The notes under the pieces were generated by a model. It saw only the letters and a program-made list of their open reading frames with translations. It did no database searches and was not told where the DNA came from. The position numbers were made by a program, and so were the translations under genes. Positions 1 to 63,000 of a DNA stretch of 63,000 nt are shown here, in pieces (within the stretch, counting starts at the first letter, position 1; each line of letters starts with the position of its first letter). This DNA is from Bacteroidia bacterium (GTDB lineage: Bacteria > Bacteroidota > Bacteroidia > Flavobacteriales > Flavobacteriaceae), in contig JAUIBP010000015.1 of the NCBI GenBank assembly GCA_030427735.1, positions 1 through 63,000 on the forward strand, written 5' to 3'.

Positions 1-3000
1 CGTTATAGGTCATCTCTATCTGGTAGGCACAGTGGCTGGTCTGCCAGGTAAAGGTATAGGTACCTGGATAGGTAAACCCACTGATAGTGGTGGTGTTGCT
101 GTTGGCATCTTCGAAGAGGACCTCCCCCGGGTTGTCCTCGCTGGCGATCCATGTACCGGTACCATTGGCGCTTACCTGTGCCACGGGATCGGTACAGTCA
201 ACCTGGCTAGGTGCTGATACGATCTGGTTGTTGGCATATACACGGACATCGTCTAGTAGGTTGCCTATGGTTTCTGTAGATTCGGCAGCTCTAAAAATAA
301 AGCGGGTGGTGTCTTGTCCTTCAGGAACTTGATATGCTCCAGAGATAAGTTCCCAAGACCAACCGCCTAGATTTTCGGTCACTAAGGCATATGGTCCTTC
401 TTTAGGGCCTGCCCATAGTTCAATTCTTCCACCTTCAAATCTAGTATAATGTCTGAAACTGTATTCTAGTAAGGTGATTTCAGAAGTGTCGAAATCGCGA
501 TATAGGCCTGTAATATTTCCTGCGCTAGGATTTGCATTTTCGTCGTAAGTTAACTGTACGCATTGTCCGCCTTCGTATGGGTGAAAACCTGGAGCGTTAA
601 TACCTAACCACATAAAAAGATAATTGTTTTCGCTAAGGTTTTGTCTCCATCCAGGTACGACTTCTAAGCTGGTAATATTACGAACCGCATTAAATTCTGT
701 CGCTACAGGTTCTTCAAACCCACCGTTTACGGCAAAATTAAAATCGCATAAATCGCTAGGTGTGGTAGCACATAAATTAAAGGTTCTAAAATGCTCGTTA
801 TCGCTATTTAAGGTTAAGCGCATTTTGTAGTTTTCGCCAGAAATTAATTTTGAAGCATGCATGGCAACCAATACATTGTCGTAGGTACACACGATTTCTT
901 CTAACGAATTTCCAAGGTCTTTGTATAACGTCATGGTTATTGAAGGGAAAGGCATTTCTCCACTTGTGTAGTAGAAATTACCTTGGAAGCCTTTAATTTC
1001 GAAAATATGCGCAGACGATTTTGCTGTAAAATTGAACCAAACGTCGCGTTGGTTTTCGCCTTCACAGCTCATAGCTTCTGGAGATACAGAGGCGTTAATG
1101 AAGGTGATTTCGGATGCCATTTCTATACAACTATCGCTATCGTTTATAGGTAGATTTATAGCTGTAGAAGCATCGTCGTTACGAACAAATACATACGGTC
1201 CTGCCCAATAACTACTTTCGTTTTCGTTACAAACAGCTCTTACAAAATACTCGTAAGTTGCAGCATTTGTATTTCTATAATCGGCTTCTGTTGGTATGTA
1301 AGATGGTGAGCTTACAAGTATTCCAGATTGTGGTACTGTACCGTTATTAAGCGGTTGGATAGCAACTTCCCATTGGGTTTCGTCGCCAGCTGGTGTCCAC
1401 GATAATTCGGTAGTGGCACTAGCTGTTAAATCGGTAGGTTGCGGACAAGCAACCTCGCCACAAATTGTCATCCCCGAATAAATGGTACGTTTAGGGGTCA
1501 TTCCAGATTCTGGACTTGAGTACACCAGATTGCCATCGTGGTCTAAAATATCGACTTTAAAGTTTTGATATTGTTCAGCATTGCTTCCGATAGTCCAGAA
1601 GTAGGCAGAAAATTCTGTACCATTACACAGGTTAACAATAAACTCTTCCTGCTCTTGATTTCTTCCAAAATATAGTGTTTGGGTTATTTGATTGTTTTGT
1701 GATATTTGCAATTCTGATGATAAACCATAATCTGATGATAATACAAAGGTGTATTGACATAAGTTGTCGAACGGACATTTGGTTATAACCTCTAAAGGAT
1801 CTGACCATGCACTGAAAGTATCGCTACAAACCGAACGCACATACACATTGTAAATTGTAGATGCTGTAAGTCCTGTTATAGTAAAGGGATTTGTTGTTGC
1901 TTGGTATAAGTATTCTTCGGCAACATCGCCAGTAGGAGCAGGCTCGCCTTCGGGTAGTACAGCGATTTCCCAAGGGCCTTCGCTTCCATTGTTTTCCCAA
2001 GTAGCTTCAATTGTTGTATCGGTAATGTTTACAGTAGTTATGTTAGTGGGTTCGGTACAATCGTCTGCATCTTCAATAAATACATTGTCTATTAAAAGCA
2101 TTTGGCCTTTAGACGGCCCTCCTGTTGGAGCATAAGGAATGTGGAAAGCAATGTTGATGTCTCCTGTTATACCTTCTGGGAAATTAATGACTTTTACTTT
2201 GTATTCGGTATTGTTAATGTCTATCGGGTCGTCGTTAGAGTCGTATAACACAGTGGTAAACTGACTCACTTCTGGTCCGTTAGTAGACAATAGTATTTCG
2301 AGGTCTTCTTTGTAATAATCGTCGTAAACACGGTAGTAGTAACGTAAACGTTGATTTTCTGTAATTGTAATGGTAGGCGATATTAACCAGTCGTCTGTTT
2401 GGCCCTGTTTACCTGTAAATACAGCAGCAGATTGGTCGCCTTCGTACATTAAAAAGGCATTGTCGGTATCCCAAGTATCTAAATCGCCATTTTGATCGAT
2501 AACTGTCCAGCAGCTTTCGGTTTGAGAATCGGAATCGAAGCTTTCAAAAAACGGTGTAGTTATAGGAGAACAACTTGTTTTAAATTCGAGCGGCCCGAAC
2601 CATTCGCTGGTGCCATTGTTAGTACAAACCGATTGTACATAAAATTCGTAAGCCGTATCTGGTGTTAGGTTTTCTGCGGTATAGGTTGTACTGGTTACAG
2701 CAATACCTTCGCCGTTTGCTGGAGTTTGTCCTCCTGCTTCTTGTACCACGACGTTCCATGCTTCTTCTTGATATCCAGTAGTCCAAGAAAAGCTTGCTGT
2801 GGTATGCCCTAAACTTTCTAAGTTTAAATTGCTAGGGATTGGACAAGGTGGTGCATCGGTAATGCTTACATCGTCTATATTTAATACTGTGGCAGATCCG
2901 GAGAAGTCTTCTGGAACTTTAAATGCAACGAAAATAGTACCGTTTCCTTCAATAATTACAGATTTTTCGATGTAACCTGAATGGCTGAACGTTTCGCCAG

Positions 3001-5722
3001 GTACAATAACTTGATTAAAGCTTGATGGGTTACTATTTGTTGTAGACATAAGCACTTCTAAACCATGACGAGCTGGAGTTACAGAACCTAACCATTCTAA
3101 TTTTTCGGCACGGTATTTAAACGATAGTTGCTTAGCGCCTTCAATAGTTATGGCAGGCGTAATTAAGTAACTGGATTTGTCGCTACCGCTAAGCTCGGTA
3201 TGCGTGTTTGTCATAGCCCAACCGCCAGTAGGTTGCCAACAATATTTTTGAGTGTTTTCGTCGGTATCATCAAAACTTTCTACAAAAGGTGTGTCGTACG
3301 ATACACAAGTGGTTTGAAAGTTAGAAGGACCTACCCAGAAACTTTGGTCGTTGTCTGCGCAATAAGCACGAACATAAAATTCGTAACGTGTGCCAGGCTC
3401 TAAGTCAGTAAGCATGTATGGTGCATTTTGAGATACTAAGATACCGCTACCTGTTGGCTCGCCCGTACCTTGTTCTTGCACCACAAGTTCCCATTGGGTT
3501 TCGCTGCCTCCTTTGGTCCAGAATAACCAAGCCGAAGTTTCGGTGACATTTAGGCTGAATAGGTTAGTAGGTACAGGACAAGTAGGTACATTTTCTACAG
3601 TAACATCGTCTATAGCAAATCTAAAAGCAGTTTCCTGTGTATTAGGTTGTACTACAAAAGCAATGTTTACATCTCCTACAATGTCTTCTGGAATTTCGAT
3701 TAGTACCGATTGGAACGAAGTATTGCTAATTTGTGTTTCTGGCACTAAAGTGGTGGTGAAATTTTCGACACCAATTCCTGTAGTCGATAATTTAACGGTG
3801 TAACTAGAAATACCACGAGTAGCTCTAAAACTGTATAGTAATTGTTTGGCTGTACCATCGAAATGTAAACGAGGCGATACAAAATAATCGTGATTTTGAT
3901 TTTGAGCCGTTTCTGTGAGTATAGTAGGGTAGCCTCCTATATAATTCCAAGTAGTGCCATCGTTGTTGGCGTCTAAAACAGTCCAACAAGCTTCAGGAGT
4001 ATCGTTGGTAGCTGTAGCAAAATTGGTGGTATATCTGCCATCTATTGTTTCGCATTGGGTTGTAAAAGCAAACGGTTCGCGCCAATCGCCCCCATTTTGA
4101 TCGCATACAGAGCGAATATAAAAATCGTAAGCTGTACCAGGTTGTAAACCTGTGTTTATTACATTGTTGGTGTTGTTGCTTGTAGTTGAAATACCGCTGG
4201 TAGGGGCCCCAGATCCAGAAGGAACAATGGCATACTCCCAAGAATTCGCAAATCCACCTTCGTTATCCCAAGACAATGTAATACTGTCTTTGGTAAGGCT
4301 ATGATACGTAATCTCGTTTGGAGGTGCACACGGTGCGCTTTTAATTTCTAAATTGAAACAAATACCTGCAGTAGAAATAAGTTCTGATGATACTAGAATC
4401 ATGTAAGTATTTCCTGCTTCTACTAAAAAGTTTTTAATAGTGGCAGGAGTAAAACCTTCTGTTGTGATAACACCAGCAAGACAACTAACCCCAACATTTT
4501 CGCAGCCATCGTAAATTAAAAGGGAGCTTCGTCCATTATAACATTGGTTGGTGCTGTTCCCACCAGTAAGTGTTGTTTGTGTTAAGTTGATTAAACCATC
4601 TTCTTCCGGAGTGTATGCAATAAAAACTTTGTCTCCGTTTAAATAATTGGTATTACCAGAACCAGTAATACAATTAGAACCTGCTGTAGTGTAAGTAACA
4701 GCATTATTTACCCAATTAGATAAGTTGTCTTCTAAAACATAAGGTGTACTAAGGTCTGTAAGTTCTATCGGGTAATCGCAACTCATACCGTAACGTAAGG
4801 TTTTAAAACTTACAGGGCCTGTCCATGTACTTTTCGAGCTATTGTCGCAAATGGCAGAAAGGTAGATATCGAATTCGGTATTGCTGTCTAAGTTTTCTAG
4901 TTGGTAAGAGGTTCCTGTAATTTGTATACCTGACTCGGCAGGAGTGCCCCCTTGTGGTAAAATTTGGATTTCGAATTGGTTTGCAGAAGGGTGTGTCCAT
5001 TCTACCAAAGCTTCACTAACTGTAATGTCGCTAATGCTTATGGTGGTGTCATCAACCGTAGGGCAGCTTTCTACAACTGCAAAATCATCTATAAACCATT
5101 CGTCTCCCGAAGGCGTGGCTCCTGTTTGTGTATTTTTAGCTACAAATGCCAGATACACTTGAAAACCTGCAGGTAGCTCTGGGAGTTTAATAACCTTTTT
5201 CTCGTATTCGGTTTGTTCGTTAAGGTTTAAATTACTTTCGGTGTAGGTTTGTAAGGTGGTATTAAAACCGTTAATGTCGGGTTGCGTTGCTGTAGACAGG
5301 CGCACTTCGTAAGTAGCTCCTAAATCGGCTTCGTTACCTTGTTTGGTGTAAAAATGTATTTCGCCATTTTCTGGAACTGTAAACTGGGGTGTTACCAGAA
5401 AATATTGCGCCGTATTGTCTTGCCCAATATTGTCTAATGCAGGATTTACAGAAACGGCATTAGTGGCATTATAGCCATTGGTTGTAGCGCTCCATTGTGT
5501 GTTGGCATTCGAGGTACGGATTTGAGTCCAAGTAGACGGAATGCCATTCTCGAAGTTTTCCGAAACTTGAGCTTGCGAATGGTTAAAAAAGGCTAACGAA
5601 AACGCAAGCGCTAAAACAAAATGCCAGCTGCTAATATTGCGCTGGAATTGCTTTGTTTTTGAATGATAAAAGAGATTGTGTTTTGCTGTAAAATTATACA
5701 GCAGTTTTCTCAGGTTCGACAT
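1..5722 (-). CDS. Giant secreted multidomain adhesin-like protein, C-terminus beyond window
   Basis: The reading frame is open on the minus strand from an ATG at 5722 to the left edge, so more than 1,900 residues are present and the C-terminus is missing. The N-terminus has about 33 polar residues, a hydrophobic stretch and a likely signal cleavage after NHSQAQ (about residue 52). The mature part starts VSENFENGIPSTW, typical of cleaved-adhesin/choice-of-anchor J modules. Such modules (ending in a D-D-[FIV] strand; DNA landmarks near 5083, 3600, 2870, 2070 and 245) alternate with fibronectin type III repeats about every 0.7-0.8 kb. A different module near residues 560-700 has a bacterial pre-peptidase-like look. 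The last residues (GTYTFTWQ) resemble the PKD-like domains that precede gliding/T9SS C-terminal domains. Role inferred: cell-surface adhesion or carbohydrate binding. The long charged region before the signal hydrophobic core is odd, but no later in-frame Met exists. Confidence 0.85.
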   Translation of the reverse strand, partial: MSNLRKLLYNFTAKHNLFYHSKTKQFQRNISSWHFVLALAFSLAFFNHSQAQVSENFENGIPSTWTQIRTSNANTQWSATTNGYNATNAVSVNPALDNIGQDNTAQYFLVTPQFTVPENGEIHFYTKQGNEADLGATYEVRLSTATQPDINGFNTTLQTYTESNLNLNEQTEYEKKVIKLPELPAGFQVYLAFVAKNTQTGATPSGDEWFIDDFAVVESCPTVDDTTISISDITVSEALVEWTHPSANQFEIQILPQGGTPAESGIQITGTSYQLENLDSNTEFDIYLSAICDNSSKSTWTGPVSFKTLRYGMSCDYPIELTDLSTPYVLEDNLSNWVNNAVTYTTAGSNCITGSGNTNYLNGDKVFIAYTPEEDGLINLTQTTLTGGNSTNQCYNGRSSLLIYDGCENVGVSCLAGVITTEGFTPATIKNFLVEAGNTYMILVSSELISTAGICFNLEIKSAPCAPPNEITYHSLTKDSITLSWDNEGGFANSWEYAIVPSGSGAPTSGISTTSNNTNNVINTGLQPGTAYDFYIRSVCDQNGGDWREPFAFTTQCETIDGRYTTNFATATNDTPEACWTVLDANNDGTTWNYIGGYPTILTETAQNQNHDYFVSPRLHFDGTAKQLLYSFRATRGISSYTVKLSTTGIGVENFTTTLVPETQISNTSFQSVLIEIPEDIVGDVNIAFVVQPNTQETAFRFAIDDVTVENVPTCPVPTNLFSLNVTETSAWLFWTKGGSETQWELVVQEQGTGEPTGSGILVSQNAPYMLTDLEPGTRYEFYVRAYCADNDQSFWVGPSNFQTTCVSYDTPFVESFDDTDENTQKYCWQPTGGWAMTNTHTELSGSDKSSYLITPAITIEGAKQLSFKYRAEKLEWLGSVTPARHGLEVLMSTTNSNPSSFNQVIVPGETFSHSGYIEKSVIIEGNGTIFVAFKVPEDFSGSATVLNIDDVSITDAPPCPIPSNLNLESLGHTTASFSWTTGYQEEAWNVVVQEAGGQTPANGEGIAVTSTTYTAENLTPDTAYEFYVQSVCTNNGTSEWFGPLEFKTSCSPITTPFFESFDSDSQTESCWTVIDQNGDLDTWDTDNAFLMYEGDQSAAVFTGKQGQTDDWLISPTITITENQRLRYYYRVYDDYYKEDLEILLSTNGPEVSQFTTVLYDSNDDPIDINNTEYKVKVINFPEGITGDINIAFHIPYAPTGGPSKGQMLLIDNVFIEDADDCTEPTNITTVNITDTTIEATWENNGSEGPWEIAVLPEGEPAPTGDVAEEYLYQATTNPFTITGLTASTIYNVYVRSVCSDTFSAWSDPLEVITKCPFDNLCQYTFVLSSDYGLSSELQISQNNQITQTLYFGRNQEQEEFIVNLCNGTEFSAYFWTIGSNAEQYQNFKVDILDHDGNLVYSSPESGMTPKRTIYSGMTICGEVACPQPTDLTASATTELSWTPAGDETQWEVAIQPLNNGTVPQSGILVSSPSYIPTEADYRNTNAATYEYFVRAVCNENESSYWAGPYVFVRNDDASTAINLPINDSDSCIEMASEITFINASVSPEAMSCEGENQRDVWFNFTAKSSAHIFEIKGFQGNFYYTSGEMPFPSITMTLYKDLGNSLEEIVCTYDNVLVAMHASKLISGENYKMRLTLNSDNEHFRTFNLCATTPSDLCDFNFAVNGGFEEPVATEFNAVRNITSLEVVPGWRQNLSENNYLFMWLGINAPGFHPYEGGQCVQLTYDENANPSAGNITGLYRDFDTSEITLLEYSFRHYTRFEGGRIELWAGPKEGPYALVTENLGGWSWELISGAYQVPEGQDTTRFIFRAAESTETIGNLLDDVRVYANNQIVSAPSQVDCTDPVAQVSANGTGTWIASEDNPGEVLFEDANSNTTTISGFTYPGTYTFTWQTSHCAYQIEMTYN

Positions 5723-5787
5723 TTTTTGGGATAATTAGGATTGTATTCCAAATTAACCACACTTGCTTTAATATTAAAAGTACTATA

Positions 5788-5808
5788 CTTTGCGTTTTGC
5801 TGAAAATT
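5788..5808 (-). promoter_or_regulatory. 21-bp motif shared with upstream region of second adhesin gene
   Basis: On the plus strand these bases read CTTTGCG followed by TTTTGCTGAAAATT. The same 21 positions recur without gaps at 12031-12051 with three differences. Here the motif lies about 65-85 bp upstream of the adhesin start at 5722. Function as a regulator site is inferred from the duplication and placement only. Confidence 0.4.
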
Positions 5809-5865
5809 TAAAAGATAAAAAAACTTATAATTAATTGTTGTTTAGTTACTTAAGATTAAAATGTT

Positions 5866-7038
5866 TTATGAAGTGGTTGAAGCGTTGAATTTAATATCTT
5901 GTAAGTTTTTCACGCGTTTTTGTAAGGTGTTGATGGTTTTTTTGTTGCGTTTTAACAAGAAAAATACTATTAAAAGAAATAGTGTAACACCAGAAATTAT
6001 CCATTGAATGTAATACACCAATTGCGATTCTAAGGTTTCAATTTGTTCGGTTTGGTTAAGGTGTATTTGGTCTAAAGAATCGCTAATGGAATTGCGTTCG
6101 GATTCTTTAATTTTTTGTTGTGTCTTTAAAAATAAGTCAAAATATTTTTGGTAATCGTCCCATTGGTTTAAGGCCAAATACGTTTCGTAAAGCCCTTTGT
6201 AAAGCCCTAAATTTAATATTAAATCGCCAACCTTACTAGAGCGTTTCAAACCATCGTGAAGCAGTGTTGTGGCCATATTGTAATCGCCTTCTAACATATA
6301 TACTTCTGCTAAGCCTTTTTGAGCAAAGGCTATTAAACTAGCGGCATCGGCATCTTTGCCATAAGTTATGGCCTTATTAAAGTTAATTTTAGCTTCGTTG
6401 TAATTGGCTTGTAATGTATTGCAATTACCCATATTGTAAAACACAATACTTAAATTGGTGTAGTAGCTATTGTTACTAATAGATAAGAATTCTGCAATGC
6501 TTTTGTTGAAATAGTCTAAAGCAATATCGCAGTTTAAATTCTCTTTGTAAATAAAACCTTTTACAGCGTAACTGTTGGCTAAAAATTTACGTACGGGATC
6601 GTGTTTTGGGTAAAGACTTGTAAGGTGTTCTGTTTTTTCGATATACTCTAAAGACTTGTCATAAATTTTAAGCTGTTGGTATATGGTGCCCATTCTAAAC
6701 ATAATCTCTATTTGTAACGTAGGCTCGTTAATTGTTTTAGACAAAGAATTTGCTTTTTCTATATATTCTAAAGCTTGTTGGTAATCTCTCTTAGAGGTGT
6801 AAGCCAACGACACCAACATAAGGGCTTTTACACGTGTTTTTTGCGTATAGTTATTATTGTCGTAAATAGAATTCCCCAGCGTTATTGCATCGTCTGGATT
6901 TTCGTAAACACTATTAAAACTTGAGTTTATAGTGGCATCGATATCTTGAATGCTGCCATTATCGGCTGCCAGTACTGTAACTGTATTTATGATGCTAAAT
7001 AAAACGAATACAAGGTATTTGGTGTGGTTTGTTATCAT
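5866..7038 (-). CDS. TPR-repeat membrane protein (signal-peptide TPR sensor without DNA-binding domain)
   Basis: This 390-residue protein starts with a signal-like hydrophobic segment (YLVFVLFSIINTVTVLAAD). Tetratricopeptide repeats follow from about residue 60 to 300, with recurrent patterns such as ALEYIEKA and SLEYIEKTE. There is one membrane segment near residues 341-362, then a short basic coiled tail. The layout copies the N-terminal and membrane part of the adjacent TPR-AraC regulator but lacks the HTH domain. Its ATG overlaps the stop of that gene by ATGA, so the pair is probably translationally coupled. It may be a partner subunit or an inhibitory variant of the regulator; that is inference. 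The family is common in Flavobacteriia with poorly known ligands. Confidence 0.85.
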   Translation of the reverse strand: MITNHTKYLVFVLFSIINTVTVLAADNGSIQDIDATINSSFNSVYENPDDAITLGNSIYDNNNYTQKTRVKALMLVSLAYTSKRDYQQALEYIEKANSLSKTINEPTLQIEIMFRMGTIYQQLKIYDKSLEYIEKTEHLTSLYPKHDPVRKFLANSYAVKGFIYKENLNCDIALDYFNKSIAEFLSISNNSYYTNLSIVFYNMGNCNTLQANYNEAKINFNKAITYGKDADAASLIAFAQKGLAEVYMLEGDYNMATTLLHDGLKRSSKVGDLILNLGLYKGLYETYLALNQWDDYQKYFDLFLKTQQKIKESERNSISDSLDQIHLNQTEQIETLESQLVYYIQWIISGVTLFLLIVFFLLKRNKKTINTLQKRVKNLQDIKFNASTTS

Positions 7039-8657
7039 GCTACATCTTGGTTTGTATAGGTTTCATCATCGTCGTCTTCTACTTTTTTAACCATACTTTT
7101 TTGTTCTTTTTTAATCAAGTTTATAAACGTTGCAGGAGACATACCGACTATGGTTTTAAAAACTGTAGTAAAATTACTGTGCGAGGAGAAGCCACATTCT
7201 TCTGCCAAATAGCTAATCTTATAATTTACATAATTAGAGTCGTGTTGTAATTTCTTAATAATGTAATCTATTCTGAGTTTATTTATAAAGGTGTTAAAAT
7301 TGTCGTTGTAATGCTTGTTTATAACCTCTGACAAGTATCTGGTATTGGTTTCGAATTTTCCGGCTAATACCGAGAGTGACATGTCTTTGTTTAAGAATTT
7401 TGTAGAATTCTCGAAGGCATTAAGTTTGGCTAGTAAGGCTTGTTCTGTTTCTTCGGAAATGACTAAGCTTTTTGTTTTAGGCTTGCTAACAGGCGCGGGT
7501 TTTAATTTTAAGAAATTCGTGCGACTAATTTCTAGATAGTTGATAATTTCTTTTAAGCGTTTTTTTCGGTTTTCGCTTTTTAAAATAACGATGCAACACA
7601 CCAATACCAGTACAAAACATGCAGCAAGAACAATTTGTTTTAACCAATTTAGTTCTGTGGCTTTAGCCGTAATGTTTAAGTTGTCTTGTAGTTGGGTCTT
7701 GTTGAAAAGTGTATTTATCGATTCCTGCTCCATCAATTCAATTTGATTTCTTAATAACAGAAACTCATCGTTGTAGACTTTGTATTGACTTTTTTTGTTT
7801 AAGGCGATGTTAATTACCGATAAATCTTTATAAATATGCATTAATAAAGACGGGTTATTTATTACCGAAGCATAACGCATAGCGATAAACAGTGTCATTT
7901 CACTTTCTTTAAAATTACGTTGTTTTAGAAGTAAATTTTCGAGTTCGGAATAAATGAGGGTTTCTTTATAAATATTATTATAGGTGATGTTTTGAGTTAA
8001 TTGTAACGCTTTTTTTATGTAAACATCGGCCGAATCTATAACCGATAAATTGTTGAATGCTTTCGACTTAGCCAAGTAGTAATCCATTTGGACTTCAGAG
8101 TCTGTGCTAGCAGCGATATACTGTTTTAATTGGGGCTGGTTAAGAAGGTTTAAGGCGCTTTTGGTATCTCTTTTACTAAGTAATAAAGCAACATCTTGCA
8201 GTGTTACTTGAGTTAATTGTGCGGTTTTATCTTTAAAATTTGTTTGTTTTTGCGCTGCTACTCTTGCTATATTTAAGTAGTGCGCTGCTTGTTTGTAGAG
8301 TGCTAATTCGTTTAAAAGTTTCGATTTAAGAATGTTAAGTTCGATAAGTGTTTTGGTGTCCGATTGTAGAATATTATCATCTATTTCGAAAGCATGAATT
8401 ATGGCTTGTTGGTATTGTCCTTTTACAAAATAGCTGTTGGCTAACAATACGTTAGGTACAAGTTGGTCTTGGGGCGTATCGGTACTTTTTAGTAAATGTT
8501 CGGCTATTTTTATAGCTTCATCGGGATCGGAATGTACCAATTGTTTTGCTTTTTGTACTAAATCGCCTTCTTGTGAAAACAAAAATTGCTGTGCAAAAAG
8601 GAGTGTACAGGCAAAAACTACCAGGTACCTACTAGAATTAGGGGTGCTTAGCTTCAT
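7035..8657 (-). CDS. Membrane-anchored TPR regulator with cytoplasmic AraC-type HTH domain
   Basis: The 540-residue protein has a signal or anchor segment (YLVVFACTLLFAQQFLFSQ), TPR-like helices to about residue 320, and a membrane segment around 328-350 (IVLAACFVLVLVCCIVIL). The cytoplasmic C-terminus carries an AraC/XylS double helix-turn-helix at about 415-515. The first helix pair is near SLSVLAGKFETNTRYLSEVI and the second near ISYLAEECGFSSHSNFTTVF, with the family's typical G-x-SPATF ending. Proteins of this form sense something in the periplasm and bind DNA directly, as one-component regulators. It sits between two large adhesin genes, and its likely targets are these genes through the shared 21-bp motif (inference). 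A -7 box lies upstream at 8704-8711. Confidence 0.9.
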   Translation of the reverse strand: MKLSTPNSSRYLVVFACTLLFAQQFLFSQEGDLVQKAKQLVHSDPDEAIKIAEHLLKSTDTPQDQLVPNVLLANSYFVKGQYQQAIIHAFEIDDNILQSDTKTLIELNILKSKLLNELALYKQAAHYLNIARVAAQKQTNFKDKTAQLTQVTLQDVALLLSKRDTKSALNLLNQPQLKQYIAASTDSEVQMDYYLAKSKAFNNLSVIDSADVYIKKALQLTQNITYNNIYKETLIYSELENLLLKQRNFKESEMTLFIAMRYASVINNPSLLMHIYKDLSVINIALNKKSQYKVYNDEFLLLRNQIELMEQESINTLFNKTQLQDNLNITAKATELNWLKQIVLAACFVLVLVCCIVILKSENRKKRLKEIINYLEISRTNFLKLKPAPVSKPKTKSLVISEETEQALLAKLNAFENSTKFLNKDMSLSVLAGKFETNTRYLSEVINKHYNDNFNTFINKLRIDYIIKKLQHDSNYVNYKISYLAEECGFSSHSNFTTVFKTIVGMSPATFINLIKKEQKSMVKKVEDDDDETYTNQDVA

Positions 8658-8703
8658 TAGTCAATTAAAAAAACAAGTTAGGGGTTAATTGTTTTCTCTT
8701 TTA

Positions 8704-8711
8704 CAAATATA
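8704..8711 (-). promoter_or_regulatory. Bacteroidota -7 promoter box for TPR-AraC operon
   Basis: The minus strand reads TATATTTG, an exact match to the Bacteroidota -7 consensus TAnnTTTG, 47 bp upstream of the start at 8657. No convincing -33 TTTG box is seen at the usual spacing, so the call rests on one element and on position. Confidence 0.4.
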
Positions 8712-8807
8712 GTATTAATCTTCTTTTAACATAATTTTAGCAAATAATTTACTTTGGTGCGGCGGTTTTTTTGTTAAAAAATTAAAATGAATCGATTTTA
8801 TTATGAA

Positions 8808-8842
8808 AACAAAAAAAATAGGGCAGCTAAATTGCTGCCCTA
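8808..8842 (-). terminator. Intrinsic terminator after the 996-aa adhesin gene
   Basis: On the minus strand a perfect 7-bp stem GGGCAGC/GCTGCCC with a six-base loop is followed by TATTTTTTTT. It begins about 35 bp after the stop codon at 8877 and separates this gene from the TPR operon downstream. Confidence 0.9.
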
Positions 8843-8876
8843 TTAATGGAACTCATTGTAATTAATATTTGCTAAT

Positions 8877-11867
8877 TTACTTTTTGATAACTTTAATAGT
8901 TTTAGTAGCGTTATTAATATCCACTTTTACAAAGTATACTCCATTTTGTAAATCGGTCATAGAAAGGGTAGCTTTTAAGCTTTTTGGTTGTAATTGTGCT
9001 ACCTCTTGTCCAAGCATGTTAAATACACTTATTTTAGAAATGTTAGATTTCGCTTCAATTGTAAAGTCGTTTACAATCGGGTTCGGGTAGTATTTAAATT
9101 CTGCTGTATTTTCTACGTTTTCTATGCTTAATGAAGCATCAGGATAAGCAAAGAAAGTAAAACCTGTAGTCTTAGCAGTATCGTGAATACTAATATAGTA
9201 AGTGGTACCAGCTTCTAAAGCAGCTGTTTTTTCACCAGATTGCCAACATGAAGTTAAACCTGCAATATTTTGTTGTAAATCTCCACATGTTCCGCTAAAG
9301 ATAGAGAAGTTTGCAGTTTGGTCTGCTGGATCTTCTGCATCTGTTGAAAAGTTTAAATAATAATTGCCTGTATACTTTGGAGTAAAGCTGTACCATAGAG
9401 CAAACCTAGAAGTGTTACAGTTTTCGGCAGAAGGATAAGCGTTTTCTAAAGTGCCAGTAATGGCATTATTACCTTCATCATTTAAAGATTCTTCCATTGC
9501 AATAGCGCTAATACAACTGTTATTTGCTGCTGCGCCTTCAATATTCCAAACACATAAATCGAAATCTGATCCTGGCTCTGTGGTCGATGAGCGAACTGCA
9601 ACATAATAAGTAGTTTCGCTATCTAAAGACAGCAAGATATTACTAGTTTGATTACAGTTAGTGCTTATTGCTGTTAATTCCCCGCAAGTACCACTATAGA
9701 TGAAATAATTGGTAGATGGACCAGAGTTTTTGGTTAAATTAAATTCGTATAAACCTGTTGTTTCTGGATTAAATGTATACCAAACATCTGTATATTTTGC
9801 GTAGCTAGTGTCTTCGCATTGTGATTCTGCAGAACGGGTAGCTCCAATAGTCGATCCGTTGGTTTTGTTATCGCAAGTATCGTCTGTAGAGGCTGTTAAT
9901 GCTATAGCATTAACACAGTCGTCGTTAGCAGGTGGAGCTGGAGGTGTTTTTAAACAGATGTCGTAGTTTTGTGCGTATTCACCACCAAGGTTAGTATAGT
10001 TTCTAATGTAATAGGTGTTTCCTATAGTTAACCCACTTACAGGTACATAGGCTCCAGTGGTACATAAAAGACTTGTAAACTCACCATCGCAAGTACCTTC
10101 TAAAATTTCGGTAGCCTGAATAGTTCCGCCTTCTCCAATGGCTGCTGTAATGTTAGAATATTCCAAAACAAGGCCTTCGCTAACAGCTACAAAGCTAAAC
10201 CAAACATCGTTAGTTCCGCTAGTTCCACAAGCTGTTCCTGTAGCTTCAGAATGTGTTGCTCCCGCATTAGTAGCGCTTGTAATTAAGGTACAAGTTTGGT
10301 CGGTATTAATTTCTAAAGCTGTTGCTGAGTCGCAGTTATCGTTAGCTGGTGGGCAGTAATAGAATGTAGACGTTTGGGTGTTACATTCTGTACCATCGTT
10401 CGCTAAAGTAAAGTTTACAGTAGTACCGCTAGCATAAGGGCCCATAGTTACGATACCTGTTTCTGAAATGTCCGTTTTAGAGTTACCTTGATCGTCTGTT
10501 AAGGTTAAGGTTGTAGCGTCTCCAGTGTAGGTTACATCTACATCTACATTAAATTGTGCGTTATCGCAATCGGCAACTGGTGTTACACTAACGTGTGGGG
10601 CAATACAATCTTTTTTGGTAATTACTAAATTGTAACCAAACGTAGAGCTGGCACTTTTACTACTTACAACAACATAATACGTATTGTTGCCATATAGTAA
10701 AATGTCTGTAAGCTCTCTGTTATCGGCACCATAGTCATAGTCAGATCCTAAACATTCTGTGGCAGCACCAGGACAATCGTTTAATACCGCTAATACAGCA
10801 CCTTTGTCCTCAGGATTGTTTTTTACTAAACTTAAGTCGATAGCAACGTCTTCGGTTGGTTCGATTTTGTAAATAACGTCGTTTCCACTAAAAGTGGTAC
10901 ATGGGTTGCTTGAATATAAATTTTCGAAGTTTGCGGTATTGGAACTATGAACATAAGGCGTGTCTCCTAAAGTTACTTCAAAAGGGTTGTCGCAAGTAGC
11001 TCCTTGTATAGGGGCGTTACGAGTTGTAAAGCTTATTCCTGTACAGTCGGTAGCATCTCCAAAATCGTTATAAGGTGTTACGGTTACATAGTACATGGTT
11101 TCGTAATCTAAACCAGTTACATCGTAGCTTGTTTCGGTAGTTTCTACAGCGTCTAATACGTCTGTTCCATCTGCAGTAGTCCCTACAGAAAGTTTGTAAC
11201 CAGAAGCAAAACCAATGGCTTTATTCCATGAAATGGTAGTGCTAGGAGCAACTTCTATATTTGTAGCTTCGTTTTCTGGAGCTGTAATTGTAGTACAATT
11301 AGGTACAGTTGTAGATTCTTGATTTAAAGATATTTCATCCAAAATACAGAATAAAGAGGATTCACTAGCGTTTGTAAATACAAATCGTGCTTGAAAATTG
11401 CTTTCATCGGCAATTACCCCTGCATCGATAGAAGTACTAAAAGTAGCACAGGTTGTAGCGTCTTCGTAAGTAAAGCTGGAATCGTTCACGGTAGTAAGGT
11501 TAGTCCAAGTTTCTCCAGCATCTGTAGTATATTCTAATACTAAAGTTCCCCATGCTGTTGGAGGGGCTACGATGTTAGGGAAGAAGGTGCTTCCTTTATT
11601 TTCGTAAATGTTATAATTAAAACTAACGGTAAGTGCTGTGCCATTAGACGGGAATATTGGCATAGTAATAGTATTTGCAGTTTCCTTAGCTGCTAAAGAC
11701 GCTAAGCTACTGCCCGTATCGGAGCATCTAAACCGTGAATGCACACTAGAATTTTCTGCGGTCCAATTTTCTGGTAATCCCGAGGTGTCAAAATTTTCTG
11801 AAATTTCGACCTGAGAGAATGCCGATGCACAAAAGAGTAACATCAAATAAAAGGTAATTTTCCTCAT
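8877..11867 (-). CDS. Secreted adhesin-like protein with T9SS type A sorting domain
   Basis: The 996-residue product has a signal peptide (MRKITFYLMLLFCASAFSQ) and a first module VEISENFDTSGLPENW of the cleaved-adhesin/choice-of-anchor J type, homologous to the start of the giant protein at the left edge. A fibronectin III module follows (about 195-285). Then come several pre-peptidase-like beta modules recognisable by repeated phrases such as YYVVVSSKSAS, YYIRNYTN, YYVAVRSST and YYISIHDT. The last 70 residues (YYPNPIVNDFTIEA ... GVYFVKV ... KTIKVIKK) are a classical Por secretion tail, so the protein should cross the outer membrane by T9SS. Cysteine-rich inserts (SQCEDTSY, ENCNTSRF) are usual in this group. 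Substrate unknown; surface binding is inferred. It is transcribed alone, with a terminator behind it. Confidence 0.92.
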   Translation of the reverse strand: MRKITFYLMLLFCASAFSQVEISENFDTSGLPENWTAENSSVHSRFRCSDTGSSLASLAAKETANTITMPIFPSNGTALTVSFNYNIYENKGSTFFPNIVAPPTAWGTLVLEYTTDAGETWTNLTTVNDSSFTYEDATTCATFSTSIDAGVIADESNFQARFVFTNASESSLFCILDEISLNQESTTVPNCTTITAPENEATNIEVAPSTTISWNKAIGFASGYKLSVGTTADGTDVLDAVETTETSYDVTGLDYETMYYVTVTPYNDFGDATDCTGISFTTRNAPIQGATCDNPFEVTLGDTPYVHSSNTANFENLYSSNPCTTFSGNDVIYKIEPTEDVAIDLSLVKNNPEDKGAVLAVLNDCPGAATECLGSDYDYGADNRELTDILLYGNNTYYVVVSSKSASSTFGYNLVITKKDCIAPHVSVTPVADCDNAQFNVDVDVTYTGDATTLTLTDDQGNSKTDISETGIVTMGPYASGTTVNFTLANDGTECNTQTSTFYYCPPANDNCDSATALEINTDQTCTLITSATNAGATHSEATGTACGTSGTNDVWFSFVAVSEGLVLEYSNITAAIGEGGTIQATEILEGTCDGEFTSLLCTTGAYVPVSGLTIGNTYYIRNYTNLGGEYAQNYDICLKTPPAPPANDDCVNAIALTASTDDTCDNKTNGSTIGATRSAESQCEDTSYAKYTDVWYTFNPETTGLYEFNLTKNSGPSTNYFIYSGTCGELTAISTNCNQTSNILLSLDSETTYYVAVRSSTTEPGSDFDLCVWNIEGAAANNSCISAIAMEESLNDEGNNAITGTLENAYPSAENCNTSRFALWYSFTPKYTGNYYLNFSTDAEDPADQTANFSIFSGTCGDLQQNIAGLTSCWQSGEKTAALEAGTTYYISIHDTAKTTGFTFFAYPDASLSIENVENTAEFKYYPNPIVNDFTIEAKSNISKISVFNMLGQEVAQLQPKSLKATLSMTDLQNGVYFVKVDINNATKTIKVIKK

Positions 11868-12324
11868 GTTAAATAATTAATTTTTGGTTGATAATTGTTT
11901 TTGGTGTGTTGGTTAAACCTTGTTTATTTATAAGCTCGGTTGTTGGTGGTTAAGCTTTAAAACGACACTTGGTTTTAACCTGTTCACATTCTAAAACTAC
12001 TTACTCTTTTACAATATATATAAGGAAGCTCTTTTGTTTTTGCTGAAAATTAAAAGAAGAAAAATGTATTTAAAATCCTGTAAATTAGGTTTTTGTGATG
12101 AGTGTTGAAAATTATTTATAGGCTTTCAATTTTGTTTAGATTATTTAAATAATACGTGGATAACAAGAAAATAAATGTTCGCATACGCTGTTTTTTATTT
12201 TGTTTTAAAAGGAATAAAACTGAGTTTCTAGTAGTATGTGTTTTTTTTGGGCATCGTAAAGAATACCACACAATCAATCGTATTGAAAAATTTGTATTGT
12301 AGTTTTAAAAAAATAAATGAGCGT
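11868..12324. other. Divergent intergenic region with shared motif
   Basis: This 457-bp AT-rich gap lies between the divergently read adhesin (minus) and methyltransferase (plus). No RNA gene or convincing complete promoter was recognised. It contains the 21-bp motif at 12031-12051. A longer methyltransferase frame begins at 12238, but its extra residues are low-complexity and look untranslated. Confidence 0.6.
12031..12051 (-). promoter_or_regulatory. 21-bp motif shared with upstream region of first adhesin gene
   Basis: The plus strand reads CTTTTGT then TTTTGCTGAAAATT, matching 18 of 21 positions of the copy at 5788-5808. Both copies lie upstream of adhesin genes in the same orientation and are followed by a purine-rich AAAAGA stretch. 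Here it is about 165-185 bp before the start codon. Candidate binding site for the nearby AraC-type regulator (inference). Confidence 0.4.
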
Positions 12325-13032
12325 ATGCAAAACAAATCTACAGTACAAGAAATAACATCGCGATTTGATAACGATGTAGAGCGGTTTTCGAATTTACAAA
12401 CAGGGCAAGTATCTACTTTAGATGCTCAATTATCTTTAGAATTAATTACCGAAGCTGCAAAACGTTTAGTACCACATGCCGTTAATCTGTTGGATATTGG
12501 TTGTGGAGCTGGAAATTACACACTTAAAATGTTAGGTAAGTTGCCAGATTTAAACTGCACCTTAGTCGATTTAAGTAAACCCATGTTACATCGTGCTTTG
12601 CAACGCGTATCGTCGCTAACAGAACGTGCAGAAGTGATTCAGGGCGATATTCGTACAGTGGATTTACCCGAACAGCAATTTGATATTATTTTAGCTGGTG
12701 CAGTATTGCACCATTTACGTGATGATTCGGATTGGGAATTAACCTTTAAAAAACTGTATAACCTTTTAAAACCTGGAGGTTGTTTAATGATTTCCGATTT
12801 AATACTTCAAAATACTGCTGAGTTAAATACCCTGATTTGGGATAAATATGGCGATTATTTAGAAGCTATAGGTGGGCAGGATTACAAAAATAAAGTGTTG
12901 GATTACATTGCTAAAGAAGATTCCCCAAGGTCTATTATATATCAATTAGAATTAATGACATCTGTTGGATTTTCGAATGTAGATATCCTGCATAAAAATC
13001 TTTGTTTTGCGGCTTATGGAGGTGTAAAATAA
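12325..13032 (+). CDS. Class I SAM-dependent methyltransferase
   Basis: Starting at the ATG at 12325 gives 235 residues, normal for a Methyltransf_11/25-type enzyme. A start at 12238 would add 29 poorly conserved-looking residues. Motif I is LLDIGCGAGNYTLKML, motif II includes TLVDLSKPML, and the post-motif region has FDIILAGAVLHHLRDD followed by LLKPGGCLMISDLI, all classic for small-molecule methyltransferases. The C-terminus (SPRSIIYQLELMTSVGFSNVDILHKNLCFAAYGG) fits the substrate-cap region. The acceptor is unknown. It is read in the same direction as the esterase 54 bp downstream, and the two may be co-transcribed. Confidence 0.88.
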   Translation: MQNKSTVQEITSRFDNDVERFSNLQTGQVSTLDAQLSLELITEAAKRLVPHAVNLLDIGCGAGNYTLKMLGKLPDLNCTLVDLSKPMLHRALQRVSSLTERAEVIQGDIRTVDLPEQQFDIILAGAVLHHLRDDSDWELTFKKLYNLLKPGGCLMISDLILQNTAELNTLIWDKYGDYLEAIGGQDYKNKVLDYIAKEDSPRSIIYQLELMTSVGFSNVDILHKNLCFAAYGGVK

Positions 13033-13086
13033 AATGGGTTTTCAGATTAATTTGTACATTTAAGAGTTACTCTAAACAAAATTATA

Positions 13087-14550
13087 ATGAAGAAGATAGG
13101 TAGTATTGTATTTTTAGTATTGTTTTGGGTTTGCAGCACTATAGCGCAAACATTCGAGGTTAGTTTTCCTTCAACAACAATGTCCGATTCCTTTTCTGGG
13201 CAGATACTTTTATATTTGTCTAAAGAAAACAAAACTCCTAAAGATGCTTTCCTTGCGTTAGAATTACCGCCTGTTTTTCGTATAGAGGTTAATCATTTAA
13301 ATCCCAATCAATCAGTAATATATAACGATCAAGCGATGTCGTATCCGGTAGCACTGTCTGATATTGAGAGAGGAACTTATTATGTGCAAGCTGTTTTCGA
13401 TAGAAATTTAGGTGGGCAAAATATTGCTAATAGTGCAGGTAATTTGTTTTCGGAGCCACAACAGGTGATATTAGACAAAAATTTCAATACAAAGTTTGTT
13501 TTGTCCTGTAATCAAATTGTTGAAGAACTTACATTTAAAGAAACATCACATTTGAAGGAATTGAGATTAAAATCGAACCTGTTAAGTACTTTCCATGATA
13601 AAGAAGTTTTTATTGCTGGTGCAGTAAGTTTACCAAAACATTATTTCGATAATCCTAACCAGTCTTACCCTGTAGTGTTTTCGGTGTTTGGATTTGGAGC
13701 TAATTATAAATTACATGCAGGAAAAGGAAAGTATAATTTTAATTCTTTGGCAGGATATCCAGCTATTGTAGTGTATTTAGATGGAAATTGTTCTGAAGGA
13801 CATTCAACTTACGCCAATAGCGATATTAATGGGCCTTGGGGAGATGCATTGGTGCAAGAGTTTATTCCTGAATTGCAAAAACGTTATAGAACCAACGGTG
13901 CAAACATGGTTTTTGGACATAGTAGTGGCGGTTGGACGTCTTTATGGTTACAAATTAATTACCCTGAAACGTTTTCTGGAGCTTGGGCTAGTGCACCAGA
14001 TCAAGTTGATTTTAGAAATTGGCAAGGGAAAAATATTTATGAAACCGATAACATGTTTTACGATGCTAATGGCAATCTTTTGGCAGATATCACAATGGCT
14101 GGCCGATTCCCGATTATTTCGGCTAAAGATTTATACAGGTTAGAGCATGTTGTTTACAGAGGAGAGCAGTTGCATTCTTTTGATGCGGTTTTTAGTAAGC
14201 GAGACGGAAATGGCAATATTATGCGTTTGGTAAACCCTACAGATGGTTCTATAAATAAAAGCGTATTGCCTATTTTTAAACGTTACGATTTGTCTTATCA
14301 ATTACGTACAAATTGGGATGCATATAAGGATGCAGTATCAGGTAAAATACGTATTTCTATGGGAGAGCAAGATAATTTTCATTTACAGGAAGCATTGTAT
14401 TTATTCGAAAAAGAAATGAAAATGTTACAGGCAGATATAGCTATAGAATATTTTCCAGGCGATCATTTTACGGTGTTTACAGACGATTATAAAAATAAAG
14501 GTCAGGCTTTTTTAGATGCTTGCTACAAAAAGTGGTTAAAGACCCAATAA
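13087..14550 (+). CDS. Secreted alpha/beta-hydrolase esterase (putative esterase/enterochelin-esterase-like)
   Basis: The 487-residue protein has a signal peptide (GSIVFLVLFWVCSTIAQ), an N-terminal beta-rich region to about residue 160, and an alpha/beta-hydrolase domain. The nucleophile elbow is G-H-S-S-G-G with the serine near residue 279. A late histidine lies in PGDHFTVF near residue 460, and an acidic residue is available around MGEQDNFH. This matches the putative esterase (esterase D/enterochelin esterase) group rather than lipases. It should act in the periplasm or outside the cell on a small acyl ester. No sugar locus is directly adjacent, so the substrate is open. Confidence 0.85.
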   Translation: MKKIGSIVFLVLFWVCSTIAQTFEVSFPSTTMSDSFSGQILLYLSKENKTPKDAFLALELPPVFRIEVNHLNPNQSVIYNDQAMSYPVALSDIERGTYYVQAVFDRNLGGQNIANSAGNLFSEPQQVILDKNFNTKFVLSCNQIVEELTFKETSHLKELRLKSNLLSTFHDKEVFIAGAVSLPKHYFDNPNQSYPVVFSVFGFGANYKLHAGKGKYNFNSLAGYPAIVVYLDGNCSEGHSTYANSDINGPWGDALVQEFIPELQKRYRTNGANMVFGHSSGGWTSLWLQINYPETFSGAWASAPDQVDFRNWQGKNIYETDNMFYDANGNLLADITMAGRFPIISAKDLYRLEHVVYRGEQLHSFDAVFSKRDGNGNIMRLVNPTDGSINKSVLPIFKRYDLSYQLRTNWDAYKDAVSGKIRISMGEQDNFHLQEALYLFEKEMKMLQADIAIEYFPGDHFTVFTDDYKNKGQAFLDACYKKWLKTQ

Positions 14551-14828
14551 AAGAGAACTTGAAATGCCTATCATTAAACACGATTTTTCAAGAAACCGAT
14601 TTAAATAACGATGAAAAGTTCGAAAAACTAAAAAAACAACAGCGCAAAATTCATAAGCATGTTAGTAACGCCGTATCTATACAAATTGAAGGTTTGGTAA
14701 ATAATAAATATTCGTTTAAAAATAGTCAGGTTTATCTCGATATCTTAGTACGTCATTTAGATGCTTCAGATGTGTTGTTGAATATCTTTATCATTGCGAC
14801 ACAAGATGAGGAAGCTTGGGATTTTTAA
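14520..14828 (+). CDS. Small hypothetical protein overlapping the esterase 3' end
   Basis: The frame gives up to 102 residues and overlaps the esterase by 31 bp if its ATG is used. A TTG at 14559 would avoid the overlap and give 89 residues. The sequence is helical and charged (EKFEKLKKQQRKIHKHVSNA) followed by a more hydrophobic half (YLDILVRHLDASDVLLNIFI). I do not recognise a family. Codon use looks like real coding sequence, and the same strand and tight spacing suggest co-transcription with the esterase. Confidence 0.5.
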   Translation: MLQKVVKDPIKENLKCLSLNTIFQETDLNNDEKFEKLKKQQRKIHKHVSNAVSIQIEGLVNNKYSFKNSQVYLDILVRHLDASDVLLNIFIIATQDEEAWDF

Positions 14829-14833
14829 TAAGG

Positions 14834-15106
14834 CTATCTTAAAACAATATAGATTGCAAATCCTACAACTAAAATAAAAACGACTATGCCAGCAACTATC
14901 GCCCAATAATGTACTGGTTTAATAGCTCTCTTTTTAATGGTTCTGTACAGGCGGTTTCTTAATGCTAATTGTAATTTTATGGTTTCGGGGTTTATTCCTT
15001 GGTGTTGCATTAACGAAAAATATGTATCTATAACCATTAGGTCTTCGTTTGTGGCTTTGTCTTTTTCGTATTTTCTGAGCAGCATTTTAAATATTTTCTC
15101 TTTCAT
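14834..15106 (-). CDS. Small FecR-like single-pass membrane protein (possible mini anti-sigma factor)
   Basis: The 90-residue product begins IFKMLLRKYEKDKATNEDLMVIDTYF, which resembles the first cytoplasmic helices of FecR-type anti-sigma factors (LL-x-KY-x-x-G-x-A-T-x-E-E). It then has one membrane segment at about residues 66-88 and stops. The large periplasmic FecR domain is absent. It lies 51 bp downstream of a sigma-factor-like gene in the same orientation. Anti-sigma activity is inferred from the pairing and the N-terminal resemblance. Confidence 0.7.
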   Translation of the reverse strand: MKEKIFKMLLRKYEKDKATNEDLMVIDTYFSLMQHQGINPETIKLQLALRNRLYRTIKKRAIKPVHYWAIVAGIVVFILVVGFAIYIVLR

Positions 15107-15157
15107 GTATACCTTAATTTTAGTGATAGATGGTTTTGGGAATGCACAATACTTTCT

Positions 15158-15670
15158 TTACGTATTAGGTGTGTTAAGCGATTTCGATTTTAAAATGTCT
15201 AGCGCTTGTGTAAGATACTGTTCTACGTTTCTTATCGATACATTTTGTTGTTTGGCAATATCCTTACAACTCATATTATCTCGATATCGCAGTTTAAAAA
15301 ATAGCAAGCAACGCTCGTAATTAGGGGTTTCTAAAAGTTGGTCTAAGGTTTCTAATAAATCCGATTTACTGTCTTGGTCTAAATGTAGCCGATCTTTACT
15401 GAATTGTAGAGCACACTCCACTTGTTGTAATTGATGAGGGTTGAAATCTAGAGTTCGCAATTTTTTAGAGCAATGTAGTTTTAAAGCTTTATTCAAGTAG
15501 GTGTCGTAGTCATTTGGAGCAATCAGTGCAAAATTGTGCCAAAATTCGGTAAAAACATCGCCAACCACTTGTTCTGCCAAGAGGGTATTTTGTAATGCAT
15601 TGGCTGCAAATGCATATTGAATATGCCAATAGGCGTTATATACTTTTAAAAAGTCGGTTGCTTTTCCCAT
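15158..15670 (-). CDS. Atypical ECF-type sigma factor
   Basis: The 170-residue protein has a C-terminal helix-turn-helix resembling sigma region 4 (CKDIAKQQNVSIRNVEQYLTQALDILKSK). Upstream is an all-helical part (LLAEQVVGDVFTEFWHN) that matches region 2 only loosely; the usual core-binding phrase is degenerate. It is close in size to FecI-like ECF sigma factors. The downstream neighbour is a small FecR-like membrane protein, so the two probably form a regulatory pair. Target genes are not evident; no SusC gene is adjacent. Confidence 0.75.
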   Translation of the reverse strand: MGKATDFLKVYNAYWHIQYAFAANALQNTLLAEQVVGDVFTEFWHNFALIAPNDYDTYLNKALKLHCSKKLRTLDFNPHQLQQVECALQFSKDRLHLDQDSKSDLLETLDQLLETPNYERCLLFFKLRYRDNMSCKDIAKQQNVSIRNVEQYLTQALDILKSKSLNTPNT

Positions 15671-15974
15671 TAAAATGATTTAAAAATATGTAATGTAGCA
15701 GATTGGACTTACCTAAAGGTTTTAATAGCGTTATGTTTAGGTTAAAACTCGAAGAATTAATCTTAAACAAGTGTCAATAACAAAAACTTAATTGTAATGT
15801 GATGATAAATTGATAAAAAAGCTTGGAAATGAAGAAATTGAAGTATATTTAAACGTTTATAAATGAATGGTTTAAAAGCAGAAATTTAAGGGGTGTATTG
15901 GGTAACTCTCGAAACACTTAAATTTTGAAAACCAAGCGGCCGTTAATGTTTGCTTGGTGAAACACTTTTAAAAG
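15671..15974. other. Divergent promoter region with short inverted repeat
   Basis: This 304-bp gap serves the sigma-like gene (minus) and a small gene (plus). The only structure seen is an inverted repeat ACCAAGC (15931-15937) / GCTTGGT (15952-15958), 16 bp before the small gene's ATG. It could be an operator or a 5' UTR hairpin. Confidence 0.5.
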
Positions 15975-16226
15975 ATGAAAATAGATCGTAACATCTATAA
16001 TTTCCTTCCTAACTTGAAGGATTATAAAATGATTGAAGCCGTTGATTTTCTTCCAGAAGAAAGCAACGAACGCTATCAAACCTATCGGCTAACGTATCAG
16101 TCGGTATCTCTACAACAAAAAACACTATACCTTCAATTTGATAATATAAAACAAAAAGCATCTTTTGGACTTTGGGGAGATGCTTATTTAAAAACCATTA
16201 GGCTGAATAACAGTAAACCAGAATAA
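15975..16226 (+). CDS. Small hypothetical protein
   Basis: This 83-residue soluble protein is not recognised. It is rich in Tyr, Gln and Asn, has no membrane segment, and ends just before a strong terminator. The ATG at 15975 is preceded by AAAAG, and a 7-bp inverted repeat lies 16 bp upstream. An independent promoter and terminator support a real gene. Confidence 0.65.
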   Translation: MKIDRNIYNFLPNLKDYKMIEAVDFLPEESNERYQTYRLTYQSVSLQQKTLYLQFDNIKQKASFGLWGDAYLKTIRLNNSKPE

Positions 16227-16262
16227 AACCCTTCAAGTATTTTATGTGCTTGAAGGGTTTTT
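16225..16262. terminator. Bidirectional intrinsic terminator
   Basis: A near-perfect stem AACCCTTCAAG / CTTGAAGGGTT with a run of T on the plus side and AAAA before it (TTTT on the minus strand) lies between two converging genes. It can end transcription of both the small plus-strand gene and the DUF1254 gene. Confidence 0.9.
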
Positions 16263-16282
16263 GTGTTAAGTGAAGTCTAAGT

Positions 16283-17626
16283 TTATAATTTCTCCAAACC
16301 TTCCGGAAACCATTCGCCTTTCAACACATTTTCTTTTGGCACATACATGCGTAAGGTTAAGTTAAACAATCCTTCCTTAGGTGATGGCAACCAATTGCTT
16401 TTTGGCCATTTCGAGTTATACTCTGGGGCGATGTATAGTTTTAAACTACCATCGGCTTCGTATTTAAATGGCGAGTAATTGTTGAAATTATAGCGATTCA
16501 AATCATTGTCTACCACACGATAATTAGGGAAATCCACTAAAATAACCGACCAAAAGCCGTTTACGTTTTTAACAGGTAAATTGTCGGGTGCAAATTGCAA
16601 TTCATAGCTCTTGCCGTTACCAAGCGCTTCGCTATTGGCGTCTTTAGAAGCAATGAAATAAATCACTTCTTCCGAGGTGTTGGCCCAAATCCCAACAAAA
16701 TTTGCTGAAGTACGGGTCCAATAATCACCAAAGTAATTTCCTGCCTTTAGGGTAGCTAACCAGCCATTTTTAAAACCACCAGCCTTGGTTGTCGCAAAAG
16801 TGATAAATTGCGGTAAAGCATCGGTTTTTATAATGGAATCTACTTTTGTAGCGTTGGTTTCAGATTCTGAAACATAAGCGCTAACCGATTTTACCAATTG
16901 CTGAATCGAATCGGTATGCGTCATTTTCGTGTCTGGCGTTTCTAAAAAAGCTTCAGTATAATTAAACAGATTGTGTCCCGGTGGTTGCTTGTTGGTAAAC
17001 TTCGGAAAATCAAGCGTTGGGTCGATTTTTGGTGTTCCAGTAGCGCTTACTTTGAATTGTTGTTGTAAAGCGACAGCAGCTTTTAAATCGTCTTGTAACT
17101 CTACACGTGCTAACATTTTAATTTTTTTGTTTTCCATGTCAATGCGGTAAGCATTTTCTGGTAAATCCACTTCACTTCCTTTTAAACATAAAGCAAAAGT
17201 GCCGTACGGATGATCCGGATAATTACGTTCGTTAATGTTTACAATCACTTCGCCCCAACCGTCTAACAATTGTATGGTATAGTAACGGTCTTTAATTTCT
17301 GGGATTTCGATTAAGGTTGCCGAGTTTTCATCAATGGCAATCCAAGCTTCCATATAGGCCACGTCGAGATTCGGGTTAACGAAATCGGCTTTTCCGGCTT
17401 CGTTGTATTTAATGGTGTTGTACTCCAATCCGGTGCCTTCAAAATCCATTTGTTCTTGGCGCACCACCAAAGCCCGACTTAATAGATAGATGTAAGATTC
17501 TACAATATCATGGCTGCTTACTGTTTTAGCTTCTGTAGCTGGTTGTTTGGTTTCTTGTTTACAGGCGTTGAAGCTAAAGGCACCAACTAAAGTGAGTAGT
17601 AGAAGAAGGTATTTTTGTGTTTTCAT
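16283..17626 (-). CDS. DUF1254/DUF1214 lipoprotein 1
   Basis: The 447-residue protein has a lipoprotein signal (LLLLTLVGAFSFNACKQ, Cys about 22). The N-terminal half is DUF1254-like (VNPNLDVAYMEAWIAIDENSATLIEIPEI, then YYTIQLLDGWGEVIVNI). The C-terminal half is DUF1214-like (NGFWSVILVDFPNYRV ... PFKYEADGSLKLYI ... NWLPSPKEGLFNLTLRMYVP). These two domains normally occur together in secreted proteins; their biochemical role is unknown. It is the last gene of the sulfatase/DUF1254 cluster, 77 bp behind the arylsulfatase, with a hairpin at 17644-17673 between them. One of five paralogues here, strongly diverged from the others. Confidence 0.9.
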   Translation of the reverse strand: MKTQKYLLLLLTLVGAFSFNACKQETKQPATEAKTVSSHDIVESYIYLLSRALVVRQEQMDFEGTGLEYNTIKYNEAGKADFVNPNLDVAYMEAWIAIDENSATLIEIPEIKDRYYTIQLLDGWGEVIVNINERNYPDHPYGTFALCLKGSEVDLPENAYRIDMENKKIKMLARVELQDDLKAAVALQQQFKVSATGTPKIDPTLDFPKFTNKQPPGHNLFNYTEAFLETPDTKMTHTDSIQQLVKSVSAYVSESETNATKVDSIIKTDALPQFITFATTKAGGFKNGWLATLKAGNYFGDYWTRTSANFVGIWANTSEEVIYFIASKDANSEALGNGKSYELQFAPDNLPVKNVNGFWSVILVDFPNYRVVDNDLNRYNFNNYSPFKYEADGSLKLYIAPEYNSKWPKSNWLPSPKEGLFNLTLRMYVPKENVLKGEWFPEGLEKL

Positions 17627-17643
17627 AGGTTTGTTTTTTTAAG

Positions 17644-17673
17644 CCCACAAAGGGTTTTTAAGTCCTTTGTGGG
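17644..17673 (-). terminator. Intercistronic hairpin between sulfatase and DUF1254 gene
   Basis: Perfect 10-bp arms CCCACAAAGG and CCTTTGTGGG with a 10-base loop. No long T tract follows on the minus strand, so partial termination or transcript stabilisation is more likely than full termination. Confidence 0.55.
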
Positions 17674-17703
17674 GTATTTCAATATATTTCAGGATTGTAT
17701 TAT

Positions 17704-20076
17704 TTATTGAACAGCTGGTTTTAATTCGATTTGAACTTCAGCAATATGACCTTCAAACTTTGCAGGAGCCTTATAATTTTTGGTTACCGGAGAGCCTGTG
17801 TCTTCGCCAATTCCGAAGGTGTCAATACCATATCGTCCAGCTACGGTTTGTTCTACTCGCGCTTCACCTACTTTTTCATTATTGATAAAAAGCGTGAACA
17901 AACCACCGCTTCCTGGCTTACCACCATCATACTTAAAATCTATTTTAACGGAAGCCATTCCATTTGGCAATTTTTTGTTTGACGTAATGGTGGTATTGTC
18001 TTCAAAGAAATTGTAAAGGAAAGTCGGGTAGCCGTCTTTTACATAAAGTACATATCCGCCACCAAGACCGCCAATGGCATTGATAACCCCATTTTTATGT
18101 TTGGTGTCGGTTTCTAACAGCGCTTCCATGGTCCAAGAGGTGTTTTTTGTGTTTGGTGCGGCCGTTTCTGGCAAACGGGTAGCGCCTTCGTAAAAGGTGA
18201 ACGATTTGCGATTACCTAGCGGTGAGGGTTTCGGAACGGTTAAGCGACCTGCACCACGATCGTCTAACGGATATACTTCATATTTTTCGGCCTCTTTATC
18301 GAAGAGTTTTTTAAGTTCTTCTAGTTTTTCTGGGTGTTGTTCGGCAATATCGACAGCTTCAGAAAAATCTTCTTCAATATTGTATAATTGCCATACTTCA
18401 TTTTCGTAACCAGGCGCTACGTCTTGACGCCATGGCTTGGTGTGTTGGTGTGCTGCCACCCAGCCATCATGATAGATAGCCCGATTACTTAATACTTCAA
18501 AATATTGGGTGTTTCGAATTTCTTCAGCATTAGAATTTGTAAACGTAGAATAGAACGATTTTCCGGCAATAGGTTTTTGTTTTACACCATCTACATATTC
18601 TGGAAAACTGATAACAGTGGCTTCCATAATGGTAGGGACCACATCGATAACGTGTAAAAACTGAGAACGCATACCGCCTTTGTCTTTAATTACCTTAGGC
18701 CAAGTAACTACCATAGGGTTTCGAGAACCGCCAAAATGGGAAGCGACTTGTTTTACCCAAGGGAAGGGCGTGTTTCCAGCAAAAGCCCAACCTATCGGGA
18801 AGTGTGGTTCGGTTGTAGGGCCACCTATTTCGTCTGCTTTTTCAAGGTTTTCCTCTATGGTACTCGATATACCATTAAGGGCTTTTATTTCGTTAATAGT
18901 ACCATCAACTCCACCTTCTGCACTAGCGCCATTGTCGCCAACAATATACATGATTAAGGTGTTGTCTGCATCTGGAAGTTCTCCAATGGCTTTTAGTAAA
19001 CGGCCAACTTCATGATCGGTAAAGGCGAAATAACCCGCATAATTTTCATATAGCAACGTGTAGAATTTCTTTTGTTCCTCGTTAAGGCTATCCCATTCTG
19101 GAACATTTTCATTTCGTGGCGAAAGTTTAGCATCAGCAGGAATGATGCCCATTTTTTTCTGACGCTCGTATGTGATTTCACGCTCTTTGTCCCATCCGTG
19201 ATCAAATTTTCCCTTGAATTTATCGCGCCATTCCTTGGTAACATGATGTGGTGCGTGCATAGCTCCTGGAGCGTAGTACATAAAGACGGGTTTTTCAGGC
19301 GACATCGATTTTTGAAGTTTTAGCCAATCTATCGCTCGATTGGTCATATCAGTCTGAAAATGATAGCCTTCTTCTGGTGTTTTTTCCGGTTCTACAGGGA
19401 CGGTATTTTCAAAAATAACGGGATAATATTGGTGGGTTTCTCCCGCATTAAACCCATAGAAATAATCGAAACCTAAAGCGGTTGGCCAACGATCAAAAGG
19501 ACCTGCAGCACTCGTTTCCCAATCGGGAGTATTATGGTTTTTGCCAAACCAAGCGGTGTTCATGCCATTGTTTTTTAAAACCTTTCCTACGGTGGCTGTA
19601 CTACGCGGTATCAAGGTGCTGTAACTAGGGTATCCTGTGGCCCATTCTGCTAAAAAGCCATTGCCAGATTGATGGTGATTTCTTCCTGTAAGCAATGCAG
19701 CTCGTGTTGGTCCGCAAACTGCTGTAGTATGAAAGCGGTTGTAACGAAGACCTTGGGTTGCCAACGAGTCTAAATTTGGTGTGGGAATTGAACCTCCAAA
19801 GGTGCTGGTCATTCCAAAACCAACATCGTCTAAGAGAATAACAATAACATTTGGGGCGTCTTTGGGTGGGGTTGGCATCTTGGGCCAATCCATTTCCGAA
19901 TCGGCATACGTTTTACCTATTTTACCATGAAATTCTGGATCATCGTACGGGAGTTTGTTGTTGGATTCGGTTTGCTTTGAATCGTTTTGATTTGTTGTTT
20001 CACTTTTTTGCTGACAAGAAAATAAGCAGCAGGTTATAAAGAATACCAAAGAGCGTGCAATAGTTTTTGTTTTCAT
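17704..20076 (-). CDS. Arylsulfatase lipoprotein (type I, formylglycine-dependent)
   Basis: The 790-residue enzyme has a lipobox CLFSC (Cys21). The metal-binding Asp pair is in [10 protein letters not shown] (83-84). The modification site is C-G-P-T-R at 121-125, followed by [10 protein letters not shown], so Cys121 should become formylglycine. The sulfatase core includes [10 protein letters not shown], which fits the metal-site Asp-Asn region. The C-terminal 200 residues form a beta-sandwich-like domain ([23 protein letters not shown]). Known relatives hydrolyse sulfate esters; the substrate here is not evident. No formylglycine-generating enzyme gene is seen in the window. Context: between two DUF1254 lipoproteins on the same strand. 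A second, broken sulfatase of similar architecture lies 13 kb away. Confidence 0.95.
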
Positions 20077-20162
20077 AATGAGTCTATTTGGTGTATTGAT
20101 TAATATTTTATGAGATGCTTACTAGATTTCGCAAAGATCTTGAAGGACTTTCTTCATTTTAA

Positions 20163-21590
20163 TTATTTCAATTTCTCAATCGCTGGCAATTTATAAGTGC
20201 CATTTAGCGCTGGTTCTTGAGGAATATACATTCTGGCAATGATGTAAAACTCACCGTCTGGAGCTGGTAACCAGTTTTTCGCTTTATCACCTTCAGGTTT
20301 TTCTTTTTGAATGTACAGTGTTAAGGAGCCGTCTTTTCCATAACTTAAACCTTGTGTACGGTCGCCAATAGAATAGCGGTTTATTGGGTTTTTCACCATC
20401 AAACGCGTATCCGAATGGTACATGGTCATCGACCAAAAAGCATCTACAGGCGGTAGTTCATCAGCATCAAAATGTAAAATATATTGTTGTTGACTACCGT
20501 TTAAATTGTCATTGTCGGCATCGGCTTCAGCAATTGGATAAATGGCTTCTTCCGGACTGTTAGTGTAAATGAATTTGTAAGCCACTGCCGAACGAAATAA
20601 ATAGTCCTGACCGTAATTCCCCATCGGTGGAATGTATTCCCAGCCGTCTTCACGATTCCCTAAACTATTGGCTTTATCAACCACTTGTTGGTGGCCGTTT
20701 GCAATTCCTTCTTGAATGGCTGTTTGAATATCAGGACTAAAATTCTTTAAATCGAAGGTTTGATACGGCCCGATATTAATTTTACTGAAACGCTTCATCA
20801 TCGCAGTTTCGTCTTTAGTTGGCGATTGCCATTCTAAAAATTGATTCAGATAGGTGAATAATTTAGGTTTGGCATATAACGAATCGGCGTTGTAAATTGG
20901 GAAATTTGGTTTAAAATCTGTGGCTTTTGGTGCATCTGTTCCTAAAAAGGCACTTAAAGCATGTAGTTTCAATCCGTCTTGGATAGCAAATGCTTTTTTG
21001 TTGCCTGATTCGGTGCCGTCGGTAGCGGTTCGTGTGGCTAAAGCGACATAGCGACTTTTGGACACAATCACATCGTCAAACTTTCCCGCTGGAATGGATC
21101 CGTTATTATCAGGTCCAACAAGCACATAAGTACCACCATTTTTTCCTGTGGTTCGCGTACCGATGTAAGCAAAATTGTCGGTAAACATATCAACCAATTG
21201 AATAACAAAATAGGTGTCTCCTAATTTCGGAACTTCAATAACTAAAGGCTCATCACTTAAATCGGCCCAAGTGGTGGAGTAGAAGGTGTCGTTGTTTGGA
21301 GATACCACAGTGGTGTAATCGGGGTCGTATAATTTGCGTCCGTGTAAAAATTTATTGAAGCCAGAATAGGCTGGCGATTTTTCTGCAATGCACATCCCGA
21401 AAATGGCTTTGTAGTTTTCTACAATACCAAAACCGTAAACATAGGCTTCCTCGGCGATGGCTTTGGCTTCTGCGGCTGTTATGCTATTTATAGTTTGTGT
21501 GGATTGGGTAGAATCATTAGTTGTTGTTTGTTGTTGACAACCAGATAATAAAGCAGTTGCTAACACTAGACTTAAGAAGGTGGTTTTCAT
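20163..21590 (-). CDS. DUF1254/DUF1214 lipoprotein 2
   Basis: The 475-residue lipoprotein (LVLATALLSGCQQ) is a full-length, canonical member. DUF1254 spans about 40-175 (AYVYGFGIVENYKAIF, VVSPNNDTFYSTTWADLS, YFVIQLVDMFTDNFAYIGTR). DUF1214 occupies the C-terminal third (DAFWSMTMYHSDTRL ... INRYSIGDRTQGL ... NWLPAPDGEFYIIARMYIP). It ends in the family-typical GTYKLPAIEKL. It is read just before the arylsulfatase, so the two are likely co-transcribed and co-localised on the envelope. Function unknown. Confidence 0.92.
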   Translation of the reverse strand: MKTTFLSLVLATALLSGCQQQTTTNDSTQSTQTINSITAAEAKAIAEEAYVYGFGIVENYKAIFGMCIAEKSPAYSGFNKFLHGRKLYDPDYTTVVSPNNDTFYSTTWADLSDEPLVIEVPKLGDTYFVIQLVDMFTDNFAYIGTRTTGKNGGTYVLVGPDNNGSIPAGKFDDVIVSKSRYVALATRTATDGTESGNKKAFAIQDGLKLHALSAFLGTDAPKATDFKPNFPIYNADSLYAKPKLFTYLNQFLEWQSPTKDETAMMKRFSKINIGPYQTFDLKNFSPDIQTAIQEGIANGHQQVVDKANSLGNREDGWEYIPPMGNYGQDYLFRSAVAYKFIYTNSPEEAIYPIAEADADNDNLNGSQQQYILHFDADELPPVDAFWSMTMYHSDTRLMVKNPINRYSIGDRTQGLSYGKDGSLTLYIQKEKPEGDKAKNWLPAPDGEFYIIARMYIPQEPALNGTYKLPAIEKLK

Positions 21591-21663
21591 GGAAGGTTAT
21601 TTAGTGTTTTTCTATATAAAAGTACAAAGCTTTTGGGAGATATGAAACACGAATAGAAAAATC

Positions 21664-21697
21664 AAACCCTCAAGGTTTTTTAAAACCTTGAGGGTTT
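21664..21697 (-). terminator. Perfect 16-bp hairpin after the DUF502 gene
   Basis: The arms AAACCCTCAAGGTTTT and its exact complement are separated by two bases and start 4 bp beyond the stop of the DUF502 gene. The hairpin is symmetric with T-rich flanks and could terminate or shield transcripts on either strand. Confidence 0.8.
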
Positions 21698-21701
21698 ATA
21701 T

Positions 21702-22286
21702 TTAAGAAACAGGCAAACCTTTGCCTTGTTTTTTCATAATGCCCAGAAACGATTTGGCATCTAAATCAATTTTTTCGATGATTTTATTGTCTACAACTAG
21801 CACTTCACCTTCCAAAGCATTGGTAGTACTAGGAAAGAACACCACAGAGCTTGCTTCTTTTTCATCAATGAGAAGCCCAGGTTTATTGCCTACAGGCGTT
21901 TTCAACAAAACAGGAATGCGGTTGTCTGGTTTCGGACTTATTTTATTTTCTAAGTCGTTTTTATACTTGCTATACCCCGGAATAACATCCAATAACATGC
22001 CTTCAAACCAATTGTAAAATCTGATAAAACGAGGTAAGGTGGCTAAATAGCCAAAAACATAAAAAATAAGTAGTAATAATAAACCCGTTGTTACGGTGAT
22101 GGAATACTTACCAAGAAAATCGTCTAAATGTAAATTGTGTGCAACGAATTTTCCTAAATGACTGACTTTATACCACAGTTTTTCTATCACTACAAATAGG
22201 ATAAACAAAGGCAATAAATACATCATACCACTTACAATTTTATTGCGTGGTTTTTCTAGGCGTTTTTTGTAGTTGTATTCTTTCAT
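21702..22286 (-). CDS. DUF502-family membrane protein
   Basis: With the start at 22286 (MKEYNYKK) the protein is 194 residues. An ATG seven codons earlier lies inside the palindromic repeat ending at 22303 and was not preferred. Two membrane segments are visible (SGMMYLLPLFILFVVIEKLW and TVTTGLLLLLIFYVFGYLA), followed by a cytosolic or periplasmic domain with ASSVVFFPSTTNALEGEVLVV, consistent with DUF502. Function unknown. It sits among the DUF1254 genes, flanked by palindromic repeats on one side and a hairpin on the other. Confidence 0.72.
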   Translation of the reverse strand: MKEYNYKKRLEKPRNKIVSGMMYLLPLFILFVVIEKLWYKVSHLGKFVAHNLHLDDFLGKYSITVTTGLLLLLIFYVFGYLATLPRFIRFYNWFEGMLLDVIPGYSKYKNDLENKISPKPDNRIPVLLKTPVGNKPGLLIDEKEASSVVFFPSTTNALEGEVLVVDNKIIEKIDLDAKSFLGIMKKQGKGLPVS

Positions 22287-22302
22287 GATTTTAGATGGTT
22301 TT

Positions 22303-22454
22303 GTCATTCTGAACTTGTTTAACTTCGTTAAATCTTCGATTTCAGAATCTCATAATTTAATACTTTTTTATTTTATACTTTCTGTGCGATGCTGAAACAA
22401 GTTCAGCAAGACGTTCGTTATTTTTTCGTCATTCTGAACTCGATTCAGAATTTC
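22303..22454. repeat. Palindromic repeat cluster 1 (three REP-like units)
   Basis: Unit 1 (22303-22353) reads GTCATTCTGAAC...TTCAGAATCTCAT with a long loop. Unit 2 (22388-22413) reads GATGCTGAAACAAGTTCAGC and is inverted. Unit 3 (22428-22454) is again direct, GTCATTCTGAACTCGATTCA. Units 2 and 3 form an inverted pair with a 14-bp linker that recurs in two other clusters. Each unit can fold as a hairpin. The array fills the gap between the DUF502 and barrel genes. Confidence 0.85.
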
Positions 22455-22462
22455 ATTTATCA

Positions 22463-23302
22463 TCACAAAATTACCTGCAACTGAAACACGGCTTCCCAAG
22501 TGCCAACAATATCAGGCCTTACGGCGTTATAAAACAATTGTGCTGCGGCACAATAAAATAATTTGGATTGACCTATTTTGAAGGTTTTTCCAGCGCCACC
22601 ACCAAGAGGAAGTAAAAGCTGATCCCCACTTTCGGCCAGCCAATTGTTAACGATCGTAGCATTGCTTTCTAAAAACCAACCTTTAGGCAAATTGTAGTAG
22701 GTGAAATATTGAAAGTTAAAGGAATTCACTGCATTAGCGCCTTCACCGCCTAAGGACCAGTAATTCTGAATGACAAATCCACCAGAAAACGTTTCGCCTC
22801 CATGATTAAACAGGAATGAAGGTCCTAAACTCACACGATTGCTTCCAAGAACAGGTTCGGTTCGAGTTGGAAATTGAATGGCAGGCCCCACACCCCAACT
22901 GATGTTTCCCTTTTTTTGCATACTCGTAAAAAAACCGTTGAATAAAATATTTCCTAACCCGCCCGCGTGAGTTCTACCGCTTTCTTGGGTGGGCGTCGGG
23001 TAAATAGGAATATGACTGGTGGAATTATTTGCTGAAATAGATTGGAATGGAATAATAGTGTACGTTATCAGTTTCAGATTTTCACCTAGCCGAAATGGCC
23101 AAACAGGCTGTATAGAAAAGGATTGTGCCATACCGCCATCTATAGGTAATAAGACTTCTTGCAAATAAATACTGCGTAAGCCAGCTACAGGGTCTTGGCG
23201 TTTTTTGGCCATGTCTTCTACAGAGAGAGATTCTGGTTTGGTGTCTTGAGCGTAAGTATGAAAGCTAAGACATAAACATAAAGCAAGTAGTATGTTACGC
23301 AT
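22463..23302 (-). CDS. Outer-membrane beta-barrel-like protein
   Basis: The 279-residue protein starts best at the ATG at 23302, giving the signal peptide MRNILLALCLCLSFHTYAQ; a longer frame from a TTG at 23341 runs through a hairpin. The mature protein has many alternating aromatic strands (FSIQPVWPFRLG, LITYTIIPFQSI, ISWGVGPAIQFPT, GGFVIQNYWSLGG, FNFQYFTYYNLPKGWFL) and ends in a beta strand. It resembles the neuromedin-U-like/transporter group of barrel proteins seen next to DUF1254 genes. It may be an outer-membrane channel for the cluster's substrate (inference). Confidence 0.7.
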   Translation of the reverse strand: MRNILLALCLCLSFHTYAQDTKPESLSVEDMAKKRQDPVAGLRSIYLQEVLLPIDGGMAQSFSIQPVWPFRLGENLKLITYTIIPFQSISANNSTSHIPIYPTPTQESGRTHAGGLGNILFNGFFTSMQKKGNISWGVGPAIQFPTRTEPVLGSNRVSLGPSFLFNHGGETFSGGFVIQNYWSLGGEGANAVNSFNFQYFTYYNLPKGWFLESNATIVNNWLAESGDQLLLPLGGGAGKTFKIGQSKLFYCAAAQLFYNAVRPDIVGTWEAVFQLQVIL

Positions 23303-23322
23303 TTTAATGGACTTTAACTTTA

Positions 23323-23355
23323 AGCCCTCGTAGGGTTTCAAACCCTGCGAGGGCT
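23323..23355 (-). terminator. 16-bp hairpin between DUF1254 gene 3 and barrel gene
   Basis: Arms AGCCCTCGTAGGGTTT and AAACCCTGCGAGGGCT pair with one internal mismatch around a one-base loop. It lies between the stop at 23394 and the start at 23302, resembling the hairpin at 21664-21697 in its AGGGTTT core. No T tract follows; likely attenuation or mRNA protection. Confidence 0.6.
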
Positions 23356-23393
23356 ATATGTATTTTGAATGTAAAGCTTATGCTTTTAAAATA

Positions 23394-24950
23394 TTATTTC
23401 ACTTTCTCAAAATCACCAACCTTATACGTTCTGTCAAAGAACGCTTGATCTGGCCCATAGAATCTAAATAGACTAAACCAACCTTTACCTGGTACGGTTT
23501 TGATGAAATTTTTGTAGCCTTCTGTGTTTTCTGGGCCAACGTAAAAGGTTACCGAACCATCTTCATTGTATTCTAAATCGTTCATGGTGTTTAAAGACGG
23601 ATAATCTTGTCCTTCGGCAGCAACCCCCGATGCGGTTTCTGCATCGTAAATGGTAAGCGAGGTAAATAGTTTGGCTGGCATATTTGGAGGGAAAGTGATT
23701 TTGTATGTGTTTTCACCCATGAGGTAGTTACCATCACTGTCTTTGTAGGCATTACCATATTTTGCACCAAGCCCAACGATAGACGACATCATTCCGGTAC
23801 TAATCGAGTAATGATTAATATACATGTGTGCTTTGGCATTTACATCGGTGTGTCCTGTTTTTCGATCTCTAAATTCTTCATCGATAAGGGTGTGCATAAA
23901 ATCATCTAAATTGGTATGGGCATGCGCTACCCATTTGCGGTCTTTCCACCAAAGTCCATCTGGTTCTTCATCAAAATTACCTGAAATGGTTTTAGCCATT
24001 TTCCAAGCAGTTTCGGCAGCTTGTCCAAGTAATTCTTTTTCGCGTGCAGTCGGATTAAAATCAGCACCTTTTTTAATACCGATAGCCGCCATCATTCCAT
24101 GCATATAGGGGTCGATATTATCTACACGATCACTTTGGATAAAACGGTTAAGCATTTCGTAATACGAAAAATCATGAGCAAAAAGGGCATCAGAATCGAC
24201 GTCTGAGGCATGTTGAAAATCCATGGGTTTCGCTTCCCCTTCTAAAGGATATATTTTAATGCCTTCAACCCCTTTCACGCCCGGTTCTAAATCGTCAACC
24301 GATTTGAAAAAGCCACGTTGAAATATAAAAACGCCATTGGTTTTGCTGGTATATACATAGTAGTCTTTAGGTAATTTGCCCTTGTATCCCTCTGGAATAA
24401 TCACATATTTACCTCCTTTACCGCGGTCTGGTCCAGGAAATCCGATATCTCCTAAAAAGTTGGTGCCATCTGGTTTTTCTGGTCCTACAAGGGGTCTGTG
24501 CCAAAAATCGTCTAACAATCCTTGTAACATAGGCGGGACATCCAATACTAAAGGCCCTGTTTTACTTAAATCGGCAAAGCCAAGGGCATAAATCACATCC
24601 GAATTAGGTGTGGTAATCACCGTGTTTGGTTTTAAGCGTTTTTCGAATACCGAAATCACGTTGTAGCCTTCGCCAAAGGTTTTACCTAAACCTTCTTTCA
24701 TGGCGTACATATTTACCGCAGGTAGCGCCCATAAATAGACCTGTGTAGCACGCTGAAAATACAATTCTTCGGTTAAGGTTTTTGCTGAAGCCTCAGTAGG
24801 GTATCCTCCTGGCAATCGTAAATTGGCTAAGGTTTCGTAATGGTTTTCGGTTGAGGTAGTGGTGTCTGTATTCACCTTTTTCTCTGGTTGCTGGCAGGCG
24901 GTTAGTATAAGCGCTGCTGCAACAGTGGTTTTAATGAGGGTGTTTTTCAT
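23394..24950 (-). CDS. DUF1254/DUF1214 lipoprotein 3
   Basis: The 518-residue lipoprotein (AALILTACQQ) is the longest of the five paralogues. DUF1254 is at about 65-200 (YLWALPAVNMYAMKEGLGKTFG, VITTPNSDVIYALGFADLSKTGPLVLDVPP). The middle holds LDDFMHTLIDEEFRDRKTGH. DUF1214 is at the C-terminus (NTYKITFPPNMPAKLFTSLTIYDAETASGV ... GSVTFYVGPEN ... GKGWFSLFRFYGP). Members of this longer subtype are widespread in soil and marine bacteria; function unknown. Both flanks carry repeats: palindromic cluster 2 begins 26 bp before its ATG. Confidence 0.92.
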   Translation of the reverse strand: MKNTLIKTTVAAALILTACQQPEKKVNTDTTTSTENHYETLANLRLPGGYPTEASAKTLTEELYFQRATQVYLWALPAVNMYAMKEGLGKTFGEGYNVISVFEKRLKPNTVITTPNSDVIYALGFADLSKTGPLVLDVPPMLQGLLDDFWHRPLVGPEKPDGTNFLGDIGFPGPDRGKGGKYVIIPEGYKGKLPKDYYVYTSKTNGVFIFQRGFFKSVDDLEPGVKGVEGIKIYPLEGEAKPMDFQHASDVDSDALFAHDFSYYEMLNRFIQSDRVDNIDPYMHGMMAAIGIKKGADFNPTAREKELLGQAAETAWKMAKTISGNFDEEPDGLWWKDRKWVAHAHTNLDDFMHTLIDEEFRDRKTGHTDVNAKAHMYINHYSISTGMMSSIVGLGAKYGNAYKDSDGNYLMGENTYKITFPPNMPAKLFTSLTIYDAETASGVAAEGQDYPSLNTMNDLEYNEDGSVTFYVGPENTEGYKNFIKTVPGKGWFSLFRFYGPDQAFFDRTYKVGDFEKVK

Positions 24951-24975
24951 GAGTTATTTGTTTGTTGATGATTTC

Positions 24976-25108
24976 GTCATTCTGAATTTATTTCAGAATC
25001 TCATCATTTAATGTTTTTTTTAATTTATGCTTTCTGTGTGATGCTGAAACAAGTTCAGCATGACGTTCGTTATTCATTTCGTTATTCTGAACTCGATTCA
25101 GAATCTCA
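24976..25108. repeat. Palindromic repeat cluster 2 (three REP-like units)
   Basis: Units at 24976-25004 (direct), 25040-25065 (inverted) and 25081-25108 (direct) repeat the layout of cluster 1. Both the AT-rich spacer between the first two units and the short linker (TTCGTTATT...) between the last two are similar to cluster 1. The array fills the gap between two DUF1254 genes almost exactly: it starts 26 bp before one gene and ends 3 bp after the other. Confidence 0.85.
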
Positions 25109-25111
25109 AAT

Positions 25112-26296
25112 CTATTTAACCGTAAGCACTTTATGATTTTTTACAAAATCCTTACGGTACTCTACGATACTAGGCACCGAACTAGGTAAGTAACATCTAA
25201 ATAATGCATTCCAGTTTTTCGGTACTTTAATGTTATTAATAGCATCATCGCCACCGTTAAAATTAAGGGTAATGCTTCCATCGGCATTTGGTTTGGCTTT
25301 GGTGGAATTGGTGTTAAACGGATTCGTAACCACCCAACCTTGTTCGTTGTAAATAGTAATAGACCAGTAAGCTGCGCGATCGTATTGTAAATCGGGTTTG
25401 TTAAAAGTCACGGAACTATGTTCGCCATTTTTAGCACCTTCATCGCCAGGAAGCACCACAAAATAATAGGCGTGTTTAGCAGGTAGTCCAGCCCAACCTG
25501 CGGTGTTAATCATTTGGTATTGTGGTGTCTTTATGTTTTTAATGTCATCTATAAAACCTTCTTCTATCACACCTTCGGTAATGGCTCTTTTAAGTAATTC
25601 GCCGCGAAGTGTATTAAACGAAGTTACGTCATATTTCACTTCTGAGGTATAAGGGTTAGCCGATCCGGCTTCAACTACAACGGCATCTTGGCGTTTACGC
25701 ATGTCTTCCATACCTTTTTCGTCGTAAGTTCGTGGTCTGGTTCGCATAAAAAGGTAAACGTGATCGCCGTAACTTAAATCGTCTTTTGAAAATGATTTTG
25801 TTTCTCCAGGATAAACCACACCAATCGTTACCGAGTTTTCATCCAATACTTGTACAATTTGATACAAATCGTATTCAGGAACCGAAATCTTTAAGCCACC
25901 AGACACATCGTAAACGGCATAGGAATAAATGGCGTCAAAATTAGATCGGATTACAGTTTGATTATCTAAGTCGATACCATTGCGTTCATGTCTAAATTTA
26001 TTGGGGCCGCTAATGATGGTTTCGGCTGCTAGGTATTTGGCAGTTTCGGCACGAACGACATTGTCCATGTTAACTGTTTCGCCACCTTCATCAATAAAAG
26101 CTGGGTTTATTGCTGTGGCTTCACCGTTTTTGCCTACACCCGTTTTAGCCTCTTCGTCCGGTGTTTCTGTTGGCTTGGTTAATTGCTCGGTTTCTTCTAT
26201 TTGTGTTTGTGTTACTTCAGCTTCTTTTTTTTCGCTTTTGCAGGATGCAAGCAATAATATGAAGCAAAGGATGGTTATACTTGATAGTTTTTTCAT
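25112..26296 (-). CDS. DUF1254/DUF1214 lipoprotein 4
   Basis: The 394-residue lipoprotein has signal ITILCFILLLASCKSEKKEAEV. DUF1254-type residues are at about 75-190 (NGIDLDNQTVIRSNFDAIYSYAVYDVSGGLKISVPEYDLYQ cut short, then VQVLDENSVTIG). The DUF1214-type half has YDRAAYWSITIYNEQGWVVTNPF and GSITLNFNGGDDA ending in NALFRCYLPS. The mature N-terminus CKSEKKEAEV is shared with the next gene (26923-28002), including about 22 identical bases, which points to duplication. The linker up to residue 60 is acidic and low complexity. Confidence 0.88.
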   Translation of the reverse strand: MKKLSSITILCFILLLASCKSEKKEAEVTQTQIEETEQLTKPTETPDEEAKTGVGKNGEATAINPAFIDEGGETVNMDNVVRAETAKYLAAETIISGPNKFRHERNGIDLDNQTVIRSNFDAIYSYAVYDVSGGLKISVPEYDLYQIVQVLDENSVTIGVVYPGETKSFSKDDLSYGDHVYLFMRTRPRTYDEKGMEDMRKRQDAVVVEAGSANPYTSEVKYDVTSFNTLRGELLKRAITEGVIEEGFIDDIKNIKTPQYQMINTAGWAGLPAKHAYYFVVLPGDEGAKNGEHSSVTFNKPDLQYDRAAYWSITIYNEQGWVVTNPFNTNSTKAKPNADGSITLNFNGGDDAINNIKVPKNWNALFRCYLPSSVPSIVEYRKDFVKNHKVLTVK

Positions 26297-26346
26297 TGGT
26301 CTTATTTTATGGTTTGTTTATTTATGTGTGATTACGCTTTTTGTGC

Positions 26347-26519
26347 GATGCTGAACTAAATTCAGCATGACGTTTTGTTGGCGAATTCGTCATTCTGAGC
26401 TTGACTCAGAATCTCATCATATTTTTTGTTTTATTACGTTTTCTTGTGTGATGCTGAAAACAAGTTCAGCATGACGTTCGTTATTTTTTCGTCATTCTGA
26501 ACTCGATTCAGAATCTCAC
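26347..26519. repeat. Palindromic repeat cluster 3 (two inverted pairs)
   Basis: Four units alternate in orientation: 26347-26372 inverted (GATGCTGAACTAAATTCAGC), 26389-26417 direct (GTCATTCTGAGCTTGACTCA), 26450-26476 inverted and 26491-26519 direct. Loop changes keep the stems paired (CTGAA/TTCAG versus CTGAG/CTCAG), which suggests selection on the fold. The last unit ends 5 bp before the stop of the GIY-YIG gene. Confidence 0.85.
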
Positions 26520-26524
26520 CATAT

Positions 26525-26842
26525 TCAAAAATTTAAAGTTTCTAACTTTGGATTCATTTCTTTTATCAAATTTATCTTCCAATCTTTTTTCCAGTTTTTT
26601 GATTGTTTTTCTCTGGCAATAGCTTGTTTAATATCCGAAAATTGCTCAAAATAAATCAGGTCTTTAAGATTATATTTCTTGGTAAAAAGTGACCCGATTC
26701 CGTTTTGATGTTCTAGGATTCTTCTTTCTAAATTATTGGTAACACCAATGTAAAAAGTGGTTCTGTAGGTGTTAGTCAATATGTACACAAAGCTTGATTG
26801 CAAGGTTTTCTGTGTTATGTGATGCTGAAATCGAAGATTCAA
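26525..26842 (-). CDS. Single-domain GIY-YIG endonuclease
   Basis: The frame encodes up to 105 residues. The nuclease core has FVYILTN...TFYIGVTNNLERRILEHQNG, with the two signature tyrosine strands and the catalytic Arg, and later YFEQFSDIKQAIAREKQSKNWKK with the conserved metal-binding Glu in AREKQ. It fits the small UPF0213/UvrC-N type. No in-frame ATG exists; the frame starts with TTG at 26842, inside palindromic repeat unit 26821-26867, so the repeat supplies the first about ten codons (NLRFQHHITQK). The true start may be another non-ATG codon. It interrupts a series of DUF1254 genes but shares no function with them. Confidence 0.85.
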   Translation of the reverse strand: MNLRFQHHITQKTLQSSFVYILTNTYRTTFYIGVTNNLERRILEHQNGIGSLFTKKYNLKDLIYFEQFSDIKQAIAREKQSKNWKKDWKINLIKEMNPKLETLNF

Positions 26843-26912
26843 CGAAGTTAAACTAGTTCAGCATGACTTTTTGTTGTTTTCTCGTCATTCTGAGTTTATC
26901 TCAGAATCTCAT
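26821..26912. repeat. Palindromic repeat cluster 4 (one inverted pair)
   Basis: The inverted unit 26821-26867 has the long loop also seen in unit 22303-22353 (both contain TCGAAGATT and AACGAAGTTAAAC in complementary orientation). The direct unit is 26884-26912 (GTCATTCTGAGTTTATCTCA). The array spans the start of the GIY-YIG gene and ends 11 bp before the stop of the next DUF1214 gene. Confidence 0.85.
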
Positions 26913-26922
26913 TTAATTAAAA

Positions 26923-28002
26923 TTACTTTATAGCTGGCAACGTATACTCCCCAGCCACTACACCTTCCGAAGGCATGTAAATTCTGAAGCAAATCCAAAA
27001 GGGTTGTGTTGGCATTAGCAGTTTATTATTCTGCTTTAGACTGTCGTATTGATCTTCTGGAGTGTAATAAATATCGAAGGTTTTTCCGTCTGTATTCAAT
27101 TTGATTTCCGAATTACTAATCGTAGAACCTTTATCGGTTTTTAAATATTGATCGTCGCCATAAATGGTGATGGAGTAGAAACCTAGTTTAGGATCTTTCA
27201 TTTCTGGGACTTGGTAAGTCACTTTATGCACTTTACTACCATCAAGCTCGTATTTTTCGGTTAGGTAAACCGCATCTTTATCGGGTAATAATCCGGTTGC
27301 AATTGACACGCCACGGTTTCTAGCTTCAAGAGAGACAGGGTTGTCTATTGTTCCCATTGTGCCACGAACGCCTTCTTTACCTGCAATCTCAATATAATGA
27401 TCGAGAACACTTTTAAATTGAGCCATATTCCATGGCGTGACTTTGAATGATTTTGGTTGATAACCGTTTAGGTGTTCTACTTGAAGTTGATCTTGATATT
27501 CGTTAACCTTTTTTACGTCGGCATCACTTTTTGGGTTGACTTGCATGCGCACGTTCGCCCAGAAAAAATCGGTGGTTTTGGAAGCTGGAATTACGTAACG
27601 TCCTGGTCCGTAAAACACATCAACCGTTACGTGATCGTGGTTTACAACATGTAGGGACATGTAGCGTCCGTCGTTTTCTGGAAGCGTAATGGCTACATCG
27701 CCACCGCCATCGAGAATGGCAAAGGAATAGTTAGTATCGCGATTCATAAGTGGCGCTGGTTGCTCGTCTAAAGGCATGGGCTTACGGTGGTGGTTCCAAG
27801 TATTATTGGCACCTTGTACAAATTCTTTTTGCATCGCCAAATCGGCCATGGCGTAAGCGAAATTCTCGTTATTAACGGCAACGGTGGTATCTTTTACGGT
27901 TTCAGTTTCGGTTTGTATAACTTCGGCTTCTTTTTTTTCGCTTTTGCAAGAGGCAAAGGCTAAGGCGGTGCAAATGATGATACTGCTATAAAATGTTTTC
28001 AT
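26923..28002 (-). CDS. DUF1254/DUF1214 lipoprotein 5
   Basis: The 359-residue lipoprotein has signal IIICTALAFASCKSEKKEAEV, nearly the same mature start as lipoprotein 4. The N-terminal domain shows PLMNRDTNYSFAILDGGGDVAITLPENDGRYMSL (split here) and VVNHDHVTVDVFYGPGRYVI. The C-terminal DUF1214 part shows KLGFYSITIYGDDQYLKTDKG and PTQPFWICFRIYMPSEGVVAGEYTLPAIK. This ending is typical of the family. It is the first gene of the minus-strand series and diverges from the marR operon; the 245-bp gap between them should contain both promoters. Confidence 0.9.
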   Translation of the reverse strand: MKTFYSSIIICTALAFASCKSEKKEAEVIQTETETVKDTTVAVNNENFAYAMADLAMQKEFVQGANNTWNHHRKPMPLDEQPAPLMNRDTNYSFAILDGGGDVAITLPENDGRYMSLHVVNHDHVTVDVFYGPGRYVIPASKTTDFFWANVRMQVNPKSDADVKKVNEYQDQLQVEHLNGYQPKSFKVTPWNMAQFKSVLDHYIEIAGKEGVRGTMGTIDNPVSLEARNRGVSIATGLLPDKDAVYLTEKYELDGSKVHKVTYQVPEMKDPKLGFYSITIYGDDQYLKTDKGSTISNSEIKLNTDGKTFDIYYTPEDQYDSLKQNNKLLMPTQPFWICFRIYMPSEGVVAGEYTLPAIK

Positions 28003-28193
28003 AAAATGGTTTTTTAAGTGTTGATTTTGATGATTTTAGAGCTCTAATTTACAAAGGTTATAAATAACAGTGAAACAAAAACTAACTTTTTCGATGTAAG
28101 TTATAGATTACTTTTTAATTGGTGTGAGCGCTCTGAAATTTATATTACTTAGGGTTCAGAGGTGTATTATGAATGTTAAAATACGCTAAACAT

Positions 28194-28205
28194 GTAACTG
28201 GTTAC
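28194..28205 (+). promoter_or_regulatory. MarR operator palindrome 1
   Basis: GTAACTGGTTAC is a perfect GTAACnnGTTAC palindrome just upstream of the -7 box. Its centre is 33 bp from that of the second copy, about three helical turns. With the flanking G, the two copies are exact reverse complements. Likely the MarR binding site. Confidence 0.75.
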
Positions 28206-28217
28206 GTTTATTGTTAT

Positions 28218-28225
28218 TACATTTG
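28218..28225 (+). promoter_or_regulatory. -7 promoter box of the marR operon
   Basis: TACATTTG matches the Bacteroidota -7 consensus TAnnTTTG exactly and lies between the two operator palindromes. Transcription would begin near 28230, within palindrome 2. That rules out the longer reading frame from 28173 and supports the ATG at 28248. Confidence 0.7.
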
Positions 28226-28226
28226 C

Positions 28227-28238
28227 GTAACCAGTTAC
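28227..28238 (+). promoter_or_regulatory. MarR operator palindrome 2
   Basis: GTAACCAGTTAC repeats the GTAACnnGTTAC pattern and covers the predicted transcription start, 9 bp before the MarR start codon. Binding here would block RNA polymerase, so autorepression is expected. Confidence 0.75.
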
Positions 28239-28247
28239 TTAAATAGA

Positions 28248-28727
28248 ATGGAAGATTTTTTGACAACACTTCAGGTGGAAGGTTTTACAAGTCGTTTAAA
28301 GCGTTTAAGCGATGTGTTGCTTTATGCCACCAGAGATTTATACAAAACCGAAGGGGTGGATATTGAACCCAATTGGAACTTAGTTTTTAGGTTGCTACAG
28401 GAACATGATGCCTTAACCATTACAGAAATGTCTGAGCGCTTGCAACTATCTCATCCGGCTGTGGTTAAAATTGTCAAAAAAATGAAAAAAAGCGGTTATG
28501 TAGAAGCAGTTTCAGATCGGGAAGATAAACGAAAACAGATATTGAAACTAACGCCCAAAGCCCAACGACAAATCAAAACCATAGAAGTCCTTTGGGAAGC
28601 GCAAAACCAGGTATTAGAACAATTGTTGGCCGAAAGTCCTCATTTGTTGGAAGAATTAGGACATATAGAAAAGAGGTTAAACGAACAAGATTATAAACAA
28701 CGCGTACGCGATAAATTAAACGCATGA
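28248..28727 (+). CDS. MarR-family transcriptional regulator
   Basis: The start at 28248 (MEDFLTTLQVEG) gives 159 residues, normal for MarR. The winged helix is at about 50-115: LRLLQEHDALTITEMSERLQ (approximately), then SHPAVVKIVKKMKKSGYVEAV and SDREDKRKQILKLTPKAQ, the wing with its Asp-Arg signature. Helical dimerisation ends flank it. It should repress its own operon through the two palindromes upstream, and perhaps the divergent DUF1214 gene 26923-28002. The effector is unknown; MarR proteins often sense phenolic or lipophilic compounds. The stop overlaps the next gene by ATGA. Confidence 0.92.
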   Translation: MEDFLTTLQVEGFTSRLKRLSDVLLYATRDLYKTEGVDIEPNWNLVFRLLQEHDALTITEMSERLQLSHPAVVKIVKKMKKSGYVEAVSDREDKRKQILKLTPKAQRQIKTIEVLWEAQNQVLEQLLAESPHLLEELGHIEKRLNEQDYKQRVRDKLNA

Positions 28728-28966
28728 AAATAGTGGTCGAAATTATTGGGTATATGGCTATTGCCGTGGGATTTTTTGCGGCAACCAAAAAGAAAATGGA
28801 GCATTTTAGGCTTTGGCATTTAATATCGAGTGCCTTTTATGTGGTGTACGGATTTTTCTTAGAATCGGGCCCGTTAATCATTTCGGGAATCATATTCTGT
28901 GTGATTCATGTGTATCACTTAAATAAATCGAAAAAGAACAAAAACAACAAAACACAAGTGTTATGA
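28724..28966 (+). CDS. Small YgjV-like inner-membrane protein
   Basis: This 80-residue protein has three likely membrane segments (IIGYMAIAVGFFAATK, LWHLISSAFYVVYGFFL, PLIISGIIFCVIHVYHL) and a lysine/asparagine-rich tail. The pattern fits the YgjV family of uncharacterised inner-membrane proteins. It overlaps marR and the DapB-like gene by 4 bp on each side (ATGA), showing tight coupling within a three-gene operon. Confidence 0.75.
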   Translation: MKIVVEIIGYMAIAVGFFAATKKKMEHFRLWHLISSAFYVVYGFFLESGPLIISGIIFCVIHVYHLNKSKKNKNNKTQVL

Positions 28967-29763
28967 TAAAAGTTTGTATTGCTGGCGGAACAGGTTGGGC
29001 GGGTTCTGCCTTGAGTAAAGGGGTTTGTGAGCATCCGGAAATGACTTTGGTATCGGCTTTATCCAGAACCTATAAGGGCAAAAATTTGTCTGACATTTTA
29101 CAACTGGATTCCGAACCGATTCCTGTGTTTGAAGATATTGAAACAGCCTTGTCTGAAACCGATTTTGATGTGCTGGTAGAATATACAAAACCAAATATTG
29201 CTAAAACCAATATTCTGGCTGCTCTTAAAAAAGGAAAGCATGTGGTGGTGGGGACTTCTGGTTTAACCGAAGCCGATTATAAAACGATAGAACAGGAAGC
29301 CATTAAAAACCATACGTCTGTTTTGGCAGTAGGTAATTTTGCCATTACGGTGGTCTTGCTTCAGAAATTTTCTGAAATGGCGGCCAAATACATCTCCAAT
29401 TTCGAGATTATAGATTATGCTCACGAAGATAAAATAGATGCGCCCAGTGGTACTGCCAGAGAATTGGCGTATCGTTTGTCACAAGTTCAAAAACCAAATG
29501 TGTTTGTAGGTGAAGACGAACTTATTGGTGAAGCATCCAGTAGGGGAGCTAAACTCAATGAAGTACAAGTGCATTCGGTGCGATTGCCTGGACACGTTAT
29601 CTCTATAGAATCCATTTTCGGACTTAAAGATGAAAAACTATCTATCCGTCACGATTCTGGTGCCAGTGCCGAACCTTATGTAAAAGGTGGTCTATTAGCC
29701 ATAGAAAAAGTAAGTTCGTTTACAGGTTTAAAGCGGGGGTTGGATTCTGTGATGACGTTTTAA
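28963..29763 (+). CDS. DapB-like NAD(P)-dependent reductase with altered active site
   Basis: The 266-residue protein has a Rossmann start (VCIAGGTGWAGSALSKGV) and DapB landmarks: FDVLVEYTKP, VVVGTSGL, AVGNFAITV and the lysine/PSGTA block at 151-165 (DYAHEDKIDAPSGTA). In E. coli DapB that block reads AHHRHK; here the first catalytic His is replaced by Ala (153) while the second His (154) and Lys (157) remain. The size matches DapB. Being third in a MarR-controlled operon, it is probably a specialised reductase rather than the lysine-pathway enzyme (inference). Confidence 0.8.
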   Translation: MIKVCIAGGTGWAGSALSKGVCEHPEMTLVSALSRTYKGKNLSDILQLDSEPIPVFEDIETALSETDFDVLVEYTKPNIAKTNILAALKKGKHVVVGTSGLTEADYKTIEQEAIKNHTSVLAVGNFAITVVLLQKFSEMAAKYISNFEIIDYAHEDKIDAPSGTARELAYRLSQVQKPNVFVGEDELIGEASSRGAKLNEVQVHSVRLPGHVISIESIFGLKDEKLSIRHDSGASAEPYVKGGLLAIEKVSSFTGLKRGLDSVMTF

Positions 29764-29797
29764 CGAAGTACTATGCTTTAATTAGGGAAGGGTTGCA

Positions 29798-30784
29798 TTA
29801 AAAAAGCAATATACGTTCTATAACCCAAAACATGGCGACAGAACCAATACTATACGGTAAAATTCGAGGAATCCAGCCTTTTTTAGGGATAATTGATTTT
29901 ATAAGGTATGAAATGGCGATTACTACTAAAACAAAAAGGATCTGTCCCAGTTCTACGCCTATATTAAATGTAGCCAGAGCTAATGGGATTTCTGTTTGTG
30001 GTAGTCCGATGTCGGTTAAAGCTCCGGCAAATCCAAAGCCGTGGAGTAAGCCAAAACTAAAAGCAACCAACCAAGGTTTTTCGCTGGTGAGTGTCGGTTT
30101 CCCTTGTTGAAGTTTTAGTATTTCTAAGGCTAGAAAAACAATACTTAAAGCGATAACAGCTTCTACAGGAGGGCCAGGTAAACTGGCTAAACCTAAAGCA
30201 GAACAACTTAAGGTAATACTGTGTGCAAGCGTAAAAGCGGTAATGGTCTTCAATAATTTTTTAAATCCTACGGTTATTATAATTAAGGCCAGAACGAACA
30301 AGAGATGGTCAAAGCCCAGAAGAATATGCTCTATCCCCAAAACAATATAGGTTTTTGCCACTGTCCACTTATTTGGTGCGCTAGGAATAATGACACTGCT
30401 TTTTGTAGGTTGCAAGAGAAAGGTATGATGAGCCTTGTTTAACATACGGATGTCTGCCAGCACATCGATTCCTGTAGTATTGAGGTTGTTAATACTTATT
30501 GAGGTATTACTTAAATTTGTTGCTCCTGTTAGTTTGTAAGTATAGAGGACAAAGGCCTCTAGAATTCTCGGTGCAATGCTTTCGGTTAAGGTAAAATTCT
30601 TGTCAAATTTTGGTTGAATATCCAAAACCTTATCCACAGTACGTGGTACTTTCCAAAGCACGGTGTATTCGTTTTCTGATATTTGATTTATTTGTAAATA
30701 GGCTGGACGAATTTCATGAGCGAATACAGAATTAAACGTGACCCCGAAAAATAGTACTGTAATAATTTTAAAGAGGACTCTCAT
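29798..30784 (-). CDS. HupE/UreJ-family membrane protein
   Basis: The 328-residue protein has a signal peptide (ITVLFFGVTFNSVFAHE), a periplasmic N-terminal domain to about residue 150 and a C-terminal HupE/UreJ_2 membrane domain. The signature GIEHILLGFDHLLFVLALI is followed by AFTLAHSITLS, and LLHGFGFAGAL comes later; there are about six membrane segments. Relatives are proposed metal (nickel/cobalt/copper) or small-molecule permeases. It shares one base with the stop of the PpiC gene (TAATG), so the two are coupled. The DUF3604-PpiC-HupE order suggests a functional unit whose role is unknown. Confidence 0.88.
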   Translation of the reverse strand: MRVLFKIITVLFFGVTFNSVFAHEIRPAYLQINQISENEYTVLWKVPRTVDKVLDIQPKFDKNFTLTESIAPRILEAFVLYTYKLTGATNLSNTSISINNLNTTGIDVLADIRMLNKAHHTFLLQPTKSSVIIPSAPNKWTVAKTYIVLGIEHILLGFDHLLFVLALIIITVGFKKLLKTITAFTLAHSITLSCSALGLASLPGPPVEAVIALSIVFLALEILKLQQGKPTLTSEKPWLVAFSFGLLHGFGFAGALTDIGLPQTEIPLALATFNIGVELGQILFVLVVIAISYLIKSIIPKKGWIPRILPYSIGSVAMFWVIERILLF

Positions 30785-31644
30785 TAATTTTGGTAACTTT
30801 TTTTAATGTCTGAAGGTATTTTGTCTGCCGTTAGTTTTACAGGATATTTATCCAGCAAATCTTCGAATACCTTATTCTGCATGTCGAGCTCGGTTTGATA
30901 TTGGTATTCCTTTTCAACATAAGGTTTGATCGTTTCGAATTTGGCAATTTCAGACACTTCCTTTTTTGAAATGTACACCAAATGTTGACCAAAACCTGAA
31001 GGAATAGGCCCTACCCATGTATTGATTGGTAAGGAATCTAAAACGGAGGTAAAGTAATCGCCAAACGTTTTATAAATAGATGTGGCTTCACTTTTGTTCC
31101 ATGTATTTGGAATGGATAGTTTTGTTTGGCGCGCTTTAGGAATATCTTGCCCATTATTTAACTGCGTTTTGGTTGTTTCCATTTCGCTTTCAAGATTGTC
31201 TTCATCATTTAAAAATAATACTTGTTTAAAGCTATAGGCTGGTGGCAATATAAACAGGTCTTTGTTTTTGTTGTAAAATGCATTTAAATCATCGTCTGTT
31301 GGCGACTTAATTATGGCATTTAAATCGTTCGACACGGCTTCCATTTTTTGTGACAAACGGCGTTTTACAATAAGGTCGTTATGATCTAAATTCATGGCCA
31401 AAGCTTCTTTGTAAAATACTTCCTGACGCAGATATTGGTCTATAAAAGCTTTTATTTCCTGTTCGTTAGGATCGCGCTGCCATTGTTTTTTCCACAAACT
31501 TAACAAGTAGTCGTATTCGGTATTGTCAATAACGATACTATTTTCTTCAGCGTTAGAATCTTTATTGGTTAGGTAGTAGTAACCAAAAATTAAGAACCCT
31601 AAGAACAAAAAATGCACTAAGGGTTCCTTAAGTATTTTCTTCAT
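30784..31644 (-). CDS. Membrane-anchored PpiC-type peptidyl-prolyl isomerase
   Basis: The 286-residue protein has one N-terminal membrane anchor (LVHFLFLGFLIFGYYYL). A SurA-like helical part follows (DQYLRQEVFYKEALAMNL), then a divergent parvulin domain (about 125-240; YSFKQVLFLNDED ... GFGQHLVYISKKE). It likely assists folding of a secreted or outer-membrane partner. Nine bases separate it from the DUF3604 gene upstream and it overlaps HupE downstream, so it is probably dedicated to this operon. Confidence 0.85.
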   Translation of the reverse strand: MKKILKEPLVHFLFLGFLIFGYYYLTNKDSNAEENSIVIDNTEYDYLLSLWKKQWQRDPNEQEIKAFIDQYLRQEVFYKEALAMNLDHNDLIVKRRLSQKMEAVSNDLNAIIKSPTDDDLNAFYNKNKDLFILPPAYSFKQVLFLNDEDNLESEMETTKTQLNNGQDIPKARQTKLSIPNTWNKSEATSIYKTFGDYFTSVLDSLPINTWVGPIPSGFGQHLVYISKKEVSEIAKFETIKPYVEKEYQYQTELDMQNKVFEDLLDKYPVKLTADKIPSDIKKSYQN

Positions 31645-31653
31645 AAATTGATT

Positions 31654-33501
31654 TTATAGCTTGTTTTCAATCCAAATTGGGGAAGCCCAAGCGCGTTCTT
31701 GAATTGTTTTTTTTGTGTCGTCTGGATATTTAACTCTGGGGTTTCTAATTTCATCAAATAAGTTATAACGTCCCGTTGGCAGTTGTATAACTCTTACATA
31801 ATAATACGCATTTTGAGTGGGATTAAATTCTGGATCTTTCCAAACAGCCATTAATTCGGGGTCGCCCTTTTCTTTATTGAATTCACCTGTTTTTAAATCC
31901 ACAGGAGCATCTATAGGCGTTACGGTTCCGTCTGATTTTAATCGGTCGTCCGAGGCGGCGACGTTGTAAATCTTATCTTTCATTTCGCCGTTTTCCACCC
32001 ATCCTTTAATAATTTGAATACGGTCTAAATTTGGTCCGATAGGATCTTTAATGGCCCAAACCATAAAATCTGGAGACTCAGAGCCTTCGTAATTTTGTCC
32101 CATAGGCACACCTTTTTCGTAACCGTCTTTTACCATAGTTTCGTAAGAATCATAATTAGTGCTATATCCGTTACCAGCAAAAAAGCGAACTTTTATTCTT
32201 GGTCCTGAGGTAGCGAAAGATTCACGGTTGTGCATGCCGTCCCAAATCGCTTCTCGGGTGTTAGACGTTGCCCAGACGCCAGTTAAACCTCCGGGGTTCA
32301 TGTCTCGGTTGTACATCTCACCATCTTGTTCGTTTTTAGAACGTCCTTCGGCAGTTTCATCGGCCATGCCGTGATGACCAACATAATTAAATTCTTCAAC
32401 ATTAGACATCACGCCATTATGACTATCGGTTCCGCCTACAAATCCATATTTAAACGGGTTGATGCCTAATTCTTCATAATATTTAACACCTCGGGTTAAA
32501 CCGTAACGTACAAAGTTGTGCTTTTCGAAAACTCTTCCAAAGTATTTTTGAAGGGAAACAGCATTTTCAAAATCGGCAAATTCATCGTTTGGCCAAAACT
32601 GTGGTACAACCTCAGAATTTCCTTTGGTTTGCATCATTTCCAGGTTTCTTTCAAAATGTTGTCTTGTTTTTGCATAGGTTTCATCAATCGGCTTGTTGTT
32701 CATGGCAACTTCTGGAAATAGCATTCCTTTACTTTCGTTGGAGTTATGCGGGTTACAGAAAACCTTAATGCCTTTGGCTTCTTGAATTTTCATCCAATCC
32801 CATAATTCTTGAGGTGACGGCCCTTCGTTAGCAGAAAATGGCATGTCCGGTAGATTGGTGTCTCTAAAGAATACATTTCTGTGAAGGTTTGCGGTATTGG
32901 GTGCCGAACTCCACTCGTAAGCATGAATGGTTGTAAATTTTCCGGGTTTATAATGTTTTTCAGTAGCATCGATATTTACCTTCCATTGCGATTTTACGGC
33001 ATCATAACCTTGCCAGAAATCGGGATGCGCATTGCCTCCAGCCAAAGCATCTAATACATATTTTTTATAAACTGTAAGGGCTGTGGCTAAATCAGGAGCT
33101 TCCCGCATTGCTTTTGCCGCTTCACTGTCATAACCTGGAGCATCTGGATTCATTAGCGAGTAAGCTTCACCCAGAAACTCGGCGTGGTCGGTTACTGCAG
33201 CCCAATCCAATGGCCGGTTAATGGTGTGAGGTTTTCCGTTAACCATCACTTCTGCACCTTGAGCAAAACGATAGGCATCGTCAGGAGTTAATCTGGTGCC
33301 TGCAATAAAGGCATCCATAGATGCAGCTGTGTGCAAGTGTTGCTCGCCAAAATAGGCTTCTTTTAATGGGTTGCTAGGAATATTAGCAGCCATGTCTATT
33401 TCTTCGGTGGTGGTGTTGGTTTCAACAGGGGTTTCTTTTGGACTGTCTTTGCAGCCTGCAAATAATAGAAGACTCGTAATGGTTAATAGCAGTGGTCTCA
33501 T
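31654..33501 (-). CDS. DUF3604 lipoprotein (PHP-like metal-dependent fold)
   Basis: The 615-residue lipoprotein (TSLLLFAGCKD) begins its domain with AYFGEQHLHTAASMDAF, the characteristic His-x-His start. It later has AAVTDHAEFLGEAY, HAYEWSSAP, VFCNPHNSNESKGM and FVGGTDSHNGV, which together supply His/Asp residues for a multinuclear metal site as in PHP-type phosphoesterases. The C-terminus includes SGPRIKVRFFAG and RDTNLPDMPF-type loops. No catalytic activity is established for DUF3604 to my knowledge. It heads an operon with PpiC and HupE and lies next to a sulfatase, an association I regard as meaningful. Confidence 0.93.
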   Translation of the reverse strand: MRPLLLTITSLLLFAGCKDSPKETPVETNTTTEEIDMAANIPSNPLKEAYFGEQHLHTAASMDAFIAGTRLTPDDAYRFAQGAEVMVNGKPHTINRPLDWAAVTDHAEFLGEAYSLMNPDAPGYDSEAAKAMREAPDLATALTVYKKYVLDALAGGNAHPDFWQGYDAVKSQWKVNIDATEKHYKPGKFTTIHAYEWSSAPNTANLHRNVFFRDTNLPDMPFSANEGPSPQELWDWMKIQEAKGIKVFCNPHNSNESKGMLFPEVAMNNKPIDETYAKTRQHFERNLEMMQTKGNSEVVPQFWPNDEFADFENAVSLQKYFGRVFEKHNFVRYGLTRGVKYYEELGINPFKYGFVGGTDSHNGVMSNVEEFNYVGHHGMADETAEGRSKNEQDGEMYNRDMNPGGLTGVWATSNTREAIWDGMHNRESFATSGPRIKVRFFAGNGYSTNYDSYETMVKDGYEKGVPMGQNYEGSESPDFMVWAIKDPIGPNLDRIQIIKGWVENGEMKDKIYNVAASDDRLKSDGTVTPIDAPVDLKTGEFNKEKGDPELMAVWKDPEFNPTQNAYYYVRVIQLPTGRYNLFDEIRNPRVKYPDDTKKTIQERAWASPIWIENKL

Positions 33502-33649
33502 AATATTGATGGTTTTCCGTTAAATAAAAATAAACGTAGGTTGTTTATGGTCGTACTAAAGGTAAGGTTTTTCCTTGAGAATTTTCAGTATAATTTACTG
33601 TAAATATGGGTGTTGTGGTTTTAAAACCGATACTTTTAAATTGATAATA

Positions 33650-33686
33650 CAAAAAAAGCTGGTTCCGAAATATCGAAACCAGCTTT
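33650..33686 (-). terminator. Intrinsic terminator after the broken sulfatase gene
   Basis: On the minus strand a 10-bp stem AAAGCTGGTT/AACCAGCTTT is followed by seven Ts. It separates the sulfatase pseudogene from the DUF3604 operon, which therefore needs its own promoter in 33502-33649. Confidence 0.92.
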
Positions 33687-33710
33687 CAAAACCTTGAAGG
33701 TTTATTTAAA

Positions 33711-36164
33711 TTACTGAACCATCATTGCTCTTCTGGCTTCTGCTTCCAAATTAACATAAGGTTCTCCTTCTACAGAAACGCCGACACCTTGAATGGTACC
33801 ACCTTCAAATTCTCCCAGTGATTTATATAAGTTACTTACGTTGTCTCCACTATCGTAACCGACACACAAACCGTCTCCAGATAAGGTAAACTTCGCTGGT
33901 TGGGTACGCATTGGACCTTCTGCAACAACCTCTTCATCAATATACAATTTCATACTTCCAATAGACTCACCGTATTCGCCAGCTTTTTCTCTATTGAATT
34001 CCATTCCTAAGGTATATTTTCCTGGTTTTAAAGTTTTATTAGAGATGTAAACTTGCTCTGGTTTTATACCTAAGAAATTATACACATAATATAATTTTTT
34101 GTCTTTAATGAAAAGCGCATGACCACCAAAACGAGAACCGTGTGCAAATAATACACCATGTGCATTAGGATCGGTAATCTCGACATTGGCTAAAATTTTA
34201 TAATCGCGACCACGAACATTTACCGCCACCCCTTCTGGTACCGGAGCCGTGTTTGGATAATACACGTAACGATCTTTTGGCTTTTCTTGCGATGGTCTTT
34301 CTGTTCCTAAAATTTCGGCAGCACTTCTATCATCTAGCGGTAACACCTTATTTATTTCGGCTTGTTTGAACCATTCATCTATTAACTCTTGAAGTTTTTC
34401 AGGATGCTCTTCAGCTAAATTGTTGGTTTCCGAACGATCTTCAGCAACATTATAAAGTTCCCAAACATCTTCATCAAAATGACCTTTTCCGCTAATAGGC
34501 GCATGAACAGCAGCCGCTTTCCAACCGTCTTTCCAAATCCCTCTAGTTCCTAACATAGCGTAATATTGTACGTGTTTTTCGGTTGGTGCATCTGGTGCAG
34601 CATCAAAAGTATAAGCCATAGACACCCCTGATAAAGGCGTTTGTTTAACACCGTTGTAAACTTCTGGCATTTCGATACCACAAGCTTCCAGTAAGGTAGG
34701 AACGATATCTACCGAGTGGTGATATTGGTGACGGATTTCACCTTTGGCTTTAATACCCTTAGGCCAAGAAATGATTAAAGGATCGTTAGTTCCTCCTGCA
34801 TATTGCGAATAACGCTTAAACATTTTAAACGGAGCCGAGAAACCAGCAGCCCATCCTGTTGGGAAGTGATTGTAAGTATCTGGACCACCTAAAACCTCTA
34901 AATATTTTAAGTTTTCTTCCATGCTATCTGGATAACCGTTAAAGAATTTGTTTTCGTTTACAGATCCGTTTGGACTTCCTTCTCCCGAAGCACCGTTATC
35001 GGCAGCATACAATACGATGGTGTTTTCCAACTGTCCAGTTTCTTCTAAATAATCGATAATACGTCCAACTTGCGCATCGGTATATTCCGAGAATCCTGCA
35101 TAAACTTCAGCCATTCTAGAGAATAATTTTTTCTCGTCGGCAGTAAGTTCATCCCACGGACGTACATAATCTGCTGGGTTGGCCATATTTTCTGGTATCG
35201 GATTAAAGTCGGCCATACCTGTATCTTCTGGTAAAATACCTTTTTCTTTCATACGGGCAACAACCCACGTTCTGTAAGCATCGTAACCGTCGTCAAACTT
35301 TCCTTTGTATTTCGCTGTGTATTCTGCAGGCGAATGGTGTGGTGCATGGTTGGCACCTGGGTTAAACCACATGTAGAATGGCTTAGATGGGTTGGTCGCA
35401 TTTTTATCACGCAACATGGTGATGGCTTGATCTGCTAAATCTTTAGACAAGTGATAACCTTCTTCAGGTGTTGCTGGTGCTTCAATAAATTGGTTGTCCA
35501 TTACTAAATCTGGATACCAGTTATTGGTTTCACCTCCTAAGAATCCGTAAAAACGGTCAAATCCAATTTGCGTTGGCCATTCGCTACGACTTGCTCCAGG
35601 AGCGATGTCTTGTTCTGGCACGTTGTGGTTTTTACCAATCCAAAACGTGCTATAACCATTATCGCGCATAATTTGAGCAAATGGTGCACAATCTTTTGGA
35701 ACACGACCATTAGAACCTGGATATCCATCAGCAGTTTCAGTAATGGAAGCCATACCATTTAAGTGGTGATTTCTACCTGTTAAAATGGTAGAACGCGTTG
35801 GCGAACATAAAGCGGTAGTATGCCACTGCGTATAGGTTAAACCATTTGCGGCTAACTTATCCAAAGTTGGCATGTTAATACGCCCCCCATAAGGCGACTA
35901 AGCTCCTAAGCCTGTATCGTCGTAAAGGACAAATAAAATGTTTGGCGCTCCTTCTGGAGCCGATTTTGGTGTGTACGCGGACCAATCGGATTGTGAATCG
36001 CGAATGTCTAAGGCAATTTTACCTTTAAACCCGTCGGGTTGTTGGATATCGCTGGAACTTTGGGCTGTATTTTCAGAAGAACTCGACTGGTTACAGGACT
36101 GAAAGAACCCCAATCCTACTACCAATAAGGCTGGCATAAGATACGGTGTAAAACGTTTTTTCAT
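33711..36164 (-). pseudogene. Arylsulfatase gene interrupted by one in-frame TAG
   Basis: The gene would encode about 817 residues. It begins with a lipoprotein signal (VVGLGFFQSCNQ) and runs to NILFVLYDDTGLGA at codon 88, then has TAG (35898-35900), then continues in the same frame SPYGGRINMPTLDKLAANG. The metal Asp pair, C-S-P-T-R (Cys about 120), GRNHHLNG and the C-terminal beta domain (YYVYNFLGIKPEQVY) are all intact. In sulfatases of this type I expect Trp at the interrupted position, one base from TAG (TGG). The rest shows no decay, so the stop is recent, a sequencing error or a suppressed codon. The downstream ATG fragment lacks the metal Asp pair and should be inactive. Confidence 0.88.
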
Positions 36165-36346
36165 GATTAATAGGTTAATTTATAGTGTTTTATATGAAAA
36201 ATTGAACTGTGAAGTTAATAAATAATTCTAATAGTTTAGGTGTTTATTTTAAATATTGTAGGTAAATAAGCACATAAAATATTATTTTCATTAAAATTAA
36301 ATGATATTGTAACTGCATAGTAAGCAGGAGGTTTTGGTTTATAGTG

Positions 36347-38134
36347 CTAAATAATATAATGCACTTTATCAGATGGTTGTAATTGATAACCAAAACGAAA
36401 GATGTGTTTTTCGCCCGAAACTTGTTCTATAATTAGCGGTAAAACTTCGGTGGTTGTGGTCTGGTTTTTAATCCAAGATCTGCTGCTGGTTGCTTGGGTA
36501 ATGGTATCGGTTTTTAGCGTGTAGGTTTTGTTTGTAATGGTTTTAAACCAATATTCTACATCTATACCCGAAGCAAACAAACTGGTCGTGTGCGAAAGTT
36601 CTAAAATATCTATGCCGGCCATATAATTGGCTCGAGATAATAGTACGTGGGTATTAGGTACTTGAAAGGTTTCGCTGGCCAATTGTGCTGCTAAAATATT
36701 AACTTCGGTATTGGGAGTGGCGGCAACAAACGTGGCTATCGTATCGGCTCCGGTTTCGGCCAGGGTGTCTTCCTTTAAAGCATTACCGTAAAAACAATCA
36801 AAGCCCAAATTAGAGGTGTGTTGTACGACGTCTTGGTTGGCATCAATAAACGTAATTGGCGTGTCTTTTTGTAATTGTTCGGCAATCAATAAGCTTATGG
36901 GGTTGGCGCCAAGAAACAACAGCCCTTCACGTTTATTCATAACAACTAATTCCCCGCGTCGTTTTAACCAATCGGTTGTCCATTTTAGTAAAAAAGGAAC
37001 AGTCATCGTGGTTAATATGGCCATAAAAACCAACACCGAAAAAATGGTTTGGTCTATAATACCCATTTCTAAACCGATGCCGGCAATAATAATTTCCACA
37101 GCACCGCGGCCATTCATTCCTGCACCAACAGTTATACCCTCTCTCCAGCTTAGCCCTGTGGGTAGATAGAATAGGGCTGTGCCTAGAATTTTTCCAATAA
37201 TAGCCATGGCAATAACGGTTAAAAGTAGTGGTAAATCGGTGCGAAAAACGTCCAGATTAACCATAAATCCTGCCGAAACAAAAAAGACGGGAGCTAAAAA
37301 ACCGATAGATACATCGTAAAATGCTTTATGGACTTCTTTAGAAATATTTTTTGGAAATAAATTGTCCTTGATGAATAACCCTGCCATAAATGCCCCTAAA
37401 ATACTATGCATACCTGCGAGTTCGGCCAGTTCGGCGTAAGCTAAGGCTACAATAATAATAATGGTAAAAAAGAAGGTGCTACTCGTATTTTTTAATTTTG
37501 AAAGATACTTGCCTAGTTTGGGTAATACATAAATACCAATAAGTATGGTTACTGCAAAAAAGGCTATGGCTTTTAAAGCCACAGGAATAAGTTCGGCCGC
37601 ATTAAATTCGCCCATGGCGGCAACACTTAAAATACCAGCAAAAATGAGTAGCGCCAATGTATCCGAAATTAAGGCTCCAGCCATAAGTACATAAGCCACT
37701 CGGGTATTTAGTAATTTTAAGTCTACAAGTATTCGACTTTTGGTAGCTAACGAGGTTACCCCAACGGCCATACCCACAAACAAGCCTGCCATGGCATTGC
37801 CACCAAAAAATATGGTAGTATAATAGCCTAAAATAAACGGCACGACAAAACCACCAATAGAGGCCATAAGCCCAGGCCAAGAGGCTTTTTTTAAATCTTT
37901 AAAATCTATTTCTATGCCTATATAAACCATTAAAAGCATAATACCAACTTCGGCTAGGACTTTAATGGTTTCGGTGTATTCTAAAAAACCTAATAAACCA
38001 GGGCCTAAAATAATACCAATAACCAATTCACCTAAAATAGACGGATAGCCTACCCGACGCGCTGCAGCGCCACCAATCCATGCTGCTAACAGCACACATA
38101 ATAAATTGAGAATGTTTAAGTTGAAGGCTTCCAT
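36347..38134 (-). CDS. CPA2-family cation/proton antiporter with TrkA-N domain
   Basis: The 595-residue protein has about 12 membrane segments in its first 390 residues (LLCVLLAAWIGGAAARRVG, LGELVIGIILGPGLLGFL, AELAGMHSILGAFMAGLFI, VGAGMNGRGAVEIIIAGIG). A cytoplasmic nucleotide-binding TrkA-N-like domain follows (EGLLFLGANPISLLIAEQLQ, ITFIDANQDVV, GNALKEDTLAETGADT). The combination is typical of KefB/Na+-H+ exchangers of the CPA2 family, moving Na+ or K+ against protons in the inner membrane. It has its own transcription unit; no direct link to the neighbours is seen. Confidence 0.93.
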   Translation of the reverse strand: MEAFNLNILNLLCVLLAAWIGGAAARRVGYPSILGELVIGIILGPGLLGFLEYTETIKVLAEVGIMLLMVYIGIEIDFKDLKKASWPGLMASIGGFVVPFILGYYTTIFFGGNAMAGLFVGMAVGVTSLATKSRILVDLKLLNTRVAYVLMAGALISDTLALLIFAGILSVAAMGEFNAAELIPVALKAIAFFAVTILIGIYVLPKLGKYLSKLKNTSSTFFFTIIIIVALAYAELAELAGMHSILGAFMAGLFIKDNLFPKNISKEVHKAFYDVSIGFLAPVFFVSAGFMVNLDVFRTDLPLLLTVIAMAIIGKILGTALFYLPTGLSWREGITVGAGMNGRGAVEIIIAGIGLEMGIIDQTIFSVLVFMAILTTMTVPFLLKWTTDWLKRRGELVVMNKREGLLFLGANPISLLIAEQLQKDTPITFIDANQDVVQHTSNLGFDCFYGNALKEDTLAETGADTIATFVAATPNTEVNILAAQLASETFQVPNTHVLLSRANYMAGIDILELSHTTSLFASGIDVEYWFKTITNKTYTLKTDTITQATSSRSWIKNQTTTTEVLPLIIEQVSGEKHIFRFGYQLQPSDKVHYII

Positions 38135-38517
38135 AGTCTGTTAAAAATAGCGTTTTTTTTAATATGAATCTATTAAAATACGCTAAACATCTGTGAAATT
38201 TCAAGTGTTAATATGTTGTTATTCAGTAAGGTGTGAAGGTCTTGTTAGGATTGCTTTATGGACTGTTTAATCAGATTTTAACGCCGTTTTCAATAAGGTT
38301 CAAGCAGATGTTATACTGAGTTTATGCTGACTTATAGTTATTGCTGATGCGTATAGAAACAACTTCAAATATTGAATGATAGTCTTAAAACGGATTGCTG
38401 AGGTTTATTTTTTTGTTGGGTTTGCGCATGTAGCTGGGTTAGGCGAGTTCTCTGTATTTAAAATCTTTTGTACTCCTAACAATTCGCTTACCTTTGGTAT
38501 ATAAAAATTTGACATCT
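38135..38517. other. Divergent intergenic region with an 18-bp copy of the marR upstream sequence
   Basis: This 383-bp gap separates the antiporter (minus) from the glyoxalase-fold gene (plus). TTAAAATACGCTAAACAT at 38173-38190 occurs identically at 28176-28193, directly next to the marR operator. No ORF with coding character and no RNA gene was recognised. Confidence 0.6.
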
Positions 38518-38904
38518 ATGTTAGCTTTCGAACATTTCGCACTCAACGTCACCGATCCTAAAGCCATTAGCGATTGGTATTGCACACATCTTAAAATGAA
38601 AAAAGTTTTGGAAAATGATACGCCGCCATTCATGACCTTTCTGGCAGATAGCACCAATAGGGTTGTGGTAGAGCTGTATTATCAGCCTTCTAAACCCATT
38701 ACCGATTTTAGTAAAGAGCATCAATTAACCTTTCATTTTGCATTCGAAACACCCAATGCACAGGCAGATAAAGCACGTTTGTTGGAGGCTGGCGCCACTT
38801 TTATAGAACAACAACAACCAGGTGAAGGGACTCATTTGGTCATGTTACGCGATCCTTGGGGCTTGCCGCTTCAATTATGCCAAAGAGCAAAGAAATTGGT
38901 TTAA
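38518..38904 (+). CDS. Glyoxalase/bleomycin-resistance (VOC) fold protein
   Basis: Starting at the ATG at 38518 gives 128 residues; the frame reaches further up only through a TTG at 38494. The protein shows one VOC module: FEHFALNVTDPKAISDWYCTHLKMK, a central RVVVELYYQP, HFAFETPNAQADKARLLEAGATFIE and LRDPWGLPLQLCQRAK. The His and Glu positions suit a metal site. Specific activity is unknown. Its stop overlaps the stop of the converging esterase gene. Confidence 0.88.
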   Translation: MLAFEHFALNVTDPKAISDWYCTHLKMKKVLENDTPPFMTFLADSTNRVVVELYYQPSKPITDFSKEHQLTFHFAFETPNAQADKARLLEAGATFIEQQQPGEGTHLVMLRDPWGLPLQLCQRAKKLV

Positions 38905-39833
38905 TTTTCTGAAATTAAGTCATGCAATTTAAGCCATTGCTCACATAAGCTTTGCCAATACAACTGCGTTTCGGGTTTGCTTAGTCCAAAACCATGTCCG
39001 CCTTGTTCAAAAATATGCAGTGCTGCCGGCACTTTGTTTTGGCGCAATGCGGCATAATATTCCAAGCTGTTTTCTACAGGTACGGCACCATCATCTGTAG
39101 CATGAATTAAAAACGTAGGTGGGGTAGCAGCGTTTACTTGTAGGGCATTGGAGTAATTTTTTATGAGGTCTTCGGTAGGTGTTTCGCCCAATAAATTACG
39201 TCGCGATCCTTCGTGTGTAACGCCTAGTTTCATAGAGATTACTGGATAAATTAATATCGAGAAATCTGGCTTTGCAGAAACCGAATCGTGTTTGTAGACT
39301 TCTTGATTGTAGTGAGTAGATACGGTTGAAGCTAAATGTCCGCCTGCCGAAAACCCTAAAACACCAATTTTAGCTGGGTCTAATTTATAGTCTTTGGCAT
39401 GGCGTCTTACATAGCGTATTGCTTCTTGTGCGTCCTGCAATGGGCCAATGGTTTTATTGGTCATTATAGCATCATTAGGAAGGCGGTATTTTAATACAAA
39501 TGCGGTAATGCCTAAATCGCTTAACCAAGCTCCAACCTTTGCACCTTCTTTATTCATAGATAAATGATGATATCCACCACCAGGGTAAATAACTACGGCT
39601 GTGCCATTTTCTTTTTTTGCTTTTGGCGTAAACACAGTTAAAGTGGGTGTTACTACTTGCGACGTGCTTGTAAGCGTCTTTCCATCAAATACTGGTTGCT
39701 CTTGGTAATTGGAGTTTGAAATACTATTTGGTATATCCGATTTCCAAAGCGGTATGGTTTCTACGTTTTGACTGAAAACAGATGTCATCATACTTAAATA
39801 TAAAATACTAAAAAGAGAACGTTTTAATGGCAT
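38901..39833 (-). CDS. Secreted acetyl/xylan-esterase-like alpha/beta hydrolase
   Basis: The 310-residue protein has a signal peptide (LFSILYLSMMTSVFSQ) and an alpha/beta-hydrolase fold of the BD-FAE/Axe1 type. It has oxyanion segment VVIYPGGGYHHLSM, nucleophile G-F-S-A-G-G-H, acid in HATDDGAVPVEN and His in EQGGHGFGLS. Enzymes of this group remove acetyl or feruloyl groups from plant polysaccharides. It is the last gene of the PL10-CE8/SGNH operon, 3 bp after the SGNH gene, so deacetylation of pectin is the likely job. Confidence 0.9.
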   Translation of the reverse strand: MPLKRSLFSILYLSMMTSVFSQNVETIPLWKSDIPNSISNSNYQEQPVFDGKTLTSTSQVVTPTLTVFTPKAKKENGTAVVIYPGGGYHHLSMNKEGAKVGAWLSDLGITAFVLKYRLPNDAIMTNKTIGPLQDAQEAIRYVRRHAKDYKLDPAKIGVLGFSAGGHLASTVSTHYNQEVYKHDSVSAKPDFSILIYPVISMKLGVTHEGSRRNLLGETPTEDLIKNYSNALQVNAATPPTFLIHATDDGAVPVENSLEYYAALRQNKVPAALHIFEQGGHGFGLSKPETQLYWQSLCEQWLKLHDLISEN

Positions 39834-39836
39834 AAT

Positions 39837-40613
39837 CTAATTGGTTTTTAAGTAAATAGCAAGTTCTGGAATCTGCTGTTGTATTGCGCTAATGACTAAT
39901 TTACTTACCTCGGTAGCACCTTTAAACGATAAATGGGTGTCGTCTGCCTTTCCATCGGGATAATAAGGGTTTTCTCCTGTCTTAAAATGAAGATGAAGGT
40001 TTGCTGAAGCTTCGGGGCCATAAGCTATTTCCATCTTTTCGGTAAGCCATTGTAAGTCAATAAACGGTACATTTAAATCTTTAGCGACCATTCTGGTAAC
40101 TAACGGATAGGCTCCGTGGGTATCTTCTAAAACTCCATATTCATTAAACTTACGTCTTACAATAGATGATAATAAAACAGGAATGCCTTGTTTGGCTCGC
40201 GTGTCTTTTACATAACGCTCTAAATTATAGCGGTACTGGGTATACGGATTGGTGTAACGTGTGGAGTCTTTAATTTTTTGATCGTTATGCCCAAACTGAA
40301 TAAACACATAATCGCTTGGTTTTATACTGTTGTATACGCTATCCCAACGCCCTTCACTTATAAAACTTCTAGAGCTTCGGCCGTTTACAGCATGGTTTTC
40401 TACAGTGGCATTTGCGTTAAAATAGTTGGCAAATACTTGACCCCATCCAAATTCCGGATTCGTTTCAGGGTTTTTCTTGTTGGCCATGGTCGAATCGCCA
40501 ATCATAAAAATAGTAATGGGCTTGCTTTGTATGTTTTTAAAGGCGCCTATGCTTATACATATTAGCGCAACACAAGCAATTTTAAATAGTTTTGAAGATG
40601 TTATTGTAGCCAT
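39837..40613 (-). CDS. SGNH hydrolase, rhamnogalacturonan acetylesterase-like (CE12)
   Basis: The 258-residue secreted protein has block I FMIGDSTMANKK (catalytic Ser), block II around NHAVNGRSSRSFI, block III VFIQFGHNDQK and block V DDTHLSFKGA with the Asp-x-x-His pair. This arrangement is typical of CE12 pectin/rhamnogalacturonan acetylesterases. The start codon lies 13 bp inside the end of the PL10-CE8 gene, showing operon coupling. It should expose the galacturonan chain by deacetylation before or alongside the lyase. Confidence 0.92.
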   Translation of the reverse strand: MATITSSKLFKIACVALICISIGAFKNIQSKPITIFMIGDSTMANKKNPETNPEFGWGQVFANYFNANATVENHAVNGRSSRSFISEGRWDSVYNSIKPSDYVFIQFGHNDQKIKDSTRYTNPYTQYRYNLERYVKDTRAKQGIPVLLSSIVRRKFNEYGVLEDTHGAYPLVTRMVAKDLNVPFIDLQWLTEKMEIAYGPEASANLHLHFKTGENPYYPDGKADDTHLSFKGATEVSKLVISAIQQQIPELAIYLKTN

Positions 40614-42589
40614 TCTGTTTCAGCGTTAATTCCTAATATATTTTTTGTGGTATATGTTTTCGCCTCTTTTTTACTTAACTGATGTGACCAAGGCACTCGA
40701 TTTTTGGTGTTTGCTCCAGCACCAGTATTATTGTATTCGGCATAAAAGCTTGAAGTTTCTGCTTCTTTTTTGTTCCAGTTGTGCCAGCCTTCAGCTTTAA
40801 TATGTTTCCCTAAATTGCAATTAATAAATACGGTTTTAGCATAGTAACGCCAAGGTCTTCCCAGATATACTTGGTTTGCTTCTTTTGTAGCGGTGAGTGT
40901 GCAATTTTTAAAGACAAATCCGAACGCTGTGTGTTTTTCGGTAGAGGCTGCTGTAATGTAAGAATTGCTTTTGCTATTAATTTCGCAATCGGTAAATAAG
41001 GCTGTTGCATTTCCGAAAATAAAATCGGTTGTACCTGTAATAAAGCAATTTTTAAACCATTGTTTGTGGTTTTCGCCAGTTAGGTAAACTGTGTCTTGAT
41101 TGCCTAAAATAGTACAATTTTCAATCAGACAGGCATTGGCATTTATACTAAGCGCAATGGCTTGCCCAACAGGTCCTGCTGTATTTTGTATAGTTAAGTT
41201 TTTAAGTTGTGTGTAATGACCTTCAATTAAAACGGTTGAGGTGTGAAACGTGCTGTTTCTGCCTAGATTTATGCTTTTAAAGTAATCGTTAAAACTGATA
41301 ATGGTTTCGTTTTTATCTTCGCCTATAAGCGTGATTTTAGGGTTCCATTCGTATACATGAACCTTTTCGATATAGGTTCCTTTTTTTATGAAAATAGTAA
41401 TGCGGTCGTAAGGGAACGATTTGCTGTTGTTTATGGCATCTTGAATATTTGTATAATCGCCACTGCCGTCTTGAGCTACGGTGACTTTATAACTGTCTTT
41501 AGGTGTTGGTTTTAATGAAGCTTTCCATTTAGGGTATACTTTTAAAACTTTATTAGGTTGTGTGTTGTACCAGGCGTAGCCTACGCGACGTTCTCGGCTA
41601 ATATCCATAATCGATGCTTTTTTTATACCATCGCGATCGCAAAAGAACGGGGTGTTATTTTCTAAATCCATGAAACGTGCCCAAAGCGGTTCTGCATTTG
41701 GATCTTCAATGTAACGTTTTTCTTTTTCGCCATCAGCAGTCATGTAGCGCTCTTCTTTTAGTCCTGTGATTTTTGTTTTTTCTAACCAGGTTGCAGCTGC
41801 TTCTACAGCGCGTTTAACCTCGTCTGAAGGGTGCTCAATGTTCATTAATAACAAAACGATTTGTGCAGTATCTACTCCGCCTAGCGATGGTAGCTCGTAA
41901 GCTCTGGCTTTTGCTGGTAGAAAGGTGGTTTCGTCGTGCTGGGCACACCAACCCGTTAAAATACCGTTTTGTTTGTATTGCGTTTTTAAAATGCACGAAA
42001 TGCCTTTATTGAATGCCGTTTGTGTTTTTTCTAAAGTGATTTCGTCTACTGGTATACCTAGTGTTTTAGAGCCAGTATTAATGTCTTGTAAAATAGACAT
42101 GACATTAATCATTCCGCCATCGTTATATGTAATATGGGTGTAATAGCCCTTGCGTAATGGGTAGTATTGTGGCCATCCGCCGTTTGGATATTGTGCTTCT
42201 AACAGATAATTTAAACCCTTTAAAAAGCCTGTTTTATAGATTTCATTTTTAGTGTGTTTATAGACTTTAGACAGATAAACCATTTCCAGATATGTTGCAC
42301 CATTGTCGATAGTACAGCGGTTTGAATCGGATTTTGAAGCCTGTAGTTTTTGTTTTTCCGAATCAGATAGCGGGTTTTGCATCTGAATGTTTTTTTCCCA
42401 ACCTCCATTATCTTTTTGATATAATAACACTTGTTCTGCAATGTCTTGGGCTTCAGTAGTGCCATACCAGCTATCGTCCATTTTTAGCACAACATCTTTC
42501 CAAGAATGGTCTAAAACTTGTGCATGTGTGTGAAGTCCTGTTGCTGTTAGAACGAATAAAAAGATAAGGGTTTGTTTTAAAAATGTCAT
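40601..42589 (-). CDS. PL10 pectate lyase fused to CE8 pectin methylesterase
   Basis: The 662-residue secreted enzyme has a signal peptide (LIFLFVLTATGLHTHAQ). The N-terminal PL10 domain (about 30-345) has NGGWEKN, TIDNGATYLEMVYL, YPNGGWPQYYP and ITYNDGGMINVM. The C-terminal CE8 domain (about 365-650) has AQDGSGDYTNIQDAI, GQAIALS, the catalytic GNQDTVYL and DFIFGNATALF, and LGRPWR. One protein can thus demethylate homogalacturonan and cleave it by beta-elimination. It begins a second operon of the PUL, behind a hairpin at 42695-42731. Confidence 0.95.
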   Translation of the reverse strand: MTFLKQTLIFLFVLTATGLHTHAQVLDHSWKDVVLKMDDSWYGTTEAQDIAEQVLLYQKDNGGWEKNIQMQNPLSDSEKQKLQASKSDSNRCTIDNGATYLEMVYLSKVYKHTKNEIYKTGFLKGLNYLLEAQYPNGGWPQYYPLRKGYYTHITYNDGGMINVMSILQDINTGSKTLGIPVDEITLEKTQTAFNKGISCILKTQYKQNGILTGWCAQHDETTFLPAKARAYELPSLGGVDTAQIVLLLMNIEHPSDEVKRAVEAAATWLEKTKITGLKEERYMTADGEKEKRYIEDPNAEPLWARFMDLENNTPFFCDRDGIKKASIMDISRERRVGYAWYNTQPNKVLKVYPKWKASLKPTPKDSYKVTVAQDGSGDYTNIQDAINNSKSFPYDRITIFIKKGTYIEKVHVYEWNPKITLIGEDKNETIISFNDYFKSINLGRNSTFHTSTVLIEGHYTQLKNLTIQNTAGPVGQAIALSINANACLIENCTILGNQDTVYLTGENHKQWFKNCFITGTTDFIFGNATALFTDCEINSKSNSYITAASTEKHTAFGFVFKNCTLTATKEANQVYLGRPWRYYAKTVFINCNLGKHIKAEGWHNWNKKEAETSSFYAEYNNTGAGANTKNRVPWSHQLSKKEAKTYTTKNILGINAETEWLQ

Positions 42590-42663
42590 AGAAAGTCTGT
42601 TGGAAATACCCTAGCATCGAGATGTGATGACGTTTATGTTCTATCTCGAAAGGAGGTACTAAA

Positions 42664-42696
42664 ATGAAAATAATAGAGTATAGTATTATGGTATAA
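42664..42696 (+). other. Ten-codon plus-strand ORF with perfect Shine-Dalgarno, function doubtful
   Basis: AAAGGAGGT followed after six bases by ATG and ten codons (MKIIEYSIMV) lies antisense in the gap between two PUL operons. Strong Shine-Dalgarno sequences are rare in this phylum. On the minus strand the same bases read ACCTCCTTTC, like the 3' end of 16S rRNA. It may be chance. Confidence 0.2.
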
Positions 42697-42731
42697 AATG
42701 GGGTAGGTATTAATTACCAAAACCCCATTTT
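42695..42731 (-). terminator. Hairpin terminator after the GH105 gene
   Basis: Nine-base arms AAAATGGGG and CCCCATTTT enclose a second inner palindrome (GGTATTAATTACC). It starts 20 bp after the GH105 stop and ends the GH28-to-GH105 transcription unit, wholly or partly. Confidence 0.75.
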
Positions 42732-42750
42732 ACGTGATATATAACACTAC

Positions 42751-43980
42751 CTATTTATCTAATTCTACAGCGCCTAAAATAAATGGCCCTACACCTTTAG
42801 GATCGTTATCTTTTTTTCTTTCGTTTACATAGTATTCAAAAGATCCATCGCGGTAAGGGTTGCCGCCCAGTCCTGCAACTTGGCAAACTTGTGTTAAGGT
42901 TAGTTCGCCATTAGGAGCTACAGTAATTAAATCTCGGGTCATGCCATTAAATCCTTTTTCGGCAACAGCTTTATATTGCGCTGGTAAATAACCTTGGTTA
43001 ACACCTTTGGCTAAAGCGTAAACAAACATTGCGGTTCCCGAAGCTTCTAAATAATTGCCTTCTTTGTCTCCCATATTAGTAACCTGGTACCACAGCCCAG
43101 AGTCGTCTTGATATTTTGTTAAGGCTTCGGCCAGACTGTTTAAATAGCTAACAAGTTCTGCTTGTTTAGGATGATCTTTAGGGAAATAATCTAAAACATC
43201 TACAAGGGCCATCGCATACCAACCTAAAGAACGCGACCAGAAATTAGGCGATGTTCCTGTTTCTTTATTGGCCCAATCCATGGCTTTGCTTTCATCCCAA
43301 CCGTGATATAGTAAACCTGTCTCCTTATCGTAAGCGTGTTTTTGAATGAGTTCGAATTGCTTGGCAATATCATCTAAATGCTTACCGTCTTGAAACGTGG
43401 TGGTGTAGGCAGCATAAAAGGGAGCGCCCATGTATAAACCATCTAGCCACATTTGGTTAGGGTATATTTTTTTGTGCCAAAATCCGCCGCTAGGAGTACG
43501 TGGTTGTTCTTCTAATTGTTTGTTTAAAGTTTGCATGGCTGTTAAATACTTTTCGTCTTTAGAGACTTCGTATAAATTGAAAAGAATTTTACCAGCTTCA
43601 ATCATATCGATATTGTATTTAGACATCTCGTAGGTTGCTATCGCTCCTGTGCTGTCTATAAGCTTATCGGCATAGGCTTTTACATAATCGTAATATTTTT
43701 GATCGTTTGTTTTTTTGTAAAGCGATTCAAAACCAGTTAACACCAATCCGTGTACATAATCCCATTTGGCTACAGTTCTATCGTCAATCATATACGATTC
43801 TGGACTGCGGTGCATTTCAGATAATGCCATGCGTTCAGACCATTTTAAATCTTTAGGTACTACTAAGGTTTCTGTTGGAGTTTCTGGAGTTTGTTCGGTT
43901 GCAGTTGTGTCTTTTTTAGCGTCTTTACAGCTTGCAAAGGCAAGGCCTAAAGTAAAAAGATAAACTAGTGGTTTTTTCAT
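42751..43980 (-). CDS. Unsaturated rhamnogalacturonyl/galacturonyl hydrolase (GH105) lipoprotein
   Basis: The 409-residue lipoprotein (TLGLAFASCKD) has an alpha/alpha-barrel with the GH105 landmarks: WDYVHGLVLTGFESLY, MWLDGLYMGAPFYAAY (with the catalytic Asp of YteR-type enzymes), NFWSRSLGWYAMALVDVL and EASGTAMFVYALAKGV. These enzymes hydrate and release the unsaturated uronate left by pectate lyases. It therefore processes PL10 products in the periplasm. Five bases separate it from the DUF4861 gene upstream. Confidence 0.93.
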   Translation of the reverse strand: MKKPLVYLFTLGLAFASCKDAKKDTTATEQTPETPTETLVVPKDLKWSERMALSEMHRSPESYMIDDRTVAKWDYVHGLVLTGFESLYKKTNDQKYYDYVKAYADKLIDSTGAIATYEMSKYNIDMIEAGKILFNLYEVSKDEKYLTAMQTLNKQLEEQPRTPSGGFWHKKIYPNQMWLDGLYMGAPFYAAYTTTFQDGKHLDDIAKQFELIQKHAYDKETGLLYHGWDESKAMDWANKETGTSPNFWSRSLGWYAMALVDVLDYFPKDHPKQAELVSYLNSLAEALTKYQDDSGLWYQVTNMGDKEGNYLEASGTAMFVYALAKGVNQGYLPAQYKAVAEKGFNGMTRDLITVAPNGELTLTQVCQVAGLGGNPYRDGSFEYYVNERKKDNDPKGVGPFILGAVELDK

Positions 43981-43984
43981 AATA

Positions 43985-45010
43985 TTATAAAGAATTATTG
44001 TTGTTTAATTGGGTTAACGTATCGTTTAGATAACTTAAGAAATCGGCTTTATTGGTAATGCCATTTTTTTCTTTTTCCCAAGCACCTAAAAAGTAAAATG
44101 AAATTGGGGCAGTATTTGGTTTAAAAATAACTAAATGGTCGTCGGTGCCCGTTTTAACTTCTGCGGCGGTATCGACTTTGTAAAATAACGCCATTCCTAA
44201 TTGGTCTGGCACCAAGGTTTGTTCGCCGTAAGTAGCGATATAGGCCCAGCCTCCATCTTGGTTTTCGCTTTTTATTAAGCCTACCTTATGGTCTACAATA
44301 CCTGTACAAATACCTTCTATAGCTTCAGAGGCTTGTATGGTATGTTTGGTAATTCTGGAGTCTGGTTTTATGCTTAGTGTCGAGGCTAAATCGATGCGCT
44401 TTCCAGCGGTTTCCCAACCTTTGTAATTTACAAAAACTGTTGATGCTTCTGGCGTATTTTCTACACGGGCTGTGGTTTCTTCTACAGTGTTAAAATGTAA
44501 CACTTCGTTGTTTACGTAGCGGCCAATAGAACCGATACCCATAGATTTTCCGGCTTTAAGAATATCCATACCCCAATCGCTCATTTCGTGATAAGAATCG
44601 AAACCATCTTGTCCTACATGCGATAATTCTAGAGTGTCTGTAATTTTACCGAAAATATCGATAGCATTACGCCAGTCTAAATACAGGCGGTAACCTACTT
44701 TGTTGCTTTCCCAGCCTGGCCCTTCGTAACGAATATACCACGAATGGTCGGTGTGTTCTTTAGGGACTGTAATTTCCGAAACGTTTTTAAAGCCTGTATT
44801 GTTAGCGTATTCTTTATGGCCTCTAGAACCGTCTACCCATTCGCCGCCTTGGGCAATGGAAATTTCGGCATAGGTTTTTGGTGTTGTAACAACCTTTTCT
44901 ACAGGTGTTTCTGCAACAGGTGTAGCGGCAGTGTCTTCGGTTTTAGTATTGTTTTTACAAGCGGTGAGTACGGCAAGCGATACTATAGGTATTAAGTGAA
45001 AAGTTTTCAT
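43985..45010 (-). CDS. DUF4861-family lipoprotein of the pectin locus
   Basis: The 341-residue lipoprotein (IVSLAVLTACKN) has a beta-rich domain with EGPGWESNKVGYRLYLDWRNAIDIFGK (cut here) and YHEMSDWGMDILKAGKSMGIG, matching DUF4861. This family recurs beside GH105 in pectin PULs of Bacteroidota and may be a lyase or an accessory binding protein; activity is not established to my knowledge. Tight spacing on both sides (4-6 bp) puts it in the SusCD operon. Confidence 0.85.
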   Translation of the reverse strand: MKTFHLIPIVSLAVLTACKNNTKTEDTAATPVAETPVEKVVTTPKTYAEISIAQGGEWVDGSRGHKEYANNTGFKNVSEITVPKEHTDHSWYIRYEGPGWESNKVGYRLYLDWRNAIDIFGKITDTLELSHVGQDGFDSYHEMSDWGMDILKAGKSMGIGSIGRYVNNEVLHFNTVEETTARVENTPEASTVFVNYKGWETAGKRIDLASTLSIKPDSRITKHTIQASEAIEGICTGIVDHKVGLIKSENQDGGWAYIATYGEQTLVPDQLGMALFYKVDTAAEVKTGTDDHLVIFKPNTAPISFYFLGAWEKEKNGITNKADFLSYLNDTLTQLNNNNSL

Positions 45011-45016
45011 AAAGCA

Positions 45017-45952
45017 TTATGATTTTAAAAAAATGAAATTTAAGAAATTTATGATGGAATCTGAAACGTTATCAAACCATGGATTAAACAACCAAAAGGT
45101 ATGAGGCGCATCGTGAACGGGTGAAATTTGATAGTAAATATTATGCTCTTTTAAAATGGTAATCATCTCGTCGCGACCTGCCTGAAAGCGTTTGAAGTCG
45201 CTTGGTATAAATAAAGTTGGCGGACAATTTTTGTCGACATGAGTTAAGGCCGAAGCTTGTTTCCATAATTCGGGGTTGTTTGCTTCGGTAGCACCTAACC
45301 AGCTTGCCGCAAGAGTGCCTTCTTCAGACTTTGGATGACTAAACGCTAATATACCATCTATATTTATTAAGGCCTGAAGGGCCATTGGCTGGTCGAGATA
45401 TAGTTTAGACTGGCCGGTTGTAGCTGCTAATGAGGCTACTTGGGCGCCAGACGAACTCCCTAAAACAGCTATTTTGTTAACATCTATACGATAGTTTGAA
45501 GCGTTTTGCTTTATAAATGATAAGGCGTTAAAAACGTCTAAAACCGCTTTTGGATATTGGTGTTCTGGTGCTAATCTGTAATTGATTGAAAAACAACTAA
45601 AACCATGAGCTGCTATTGTTGTGGCTAATGGGTTTAAGAGTTCTTTAGTTCCAGATTTCCAAGCACCACCATGAACCAGTATTACGGCCGGATTTTTAGT
45701 GCCTTTTGTGTTTATAAATGCATCTAGCTTTAAAGTATCGTTGCCATAGATGGTGTAAGGAGCATTTAAAAATGCCTTAACGTCTTTTGAGGTTTTACCT
45801 TTGGCAATGGTGATGGAAGGATACTTTTTTTTGGCCTTTTTAAAAGCCGAATGTATGGTATAGCTAGTATCTGTTGTAGTGGTTGTTTGTGCAAAAAGCA
45901 TACTTGTGCAGGCCATAACAAGAGCGTTAAATAAGAGTGTTTTTTTTAACAT
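45017..45952 (-). CDS. Secreted carbohydrate esterase-like alpha/beta hydrolase
   Basis: The 311-residue protein has a signal peptide (LFNALVMACTSMLFAQ), the HSL-like oxyanion motif VILVHGGAWKSG, nucleophile G-S-S-S-G-A and the late His in PVHDAPHTFWLF. It falls in the alpha/beta_hydrolase_3 group that includes pectin and xylan acetylesterases. It is the first gene after SusD, beyond a strong intercistronic hairpin, so its expression is probably lower than that of SusCD. Confidence 0.88.
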   Translation of the reverse strand: MLKKTLLFNALVMACTSMLFAQTTTTTDTSYTIHSAFKKAKKKYPSITIAKGKTSKDVKAFLNAPYTIYGNDTLKLDAFINTKGTKNPAVILVHGGAWKSGTKELLNPLATTIAAHGFSCFSINYRLAPEHQYPKAVLDVFNALSFIKQNASNYRIDVNKIAVLGSSSGAQVASLAATTGQSKLYLDQPMALQALINIDGILAFSHPKSEEGTLAASWLGATEANNPELWKQASALTHVDKNCPPTLFIPSDFKRFQAGRDEMITILKEHNIYYQISPVHDAPHTFWLFNPWFDNVSDSIINFLNFIFLKS

Positions 45953-45984
45953 TACAGTATAGGTTTACGCAGTGGCTTTTAAAT

Positions 45985-46020
45985 GAATTAGGAGCCCGAT
46001 AAAAATCAAGCTCCTAATTC
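45985..46020 (-). terminator. Hairpin between susD-like gene and downstream enzymes
   Basis: Perfect 11-bp arms GAATTAGGAGC and GCTCCTAATTC with a 14-base loop and no long T tract. Such hairpins after susCD in PULs typically reduce read-through or protect the susCD transcript end. Confidence 0.75.
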
Positions 46021-46050
46021 CAGACTAATTCAAACAAACATTATTAAAAT

Positions 46051-47664
46051 TTAATTATAGGCTGGGTTTTGAGGAAAATCGTTATTCTGATTTAAATCTA
46101 TTGCGGTTTGTGGAATTGGTCGCAATATTTTCAATTCTCCATTACTTCCAGCAAAACTTCCTTCTTGAACAGTTGGGTTGTACATTGTAGCACGATCAAC
46201 TAAAGTACCTGTACGTTTTAAATCGAACCAACGGTGGTATTCTCCAAATAACTCACGAGCTCTTTCATCTAAAATAACATCGATATTTATAGAGGTTAAT
46301 GGCGCTGCTTTTGCACGGTTACGTACTTCGTTAAGACGCTCTAATGCGGTACCAGAATTTCCTGCTTTAAAATAAGCTTCGGCAGCAATTAAGTAGGTTT
46401 CTCCAACACGCGATAAAATAAGGTCACGGAAACTAGAACGGCCACTAGCAAATGGTTCGTCTGGGTGATCGAACTTTTTACAAGTAATTAAAGCTGCATC
46501 ACTACTAGCAATTTGTGCTGAATATGTACCATAACCATGGTAAGTTACTCCTGGATGTGCAGCAACGTAATCTATACTATCCTGCTCAGTGCTTTTCCAT
46601 TTAGGTTCGTAATAATCGGCTACGGTTAGCGATCCGTGGTCTTTTTTGTCAACATCGTAATAATCGTAATATCTGTCAAAGATTTCAAGCATGAATGTAG
46701 CATCCCAACGCTCGTCGCCTTCTTCAAATAAATCGATAGTATAATCGGTAGCTATTAAATTATAGCTGCGGTTAGGTGCGTTACCTGCAACTTCGGCACC
46801 ACCTAAATACGATCCAAAGAAGTAAGATTGTTGATGCCCTAAGTTTGTTGGATCTGTGGCTACGGTACTTTCGCTATATTGGATAGAGAAAATTGTTTCG
46901 GCATTCATTTCATTATCTGGAGTCCAAAGTTCTTCAAAAGGAATAGTTAATGATTGACCTCCAATTGCAGTATCGGCATACGAAGCTGCTTTAGAGAAAT
47001 CGTCGCCAGAACCAAAACTTTCGTAACCACGTGTTAAGTGTACTTTAGCTAATAAGTGTTGTACTGCTCTTTGGTTTACACGACCATCGAAACCACCGTT
47101 ACCTACTAAATTTAAAGATTCTTCAAGTTCTGAAATGATAAAAGTGTAAACTTCTTCAGCCGAATTTCTATCGAACGATAATACAGGGGAGTTTATGTAG
47201 TCTGTTACTAAGCCTACACCACCATATGTTTGTACTAATAAAAAGTAAGCATTGGCTCTTAAATATTTAAGTTCTCCTATTCGTGAGCTAATAGATTCGG
47301 TTTGTTCGGTAACATCGGCATAATACAAGCCCATGTTTGCTTTTTGTATCGCGTTGTAACAGTTGTAATACAACGGTTCTATTTCGCTAGTACCAGGACT
47401 TAAAGTTAGGTACTGGCTAATACCTATAGGTTCTGGTGTACGCCCTTCGGAATACATATCGGTACCCGCACAGAAGGTCCATGGTGCACCACCATAAATA
47501 TCGCTTAAAATCGCATAGTTCGCATTGATTAAAGATTCGAAACCTTCTGGGGTTACATAAAACTCTTCGGCAACTACATTAGAGCGCACATCTTCTTCTA
47601 AAAAATCGCTACATGAATTTAATAACAATCCAAGTACAGCTACGCTTATAATTAATTTTTTCAT
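46051..47664 (-). CDS. SusD/RagB-family outer-membrane glycan-binding lipoprotein
   Basis: The 537-residue lipoprotein (VLGLLLNSCSDFLEED) has the SusD helical TPR-like core (LRANAYFLLVQTYGGVGLVTDYI) and the typical end: RDLILSRVGETYLIAAEAYFKAG, LNEVRNRA, ERARELFGEYHRWFDLKRTG and LRPIPQTAIDLN. It binds pectic oligosaccharides at the cell surface and delivers them to its SusC partner, whose gene ends 11 bp upstream. Confidence 0.97.
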   Translation of the reverse strand: MKKLIISVAVLGLLLNSCSDFLEEDVRSNVVAEEFYVTPEGFESLINANYAILSDIYGGAPWTFCAGTDMYSEGRTPEPIGISQYLTLSPGTSEIEPLYYNCYNAIQKANMGLYYADVTEQTESISSRIGELKYLRANAYFLLVQTYGGVGLVTDYINSPVLSFDRNSAEEVYTFIISELEESLNLVGNGGFDGRVNQRAVQHLLAKVHLTRGYESFGSGDDFSKAASYADTAIGGQSLTIPFEELWTPDNEMNAETIFSIQYSESTVATDPTNLGHQQSYFFGSYLGGAEVAGNAPNRSYNLIATDYTIDLFEEGDERWDATFMLEIFDRYYDYYDVDKKDHGSLTVADYYEPKWKSTEQDSIDYVAAHPGVTYHGYGTYSAQIASSDAALITCKKFDHPDEPFASGRSSFRDLILSRVGETYLIAAEAYFKAGNSGTALERLNEVRNRAKAAPLTSINIDVILDERARELFGEYHRWFDLKRTGTLVDRATMYNPTVQEGSFAGSNGELKILRPIPQTAIDLNQNNDFPQNPAYN

Positions 47665-47675
47665 TTGTTCAATTT

Positions 47676-50600
47676 TTAAAATTTAATACTTAGACCTAAT
47701 TGGTAAGTAATAGAACTTACACCACCTCTGGCTAAACTAGCACCAGCCCATTCTGGGTCGTATCCATCGTAATCTGAAAACACAAACGGGTCTAATACGT
47801 TTGCATACACTCTTAGGTAAGATAATTTTAATTTACTTAATAAATTATCGTCAAACTTATATCCAAAAGAGATGTTTTTCACTTTTACAAAGTCTATATC
47901 TCTGTAATATCCAACGCCGTTATCTTTCCAATACGTACCCATGTTACGGCCTTGCGGATAAGAGTTAGAAAAGTTTGGTTCTAAGCCAGCACCGTTTTCT
48001 GGCACGTAATAATCTAAACCAGAAAGTTTTTGTCTACCACGGTCTTCAGTATTGGTAAAGTTAGCGTGGAAGTCGCTATATATTGTAGCACCATAACTTG
48101 CGATTAAAGAGGCAGAGAAATCGAACTGACCTACATTTAAAGTCGTGTTAAATCCTCCTGTCCAATCTGGAACAGCCTGCCCTATAAAAGTACGGTCTTG
48201 ATCGGCAGTAATTTTACCATCTCCATTTAAGTCTTTTACTTTGGCTTGACCTTCAGATTGGCCGTAAGAAGCAGCTTCTTCACGCTCATCGGCTTGCCAA
48301 ATGCCATCGAATACATAGTTGTAATGTACACCAATAGCTTGGCCAATAAATAAGTTGTTACCTATATCGTCGGCACCATCACCATAAATTTCATCTACAC
48401 TGTTTTTGTTTTTAGCAAAAGTGAATGTAGTTCTCCAACGTACGTTTTCGGTGTCTATATTTACAGTTGTTAAACCAAATTCAACCCCCTTATTGCTGAT
48501 GCTACCAATATTTGAGGTTGTAGACCCCCAACCAGACTCGATAGGTAGTCTTTGGTCGAATAATAATCCTTCAGATAATCTGTCGTAGATTTCAACCGAA
48601 CCAAAAATACGTTGGTTAAAGAAACCATAGTCGATACCAAAGTTAAATTCGCGCGTACTTTCCCAACGTAAAGTAAAATTAGATAAATCTGAAGGTAACC
48701 AGCCATTCGCTGTAGTTCCATTATATTCGTAATAACGCTGTTGATCTAAAATGTTAATTGTTGAATATGGTGGTATATTGTTATTTCCTGTGTATCCCCA
48801 ACTTGCTCTAAATTTCAAGTCAGATATAAAGTTCACGTTTTGCATGAAGCTTTCTTCGCTTAAACGCCAAGCTAAGGCGGCAGAAGGGAAAGAATCCCAT
48901 TGGTTACCTTCTGGGAATAATGACGAACCATCCCATCTGTTAGAAAGGGTTATTAAATAACGATCTTTATACGAGTAGTTTAAACGTAAAGCAAAAGAAG
49001 CTAATTGCGCTTTGTTGTAATACGATCCTAAATTGTAAGTAGATTGCTCTCCAGACCCTAAGTTGTAAAAACTAGTGTCGAACGGCATATTTCTAGAGCT
49101 CAAGCTAGAACCTTCGGTTTCTGTTACATAAATACTTTGTAGTGCTAAGAAGTTGAATCTATGTGCTTCATTTATAGTCTTTTCTATGTTAATTTGGTTG
49201 TCCCAAGTATAGTTAAAGTTTTGGCTGTTTTCCATTTGGGCAGATGGTAAGTCGTTATTGCTTACCCCTGTGTTGGTTAAAGCGCCCCAAGAACGGCCAC
49301 GACGTCTGTCGTCGAATCCAAAGTTAAACGTCGATCTGAATGAGAACCAATCTAATGGTCTGTATTCTCCAAATACATTCCCTAACATATTCCAACGTCT
49401 AGTCACATCGCTAGAGTTTTGAATTTCTAAAAGTGGGTTGTACGTTGAAGTCTTGTTGATTATAAAATCTCCATTGGCATCGGTTAATTTTCCTGGTAAT
49501 GGAAATAAATTACCTTCTAAATCGTAAGGTGTCATTACAGGCGCTAAACGGAAGGCTTCACGCATGGCATATTGGCTACCTCGTTGGGTATTGCTAAAGT
49601 TTAAAGAAACTTGACCTCCAGCAGAAAATTTGTCGTTAATTCTATGGTTTACGCTCGATTTAAAAGTGTATTTGTCTTGCCCTTCGTTGTCAACATTTCC
49701 AGATTCCGATTGCATACCTATACCTAAGTTATAAGCTAAACCATTGTCGGCACGACCAGAAATCGATAAGAAGTTGTTAGATTGTGTTCCTGTTTTTAAT
49801 ACAGCATCGTACCAATCAAACGTTTCGTTGTTTAAATAACGCTCTTCTAATAAAGAGTTTTGTGTTCCAAAAACGGTACTTTGTAAACGCTCTGGAGTTA
49901 CTTGCATTGCATCTGGATTGATGGTGTATAAATAAGCCGATTTGTGATAGTCTACCCATTCTGCAGTATCCATAAATTCTGGTAAACGTGCAGTTTCTTT
50001 AATTCCGTAAAACGTATCGAAAGATACTGTTAGTTTACTTTTAGCACTAGTGCCTCCTTTTGTGGTCACCAATACAACTCCGTTCCCTGCACGAGATCCA
50101 TAAATAGCGGCAGACGATGCATCTTTTAAGATGTCGATGCTTTGAATGTCGTTAGGGTTTAAAAAATCGATACCGTCTGTCGGTATTCCGTCTACAATAT
50201 ATAGTGGATCAGCACTTCCTGTAAAGGAGTTGCTACCACGAATGTTAATGCTGAAACTATCTCCTGTTCTACCAGAAGAGTTTTGTACCACAACTCCAGG
50301 CATATTACCTTGAATGGCTTCCATCGGGTCGGTTACGTTTCTTTCGGTAATTAATTCTGGATCCATGCTAACAACGGCTCCAGTTAAATCCTTTCTTTTT
50401 TGTGTACCATAACCTACAAGTACAACTTCGTTAAGTTCTTCTAAATCGGCTACAAGATCGAAATTGATAGAAGTTCTGCCTTGTACGTTAATTTCTTGGG
50501 TTTTGTACCCTAAATAACTTACTACAATTACAGCGTCTGGTAATACAGAAAGCGAATAATTTCCATCAAAATCTGTTGTTGTTCCGTTCGAGGTATTTTT

Positions 50601-50768
50601 TTCGATAATATTTACCCCAGGTAAGGGCATGTTACTTTCGGTATCATTAACGACACCGGAAATAGTGATTTGTTGTGCAAATGTGACATTGCAAATCAAA
50701 AAGGCCAGCATAAATAAGTACTTATTATAGGACCTCTGATACTTAAGATTTAAAGTATTAAATTTCAT
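47676..50768 (-). CDS. SusC/RagA-family TonB-dependent transporter
   Basis: The 1,030-residue protein has a signal peptide (LFMLAFLICNVTFAQ). A carboxypeptidase-regulatory-like N-terminal extension comes next (ISGVVNDTESNMPLPGVNII), then a TonB-box/plug start EVVLVGYGTQKRKDLTGAV. The plug includes the SusC signature PLYIVDGIPTDGIDFLNPNDI (shortened) and IDILKDASSAAIYGSRAGNGVVLV-like segment, and the barrel ends in YQLGLSIKF. It imports oligogalacturonides across the outer membrane. It follows GH28 by 63 bp without a clear promoter. Confidence 0.97.
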   Translation of the reverse strand: MKFNTLNLKYQRSYNKYLFMLAFLICNVTFAQQITISGVVNDTESNMPLPGVNIIEKNTSNGTTTDFDGNYSLSVLPDAVIVVSYLGYKTQEINVQGRTSINFDLVADLEELNEVVLVGYGTQKRKDLTGAVVSMDPELITERNVTDPMEAIQGNMPGVVVQNSSGRTGDSFSINIRGSNSFTGSADPLYIVDGIPTDGIDFLNPNDIQSIDILKDASSAAIYGSRAGNGVVLVTTKGGTSAKSKLTVSFDTFYGIKETARLPEFMDTAEWVDYHKSAYLYTINPDAMQVTPERLQSTVFGTQNSLLEERYLNNETFDWYDAVLKTGTQSNNFLSISGRADNGLAYNLGIGMQSESGNVDNEGQDKYTFKSSVNHRINDKFSAGGQVSLNFSNTQRGSQYAMREAFRLAPVMTPYDLEGNLFPLPGKLTDANGDFIINKTSTYNPLLEIQNSSDVTRRWNMLGNVFGEYRPLDWFSFRSTFNFGFDDRRRGRSWGALTNTGVSNNDLPSAQMENSQNFNYTWDNQINIEKTINEAHRFNFLALQSIYVTETEGSSLSSRNMPFDTSFYNLGSGEQSTYNLGSYYNKAQLASFALRLNYSYKDRYLITLSNRWDGSSLFPEGNQWDSFPSAALAWRLSEESFMQNVNFISDLKFRASWGYTGNNNIPPYSTINILDQQRYYEYNGTTANGWLPSDLSNFTLRWESTREFNFGIDYGFFNQRIFGSVEIYDRLSEGLLFDQRLPIESGWGSTTSNIGSISNKGVEFGLTTVNIDTENVRWRTTFTFAKNKNSVDEIYGDGADDIGNNLFIGQAIGVHYNYVFDGIWQADEREEAASYGQSEGQAKVKDLNGDGKITADQDRTFIGQAVPDWTGGFNTTLNVGQFDFSASLIASYGATIYSDFHANFTNTEDRGRQKLSGLDYYVPENGAGLEPNFSNSYPQGRNMGTYWKDNGVGYYRDIDFVKVKNISFGYKFDDNLLSKLKLSYLRVYANVLDPFVFSDYDGYDPEWAGASLARGGVSSITYQLGLSIKF

Positions 50769-50831
50769 AATTAGTGAATTGTTAGTTTCGAATTAATGTT
50801 TGAATTTTGTGTTTAGTGGTTCATTTTTCAT

Positions 50832-52289
50832 TTAATTTGTTTCTGTTTGATTTATGTGAGTATTTATTAGTTTTAAGTTGTTTACATGTTCTACACTTTG
50901 TGTTTGTTTTACGGTTTTAATAGTTACATTTTTTAAAGTAATGTCTTCTATCGGGTACTTCTCGTCGCCTTTGGCAAGTATGCCGTATTTACCACCGTTT
51001 TCTACCGTAATGTTTTCTAGATTTATATTTTTTACTCTCGGATAGTTTGTGCCAGATTGGTTTTTGTAAATGCCGTAGAATAGGTTTATTTTTATAACAG
51101 CTTCTTTAACTTGGCCTACGGTAACATTTCTAACGAAAACGTTTTCGACAAAACCGCCGCGTTTAGAATTGGTTTTAATACGTATAGCACGGTCTAAATT
51201 AGGGCTGTCCATTTCGCAATTTTCTACAAACACGTTTCTAACACCCGCAGAGATTTCGCTGCCCATAACTACACCGCCATGGCCATCTATCATTTTACAG
51301 TTTTGTACTAGAATGTTTTCACTTACTATGCCTACGCGTCTGCCTTCATCGTTTCTACCAGATTTTATAGCGATACAGTCATCACCTGTATTAAACACGC
51401 AATTTCTTATAATTACATTTTTAGAATATTCTGGATCGCAACCGTCGTTATTTGGGCCGTGGCTTTCTACCGTAACACCATCAACAATAATATTGTTCGA
51501 TTTTAAAGGGTGAATAACCCAAAATGGCGCATTAATTATTTTAACGTCTTTAATAAGAATATTTTCGCACTCTAAAGGTTCAATAAACGTTGGTCTTAAA
51601 TAATGTCCGTTGCCAAATACTCGTTCTTCAATAGGTGTGTTGTTTTCGGCCATTTCGGCTAAACGATCTCTACCTTCAGGTAAGTGCTGCGATGGTGCTC
51701 CAGGCTTATGCCCGTAACTATCTTTACCACACCAAGGCCACCAGTTGCTATTACTAGCGTTACCATTTAAAGTTCCAGAACCTGTTATCGCTATATTTTT
51801 TTTGCCTTTAGCATAAATTAAAGGTGAATAATTCATCAATTCGTTACCTTCAAAAGAGGTGTGAACTAGCGGATAATAATCGTTGGCATTGTCGCTGAAT
51901 ACAATTTCGCTTCCTGTTTCTAAATGAAGATTTACATTATCGTCTAAATGAATAGGTCCCGAATTAAAAACACCTTTTGGAACTATAACTTGACCACCAC
52001 CTTGTTTTGTACATGCTGCAATAGCATCTGCAAAAGCTTTCGTGTCTGGTTTATTGTCGTTTGCAATAGCCCCAAAATCTGTAATAGTATAAGTTTTCGA
52101 TTGAAATTTCGGAGGCGTAACTGTTTTTGTTAAGTGCTCAGCTTGACTCCAAGGGTCGGATAAAGTTTTTTCAGATTGTGAAAAAACAGTTAATGAGGTA
52201 AAAAATACCATTGAAGCCGATAAATAAATTGTTAATTTTTTATTGGTATAATTAGCAATTTGACCTGAAAACCCCTTTGTTATTAGCAC
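50832..52289 (-). CDS. GH28 polygalacturonase
   Basis: The frame of 485 residues starts with GTG at 52289. The signal-like segment KKLTIYLSASMVFFTSLTVFSQ follows about 16 residues later; there is no better in-frame ATG before it. The right-handed parallel beta-helix carries GH28 motifs: GPNNDGCDPEYSKN, NTGDDCIAIKSGRN, the His in DGHGGVVMGSE and RAIRIKTNSKRGG. The enzyme hydrolyses alpha-1,4-galacturonan in the periplasm or at the surface. It is the first gene of the PUL operon and is divergent from the LacI regulator, with operators between them. Confidence 0.93.
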   Translation of the reverse strand: MLITKGFSGQIANYTNKKLTIYLSASMVFFTSLTVFSQSEKTLSDPWSQAEHLTKTVTPPKFQSKTYTITDFGAIANDNKPDTKAFADAIAACTKQGGGQVIVPKGVFNSGPIHLDDNVNLHLETGSEIVFSDNANDYYPLVHTSFEGNELMNYSPLIYAKGKKNIAITGSGTLNGNASNSNWWPWCGKDSYGHKPGAPSQHLPEGRDRLAEMAENNTPIEERVFGNGHYLRPTFIEPLECENILIKDVKIINAPFWVIHPLKSNNIIVDGVTVESHGPNNDGCDPEYSKNVIIRNCVFNTGDDCIAIKSGRNDEGRRVGIVSENILVQNCKMIDGHGGVVMGSEISAGVRNVFVENCEMDSPNLDRAIRIKTNSKRGGFVENVFVRNVTVGQVKEAVIKINLFYGIYKNQSGTNYPRVKNINLENITVENGGKYGILAKGDEKYPIEDITLKNVTIKTVKQTQSVEHVNNLKLINTHINQTETN

Positions 52290-52317
52290 TTTGTTAAAGA
52301 TTTGTTATAAAATTAAA

Positions 52318-52331
52318 TGTAATCGATTACA
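52318..52331 (-). promoter_or_regulatory. LacI operator 1 (perfect palindrome), GH28 side
   Basis: TGTAATCGATTACA is a perfect 14-bp palindrome with the central CG typical of LacI-family operators. It lies 29 bp before the GH28 start. Its near-twin is 184 bp away beside the regulator gene, which would allow looping. Confidence 0.82.
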
Positions 52332-52501
52332 CGAAACTAAACATTTAGTATTAAAAAACAAATTTATTTTAAAAAAAAGTGGTAAATATGTAATTAGATG
52401 TGTTTTTTTTGGTAAAATGAAAACTTTATCACCTTAAAATTATATATTTAACAATTGGATGTCGATTTTAGGGAATTAACATAGCTTTAGCACAGGGTTT
52501 A

Positions 52502-52515
52502 TGTAATCGATAACA
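52502..52515 (+). promoter_or_regulatory. LacI operator 2, regulator side
   Basis: TGTAATCGATAACA differs from operator 1 at a single base and lies 58 bp before the LacI start codon. It suggests autoregulation together with control of the PUL promoter. Confidence 0.8.
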
Positions 52516-52572
52516 TCACATTTTTAAAAATAAATTAACTAACTATATTCTTTTTATTGTTAACCTTGCATA

Positions 52573-53625
52573 ATGAACGAAAAAATAACCATCTATGACA
52601 TTGCCAAAAGATTGAAAATTACGGCAGCAACCGTGTCTAGAGCCTTAAATAACAACCCTAAAATTAGTGAAGCAACACGTCTTTTAGTCTTAAAAACGGC
52701 CAAAGAGATGAATTATAAGCAAAATAAAGTCGCTTTGGCTTTAAAGAGCGGAAAGAGTAATAATGTAGGGGTTATAGTGCCTTATATTAATAGAAATTTC
52801 TTCTCGTCTATTATTAGAGGGATTGAAGAAGAGCTTTATCCTAAAGGCTATCATGTTATTATTTGTCAAACACATGAAGAGGAGCAAAAGGAAATTAAGA
52901 CGATAGATAATTTATTGAATGCTCAAGTAGATGGTGTATTAATGTCGGTGTCTAAACAAACAACAACGTCCGAACATTTTGAGCGGGTTTTAGAAAAGCA
53001 TATTCCATTAGTGTTTTTTGATAGACGTGCCCAATTAAAAGGAGTAAGTAGTGTAACGATTGATGATTACCAAGGCGGATTTGATGCTACAAAACATTTA
53101 ATAGATCAGGGGTGTTCGCGTATAGCGCATATTTGTGGCGATTTGAAATTAGAGATATACCGAGATCGTTTTGAAGGGTATAAAGCTGCCTTAAAACAAG
53201 CTGGTATTGCTTACAATGAGGATTATGTTATACAGACCAAGAGTGATACCGAATCCGGGCATTTTGCAGCTCAGGAATTGTTAAAATTAGACAAATTACC
53301 AGATGCTGTGTTTTCGTCGAGCGACCATACCGCTTTAGGCGTGATTCAGAAATTTAAAGAACATGGCATAAAAATCCCCAAAGACATTTGTGTAGTTGGG
53401 TTTAGTAACGAACCCTTTACTAAATTTATGGAGTTGACCATAAGTTCGGTAGATCAATGTACTATGGAAATGGGTAGGGTAGCTGCTCGTGTGTTTCTAG
53501 AGCAAGTAAAAAACCCTAAAATAAAAATTGAGAAGAAAGTAGAACTTACTCCTCAATTATTAGTTAGGGAATCTTCTGTAAAAGTTAACGATACTACAAA
53601 GAAACTCCGCGTTTCCAAGGGATAA
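52573..53625 (+). CDS. LacI-family transcriptional regulator of the pectin locus
   Basis: The 350-residue protein has the LacI HTH (ITIYDIAKRLKITAATVSRAL), the hinge helix (KQNKVALALKSGKSNNVGVIVP) and a periplasmic-binding-protein-like effector domain (IDNLLNAQVDGVLMS, LVFFDRRAQLKGVSSV, AVFSSSDHTALGVIQ, VVGFSNEPFTKFM). It probably represses GH28-SusCD and perhaps the uronate operon, responding to a galacturonate-pathway intermediate (inference). Its 3' end overlaps the converging uxaA end by 32 bp, so there is no room for a separate terminator. Confidence 0.95.
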   Translation: MNEKITIYDIAKRLKITAATVSRALNNNPKISEATRLLVLKTAKEMNYKQNKVALALKSGKSNNVGVIVPYINRNFFSSIIRGIEEELYPKGYHVIICQTHEEEQKEIKTIDNLLNAQVDGVLMSVSKQTTTSEHFERVLEKHIPLVFFDRRAQLKGVSSVTIDDYQGGFDATKHLIDQGCSRIAHICGDLKLEIYRDRFEGYKAALKQAGIAYNEDYVIQTKSDTESGHFAAQELLKLDKLPDAVFSSSDHTALGVIQKFKEHGIKIPKDICVVGFSNEPFTKFMELTISSVDQCTMEMGRVAARVFLEQVKNPKIKIEKKVELTPQLLVRESSVKVNDTTKKLRVSKG

Positions 53626-55204
53626 AATCGCTTTGGTTTAATGCCATGGCTTTGGTTTGTACTTCGCCGCTAGCCACTTTTATAATGTGTTCTAGCATAG
53701 TATCTCCCATTTCTTCAATAGATTTTTCGCCACGTATAACAGCTCCTGTATCAATATCTATAATATCTGGCATTTTTTCTGCCAATTCGGAGTTAGACGC
53801 TACTTTAATAATTGGTGTTACAGGGTTTCCTGTAGGTGTGCCCAATCCTGTTGTAAATAATATAACATTTGCCCCAGATCCAGCCATTGCAGTTGTGCTT
53901 TCTACATCGTTACCCGGAGTACATAATAAGTTTAAACCTGGTTTGTGAATGTATTCGCCGTAATCTAAAACGTCTACTACTGGCGAAGAACCTCCTTTTT
54001 TGGCAGCTCCAGCCGATTTCATTGCGTCTGTTATTAAACCGTCTTTAATATTACCCGGAGACGGGTTCATGTCGAAACCAGAACCTGCATCGACAACCGA
54101 TTTTTCGTAAGCTTTCATCAGTTGTAAAAACTTTTTACCGTCGTCTTCATTTACACAACGATTTACAAGTTCTTGTTCTACACCGCAAAGTTCTGGGAAT
54201 TCCGAAAGTATTGCTGTACCTCCAATAGCTGCTAATATATCCGATACGCGACCTAAAGTTGGATTGGCAGAAATTCCTGAAAACCCATCAGAACCACCGC
54301 ATTCCAGTCCTACTTTCAATTTAGAAATTGGCGCTGGTTTTCTTTCAATATTATTGGCGGCTTTTATGCCTTCGTAAGAGTCTTTAATAATACCCTTTAA
54401 CATATCGTCTACCGTACCAGATTGTTGTTGTTCGTATATTACTATAGGTTTTTTATTATCCGGGTTTATTTCGGCTAAAGCATCTTTAAAAATCTGTATT
54501 TGTAAGTTTTGGCAGCCTAAACTTAAAACAGTAGCACCGGCTACGTTTGGATTGTTTACATACCCTGCCAAGAGTTTAGCTAATAGCTCGGAATCTTGTC
54601 TGATACCACCACAACCACCTTGATGTGTAATGAATTTTACATCGATATTTTTAAATACCCGGGTATCTTCAACTTCTTCAGGCACTTCTTGTCCGGAGTC
54701 GCTTACCAGCGAACGTAGTAATAAACGGTGCTTGTTAATGTTTTTGTGTAATAATTCGTTTTCAAAAACATCTTTTAAGACTTCAATATTTCGGTTTTCG
54801 CAAAATACTAAAGGAAAGAATAACCATACGTTTGCGGTACCTACTTGGCCGTCTTCTCTATGGTAACCCATAAAAGTTCTATCTTTCCACTTGTCTATGT
54901 TCGGGGCATTCCAACCCAAGGTTTCTGTTTTACCAGTAACTTTAGCACTTTGGTGTTTTACATTTTCGGTGGTTAACACTTCGCCTTTTTCTATAATTTC
55001 AGACGCTTTGCCTACTAAAACCCCGTACATTATAATTTCGTCTCCTACGTTCAAGTGCTGTAGGGCGATTTTATGTTTTGCTTTTGTGTCTTTAGTGGCA
55101 ACGTATGCTGCGTTGTCTAAGGTTAATTGTTCTCCAGCCGTAATATTAGTAAGTGCTACTGCGACATTATCATCTGCATGTACTTTTATTATTTTGTTTT
55201 GCAT
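53594..55204 (-). CDS. uxaA: Altronate dehydratase
   Basis: The 536-residue enzyme joins an N-terminal SAF domain (about 1-90; IKVHADDNVAVALTNITAGE) to the UxaA catalytic domain (HQGGCGGIRQDSELLAKLL, GLECGGSDGFSGISANPTLG, TPGNDVESTTAMAGSGAN). It dehydrates D-altronate to 2-keto-3-deoxygluconate (KDG) in the cytoplasm. It is the last gene of the uronate operon, 20 bp after uxaB, and overlaps the 3' end of the LacI gene on the opposite strand. Confidence 0.96.
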   Translation of the reverse strand: MQNKIIKVHADDNVAVALTNITAGEQLTLDNAAYVATKDTKAKHKIALQHLNVGDEIIMYGVLVGKASEIIEKGEVLTTENVKHQSAKVTGKTETLGWNAPNIDKWKDRTFMGYHREDGQVGTANVWLFFPLVFCENRNIEVLKDVFENELLHKNINKHRLLLRSLVSDSGQEVPEEVEDTRVFKNIDVKFITHQGGCGGIRQDSELLAKLLAGYVNNPNVAGATVLSLGCQNLQIQIFKDALAEINPDNKKPIVIYEQQQSGTVDDMLKGIIKDSYEGIKAANNIERKPAPISKLKVGLECGGSDGFSGISANPTLGRVSDILAAIGGTAILSEFPELCGVEQELVNRCVNEDDGKKFLQLMKAYEKSVVDAGSGFDMNPSPGNIKDGLITDAMKSAGAAKKGGSSPVVDVLDYGEYIHKPGLNLLCTPGNDVESTTAMAGSGANVILFTTGLGTPTGNPVTPIIKVASNSELAEKMPDIIDIDTGAVIRGEKSIEEMGDTMLEHIIKVASGEVQTKAMALNQSDFIPWKRGVSL

Positions 55205-55224
55205 GGTGGTACCTTGTAAAAGGA

Positions 55225-56691
55225 TTAAAATTGTTTACTAAAATTGTTAAATCCAACTTCTGTGCCATTGTCGTCTATTTCTTTAAGTGCAACAGCTATG
55301 GCATTAGTAAATTGGTCTATTGTTGTTAAATCTTCACCCCAAAACGATGTGTTAGATAAAATAGCTTGAGCAGTGGCTTGATAATCGTTTAAAGCCCAAG
55401 CGTCTTGAAATGTTTTTACAATTTCTGCATCATCATTTATTGGTAAAGCCTCGCCTTGCCATGTACCTTTATAAAAACGAATTAAACTCGCAAAAGAAAA
55501 CATGAGGTGTGTTGGTAGTTTGTCGTTAATTTTAATGTAATCTAACAAACTTGGTAGTACGCGTACTTTAAATTTAGAAATTGAGTTTAAAGCAATACTA
55601 GAAAGCATGTGTTTTATGAACGGATTTCTAAAACGATCGAAAACATCTAAACCGAATTGTTTCAGTTCGTCTTTATCCATATCTAAAGTTGGGATAATTT
55701 CTTCGAAAACGGTGTCTTTTATAAATTTCCCTGTAAAGCTATCGTCTACAGATTCTTTCACGGTTTCCTTGCCAGACAATAAACAAAACGGTACCATAGC
55801 TGTATGCGCACCGTTTAAGATTTTAACCTTACGGGTTCTGTACGGTTGCATATTGTCTACAATAAGTACGTTTAAGTCGGTTTTATCAAAAGGTAGTTTT
55901 TGCTTTAAAGCATCGTCTCCTTCAATAACCCATAAAAAGAAAGTTTCCGCAGTAACAATTAAGTTGTCTTTATAATCTAATTTGCTATTGTAGTCTGCGA
56001 TTTCGTCTTTAGGATATCCTGGTACAATGCGGTCTACCAATGTGCTATGGAAAGTAGAGTGGTTTAATAACCAAGATTTGAAATCTTCACCTAATTGCCA
56101 TAAATCGATATATTTTAAGATGATTTCTTTTAAGGTTTCTGAATTATGATTGATAAGTTCGCACGGAATTATAGTTAAACCTTTTGAAGCATCTCCATTA
56201 AAATGTTTGAAGCGTTCATGTAACAAAACAGTAAGTTTTGCTGGAAAACTAGTAGGCGGTTGCATGTCTGGAGTATCCGATTCTACAAAAGCAATTCCTG
56301 CTTCGGTAGTGTTCGATATCACAAATTCTAAAGCTTCTTCTTTGGCCAGGTTTAAATAGTCTTGAAAGCTTTTATACGGATCTACAGACTGTACTAAATT
56401 GGTAATAAGCTCTTGCTCCTGAGTTTCTTTACCGTTTTTTATACCCTTCATAAAAAGGGTGTATAAGCCGTCTTGATCGTTTAACATAGAAACCAAACCA
56501 CGATCTATAGGTTGCACTACGGCAATTCCTGCGTTTAAATTGGCTTTTTTGTTAAGTTCTTGGAAAGCATAATCTACAAATGCACGAAGAAAGTTTCCTT
56601 CTCCAAACTGAATCACTTTGATTGGTAAGGTATTGCCGGCATCAACATTAGTTCTATTTAGCGGCTGGGTGTTGTTTTGAGTTAAAGACAT
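55225..56691 (-). CDS. uxaB: Tagaturonate reductase
   Basis: The 488-residue protein is a polyol/long-chain mannitol dehydrogenase family member: VIQFGEGNFLRAFVDYAFQ, then ITNLVQSVDPY, FVISNTTEAGIAF, TIIPCELINHNSETLK, and the catalytic Lys segment RKVKILNGAHTAMVPFCLL. It reduces D-tagaturonate to D-altronate with NADH. The gene is tightly placed between the TRAP large subunit and uxaA, completing the galacturonate branch. Confidence 0.95.
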   Translation of the reverse strand: MSLTQNNTQPLNRTNVDAGNTLPIKVIQFGEGNFLRAFVDYAFQELNKKANLNAGIAVVQPIDRGLVSMLNDQDGLYTLFMKGIKNGKETQEQELITNLVQSVDPYKSFQDYLNLAKEEALEFVISNTTEAGIAFVESDTPDMQPPTSFPAKLTVLLHERFKHFNGDASKGLTIIPCELINHNSETLKEIILKYIDLWQLGEDFKSWLLNHSTFHSTLVDRIVPGYPKDEIADYNSKLDYKDNLIVTAETFFLWVIEGDDALKQKLPFDKTDLNVLIVDNMQPYRTRKVKILNGAHTAMVPFCLLSGKETVKESVDDSFTGKFIKDTVFEEIIPTLDMDKDELKQFGLDVFDRFRNPFIKHMLSSIALNSISKFKVRVLPSLLDYIKINDKLPTHLMFSFASLIRFYKGTWQGEALPINDDAEIVKTFQDAWALNDYQATAQAILSNTSFWGEDLTTIDQFTNAIAVALKEIDDNGTEVGFNNFSKQF

Positions 56692-56703
56692 AATTAGTAA
56701 TTT

Positions 56704-57999
56704 TTAAAGGTTGAATACTCTCGGTAGCCAAAGGGTTAAGTCAGGGAAATAGGTAACAAGGAACAGGGCAAAAATCATGGCCAAGAATAGGGGTAATAAT
56801 GGTTTTACCACTTTCTCTATAGAGGTCTGTGCCACACCAACACCAACAAAGAGCACGGAGCCCACGGGCGGCGTACATAAACCAATACACAGGTTAAGTA
56901 CCATAATAATCCCAAAATGAACAGGGTCCATGCCCAAAGCTGTTACCACAGGTAAAAAGATTGGGGTGAATATAAGTACTGCAGGTGTCATGTCCATAAA
57001 GATCCCTACAAATAGCAGTATTAAGTTAATGATTAACAGAATTACAATTTTATTGTCACTGATGCCCAATAAGACATCGCTAATGCTCTGCGGAATGTTC
57101 TCGAAGGACATCACCCAGGACATACTCATGGAAGCCCCGATAAGCAGCATAACCACAGCGGTAGTTGCCGAGGAATCCAATAAAATTTGAGGTAAGGATT
57201 GAAAATTGATTTCCTTGTAAACGAAGCCCAGGATAAGGGTGTACAGTACAGCTATGGCCGAAGCTTCGGTAGCGGTAAAAATACCGGTAACAATACCTCC
57301 AATTACAATAACCAACAATAATAAACTAGGAAATGCATCGATAAAGGTTTTAAACACCTCTTTTAAGTTACTGCGCTTTCCAACTTTGTATTTTTTCTTT
57401 TTCGCCCAGAACGAAGCCACAAGCATTAAAAACAATCCTGTTAAAATACCAGGTACATAACCAGCCAAGAATAAGGCCGCAATCGACACGCCCCCACTGG
57501 CCAATGAATATACGATCAATACATTACTTGGCGGTATAACGAGTCCTGTTGTTGCCGAGGTAATGTTTACGGCAGCTCCAAACTCTTTAGAGTAACCTTC
57601 TTTTTCCATTTCCGGGCCTAAAATACTTCCCATAGCCGAAGCCGAAGCCATGGCTGAGCCTGCAATGGCTCCCATAAGCATGGCGGCAATAACATTAATA
57701 AGTGCCAGACCTCCAGGTAAAGATCCTACAAGGGTTTTGGCAAAGGCTATAAGCCGGTGGGCAATGCCCCCTTTGTTCATGAGCTGTCCCGAGAGCACAA
57801 AAAACGGAATGGCCAATAAGGCAAAACTATCCAATCCTGCTCCAATACGCTGGGCAACGGTTGTAAATGCTGGCATGGCTGGGATGCTCACCAGCATGGT
57901 TAATAACGATGATATGGTAATGCTCCAGGCTACTGGCGTTCCTATAGCTAATAAGCCAACAAAGCTCAGTACTAAAACAAATATTGGTATGTATTCCAT
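56704..57999 (-). CDS. TRAP transporter large membrane subunit (DctM-like)
   Basis: The 431-residue protein has about twelve membrane segments of the DctM type (VLVLSFVGLLAIGTPVAW, LLAIPFFVLSGQLMNKGG, LGPEMEKEGYSKEFGAAVNI, TTGLVIPPSNVLIVYSLASGG split here, LNLCIGLCTPPVGSVLFVGVGV). With DctQ and DctP encoded upstream it forms a sodium-driven uptake system. Its operon suggests uronates or their unsaturated monomers as substrates. Composition is noticeably richer in GC than uxaA/uxaB. Confidence 0.95.
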   Translation of the reverse strand: MEYIPIFVLVLSFVGLLAIGTPVAWSITISSLLTMLVSIPAMPAFTTVAQRIGAGLDSFALLAIPFFVLSGQLMNKGGIAHRLIAFAKTLVGSLPGGLALINVIAAMLMGAIAGSAMASASAMGSILGPEMEKEGYSKEFGAAVNITSATTGLVIPPSNVLIVYSLASGGVSIAALFLAGYVPGILTGLFLMLVASFWAKKKKYKVGKRSNLKEVFKTFIDAFPSLLLLVIVIGGIVTGIFTATEASAIAVLYTLILGFVYKEINFQSLPQILLDSSATTAVVMLLIGASMSMSWVMSFENIPQSISDVLLGISDNKIVILLIINLILLFVGIFMDMTPAVLIFTPIFLPVVTALGMDPVHFGIIMVLNLCIGLCTPPVGSVLFVGVGVAQTSIEKVVKPLLPLFLAMIFALFLVTYFPDLTLWLPRVFNL

Positions 58000-58017
58000 A
58001 AGTTAGTTAATGTAGTT

Positions 58018-58488
58018 TTAATTTGAGTGTTTAGTTTGTAGTATATCGTCTATTTTATAATAGATAATCAGTAGGCCGGTTAACGGGATTACAAAATACA
58101 CGACAGAAAGTGGTATTTGTAGGGCTGGTGAATGTTGTCCTAAGATATAGGTTATGTATACCAACCTAAATCCGCCAATAACCAAGGCGCAAAGTGCAAA
58201 TAATATAATGAGCAACAGCACAAACACCTTTAATTTTTTTTGTGTTGCTGGTTTTAGCTTGGGCGTAATAATATCTATGGCCACATGCATGTTTTTACCC
58301 GATACATATGCGGCACCGAGCAGCCCTACCCAAATCATAAGGTACCTGGCCAATTCGTCGGTAAACGAGCTTGGGGTACCAATAATATAGCGCGTAAATA
58401 CTTGCCATAATACATTAATTACCATTACGGCCATAATAATAACCAGGGCGCTACCAAGGATTTTGTCTATTTTTTCTCTAATGGTCAT
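58018..58488 (-). CDS. TRAP transporter small membrane subunit (DctQ-like)
   Basis: The 156-residue protein has four membrane segments and the DctQ patterns VLWQVFTRYIIGTPSSFTDELARYLMIWVGLLGAAY (given here only by its parts VFTRYIIGTPSSFTDELARY and WVGLLGAAYV). It pairs with the DctM subunit 18 bp downstream and follows the binding-protein gene by 2 bp. Confidence 0.93.
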   Translation of the reverse strand: MTIREKIDKILGSALVIIMAVMVINVLWQVFTRYIIGTPSSFTDELARYLMIWVGLLGAAYVSGKNMHVAIDIITPKLKPATQKKLKVFVLLLIILFALCALVIGGFRLVYITYILGQHSPALQIPLSVVYFVIPLTGLLIIYYKIDDILQTKHSN

Positions 58489-58490
58489 AA

Positions 58491-59471
58491 TTATTTGGTG
58501 TCTTGGATATTTTTAATCAGTTCGGCCATTTTTGGATCGGCTTTATAAGCGTCGTAAATGTTCTGTACTTTATCTGCAAACAGGGTTTTGTCTGGATGGA
58601 TGATCTTTACGCCATTCTTTTGAACCTCTTCCAAGGCTTCGGCTTCGGCCTCGGCCCAAAGTTTACGCTGGTAAGGTACCGAACGGTTGGCGGCTTCCTG
58701 CACCCACTGTTGTTCCTGCTCGCTTAAACGTTCCCAAAACGGTGTGCCTACTACCAGAACATCTGGAAGTACGGTATGCTCGTCTAACGAATAGTATTTA
58801 CACACTTCGTAATGTCTGGAGAGGTAGAAACTTGGTGGATTGTTCTCTGCACCATCTACCACGCCCTGTTGTAACGAGGTGTAAAGTTCTCCCCAGGAAA
58901 TAGGTGTTGGCGATCCGCCTAAAGAACGTATCATTTCCATAGCGGTGATACTTTCCATAACACGGATTTTTAGGCCTTTTAAATCTTCTGGGGTCTCGAT
59001 AGGCTTGTCTTTAGTGTAAAAACTACGGCTACCGGCATCGTAATAAGCAAGGCCTTTTAGCCAGAACTTAGTACCTTCGTTCAGCAGTTCTTTTCCAATT
59101 GGGCCATCTAATACTTTAAAGGAATGTTCGCGGTCCCGAAACATAAACGGAAGTCCAAACACTTTTAATTTTGGAGCAAAGTTTTCCAGCACCCCTACCG
59201 AAACTTTGGTCATATCCAAACTCCCGATTTGGAGCAGTTCCAGATTTTCGCGTTCTGAACCTAATTGCTGGTTGGGATAAATCTCGAGTTGGAGTTTGCC
59301 TCCTGAAATCTCCTTTAAGTCTTCACCCATTTTAAGCATGGCCTTATGTACCGAATGGTTGATGTCCAGGCCATGAGCCAATTTGATGGTTTTTGTTTGG
59401 GATAGTTGTCCACAACCAAAAACCAACAGGCTTAAACAGCATAATAGTAATGTGCGTTGTATCATTCCCAT
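58491..59471 (-). CDS. TRAP transporter substrate-binding lipoprotein (DctP-like)
   Basis: The 326-residue protein has a lipobox (LLVFGCGQ) and the DctP fold: IKLAHGLDINHSVHKAM, EIYPNQQLGSERENLELLQ, FGLPFMFRDREH, and the carboxylate-binding Arg in LKGLKIRVMES. WGELYTSLQQGVVDGAENNP is the family signature. The binding pocket suits a uronate-like acid. The start codon shares one base with the stop of the aldolase gene (TAATG). Confidence 0.95.
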   Translation of the reverse strand: MGMIQRTLLLCCLSLLVFGCGQLSQTKTIKLAHGLDINHSVHKAMLKMGEDLKEISGGKLQLEIYPNQQLGSERENLELLQIGSLDMTKVSVGVLENFAPKLKVFGLPFMFRDREHSFKVLDGPIGKELLNEGTKFWLKGLAYYDAGSRSFYTKDKPIETPEDLKGLKIRVMESITAMEMIRSLGGSPTPISWGELYTSLQQGVVDGAENNPPSFYLSRHYEVCKYYSLDEHTVLPDVLVVGTPFWERLSEQEQQWVQEAANRSVPYQRKLWAEAEAEALEEVQKNGVKIIHPDKTLFADKVQNIYDAYKADPKMAELIKNIQDTK

Positions 59472-60142
59472 TAGTTGTTTTTTATGGTGTTAATAAGTGC
59501 CAGGGCATTGGCTACCTGTTGTGTTAGTGCACTGAAATCTTTATTGGAGATAATGTCTTTGGTAATCAGTTTAGAGCCCATTCCTACGCAGGTAACCCCT
59601 GCATTGAACCACTGGCTGATGCTTTCCTGGGTTGGAGAGACGCCTCCTGTTGGCATAATGCTGGTCCATGGGCAAGGTGCTTTTATGGCCTTAACAAAGT
59701 CGGCGCCGTAAGTTCCGCCAGGGAATAGCTTTACGATCTCGCATCCCAATTCTTCGGCACGGGCTATTTCACCTAAAGTAGCACAACCTGGAGACCAAAG
59801 GACTTTACGGCGGTTGCACACTAGGGCAATATCTTCGCGCAATACTGGGGTAACTATAAAGTGTGCACCCATTTGCATGTACAGCGAAGCTGCAGCGGCA
59901 TCGGTTACAGAGCCTACGCCTAGCATGAGGTCCGGGCATTCGCTACTGCAGAATTTTGCCAGTTGGGCAAAGGTCTCGTGGGCAAAAGCACCTCGGGCCG
60001 TAAACTCAAATAAACGGGCGCCACCATCGTAACAGGCTTTAACCACTTGTTGTAAAAGTGTAATATCGCTATGATAAAATAAAGGTACCAAACCTGTAGC
60101 TTCCATTTGTTGGGCGACTTCTATTCTAGAAAATGTTTTCAT
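59471..60142 (-). CDS. eda: 2-dehydro-3-deoxyphosphogluconate (KDPG) aldolase
   Basis: The 223-residue TIM-barrel protein has ARLFEFTARG (Glu), LGVGSVTDAAAA, FIVTPVLRED, SPGCATLGEIARAEELG and the Schiff-base segment CEIVKLFPGGTYG. PTGGVSPTQESI and VGMGSKLI complete the phosphate site. It splits KDPG into pyruvate and glyceraldehyde-3-phosphate, the last step of the pathway encoded here. It lies 10 bp after the KDG kinase gene. Confidence 0.95.
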   Translation of the reverse strand: MKTFSRIEVAQQMEATGLVPLFYHSDITLLQQVVKACYDGGARLFEFTARGAFAHETFAQLAKFCSSECPDLMLGVGSVTDAAAASLYMQMGAHFIVTPVLREDIALVCNRRKVLWSPGCATLGEIARAEELGCEIVKLFPGGTYGADFVKAIKAPCPWTSIMPTGGVSPTQESISQWFNAGVTCVGMGSKLITKDIISNKDFSALTQQVANALALINTIKNN

Positions 60143-60152
60143 GATGTGTATA

Positions 60153-61163
60153 TTATCGGCTAACGCGACCAGAAAGATCGCCTTGCATTAAGTTTTCGAC
60201 TTCTTGTTTAGAGACTAAGTTAACATCGCCATAAACGGTATGTTTAAGGCTGGATGCCGCCACGGCAAATTCCAATGCTTTGGCATCGTCGTAAGTATTT
60301 AAACCGTAAATTAAGGCTCCCATAAAACTATCGCCAGCACCTATACGGTCTACAATATGTGTGATATCGTAAGTGGTAGATTGGTGCATGGTTTGGCCGT
60401 CGTACAATACGGCAGACCATTTATTGTGCGAGGCACTGATGCTCTCTCTGTGGGTAATGGCTATTTTTTTTGCTTTTGGAAAACGGGTCATAAGCTTTTC
60501 GGACAGCGACTGTTGTAGTTCTGTCTGGGTACCGCCTTCTGGAATGATATTAAAATATTTATCTGAAGCGTAATCGCCAGCAAGAATAACATCGCATAGC
60601 GCGACCATGTGTTCCATAATGTCGCTTGGCGATTTGCCGTAGTTCCACAAATTAGCACGATAGTTGAAATCTGTGGAAATTGTGAGTCCTAATTTTGCTG
60701 CGGCATGTATAGCTTCCAGGCACACATCGGCAGCATCTTGGGATACCCCGGGAGTAATACCGGACCAATGGAACCAATTGGCGTCTTTAAAGACTGCTTC
60801 CCAATCGATCATGCCAGTCTTAAGGGTTGAAAACGAAGAATGTGTACGGTCGTAAACAATTTTGCTACCGCGCATAGAGGCACCGTTTTCTAAAAAATAG
60901 ATCCCCATACGTTCGCCACCACGGGCAATAGCACTTGTGCCCACATTGTATTTGTTCATTTGCATAATGGCACTATCGCCAATATCGTTTTGCGGCAATC
61001 TGGTAATAAAGTCTACAGGCAAACCAAAGTTTACGATGCTGGTAAGCACGTTAAGTTCGCTGCCCCCATAATCGGCATTAAAGTTATTTACCTGAGAAAA
61101 CTTTAAACAATCTTGGGTAGAAAGTCTTAATAATACTTCGCCTAATCCTACTACTTTTTTCAA
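60153..61163 (-). CDS. kdgK: 2-keto-3-deoxygluconate (KDG) kinase, PfkB family
   Basis: The 336-residue kinase has the N-terminal PfkB start GLGEVLLRLSTQD, YGGSELNVLTSIVNFG and the C-terminal signature HIVDRIGAGDSFMGALIYGL with the catalytic Asp. Its position between uxaC and the KDPG aldolase fits phosphorylation of KDG to KDPG. It is 31 bp downstream of uxaC. Confidence 0.93.
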   Translation of the reverse strand: MKKVVGLGEVLLRLSTQDCLKFSQVNNFNADYGGSELNVLTSIVNFGLPVDFITRLPQNDIGDSAIMQMNKYNVGTSAIARGGERMGIYFLENGASMRGSKIVYDRTHSSFSTLKTGMIDWEAVFKDANWFHWSGITPGVSQDAADVCLEAIHAAAKLGLTISTDFNYRANLWNYGKSPSDIMEHMVALCDVILAGDYASDKYFNIIPEGGTQTELQQSLSEKLMTRFPKAKKIAITHRESISASHNKWSAVLYDGQTMHQSTTYDITHIVDRIGAGDSFMGALIYGLNTYDDAKALEFAVAASSLKHTVYGDVNLVSKQEVENLMQGDLSGRVSR

Positions 61164-61194
61164 TGTTATTGGGTATTAGTTAGTGTGATTTAAT

Positions 61195-62613
61195 TTATTT
61201 TGAAGGAAAATTAAAATAGTCTTTAGCATTGTAGTAAGAAATGCCTTGAACCATTTTTCCTATCCATTCCATATCGTTTGGTAATTCGCCTTTTTCGATT
61301 TCTTCACCAAAAAGATTACATACTATACGGCGGAAATATTCGTGCCTTGGAAACGACATAAAACTTCTAGAGTCTGTTAGCATACCAATAAAACAACTAA
61401 TAAGTCCCATATTAGAAAGTGCGTTTAGCTGTTTTGTCATGCCGTCTTTTTGATCTAAAAACCACCAGCCAGAACCAAATTGCACTTTACCTTTTACGCT
61501 ACCGTCGTTAAAGTTACCAATCATAGTCGCTAGAACTTCGTTATCGGCAGGATTCAGGTTATAAAGTATAGTTTTTGCTAGTTTATCTTTAGTGTCTAAA
61601 GTGTTTAAGAATTTCGATAAGTTTTCGGCTTGCGAAAAATCGCCAATAGAATCCCATCCTGTATCTGGACCTAATTGGGTTAACATTCTAGCGTTGTTAT
61701 TGCGTAATGCCCCTAAGTGAAACTGTTGAACCCAACCAAATTCGTGATAAGTTTCCGCTAAAAATAGTAATAAAGCAGTTTGGAATTTTAAGGATTCTAA
61801 TTGAGAAATAGCTTCCTTATTTCTGCGTTTAGCAAAAATGGTTTTGATTTCTGCTTCTGTAAAATTAACAAAAGGAATGGCGTTTAAACCATGGTCTGAT
61901 AATTTACAGCCGTTATCGTTAAAATAAGAAATCCTGTTTTTTAAAGCGTCGCAAAGTGCGTCGTAGGTTTTAATTTCCGAATTTGTTACCTTCTCTAAAG
62001 CATCTATATAATCGTTATACGATTCGGTATCGATAAAAATGGCCTTGTCCGGTCTAAACGAAGTACTCATGTACGTCTTCTTGTTTTCATTCTTGGCATA
62101 TTGCTGATGAAACTCGAGAGTATCTAGAGGGTCTTCGGTGGTGCAAACTACTTCAACATTCATTTTGTTTAAAATGTTCTGGCAGCTGTAAGCATCGGTT
62201 TTTAAAATGTCTGATGCCGTTTTATAGATTTCTGGAGCTGTTTTTTCGTTTAATAAAGTATCTATGTTATAGTAACGTAAAAGCTCTAAATGTGTCCAGT
62301 GATACAGTGGATTACGCATGGTATAGGGTACCGTTTTACCCCATTGTAAAAACTTTTCTTCGTCTGAAGCACTTCCTGTAATAAAGGTTTCGTTTACACC
62401 TAAAGTACGCATGGCTCGCCATTTGTAATGGTCGCCGTGAATCCAGATTTGCGAAATATTATCGAAAGATCTGTTGTTGGCAATGTCTTGCGGAGGTAAG
62501 TGGCAATGGTAATCTATAATAGGTAAAGAACTGGCGTAATTGTGGTACAGTTCTTCTGCATATTTATTTTGCAGTAAAAAATTGTCGTTAATAAACGTCT
62601 TAGGTGCGCTCAT
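61195..62613 (-). CDS. uxaC: Uronate isomerase
   Basis: The 472-residue enzyme has the amidohydrolase-like metal motif IIDYHCHLPPQDIANNR, IWIHGDHYKWRAMR, WTHLELLRYYNID and VVCTTEDPLDTLEFHQ. C-terminal landmarks are QFHLGALRNNNARM, GSGWWFLDQKDGM and TDSRSFMSFPRHEYFRR. It converts D-galacturonate to D-tagaturonate (and glucuronate to fructuronate). Ten bases separate it from the SDR gene at the window edge. Confidence 0.97.
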   Translation of the reverse strand: MSAPKTFINDNFLLQNKYAEELYHNYASSLPIIDYHCHLPPQDIANNRSFDNISQIWIHGDHYKWRAMRTLGVNETFITGSASDEEKFLQWGKTVPYTMRNPLYHWTHLELLRYYNIDTLLNEKTAPEIYKTASDILKTDAYSCQNILNKMNVEVVCTTEDPLDTLEFHQQYAKNENKKTYMSTSFRPDKAIFIDTESYNDYIDALEKVTNSEIKTYDALCDALKNRISYFNDNGCKLSDHGLNAIPFVNFTEAEIKTIFAKRRNKEAISQLESLKFQTALLLFLAETYHEFGWVQQFHLGALRNNNARMLTQLGPDTGWDSIGDFSQAENLSKFLNTLDTKDKLAKTILYNLNPADNEVLATMIGNFNDGSVKGKVQFGSGWWFLDQKDGMTKQLNALSNMGLISCFIGMLTDSRSFMSFPRHEYFRRIVCNLFGEEIEKGELPNDMEWIGKMVQGISYYNAKDYFNFPSK

Positions 62614-62622
62614 GAGTGGTAA

Positions 62623-63000
62623 TTAATTTTCGTTACTAGGTTTACCAATGGTTGCAAGTATACCACCATCGACATATATAATTTGGCCGTTTACAAAATT
62701 ACTAGCTTCGGAAGCTAAAAAAACAGCAGTCCCTTGAAGATCTTCTGGGTTTCCCCAACGTCCGGCTGGGGTTCTGCCTACTATAAAATCGTTAAATGGA
62801 TGACCGTCTACTCGAATAGGAGCAGTTTGCGAGGTCGCAAAATATCCAGGGCCAATACCGTTAACCTGTATGTTGTGTTTAGCCCATTCTGTGGCTAAAT
62901 TTCTGGTTAACATTTTTAAACCACCTTTGGCTGCAGCATAAGCCGAAACGGTATTACGGCCTAACTCACTCATCATAGAACAGATGTTTATTATTTTACC
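62623..63000 (-). CDS. SDR-family dehydrogenase, probably KduD (N-terminus beyond window)
   Basis: The visible C-terminal 125 residues run from GKIINICSMMSELGR at the right edge to the stop at 62623. They include the SDR catalytic Ser/Tyr/Lys region (SAYAAAKGGLKMLTRNLATE), the NG-x-GPG loop (VNGIGPGYFAT), and GNPEDLQGTAVFLASEASNFVNGQ with the IIYVDGG end. The closest look is 2-deoxy-D-gluconate 3-dehydrogenase (KduD)/gluconate 5-dehydrogenase. Next to uxaC and kdgK it would reduce 5-keto-4-deoxyuronate-derived diketogluconate to KDG, feeding lyase products into the pathway. The exact substrate cannot be settled from this part. Confidence 0.88.
   Translation of the reverse strand, partial: GKIINICSMMSELGRNTVSAYAAAKGGLKMLTRNLATEWAKHNIQVNGIGPGYFATSQTAPIRVDGHPFNDFIVGRTPAGRWGNPEDLQGTAVFLASEASNFVNGQIIYVDGGILATIGKPSNEN

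Follow-up and report, generated by a model that had tools for sequence, protein, structure and literature searches.

A GIY-YIG nuclease gene and the two inward-facing, GTC-tagged palindromes that enclose it probably constitute an autonomous mobile element of about 380 bp, of which gene-less palindrome pairs would be derivatives. The element resides in the window, as the whole stretch of 63,000 nucleotides analysed is called here. Its architecture, the clade-specific pairing of nucleases and palindromes, the co-occurrence of the two in genomes, and the occurrence of filled and empty sites are shown by comparison of sequences.

The nuclease gene and the palindromes of the window

The relevant features of the window are the following.

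22303 to 22413, no strand assigned: gene-less palindrome pair with AT-rich spacer (sequence)
24976 to 25065, no strand assigned: gene-less palindrome pair with AT-rich spacer (sequence and pattern scan)
25081 to 25108, plus strand: palindrome with altered tag (GTTATTCTGAAC...), beside the pair 24976-25065 (sequence)
26347 to 26371, minus strand: solo palindrome next to the array (pattern scan)
26388 to 26477, no strand assigned: gene-less palindrome pair, AT-rich spacer where the ORF would be (sequence and pattern scan)
26490 to 26518, plus strand: CGTC-tagged palindrome, 3' end of the element, CGTCATTCTGAACTCGATTCAGAATCTCA; tag CGTC at 26490-26493
26525 to 26803, minus strand: GIY-YIG nuclease ORF, 92 aa, probable TTG start at 26801-26803
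26820 to 26867, minus strand: GTC-tagged palindrome, 5' end of the element, GTCATGCTGAAC...TTCAGCATCA, with enlarged loop; related copies exist
26883 to 26911, plus strand: palindrome beyond the nuclease unit, partner in the alternating array (sequence and pattern scan)

In its longest version, the nuclease ORF spans 26525-26842 on the minus strand (105 aa) and matches Pfam family PF01541 (GIY-YIG) with an E-value of 9.5e-15 (55.1 bits, cut-off 22.6); no other domain is matched. This version extends into the loop of the palindrome 26820-26867. Since the N-termini of relatives consist of M, one to three residues, and then [FY]-x-Y-[IVM], translation probably starts at the TTG at 26801-26803, 16 bp inward of the palindrome, and yields a protein of 92 aa. 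A TTG start at 26842 was rejected on the start positions of relatives. The first-pass annotation had placed the gene between two palindromes, one close to its stop codon and the other containing its TTG start. The ORF, its PF01541 match and both palindromes are confirmed, and the palindrome 26490-26518 ends 6 bp before the stop codon; the start, as judged from relatives, probably lies outside the other palindrome. The ORF list of the 380-bp element includes no transposase ORF.

The two palindromes of the element face inward, their GTC tags pointing outward, and the surrounding palindromes alternate in orientation. The tag of the palindrome 26820-26867 reads, with the next base, AGTC. Its loop is enlarged to 27 nt, and the palindrome is for this reason not counted by the exact pattern GTCANNCTGAN7TCAGNNTC, which occurs in 34 copies, many in pairs or arrays, in the 3.64-Mb window genome (0 copies of the reversed control pattern). 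A similar enlarged-loop insert, AACTTCGTTAAATCTTCGA, is found in one palindrome of the pair 22303-22413. Gene-less pairs had been claimed to share their junctions with the nuclease unit. All three pairs (24976-25065, 22303-22413 and 26388-26477) were confirmed, but the left junction is only similar to that beside the gene (TTCAGCATCACACAGAAA in the gene-less unit, TTCAGCATCACATAACACAGAAA beside the gene).

Several DUF1254/DUF1214 paralogues, three of them Pfam-confirmed, surround the palindromes and the nuclease (20163-28002). The window genome carries a second GIY-YIG gene (L002, G000:C3:164090-167368), 44% identical to the first and surrounded by repeats of another, asymmetric type (GTCATGCAGA.../GCTCTGAATGACA). 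A perfect palindrome match resides inside a coding gene (L160/L006, G000:C11:65487-65511), where it reads DEILKQVQNDD. An RPE-like in-frame insertion is ruled out, as congeners align gap-free, and the palindrome was possibly converted from a near match.

Palindromes flank most nuclease genes of the family

Flanks were read for 130 nuclease genes, a part of all nuclease matches (133 genes, less two with too little flank and L140, the same locus as L012). Units were defined as GTCA-tagged palindrome units within 160 bp of the gene. Such units were found upstream in 81/130 loci, downstream in 85/130, on either side in 98/130 and on both sides in 68/130; the median distance to the gene is 16 bp on the upstream and 9 bp on the downstream side. 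In 42 of the 68 two-sided loci, the tags of the two nearest units both point outward. By this strict rule 32/130 loci have a unit on neither side. The possibility, raised at the outset, that relatives of the gene occur without palindromes thus applies to a minority of loci.

Ten mononucleotide shuffles per locus (131 loci) gave on average 0.7 loci with a unit upstream, 0.6 downstream and 0 on both sides, and control windows 700-1160 bp away contained units in 3 to 11 of 127-131 loci. By a hairpin criterion, both sides were positive in 77/132 nuclease loci vs 2/132 far windows. The first hairpin detector (stem of at least 7) overlooked the short-stem palindromes of type E, and the tag-based detector was used instead.

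Many loci share their location. In 24/133 cases (e.g. L013, L019, L022-L027) the nuclease recurs, co-oriented with the operon, at shared operon junctions, such as trpB|trpA, bioD|bioA and others in the bio cluster; trpB|trpA holds different nuclease clades. Recurrence at the same junctions fits a long vertical stay and was counted against the mobile-element reading. In another locus (L095, G019:C20:44900-48100), a full nuclease match and two weaker ones lie within 3.2 kb, with type-B palindromes between them, an arrangement which suggests local duplication.

Palindrome types follow nuclease clades

Palindromes vary with the nuclease clade, and their types are A (CTGAACTTGTTTCAG), B (CCTGCGNAGGCAGG), C (CCGCACTTGATGCGG), D (TGCGCACTTGTTGCGCA) and E (ATTTCGACGTAAGGAGAAAT and similar). 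Type A spans two separate clades, and the labels, with A1 and A2 pooled, were defined after the flanks had been read. The nuclease tree includes 130 of the 133 proteins, and 122 were labelled once 8 unlabelled rows had been excluded. In this tree, a short one (103 columns, 66/126 inner branches open), the palindrome label changes 14 times, vs a minimum of 51 and a mean of 58 in 200 shuffles (n=122); when one locus that had been counted twice is removed, 14 changes compare with a shuffle minimum of 51 (n=121).

The correspondence extends to palindromes counted genome-wide. The nuclease clade was assigned in 89 of 170 carrier genomes (81 untyped), which may hold further untyped nuclease copies. 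At least five type-A palindromes reside in 42/56 genomes with clade A (A1+A2) vs 7/33 others (OR 11, p 9e-7); for type-B palindromes the figures are 16/56 vs 9/33 (OR 1.07). Clade B1 shows the reverse, being linked to palindrome B (12/14 vs 13/75, OR 29, p 1.4e-6) and not to palindrome A (7/14 vs 42/75, OR 0.79). Genome-wide palindrome counts follow the nuclease clade, with a double dissociation in the 89 typed genomes.

The protein family

The Tyr, Tyr, Arg, Glu and Asn residues, which we take to be the catalytic residues of the GIY-YIG domain, are kept in 127, 129, 129, 130 and 126 of 130 proteins, respectively (one locus counted twice). The median dN/dS is 0.11 (0.02-0.51) over 115 close, non-independent pairs of nucleases. 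Low dN/dS and conserved catalytic residues suggest that the nuclease function has been kept.

Selection of this kind is also compatible with a role in the host. The nuclease may be a passenger, captured and retained for a task such as hairpin processing or repair, and the palindromes may be spread by another enzyme, or by slippage or conversion. We regard this as improbable. The solved sequences closest to the family profile are the UPF0213 proteins BH0048 (1zg2, E 9e-11) and EF2693 (1ywl, E 3e-8), which are similar in length to the nuclease; UvrC is matched weakly. Relatives of this sort would suit a passenger, as would the palindromes found in some genomes in which the nuclease was not detected. 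The clade-by-clade match of nuclease and palindrome, both at the flanks and genome-wide, is unexpected if an unrelated enzyme moves the latter. The gene is moreover patchy (170/298 genomes), often present in multiple copies per genome, and interrupted by internal stops in some copies, unlike a housekeeping gene.

Nuclease and palindromes co-occur in Flavobacteriaceae

The survey covered 298 Flavobacteriaceae genomes from 236 genera. The nuclease was found at E <= 1e-8 in the 170 carriers mentioned above, and type-A palindromes in 115/298 genomes; the reversed-pattern control gave 0 in every genome. At least five type-A palindromes, including those flanking each nuclease, are present in 60/170 carriers vs 4/128 non-carriers (OR 17, p 7e-13), and the association holds in the 230 genomes over 2.4 Mb (OR 9.9, p 1e-7), p-values which are too small, the genomes being related and kinship ignored. 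All 30 genomes with a close homologue of the nuclease (best E <= 1e-30) have at least three type-A palindromes. The element reading had been said to fail if palindromes were equally abundant in genomes lacking the gene, and they are not. Type-A palindromes are absent from 71/170 carriers, and 16/128 non-carriers have at least one (15 in G164, 13 in G198). In one genome, 10 type-B palindromes were counted and the nuclease was not found at E <= 1e-8 (G096). Clustered, near-identical palindromes were seen in a segment (L139, G164:C14:270000-279000) of a genome without nuclease at the same threshold.

Genes for Y1 transposases (Y1_Tnp) are present in 104/298 genomes, and the window genome has two. 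That such a Y1/HUH enzyme, IS200-like or RAYT, moves the palindromes, the nuclease being incidental, is very improbable, even if RAYTs are the proposed movers of GTAG-tagged REPs (PMC3733652). Y1 is weakly linked to the presence of at least one or at least three palindromes in the 298 genomes (OR 1.8, p 0.02 and 0.04), but this link disappears once only the 230 larger genomes are considered (p 0.28 and 0.40, respectively), and Y1 does not predict the presence of at least five (28/104 genomes with Y1 vs 36/194 without, OR 1.6, p 0.10). Among 38 Y1 loci (40 from the stronger matches among those listed, two short ones dropped), a tagged unit was found on either side within 160 bp in one, and neither Y1 gene of the window genome has a tagged unit within 160 bp. 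Tyrosine transposase genes in CGTC-positive species are described by Di Nocera et al. (PMC3733652) as not flanked by CGTC sequences.

Filled and empty sites

The trpB|trpA junction was compared in the six species of the window genus. It is empty, measuring 4 bp, in the window genome (G000). In two congeners (G300, G301) a clade-A nuclease lies there, embedded in arrays of palindrome pairs, and its ORF replaces the AT-rich spacer of one unit among otherwise gene-less units. Two others (G298, G299) have a different nuclease and palindromes of another sequence, lacking the GTC tag; G014 has an internally deleted version of the same copy.

Similar differences were seen in Azospirillum and Sphingobium. 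The sufB|sufC junction of Azospirillum lipoferum measures 617 bp and contains the nuclease, flanked on either side by palindrome pairs; it measures 91, 87 and 129 bp in A. ramasamyi, A. oryzae and strain B510 (95.6-96.1% identity), and is thus 490-530 bp shorter in the three relatives. The CGTC-tagged palindrome is absent from this site in A. ramasamyi, A. oryzae and B510, the last of which has an inverted repeat of unrelated sequence. In Sphingobium, the arrangement CGTCACCCCGGGCTTGACCCGGGGTCCCG-ORF-CGGGACCCCGGGTCAAGCCCGGGGTGACG is found in strains 7A, MM15 and TYG46 (in TYG46 with one altered base and without the final G). At the same site, TYG64 has only a fused palindrome, CGTCACCCCGGGTCAAGCCCGGGGTGACG, as does TYG74 with two changes, and the break falls in the repeated ACCCCGGG stem arm. 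TYG65 carries at this site (AP027331.1, 775872 region, L327) a different REP-like palindrome, ATTCCAGCCTCCGCTGGAAT, without GTC tag, as if the site had been used more than once. In TYG72 an inverted repeat unrelated to these lies there. The Sphingobium difference may have arisen in two ways: the arms recombined and the ORF was lost, or a palindrome acquired the ORF. Fused type-A palindromes were not found in the family loci, vs 456 normal occurrences (overlapping loci unmerged). Inspection by eye revealed no target-site duplication at the sites compared, whose flanks have diverged.

Gene-less pairs are dispersed, too. A composite of about 140 bp, formed by a palindrome pair inside the loop of a terminator-like stem, is present in at least 23 copies in G000 (21 plus two in the query; several of L141-L163 in contigs C2-C12, and L304:676-818 and 19088-19225); among 40 scored candidates per genome in its five congeners, the composite was absent at E <= 1e-30. 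The stem arms vary in matched fashion between copies, as judged by eye, and one arm of the palindrome pair is not type A. For one composite, the orthologous site was compared in three of the five congeners: a bare hairpin occurs in G299 and G301 where G000 has the pair in the loop, and G014 has none. G000 itself has three bare hairpins that share this stem core. Bare hairpins at the orthologous site and in G000 make it appear that gene-less pairs enter terminator loops.

The comparison of empty sites in relatives, proposed in the first-pass annotation, is therefore in favour of mobility, for the gene unit in the window genus, Azospirillum and Sphingobium, and for gene-less pairs at the single site just described. 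Together with co-occurrence and flanks, these sites back the idea of an autonomous element with MITE-like derivatives. The wording 'transposon without a transposase' exceeds the evidence, because homing-like gene conversion would give the same anatomy and mobility is deduced here from sequence comparison.

GIY-YIG enzymes include homing endonucleases, and the strongest rival to the element reading supposes that the nuclease is a free-standing enzyme of this kind. It would cut a gene-less palindrome or palindrome pair, and repair from a gene-bearing copy, through homology of the palindrome arms, would insert the ORF; the palindromes, arising by other means, would serve as target and homology arms. 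The rank of this rival is due to the ORF occupying the place of the spacer in one unit of the otherwise gene-less arrays of G300 and G301. The Sphingobium strains, which differ by the ORF plus the inner palindrome halves vs a single palindrome fused within the ACCCCGGG stem, fit it too. It counts against homing that gene-less pairs are dispersed as well, one of them lying where two congeners have a bare hairpin, and that the empty trpB|trpA (G000) and sufB|sufC sites contain no GTC-tagged palindrome. Homing enzymes usually have a separate DNA-binding domain, whereas the nuclease matches one domain only. On balance, homing is a rather unlikely explanation, less so than those considered above, and an autonomous element is preferred.

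Nuclease and palindromes outside Flavobacteriaceae

A scan of collected genome contigs was evaluated for the best 80 loci among the matches listed, 77 after removal of 3 too short. A unit was found on at least one side in 30/35 of these best loci labelled Flavobacteriaceae and in 36/42 others (far controls 1/31 and 1/36); some of the loci (e.g. L226, L229, L275, L285) share contigs with the family flank set, so that the two sets are not independent. Five of the 42 carry the label of class Flavobacteriia or match a contig of the family (L221, L226, L248, L256, L271), all with a unit, which leaves 31/37. Outside Bacteroidota, units mark 15/18 of the best loci, in phyla that include Thermotogota, Myxococcota, Bacillota, Ignavibacteriota, Balneolota, Pseudomonadota and candidate phyla.

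In a plasmid collection, 14 of 32 matching records were examined. A unit lies within 200 bp on at least one side in 10/14 and on both sides in 8/14, and Azospirillum lipoferum 4B is among the flanked records. R. tumorigenes has no unit within 200 bp of the nuclease. The GTCA rule overlooked the CGTC-tagged palindromes of Novosphingobium aromaticivorans, in which the next base is G, and the palindromes of Sinorhizobium meliloti, which have CTC ends; both were seen by eye. In a Neisseria gonorrhoeae record the nuclease is accompanied by ATTCCCGCGCAGGCGGGAATCC palindromes, presumably of the dRS3 type. Phage cargo was discarded as an explanation, as viral contigs contained only 5 relatives of the nuclease.

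Relation to known repeats and enzymes

Small intergenic genes that spread without an intron are known among the free-standing GIY-YIG homing endonucleases of the Seg type. The element is similar to them in having a small GIY-YIG gene in intergenic gaps, and differs in its palindromic ends, gene-less derivatives and single matched domain.

RAYT/REPIN systems resemble the element in other respects. In these systems the gene is flanked by inverted palindromes, many gene-less pairs reside elsewhere, and the enzyme clade tracks the palindrome type, as does the nuclease here. They feature an HUH tyrosine transposase and a GTAG tag, in contrast to the GIY-YIG nuclease and CGTC/GTC(A) tag of the element. 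In one paper, a GIY-YIG gene and a RAYT figure as clade-specific genes distinct from each other.

According to Di Nocera et al. 2013 (PMC3733652), CGTC-tagged REPs form a superfamily found in five phyla, which includes Neisseria dRS3 and Rickettsia RPE-4 and RPE-6. They have an unpaired CGTC or TGTC tag at one end, a stem of 8-9 bp, a loop of 4-5 nt and a short unpaired tail, and are mostly intergenic, inward-facing dimers. The palindromes of the element are likewise inward-facing and repeated genome-wide, and they resemble those of this superfamily. The palindrome 26490-26518 carries at 26490-26493 a CGTC, one of the terminal tags (CGTC/TGTC/CCTC) that define CGTC REPs, and has an 8-bp stem (ATTCTGAA), a 5-nt loop and the tail CTCA. 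Departures were also noted. The loop of the palindrome 26820-26867, at 27 nt, exceeds the 4-5 nt of CGTC REPs; stems start with AT and tails are near CCA in the CGTC REP consensus, whereas tails are here more often TCA and many type-A stems begin with AC or AA.

CGTC REPs are reported to lack any association with transposase genes and apparently have no dedicated transposase; it has been proposed that their enzyme was lost early, or that assorted other transposases do the work (PMC3733652). 'GIY' is not mentioned in the main text of that paper, and in a 2018 study on HUH enzymes (PMC6006769) 'CGTC' occurs only within the title of a reference. A search of the literature, outside of which lay most subscription papers and all preprints, found no report linking GIY-YIG nucleases to REP palindromes. 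We put at about even the chance that CGTC REPs of many phyla, Neisseria dRS3 and by extension the rickettsial elements among them, owe their mobility to a dedicated enzyme, a GIY-YIG nuclease of a single domain.

A model for mobility

The palindromes of an autonomous element would extrude as hairpins on single-stranded or supercoiled DNA. The GIY-YIG nuclease would recognise its cognate hairpin pair and cut there. Copying or joining would then bring the unit to another location; frequent destinations would be the gaps between genes of an operon, palindromes already present, and terminator hairpins, in whose loops the unit would settle. Gene-less pairs would be non-autonomous derivatives, mobilised in trans. 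Binding and cleavage of the palindromes by the nuclease, the transfer step and mobilisation in trans are inferred from the comparisons described above.

If the model is true, one nuclease of about 95 residues and two hairpins would make up a new class of minimal autonomous elements, presumably among the smallest known to be mobile, able to spread gene-less pairs in trans. REP biology would gain a second, unrelated class of enzymes, GIY-YIG nucleases a new role, and repeats such as dRS3 a candidate mover. A gene with palindromes at both ends, matched by clade across phyla, makes the question of what moves CGTC REPs testable at the bench.
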